6,838 nucleotides of DNA, from positions 1-6,838 of the forward strand of contig JBFLYE010000029.1 of assembly GCA_040756715.1 (NCBI GenBank), given 5' to 3'. Origin of the DNA: JBFLYE01 sp040756715 [NCBI: bacterium]. GTDB taxonomy: Bacteria; UBA9089; UBA9088. This document shows positions 1 to 6,838 of this stretch, in pieces. Both the position numbers and the translations under genes were made by a program. Each line of letters opens with the position of its first letter. Position 1 is the first letter of the stretch. The notes below the pieces were generated by a model, which worked only from the letters and a program-made list of their open reading frames with translations, did not search any database and was not told where the DNA came from.

Positions 1-16
1 TAAAACTTAAACCTTC

Positions 17-46
17 AATTCAAAATTCAAAATTTAGAATTCAAAA
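17..46. repeat. Short AT-rich direct repeats (AATTCAAAA, three copies)
   Basis: AATTCAAAA occurs at 17-25, 24-32 and 38-46. Such simple repeats are common in intergenic DNA of some AT-rich bacteria. They lie downstream of the truncated membrane protein gene. I see no hairpin followed by a T-run here, so no terminator is called; the rest of 1-121 is featureless. Confidence 0.5.
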
Positions 47-121
47 TTTCTTAAAAGGTGGATGAATTTTTAAACAGATAAACACAACCCTATCTATTTT
101 TGCACTAAGTAATGGAAGATA

Positions 122-424
122 CTATAAAACTATTCCTGGAGCAAAAAACACTATCCATGATGCATAAATAGGATGTCGGATGAAAGAATAGATCCCTGTT
201 GTACATAATCTTCCCTCATAAAAATATTTGCCAATTGTGAGTGCAGGAATCAAAAAGATAGGGATTCCTATAATGATAAGGGTTATACCCAGGATAATAT
301 TTACAGCCTTAGATATTATCTCAAATGTGAGTGAAGGAAGATAAATGAGATGTACAATAAGAATTATGATTCCATAAGTAACCGATATCATTGTAAATTT
401 AGGTCCTATTCCCCATCTGGTCAT
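122..424 (-). CDS. Isoprenylcysteine carboxyl methyltransferase-like membrane protein, C-terminally truncated
   Basis: The 100-aa product has membrane segments at about 11-30 and 41-63, then TTGIYSFIRHPIY (75-87), the GxYxxxRHPxY signature of ICMT/PEMT-like membrane methyltransferases, and part of a third helix. In this family the signature is followed by about 60 more residues, including another helix and an E-rich and Y-rich tail that completes the SAM site. Here a TAG follows APGIVL. None of the three frames across 1-121 resumes the family pattern, so the gene is probably broken or a sequencing error lies near 122. The start is good: AAGGAGG lies within the preceding methyltransferase gene, 8 bases before the ATG. 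Its pairing with a soluble SAM methyltransferase suggests a shared lipid or quinone substrate, as inference only. Confidence 0.75.
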   Translation of the reverse strand: MTRWGIGPKFTMISVTYGIIILIVHLIYLPSLTFEIISKAVNIILGITLIIIGIPIFLIPALTIGKYFYEGRLCTTGIYSFIRHPIYASWIVFFAPGIVL

Positions 425-428
425 TTCC

Positions 429-1067
429 TTATCCTCCTTTTCTCATTATCGCATGGCAATGACTCATGGGTATCCGCTCTTTCTTGTAGCTTAAAAACAA
501 GAATCCCAACTTTTTCAAACAATCCCTGAATTCTTTCTCTTGAAGAAGGATGTATGGGGCATGACCAAAAAACCTTTTTGAAACTTGGAAATTGATCTTC
601 CAAATCATATTCTCTAAGAAAAATTCCTCAAATGAGAAATACCCTTCAGGCTTCAATACTCTGTAGACCTCAGAGATGGCCTTCTGCCAATCCTTGATAT
701 GATGGAATACCCCAAAGGAGAATACACAATCAAAGCAGTGATCAGGAAATTCCATATTTGAGGCATCGCCTACCCTAAGGTCAATATTGTCCTTTCTAAT
801 ATCCTTTGCCCATCTTGGGGGATTACTATAATATTCTTTTGCTTGCTCTATCATCTCTGGGTCACAATCTATCCCCACCACCTTCTTGCATTTGAAGTGT
901 TGGTTTATAAGCAAAAGACCCACTCCTCTTCCACAGCCTATCTCAAGGCATACCAGTTCCTTAGGAAGATTAAGCCCCTCAAACATAATTGGGCATTCAA
1001 CCTTCCTTTGAATCCAAACCCTTATGGGGTTATTCATAAATATCTTTTCGATCTTGTGGAGTTTCAT
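429..1067 (-). CDS. Class I SAM-dependent methyltransferase
   Basis: The 212-aa soluble enzyme has a Rossmann-type SAM-binding core. Motif I is LEIGCGRGVG (41-50), the acidic end of strand 2 is VVGIDCDP (63-70), and the strand 3 region is VGDASNMEFPD (99-109). FDCVFSFGVFHHIKDW (112-127) is the motif IV/post-IV region, and VYRVLKPEGYFSFEE (134-148) is typical of the Methyltransf_11/UbiE-like group. The acceptor cannot be told from sequence. The start is supported by GGAG seven bases upstream. Only four bases separate its stop from the next gene, a membrane methyltransferase-like protein whose AAGGAGG lies in this gene's last codons, so the pair is co-transcribed. A remnant of a related gene lies at 1877-1972. 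The 124-base gap on its 5' side may hold a promoter, but I cannot define one. Confidence 0.92.
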   Translation of the reverse strand: MKLHKIEKIFMNNPIRVWIQRKVECPIMFEGLNLPKELVCLEIGCGRGVGLLLINQHFKCKKVVGIDCDPEMIEQAKEYYSNPPRWAKDIRKDNIDLRVGDASNMEFPDHCFDCVFSFGVFHHIKDWQKAISEVYRVLKPEGYFSFEEFFLENMIWKINFQVSKRFFGHAPYILLQEKEFRDCLKKLGFLFLSYKKERIPMSHCHAIMRKGG

Positions 1068-1082
1068 TGGTTAACTCCAGTG

Positions 1083-1100
1083 CTAAAACTCTATGGCCAA
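1083..1100 (-). repeat. Junction element copy A
   Basis: The minus strand reads TTGGCCATAGAGTTTTAG. It ends 15 bases before the methyltransferase ATG, just ahead of its GGAG ribosome binding site. Copies B (1998-2015) and C (2320-2337) occupy the same position before other reading frames. Confidence 0.55.
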
Positions 1101-1147
1101 GCAGGGCATTCATTATCACATACAGAATTTACTCTGCGATTACTCAT
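1091..1147 (-). CDS. Possible 18-aa peptide before the methyltransferase
   Basis: The frame MSNRRVNSVCDNECPAWP ends with the TGGCCATAG of junction element copy A. AGGAG lies 11 bases before its ATG, rather far. It contains two cysteines (positions 10 and 14). The frame is too short to tell from chance and is listed mainly because, like the signal-peptide frame at 2328-2408, it ends in Trp-Pro-stop within the same repeat. The remainder of 1068-1191 shows nothing else I can name. Confidence 0.15.
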   Translation of the reverse strand: MSNRRVNSVCDNECPAWP

Positions 1148-1191
1148 TATTTTTATAACTCCTGGTCTATTTTTTCTTTTTTGCCCTGTAT

Positions 1192-1827
1192 TCATATTTC
1201 TATGAAATAAATCAACACCCCTAAAGCAATCAATATTATTCCTGTGATAAGTTTTTCATGACGCTCTAAGAAATGCCATTTTATTTTCTCTATTCCTTTT
1301 AAACCCAAATTTACCATTAAAACCATCCCCAGTATAGTCACAATAAGATAGATGGCGGAAACCATGGCAATGCCGAACCAGCCTTTGGCTCCTGCTACAA
1401 AAAAGTAGGAGCCAATTGGAACGCATGGCGAAAAAAGTGCTGTAGCCAGAGGTAATATGATGGCCAGTTTTGATTTCTTCGCAAGTGCATTGATTTTTAT
1501 AGCATTTTGATGATGGTGCTGCCCCGTGCCTCTAAAACCCAGATACGCGTAAATAACCCCTATCGCAACCAGAATTAAAGGAGCCGCAATCCTCATTACA
1601 AATTCATTAGAAGAAGAAAGTTTGTAGCCGATTATGCCGATGATAATTCCGATCAGGATAGTGCTGATTATATGAGGAATCGCTATGATCCCTGTAATCC
1701 ATGATGTCTCTATCCTTGACCATTTCTCTGTTCTTGAAATCATAATCAGAGGAATCCAATGGTCAGGTATTATGGCATGAACCATGCTTAAAGCTAAAGC
1801 TCCAATAAAAACTTGTATCATATCCAT
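1192..1827 (-). CDS. Putative metal transporter with a NiCoT-type HX4DH motif
   Basis: This 211-aa polytopic membrane protein has about six helices (roughly 4-23, 43-68, 78-98, 119-146, 149-174, 192-210). Helix 1 holds H17-AIIP-D22-H23, the HX4DH signature that binds substrate in HoxN/NixA nickel-cobalt permeases and is echoed in RcnA and UreH-like proteins. A loop after helix 3 carries three histidines in a row (104-106), and helix 4 has SPC (133-135), as in related small transporters. I place it in the broad NiCoT/RcnA/UreH-like group; substrate and direction are unknown. It is shorter than NiCoT permeases (about 330 aa). No good ribosome binding site precedes either start, M1 or M3. It follows the methyltransferase remnant by 49 bases. 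Proximity to feoB and a DUF4198 fragment supports a transition-metal role by association only. Confidence 0.75.
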   Translation of the reverse strand: MDMIQVFIGALALSMVHAIIPDHWIPLIMISRTEKWSRIETSWITGIIAIPHIISTILIGIIIGIIGYKLSSSNEFVMRIAAPLILVAIGVIYAYLGFRGTGQHHHQNAIKINALAKKSKLAIILPLATALFSPCVPIGSYFFVAGAKGWFGIAMVSAIYLIVTILGMVLMVNLGLKGIEKIKWHFLERHEKLITGIILIALGVLIYFIEI

Positions 1828-1876
1828 TTTTAGTTTTTATTTTACATTAATTTAGATGCTCCACTTGTATGGTCAC

Positions 1877-1972
1877 TTATTTTTTCATAAGCATCACCCC
1901 CTCTCTTGATTTTGAAATCTTTTTCTCTCTTGGGTTATTCATAAAGCTCTTTTCAAAATTATGAAGCTTCAT
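1877..1972 (-). pseudogene. Methyltransferase gene remnant (N-terminal fragment)
   Basis: The 31-codon frame starts MKLHNFEKSFMNNP, matching 11 of the first 14 residues of the methyltransferase at 429-1067 (MKLHKIEKIFMNNP). Over those 42 bases I count 33 identities, with several differences at third codon positions. After residue 14 the similarity ends; the frame continues with REKKISKSREG and stops at TAA. The matching upstream element (copy B) lies before it as copy A lies before the intact gene. It therefore looks like a paralogous methyltransferase copy that lost its body. A short functional peptide cannot be excluded. The rest of 1828-2098 holds no gene I can support. Confidence 0.55.
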
Positions 1973-1997
1973 TGCTGAATCCCTAGAAGCCACACTA

Positions 1998-2015
1998 CTA
2001 AAACTCTATGGCTAA
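1998..2015 (-). repeat. Junction element copy B
   Basis: The minus strand reads TTAGCCATAGAGTTTTAG and differs from copy A (1083-1100) at one base in 18. It lies between the open extension of the coiled-coil gene and the start of the methyltransferase remnant, 25 bases before that ATG. Confidence 0.55.
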
Positions 2016-2098
2016 TTTGGCGCGGCATAGTCTGTTTCGCTCTCACCTTCCTCTGGTTTGCTGCTGCCAATCTTACAAACTTTTAGTGCCCTGAGATT
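2012..2098 (-). other. In-frame open extension after the TAG of the coiled-coil gene
   Basis: Reading on past the TAG at 2099-2101 in the same frame gives 28 codons before the next TAG at 2012-2014. The product is hydrophilic: NLRALKVCKIGSSK, then PEEGESETDYAAPN. It looks protein-like, but a run this short is often open by chance. It may be an old C-terminus cut off by a new stop. It does not resemble the second half of FeoA. Confidence 0.2.
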
Positions 2099-2305
2099 CT
2101 ACCCTTCATGTTCGCTCTCAATATGGCCCACATGTGCCAAGAGATCATCCACATGGCCAGTAAGATCCCTTACATGGCCGACCATATCCTGATAGGCCTT
2201 GCAATCCTTATGTTCACCCAAGTCCCTTTCCATATGCTCTAAATCATCGTGGATATGATCCAAGTCCTTCTTCACATGCAGGACATCCTCTTTTAATAAC
2301 CCCAT
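2099..2305 (-). CDS. Free-standing His-rich coiled-coil hairpin protein, homologue of the FeoA insertion
   Basis: The protein has 68 aa and no recognised family name that I know. Residues 4-67 align without gaps to residues 29-92 of the FeoA-domain protein at 5652-6149; I count 30 identities in 64 positions. Two helices are predicted from strict 3-4 hydrophobic spacing: V8, V11, L15, I18, L22, M25, L29, and M41, V45, L48, V52, L55, V59, I62, joined by GEHKDCKAYQ. Ten histidines are present. H10, H17 and H24, and H44, H51 and H58, recur every seven residues, so each set lines one helix face. Such a layout could bind metal or form a pH-sensitive contact; this is inference. AGGAGG six bases before the ATG gives strong translation. 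No signal peptide or membrane helix is seen, so it is cytosolic. It may pair with the FeoA insertion. Confidence 0.8.
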   Translation of the reverse strand: MGLLKEDVLHVKKDLDHIHDDLEHMERDLGEHKDCKAYQDMVGHVRDLTGHVDDLLAHVGHIESEHEG

Positions 2306-2319
2306 TGTTTGCCTCCTTT

Positions 2320-2337
2320 TTAGAATTCTATGGCCAA
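2320..2337 (-). repeat. Junction element copy C
   Basis: The minus strand reads TTGGCCATAGAATTCTAA, 15 of 18 bases identical to copy A at 1083-1100. It contains two adjacent palindromes, TGGCCA and TAGAATTCTA. It closes the signal-peptide frame with its TAG and ends 14 bases before the ATG of the coiled-coil gene, just ahead of that gene's AGGAGG. Confidence 0.55.
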
Positions 2338-2408
2338 TTATTGACCTCTGCCCATAAGGGAGCAGCAGTCAACCAGGTTATTATGCTCAATGTAATCAAT
2401 CTCTTCAT
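2328..2408 (-). pseudogene. 26-codon signal-peptide frame, probably a truncated secreted protein gene
   Basis: After a strong ribosome binding site (AAGGAGG, 7 bases before the ATG) this frame encodes MKRLITLS, a hydrophobic core IITWLTAAP, and LWA/EV, a good signal peptidase I site after residue 20. It then ends at NNWP and a TAG stop. A start signal and export signal this good with only six residues left to export suggest the front of a secreted-protein gene whose body was lost. A tiny exported peptide or a leader peptide is the alternative. It begins 29 bases after the DUF4198 fragment and stops 22 bases before the 68-aa coiled-coil gene. Its last codons, TGGCCATAG, are the start of a repeat found at two other junctions. 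Confidence 0.4.
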
Positions 2409-2437
2409 CAATTATCCTCCTTCATGTTAATCAGAGG

Positions 2438-2746
2438 CTATTCTATCTCAATAGCCTCAATCCAGAGGACGGCGTCCTCTGAGAGCTCTTTGCCTTTGTA
2501 GGTCTTTTCTCCACCAGCACCTAAGGCGGCAAAACCCCAGTATCCTGCCTTTGGTGGGACAAAGGAGAATTCACCATCCTTGTTGGCCAGTATCACCGCA
2601 GCACCATGGCCTTCTTTGGCTATCTTGGGTTTCCCGGTGAACTTGTTGCCTTTCATATCAACCTCATAGTTGATATACTCAACCTCTATTTCTACATTGG
2701 GCACAGGGTTTCCTTTACCCTCACTGCAATCAAGATTCATTCGCAA
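2438..2746 (-). CDS. DUF4198 (NikM-like) protein, C-terminal part only
   Basis: The 102-aa frame resembles the C-terminal beta-sandwich of DUF4198/NikM-like periplasmic proteins, often found beside Ni, Co or Fe transport genes. Family-like segments are VPNVEIEVEYINYE (15-28), NKDGEFSFVPPKAGYWGFAA (55-74) and the closing DAVLWIEAIEIE (91-102). What should precede them, a signal peptide and roughly 100 or more residues, is absent: the frame opens only 21 bases after the feoB stop. The longest start is TTG at 2746, with ATG at 2740 as alternative; neither has a visible ribosome binding site, the upstream bases being T-rich. As it stands the product could not be exported. I read it as a 5'-truncated remnant joined to feoB by deletion, though low-level translation after feoB is possible. 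The family call rests on memory of the motif pattern. Confidence 0.6.
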   Translation of the reverse strand: MRMNLDCSEGKGNPVPNVEIEVEYINYEVDMKGNKFTGKPKIAKEGHGAAVILANKDGEFSFVPPKAGYWGFAALGAGGEKTYKGKELSEDAVLWIEAIEIE

Positions 2747-2767
2747 TAAACAAGTAAAAAAATAAGA

Positions 2768-5434
2768 TTAACCCATCGGTTTTCTTTTAATAAAACCCAT
2801 CACTACCATAACCGCTATGGCCAAGATATAAAAGTAAATTGAAGCCTGAAGGCCTGAAAGGCCCAGGAGAGTGCCTCCGGAGAATAGAATGACTGCTATT
2901 ATAAACCCTAAGATAACAGGGTAGATGGCTGCAAAGAGCATCCAGCTCATCCCAGCCTCTAACTTGATCATAATCAGTGTGGGGATGCAGGGAGGATACA
3001 TCGCCATAAAGAACATCAGAGAGGCGGCATGAAGTGGTGTCCAGCCCTTCTCTTTTTCTTTTATCCTCTCCTCAAGCCTTTCCCTCCTTGCCTCTGGTGC
3101 GGGCTCATAGATACTTCCCAGGGTTGCTACGCTACTCTCCTTGGCGGCAAAGGAGCTTAATAAAGCAATATTTACCCTCCAGTTGAACCCTGCAAACTTG
3201 GTGACTGGCTCTATAAACTTACCTGCTCTTCCCAGATAGCTTGAGGCGATTACCTCCTCCTTTCTCTCTCCTCTTAAGGCCTTCCTCTCTTTTTCCAGCT
3301 TCCCGTATGCCTTATAAACCATTTTTGCCTCAGAATCTATAAGCTCATCCTTCTCAAGGATAACATCTCCTGTCCTTACCAGAGAAAAGTATTTATGGTT
3401 TATCCGATCCCATTTTTGATAAAATGCCACCTTAAGCCTCTTTCTATTTTCTTTGCTCAATCGGGCATAGGTAGCCAAAAACCTTTCCTTATCCTTTTTA
3501 TAGGCAAAAAACCATGCCTTGAACCTCTCTGGGTTGGTTATCTTTATCTTTCCCTTATTGACTATCTTTGCAAATTCGGGATTTTTCTCCAAAAAGCTTT
3601 GGTTTACCTTCTCCATCTTTCCTTTGGCTGCTATCTTTGCCTTCTTATAATCCCCAAGATACCTGACAAACTCCATCAATCCATGGCCGGCCAAAACCCT
3701 GGCATATGGATTATCCCTCCCAATCTCATCAAAGAAGGAAGCAATTAGTTGATTGGCCTGGTTGGTGTAATCTGCCTTCCTTTCTGGATTCAATGAAGGA
3801 AAGGAGACAAGCAGATAGACAAGAACCATCACTGCAATGACAATGGTCATAACCTTCCTCACAAAGAGCCAGGTTCGCTCTACAGAACGGCGCAAGACAT
3901 TGCCAATCGTAGGCAGATGATAGGTGGGCATCTCTAAGACAAAGGGTGCAGTCTCTTTTTTTCTAAGTATGGTAAGGGATAGGAGCTTAGCCACAGATAG
4001 GGCTATGATGATGGTGATCGTAGCAATAAGGAACATATAAAGACCCTTTTGGCCAGCAAAGAATATTCCTATAAGGAGGACATATAGAGGAATCTTGGCC
4101 AGGCAGTTCATAAGAGGGACAACTAATATGGTTGCCAGTCGGGCCCTTTCATCCTTTATACCGCGGCAGGCCATACATCCGGGTATAGCACATCCACCTA
4201 CATATAGCCCACCTAAGACCAAAGGGAGGATAGACTGTCCGTGCAGGCCAAAATTCCTAAAGATTCTATCTAAGATAAATGCCATCCGGGCTATATAGCC
4301 TGTATCCTCCAAGATGGCTATAAGGGCAAAGAGGATCAGGAAGATGGGTATGTAGTTCAGGACTGCTATGATCCCATCGAACACCCCCAATGGCATTGAC
4401 CTAAGAAAGGGGTCAAAGACAAATCCCTCATAGGGGAGGGCTGAGGCTATAAGGTCTCTAAAATATGCCAATAGAGGCCAGGTATAGTTGGTCAGTTCAT
4501 ATCCCTTAACTATGGCCAGTTCATACAATAGATAGATGGTTGCAGCCAGAATGATTGGGCCAAGGAATCTATTGCAGACAATCTGGTCAATCCTATCTGT
4601 CAGTCTCCTTTCAGATACCCCTTCATAGGTAATACAATCTGCTACAATCTCTTCTGCCTTCTGATAGCGTATCTGGGCAATAGCCTTCTCTGGCTCTTTT
4701 TTGTGGTACGATACAAACTGCTTTCTCTCATCTTCAATCCTCATCAAGATAGTATCTGCATGCTTGGCATGTTCGGAAACTACCTTCTTTGCCTCTGAAT
4801 CACCCTCCACAAGCTTTACTGCCAGCCATCTTGTAGGATACCGGCTTTCTTTAATCCCTGAGTCTTTTTGCAACTGGCTTTCTATCTGGGCAATCCCTGG
4901 TTCTAACTCTCCATAGTTTAACAAGATGGAAGATTTCTTCTCTTTGGCAGAGGTATATATAGCCTCTTTAAGAGGCTTCTTTCCCTTTCCTCTATTTCCA
5001 ACTGTAGAGACGACAGTCGCTCCTATCCTCTCAGAAAGCCTTCTTACATTGATCTTAAAACCCCTTCTCTCTACCACATCCATCATATTCAAATCAATAA
5101 CTAAGGGTATACCCATCTCGGCCAACTGGAAGACCAGATAGAGGCTGCGCTCTAAGTTGGAGGCGTCTACTACATCAACTATAAGATCAGGGGCTTCATG
5201 GAGAAGAAAATCCCTTGCCACCCTCTCCTCTAAGCTGTAAGATGTGAGGCTATAGGTGCCTGGAAGGTCAACTATCTCTATTCTGTCTTGCCCAAATCTA
5301 TATTCGCCTGTCTTCTTCTCTATGGTTACCCCTGGATAGTTGGCCACATGCTGCCTTGCTCCAGTAAGCAGATTGAAGATGGTAGATTTGCCTGAATTGG
5401 GCTGGCCGGCACAGGCTACTAATATCTTTTTCAT
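2768..5434 (-). CDS. feoB: Ferrous iron transporter FeoB
   Basis: This 888-aa inner-membrane protein imports Fe(II). The cytosolic G domain shows G1 GQPNSGKS (10-17), switch I YPGVT (33-37), G3 DLPG (56-59), G4 NMMD (116-119) and a G5-like VSTVG (142-146). A helical spacer domain runs to about 285. The membrane part has two gate-like halves: ILEDTGYIARMAF (374-386) with GGCAIPGCMACR (413-424) and PLMNCLAKIPLY (440-451), then SYLGRAGKFIEPV (732-744) with FAAKES (762-767). Helices at about 802-822, 826-853 and 862-882 end the protein. Compared with FeoB of about 670-770 aa, the extra length is a hydrophilic, lysine-rich insertion at about 550-730 between the halves. The pore region has more cysteines (C415, C420, C423, C444) than usual. 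The start is fixed by the ATGA overlap with feoA and by GGAGGT nine bases upstream. Confidence 0.98.
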   Translation of the reverse strand: MKKILVACAGQPNSGKSTIFNLLTGARQHVANYPGVTIEKKTGEYRFGQDRIEIVDLPGTYSLTSYSLEERVARDFLLHEAPDLIVDVVDASNLERSLYLVFQLAEMGIPLVIDLNMMDVVERRGFKINVRRLSERIGATVVSTVGNRGKGKKPLKEAIYTSAKEKKSSILLNYGELEPGIAQIESQLQKDSGIKESRYPTRWLAVKLVEGDSEAKKVVSEHAKHADTILMRIEDERKQFVSYHKKEPEKAIAQIRYQKAEEIVADCITYEGVSERRLTDRIDQIVCNRFLGPIILAATIYLLYELAIVKGYELTNYTWPLLAYFRDLIASALPYEGFVFDPFLRSMPLGVFDGIIAVLNYIPIFLILFALIAILEDTGYIARMAFILDRIFRNFGLHGQSILPLVLGGLYVGGCAIPGCMACRGIKDERARLATILVVPLMNCLAKIPLYVLLIGIFFAGQKGLYMFLIATITIIIALSVAKLLSLTILRKKETAPFVLEMPTYHLPTIGNVLRRSVERTWLFVRKVMTIVIAVMVLVYLLVSFPSLNPERKADYTNQANQLIASFFDEIGRDNPYARVLAGHGLMEFVRYLGDYKKAKIAAKGKMEKVNQSFLEKNPEFAKIVNKGKIKITNPERFKAWFFAYKKDKERFLATYARLSKENRKRLKVAFYQKWDRINHKYFSLVRTGDVILEKDELIDSEAKMVYKAYGKLEKERKALRGERKEEVIASSYLGRAGKFIEPVTKFAGFNWRVNIALLSSFAAKESSVATLGSIYEPAPEARRERLEERIKEKEKGWTPLHAASLMFFMAMYPPCIPTLIMIKLEAGMSWMLFAAIYPVILGFIIAVILFSGGTLLGLSGLQASIYFYILAIAVMVVMGFIKRKPMG

Positions 5435-5655
5435 AACAGAGTTACCTCCACACCACTTGCCTCAGAATGGCGTATACTTACATGATTCCCTCTTATCAAA
5501 AGGTCGACTGGGTCCACTAAAGGTGCATTGCGGATAACCTTCACCTTTGTTCCAGGAATAAACCCCATATCGGAAAATCGCTGTCCTGTGGCGCCTTCTA
5601 AATGCACTTCTATAATTCTGCATTCCTGACCAGGTCTTAGCTCATTTAACCTCAT
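5431..5655 (-). CDS. feoA: Ferrous iron transport protein A
   Basis: This is a 74-aa protein of typical FeoA length. It shows the family pattern throughout: MRLNELRPGQECRIIEV, then RFSDMGFIPGTKVKVI (26-41), then strands around APLVDPVDLLIRGNHVSIR, forming a small SH3-like barrel. FeoA is a cytosolic accessory of FeoB; its exact action is debated, but it is needed for Fe(II) uptake in several bacteria. The start is supported by GGGAGG five bases before the ATG, inside the end of the preceding FeoA-domain gene, and by an ATGA overlap with that gene. Its own stop overlaps the feoB ATG in the same way, so all three should be made in a fixed ratio. Having a plain FeoA next to an elongated one suggests divided roles. 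Confidence 0.95.
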   Translation of the reverse strand: MRLNELRPGQECRIIEVHLEGATGQRFSDMGFIPGTKVKVIRNAPLVDPVDLLIRGNHVSIRHSEASGVEVTLL

Positions 5656-6149
5656 CTTTTCCTCCCATTAAAAAGAGAGCCAATTGACCACCCCCTTCTG
5701 TATCTGTGTGGACCTCGTCTGGCAAATAATGGGATAACCATAATCTTCCTGGCCATGTTAAAACCGACCATCAAACGGGTCTCCTTGATAGCCAACAATA
5801 GAGGTCCACCCCTACTCACATTAAGCACCTCCACAATTGAGCCTATCCCAAGACCCATATTGATCAGGCGATCTCCATGCTCTCTCTCAATATGGGCTAC
5901 ATGTCGCAGAAGATCATGGATCTGGCTGTGTAGACCCTCTATATGGGTGATCATCTCCTGATGGATTGAACGATCTATCTGCTCGCCTATCTCTTCTCTC
6001 ATATTCTGCAAATCATTATGTATATGCTCTAAGTCCTTCTTTATATACAAAAGATCTTCCCTGATATCCCTGTCGATATCTAAGGATACAATTTTGGCCT
6101 TTGTATATGGTGCAATCATGGTCAACGGTACAGGTCTTAACTCATCCAT
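5652..6149 (-). CDS. FeoA-domain protein with an internal coiled-coil hairpin insertion
   Basis: The 165-aa product looks like an FeoA SH3-type domain cut in two. Residues 1-24 (MDELRPVPLTMIAPYTKAKI and on) match the first FeoA strands. Residues about 92-138 (DRLINMGLGIGSIVEVLNVS, then the GGPLLLAIKETRLMVGF strand pair) match the rest. Between them, about 25-91 form two amphipathic helices with 3-4 hydrophobic spacing, joined by a turn near GEQID, rich in His (H42, H44, H63, H69, H74, H78, H83, H86, H91). A basic tail (139-165) follows. Ordinary FeoA proteins are about 75-85 aa and lack this insertion. The insertion is clearly homologous to the 68-aa protein at 2099-2305. The stop overlaps the feoA start (ATGA), so the two are probably co-translated. 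FeoA proteins are cytosolic partners of FeoB; a metal-sensing or scaffolding role for the hairpin is my inference. Confidence 0.9.
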   Translation of the reverse strand: MDELRPVPLTMIAPYTKAKIVSLDIDRDIREDLLYIKKDLEHIHNDLQNMREEIGEQIDRSIHQEMITHIEGLHSQIHDLLRHVAHIEREHGDRLINMGLGIGSIVEVLNVSRGGPLLLAIKETRLMVGFNMARKIMVIPLFARRGPHRYRRGWSIGSLFNGRKR

Positions 6150-6177
6150 TTTTCTAATACCTTATTTAATTGAGACG

Positions 6178-6189
6178 CAATTGCAATTA
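6178..6189. promoter_or_regulatory. Repeated CAATTGCAATTA site between fur and the feo genes
   Basis: CAATTGCAATTA at 6178-6189 is identical to 6661-6672 in the fur operator region, and its core AATTGCAATT is a perfect palindrome. It lies in the 56-base gap between fur and the split FeoA gene. It may be a second operator for the same regulator, allowing iron-dependent control of the feo genes apart from fur. I see no good promoter beside it, so it could also act as a roadblock or be chance in AT-rich DNA. Confidence 0.45.
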
Positions 6190-6205
6190 TGTTTTAAAAA
6201 AATTC

Positions 6206-6652
6206 TCACCTCCTCTCTTTAGAACTCCCAGAGCACGCCTTACAATACCCTCTAATGCCTAACCTATGTTCTACAGGGTTAAATCCATATCTTTTGCAAA
6301 TTTCATCTTGCAATCTTTCAATCTGCTCATCTTTAAATTCAATGATCTTACCACATCCTATACAGAGCAGGTGGTCATGATGGTCATGTCCAAAGGTATG
6401 TTCATAACTCGCCCTACCCTGGCAACGAAATGCCTCTTTAACCAGATTACTTTCAACTAATAAAGGAAGGGTTCTATAGATAGTAGCCCTTGAGATACGT
6501 TCGTCTCGCTTACGCAAACGATCATAAAGCTCGTCTACATCAAAATGTTTATGGGTAGAGAACACCTCCTCCAAAACAACCTCTCTTTCAGGGGTAAACT
6601 TCAACCCCTTTTGTCTCAAATAGTCTTTAAATATCTTTTCTTTGGTCATCAT
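6206..6652 (-). CDS. fur: Fur family ferric uptake regulator
   Basis: This is a 148-aa metal-sensing repressor of normal Fur length. The N-terminal winged-helix DNA-binding domain covers about residues 1-85, with the recognition helix in SRATIYRTLPLLVE (54-67). The C-terminal dimerisation domain carries the metal-binding run H89-D-H-H-D-H94 and two CxxC pairs, C97/C100 and C137/C140, which form the usual structural zinc site. E105 (in GKIIEF) sits where Fur proteins have glutamate and the peroxide sensor PerR has aspartate, so iron-sensing Fur is favoured over PerR. Two tandem ATG codons start the gene; the first is chosen because GGTG lies 5 bases before it. It is first in the feo operon, behind a consensus promoter and a Fur-box-like site. 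Regulation of the feo genes is inferred from this position. Confidence 0.95.
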   Translation of the reverse strand: MMTKEKIFKDYLRQKGLKFTPEREVVLEEVFSTHKHFDVDELYDRLRKRDERISRATIYRTLPLLVESNLVKEAFRCQGRASYEHTFGHDHHDHLLCIGCGKIIEFKDEQIERLQDEICKRYGFNPVEHRLGIRGYCKACSGSSKERR

Positions 6653-6660
6653 TTTATCAC

Positions 6661-6694
6661 CAATTGCAATTAAAAATCAATTTCAATTATCATT
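6661..6694. promoter_or_regulatory. Candidate Fur operator over the fur transcription start
   Basis: On the minus strand this stretch reads as hexamer-like AT-rich steps: ATGATAATTGAAATTGAT, then TTTTTAATTGCAATTG. TGATAAT matches a half of the Fur consensus (TGATAATnATTATCA), and the repeated AATTGA/AATTG steps resemble extended Fur boxes. It begins inside the -10 box and runs to the ribosome binding site, an ideal place to block RNA polymerase. A regulator of the Fur family is encoded directly downstream, so autoregulation is the simplest reading. The match is partial and I did not score it with a matrix. Confidence 0.6.
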
Positions 6695-6720
6695 ATAACC
6701 ACAATTTATCTTTTTGTCAA
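6692..6720 (-). promoter_or_regulatory. Consensus sigma-70 promoter of the fur-feo operon
   Basis: Read on the minus strand, TTGACA (6715-6720) is followed after exactly 17 bases by TATAAT (6692-6697). Both hexamers and the spacer match the sigma-70 consensus perfectly. The -10 box lies 39 bases before the first fur ATG, so a transcript would start near 6685. A promoter this strong would normally need tight repression, which agrees with the candidate Fur operator overlapping and following its -10 box. It is the only well-formed promoter I see in the window. Confidence 0.85.
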
Positions 6721-6773
6721 GTCATTTTCGCCAAAAATTTTCTCTCCATATCAAAACCTCAAGTAATTGCCCC

Positions 6774-6789
6774 ATAATACATATATTAT
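6774..6789. promoter_or_regulatory. AT-rich inverted repeat upstream of fur
   Basis: ATAATA and TATTAT arms of 6 bases flank a 4-base spacer (CATA). The repeat is perfect, but it is made only of A and T, so chance is a serious alternative. It sits between the possible rightward -35 box and the fur promoter, where a shared operator could lie. I do not assign a regulator. Confidence 0.2.
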
Positions 6790-6824
6790 CCTAAGTTTTG
6801 TAGTGCCGACTATCAAAAAATCCC

Positions 6825-6830
6825 TTGACA
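6825..6830 (+). promoter_or_regulatory. Possible -35 box of a rightward, divergent promoter
   Basis: A perfect TTGACA hexamer lies on the plus strand 9 bases from the right edge. Its -10 partner would fall outside the window, so this is only half a promoter. If real, a gene reading rightward would be divergent from the fur-feo operon. No gene occupies 6653-6838. Confidence 0.25.
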
Positions 6831-6838
6831 TATTTGGA

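What the first reader, a model, noticed from the sequence alone, without database searches (positions are those of the whole stretch)
2099..2305. Free-standing homologue of exactly the FeoA insertion in the same cluster
The 68-aa protein matches residues 29-92 of the FeoA-domain protein from end to end, with no gaps, 30 of 64 positions identical, and six shared histidines (H17/42, H19/44, H44/69, H58/83, H61/86, H66/91). The hairpin thus exists both as an insertion and as an independent gene with a strong ribosome binding site. This suggests a mobile module that pairs with its partner, for example as a soluble subunit or antagonist of the FeoA insertion. The similarity is also visible in the DNA (2105-2296 against 5874-6065).
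Basis: seen in the sequence. Interest (0 to 1): 0.8.

Follow-up and report, generated by a model that had tools for sequence, protein, structure and literature searches.

The report
Feo-cluster hairpin gene copied into FeoA
A tiny histidine-rich helical protein encoded in a bacterial iron-uptake gene cluster also sits, almost whole, inside a neighbouring iron-uptake protein, so one cluster holds the module both as a free gene and as a built-in part; its job is untested, but a metal-handling helper is the best guess.

Summary
The 68-aa protein matches residues 29-92 of the FeoA-domain protein without gaps (30 of 64 identical, six shared histidines). It is not generic coiled coil: the true register scores 183, the best other diagonal 50. 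Relatives show a likely history. A feo cluster in G213 (same phylum as Omnitrophota contig L059; FeoB 66% identical) has the corresponding first FeoA without the insertion, and what looks like a 17-codon remnant of the hairpin gene in the same place after DUF4198. L059 has the hairpin as a pseudogene in that place. So the free gene is probably the older form and a copy was later inserted into FeoA. The same-genus genome G001 has no detected FeoA, FeoB-level match or Fur, yet keeps an intact hairpin (44 of 66 identical) behind DNA matching the fur promoter and first fur codons: apparently a deletion scar. The free protein is therefore not an obligate partner of the insertion. Best guess: a cytosolic two-helix metal-handling accessory of this Feo system, brought to FeoB in its FeoA-borne copy. 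Metal binding and partners are inferred. Intact copies: 2 of 386 genomes.

The parts
2099..2305 (-). free-standing hairpin gene, 68 aa, 10 His, 18 Asp+Glu
   Evidence: modelled as helices 2-29 and 36-66, mean pLDDT 85; intact relative in G001, remnants in G061 and G213
2312..2317 (-). ribosome binding site AGGAGG, 6 nt before the ATG
   Evidence: read
5652..6149 (-). first feoA gene of the cluster (FeoA1), 165 aa, FeoA domain interrupted by the hairpin
   Evidence: PF04023 E 2.9e-10, residues 89-139 match profile 22-73
5874..6065 (-). hairpin insertion inside FeoA1 (residues 29-92)
   Evidence: 30/64 identical to the free protein; absent from the corresponding FeoA1 of G213
5431..5655 (-). second feoA, ordinary 74-aa FeoA
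   Evidence: PF04023 E 1.4e-19; 42/74 identical to G213 FeoA2
2768..5434 (-). feoB, 888 aa
   Evidence: PF02421 E 3.4e-62; 543/822 identical to G213 FeoB
2438..2746 (-). DUF4198 gene, cut down to its C-terminal third
   Evidence: PF10670 positions 156-207 of 209; aligns to residues 190-280 of the 280-aa G213 protein
6206..6652 (-). fur
   Evidence: PF01475 E 3.9e-34
6660..6720 (-). fur promoter (TTGACA-17-TATAAT) and A+T-rich operator-like stretch; the same stretch lies upstream of the hairpin gene in G001
   Evidence: 83 of 102 aligned bases identical over window 6728-6626, score 85 against at most 45 in 300 shuffles; promoter boxes read by eye; a Fur site is inference

Best explanation
The 68-aa protein is a small cytosolic histidine- and acid-rich two-helix hairpin that belongs to a particular FeoA-FeoA-FeoB-DUF4198 iron-uptake cluster. 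Shown by comparison: it is truly homologous to the FeoA insertion; the insertion is absent from the corresponding FeoA of a related cluster; the free gene (or its remnant) follows DUF4198 in that cluster type in genomes of two phyla. Inferred: the free gene is the older form, and a nearly complete copy was inserted in frame into the loop before the clamp helix of FeoA1. Inferred function: a metal-handling accessory that accepts, buffers or passes on Fe2+ (or another divalent metal) on the cytosolic side of FeoB, perhaps as a homodimeric four-helix bundle; the inserted copy puts the same module on FeoB through FeoA, while the free copy works on its own and can outlive the transporter, as in G001. 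FeoC-like in genomic position, not a FeoC.
For: Homology beyond composition. Corresponding FeoA1 without insertion in G213: the flanks joined align 32/67 to it, against 12/43 to the own FeoA2. Same gene place after feoB-DUF4198 in L059 (pseudogene) and G213 (17-codon remnant). G001: intact hairpin (44/66 identical) behind fur-promoter-like DNA and the first fur codons, with no FeoA, no Fur and no FeoB-level match found. Constraint: dN 0.27 with pS 0.66 between the free copies (dS near saturation, so the ratio is rough). 10-11 His in 68 residues; His 10, 17, 24 and 44, 51, 58 lie 7 apart, mirrored about the turn, in both free copies. Helical hairpin modelled, pLDDT 85.
Against: Metal binding is not tested. 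In the insertion one His of each mirrored pair is replaced (Tyr35, Asn49, Gln76), so the ladder is not conserved there. The His spacing is only mildly unusual (p 0.015) and its mirror symmetry was noticed after the fact. Only three intact sequences exist, so conservation says little. The G213 remnant is short: E 6e-4 per genome in a 384-genome search, carried by its place. The gene decays in both Omnitrophota, so it is dispensable beside FeoB. Synonymous divergence of the hairpin between G000 and G001 exceeds that of the neighbouring methyltransferase (4-fold sites 5/8 versus 7/50, p 0.007), so simple joint inheritance of the locus is doubtful.
Confidence: 0.5

Rival explanations
1. Pairing module: the free hairpin and the FeoA insertion form a heteromeric four-helix bundle, so the free protein is a removable subunit or antagonist of FeoA1 that tunes FeoB.
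For: Paralogous hairpins in one cluster often keep the ability to pair (general knowledge); ungapped alignment with conserved core positions; FeoA binds FeoB's G-domain side in a fused system (PMC8980893, passages).
Against: G001 keeps the free gene with no detected FeoA or FeoB-level match; FeoA1 of G213 has no insertion although that cluster once had the free gene. No complex was modelled.
Confidence: 0.2
2. Reverse direction: the free gene was born by excision or duplication of the FeoA insertion.
For: Both forms exist in this genome; the inserted copy is about as diverged from each free copy (dN 0.36 and 0.39) as expected for an old split.
Against: FeoA1 of G213 lacks the insertion while the free-gene remnant sits in the same place as here; L059 has the free gene as pseudogene. 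The FeoA1 of the L059 cluster is not assembled, so it is silent.
Confidence: 0.08
3. Structural spacer: the hairpin is a dimerisation or spacing coiled coil with no metal role; the histidines are incidental.
For: Sequence and fold matches are all generic coiled coils or helical hairpins; the insertion has lost half of the His ladder.
Against: 10-11 His plus 17-18 acidic residues in 68, with H17, H19, H44, H58, H61, H66 kept in all three copies, in a metal-uptake cluster.
Confidence: 0.2

Closest known systems
FeoC (PF09012), small accessory protein of gammaproteobacterial Feo systems
   Different: no PF09012 match, one Cys instead of the C-terminal CX2-7C motif, helical hairpin in the model and not a winged helix (winged helix of FeoC is recalled)
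FeoA (PF04023), including FeoA with additional domains
   Same: the host of the insertion is a genuine FeoA-domain protein; [quoted passage not shown]
   Different: here the extra piece interrupts the FeoA domain and is a copy of a separate gene of the same cluster
Encapsulated ferritin EncFtn and other two-helix metal proteins
   Same: two-helix subunit; an ExxH motif in helix 2 (E63-x-x-H66, invariant in the three copies; EncFtn uses Glu62 and His65, passages)
   Different: no sequence match to any solved chain except generic coiled coils; no equivalent of Glu32 within helix 1 (Glu31 lies beyond the modelled helix end at 29)
Rop-type helical hairpins that dimerise to four-helix bundles
   Same: same simple fold (1rpo Z 6.4)
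   Different: a common arrangement; no evidence of kinship

Membership tests
FeoA (host protein 5652-6149) | match to PF04023 over its cut-off | tested here: met
   40.5 bits against cut-off 23
FeoA (host protein 5652-6149) | next to feoB | tested here: met
   feoA1-feoA2-feoB with overlapping ends
FeoC | match to the FeoC profile | tested here: not met
   PF09012 not among the 9 Pfam families up to E 1 for the 68-aa protein
FeoC | C-terminal CX2-7C motif | tested here: not met
   a single Cys, at residue 35
FeoC | gene downstream of feoAB, same direction | tested here: met
   with DUF4198 between
EncFtn-like ferritin | ExxH in helix 2 | tested here: met
   E63 and H66 invariant in three sequences; helix 36-66
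EncFtn-like ferritin | metal-ligand Glu in helix 1 (Glu32 of EncFtn) | tested here: inconclusive
   E31 invariant but outside the modelled helix
EncFtn-like ferritin | sequence relationship to solved EncFtn chains | tested here: not met
   not among the 27 sequences up to E 1 nor the 6
EncFtn-like ferritin | encapsulin partner and targeting peptide | not tested
   not searched
Feo accessory protein (functional sense) | binds FeoA or FeoB, or affects Fe2+ uptake | not testable with these tools
   needs bench work

The most novel reading that the evidence does not exclude
A previously undescribed Feo accessory protein, a histidine-ladder helical hairpin that handles Fe2+ on the cytosolic side of FeoB, whose gene was copied almost whole and in frame into a neighbouring gene of the same cluster, giving a tethered and a free version that can form mixed four-helix bundles; and the free version can be kept under the old fur promoter after the rest of the transporter is lost.
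Probability: 0.2. Interest if true: 0.7.

Novelty: new variant of a known kind. Interest (0 to 1): 0.5.

Why it matters
How FeoA acts on FeoB, and what the small extra proteins of Feo clusters do, is still open (PMC8749426 abstract and passages). Here one helper is found free, built into FeoA, decaying, and kept alone, in comparable clusters. That is a natural series for asking what the module gives to FeoA, and a compact example of how a domain insertion can arise from a neighbouring gene, with what looks like the uninserted state still preserved in a relative.

Tried and rejected
Generic coiled-coil match: rejected by the register test and the class-preserving shuffles. Known families: Pfam gave nothing over a cut-off for the 68-aa protein (9 families up to E 1, best E 0.015), nor for the G001 protein (7 up to E 0.1, best 0.009) or the insertion (8, best 0.033); NCBIfam one at E 0.046; PHROGs one unknown family at E 0.0043 for the window protein and six up to E 0.07 for the G001 protein; PADLOC none for the window protein and one at E 0.013 for the G001 protein. 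Solved structures: the profile's low whole-sequence E-values (best 8e-9) come from repeats; no single stretch is better than E 0.17 among the alignments printed, and the matches are a lectin neck, a designed protein and GCN4 fusions (with the single sequence: 6, best E 0.0034). Foldseek: no match at E <= 0.001 among 50; VIA-align: 80 of 80 chains at Z >= 5, best 10.1, a common arrangement; EncFtn is not listed, which proves nothing. FeoA1 with insertion: the model is poor (mean pLDDT 54).

Searches for relatives: genome contigs with the 165-aa protein gave 46 stretches and no relative; with the hairpin alignment 99 stretches, 1 relative, L059. These are pattern-limited scans and miss diverged copies. 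Viral contigs: 123 stretches, none. Plasmids: none at E <= 0.1. Phage and E. coli collections were not searched. Whole genomes: 14 of 61 at E <= 1 with the single protein, of which 2 (G000, G001) are clear; the other 12 (E 0.0058 to 0.75, open frames 100 to 1219 aa) were not examined. 2 of 19 in the phylum; 6 of 384 in the phylum of L059, of which 2 (G061, G213) are accepted by place; L063, L064 and L065 lie in frames across or within unrelated genes by ORF listing, L066 was not examined; 1 of 12 in the order of G213; 2 of 386 diverse genomes; 4 of 384 in the class of G061, the same four as. With the 165-aa protein 32 of 61 genomes matched at E <= 1; outside G000 and G001 the best was E 2.7e-4, over the FeoA part, and the weaker rows were not examined one by one.

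Novelty in print: seven searches of the held library. None of the rows listed describes this hairpin or an insertion of this kind in FeoA by title or abstract; one search listed 20 of 80 and one search listed 10 of 17 papers. Papers seen: PMC8749426 (passages and section 5), PMC8980893, PMC5012862 and PMC11870441 (passages only). Others: listing only.

Full report
What is there. All main genes are on the minus strand: fur (6652-6206), FeoA1 with the insertion (6149-5652), FeoA2 (5655-5431), feoB (5434-2768), a shortened DUF4198 gene (2746-2438), the 68-aa hairpin gene (2305-2099), then a membrane protein (1827-1192), a methyltransferase (1067-429) and a small membrane protein (424-122). The window is contig C29 (6838 bases) of a draft genome of 1.55 Mb in 218 contigs.

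The similarity. Residues 4-67 of the free protein align without gap to residues 29-92 of FeoA1: 30 of 64 identical, six shared histidines, 126 of 192 DNA bases. It exceeds residue shuffles (z 22), heptad-register shuffles (z 17) and class-preserving shuffles (z 5.1; best of 2000 shuffles 163, observed 183). Because the protein has 7-residue internal repeats (self score 72 at offset 7), the fair test is register: the best other diagonal scores 50. This is homology.

The insertion and its empty state. In FeoA1 the FeoA profile resumes at position 22 after the hairpin. G213, a genome of the same phylum as the Omnitrophota contig L059, has the run DtxR-type repressor, FeoA1 (78 aa), FeoA2, FeoB, a small secreted-looking protein, DUF4198, porin. 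Its FeoB is 66% identical to the window's (543/822), FeoA2 57% (42/74). Its FeoA1 has no insertion and aligns 32/67 with the window's FeoA1 once the two flanks are joined, against 12/43 for the window's own FeoA2. The insertion therefore lies in the loop before the helix 'DRLINMGL'. In the Bacteroides fragilis FeoA structure a loop at residues 18-23 is one of two that vary most, and Phe23 is part of the clamp (PMC8980893, passages); that this is the equivalent loop is my inference.

The free gene in the same place elsewhere. In L059 (record title: Candidatus Omnitrophota bacterium) feoB, a small secreted-looking protein and DUF4198 are followed 6 nt later by a hairpin pseudogene: stop at codon 6 and the middle missing, ends recognisable (E 2.0e-8). 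In G213 the gene after DUF4198 starts with 17 hairpin-like codons, behind its own ribosome binding site, and runs on into a porin. Its E-value is 6e-4 for one genome among 384 searched, so it is the place, not the score, that makes it convincing. The contig of L059 begins inside feoB; its FeoA1 is unknown, and the one FeoA found in that genome belongs to a second cluster.

The same-genus genome. G001 (2.6 Mb, 97% complete, 2% contamination) has an intact hairpin gene with 44 of 66 identical residues. The 107 bases upstream match the window's fur promoter, the following A+T-rich stretch and the first codons of fur (83 of 102 aligned bases, score 85 against at most 45 in 300 shuffles), and then pass straight into the hairpin's ribosome binding site. 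No FeoA and no Fur was found in G001; its best FeoB_N match has 54 bits in a 450-aa frame with two such domains, against 163-214 bits for feoB in G000 and G002-G004, which fits other GTPases. I read this as a deletion of fur to DUF4198. A missing contig or misassembly is possible: the contig starts 124 bases before the match.

A result that does not fit neatly. The methyltransferase beside the hairpin in both genomes is 185/212 identical in protein, and 4-fold sites differ at 7 of 50; in the hairpin they differ at 5 of 8 (p 0.007). The hairpin unit or the methyltransferase has thus had a separate history, or the small sample misleads. A duplicated methyltransferase start in the window (2015-1932 and 1100-1027) shows that this flank has been rearranged.

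Direction. Free gene or its remains: window, G001, L059, G213. Insertion: window only, among the genomes searched. With G213's uninserted FeoA1, the free gene as the older form is the simpler reading. Divergence (dN free-free 0.27, free-insertion 0.36 and 0.39) suggests that the copying is older than the split of the two free copies, so the ancestor of G001 may have had the insertion too and lost it with the deletion. Three sequences do not settle this.

Anatomy. The free protein is modelled as helices 2-29 and 36-66 (pLDDT 85, two-sequence alignment). It has 10 His and 18 Asp/Glu in 68 residues. His 10, 17, 24 in helix 1 and 44, 51, 58 in helix 2 lie 7 apart and mirror each other about the turn, in both free copies; in the insertion one member of each pair is lost. 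Four His pairs at spacing 7 against 1.2 expected, p 0.015. Invariant in the three copies: E6, D7, D14, H17, H19, D21, E31, H44, D54, H58, H61, E63, E65, H66 among others. No signal peptide is apparent by eye, so I place it in the cytosol.

How it may work. Shown: homology, cluster membership, and one FeoA1 with and one without the insertion. Inferred: a metal-handling accessory on the cytosolic side of FeoB, free or tethered through FeoA. [quoted passage not shown] G213's stretch also holds a NikR gene, so nickel is not excluded. The persistence in G001 argues that the free protein has a use apart from FeoA and FeoB.

Rarity. Clear intact copies were found in 2 of 386 diverse genomes and 2 of 19 of the phylum, the same two; in the L059 phylum 2 of 384 with remnants only. 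No named family covers it.

Verdict. A real and unusual gene-to-domain copying within a Feo cluster; the pairing idea is open and not obligate. New variant of a known kind.

Noticed in passing
window 2438-2746 (-): The DUF4198 gene keeps only the C-terminal third of its 277-280 aa relatives in L059 and G213 and has lost its signal-peptide end.
   Followed up: partly
window 2328-2408 (-): A 26-aa signal-peptide-like ORF with its own ribosome binding site lies between DUF4198 and the hairpin gene, perhaps the remnant of a secreted protein.
   Followed up: no
window 1932-2015 and 1027-1100: The start of the methyltransferase gene and its upstream DNA is duplicated, on either side of a membrane-protein gene (1192-1827).
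   Followed up: partly
window 5652-5724: FeoA1 ends in a basic tail (about residues 142-165) beyond the FeoA domain; G213's FeoA1 stops without it.
   Followed up: no
L068 864-1064 and L059 5274-5507: A 66-77 aa protein without a Pfam family, alike by eye in both, lies downstream of the hairpin in G001 and in L059.
   Followed up: no
L068 1076-1444: HPr-family protein with a cysteine-rich tail between the hairpin and the methyltransferase in G001.
   Followed up: no
L067 203-610: A NikR-type nickel regulator opens the stretch that holds the G213 feo cluster.
   Followed up: no
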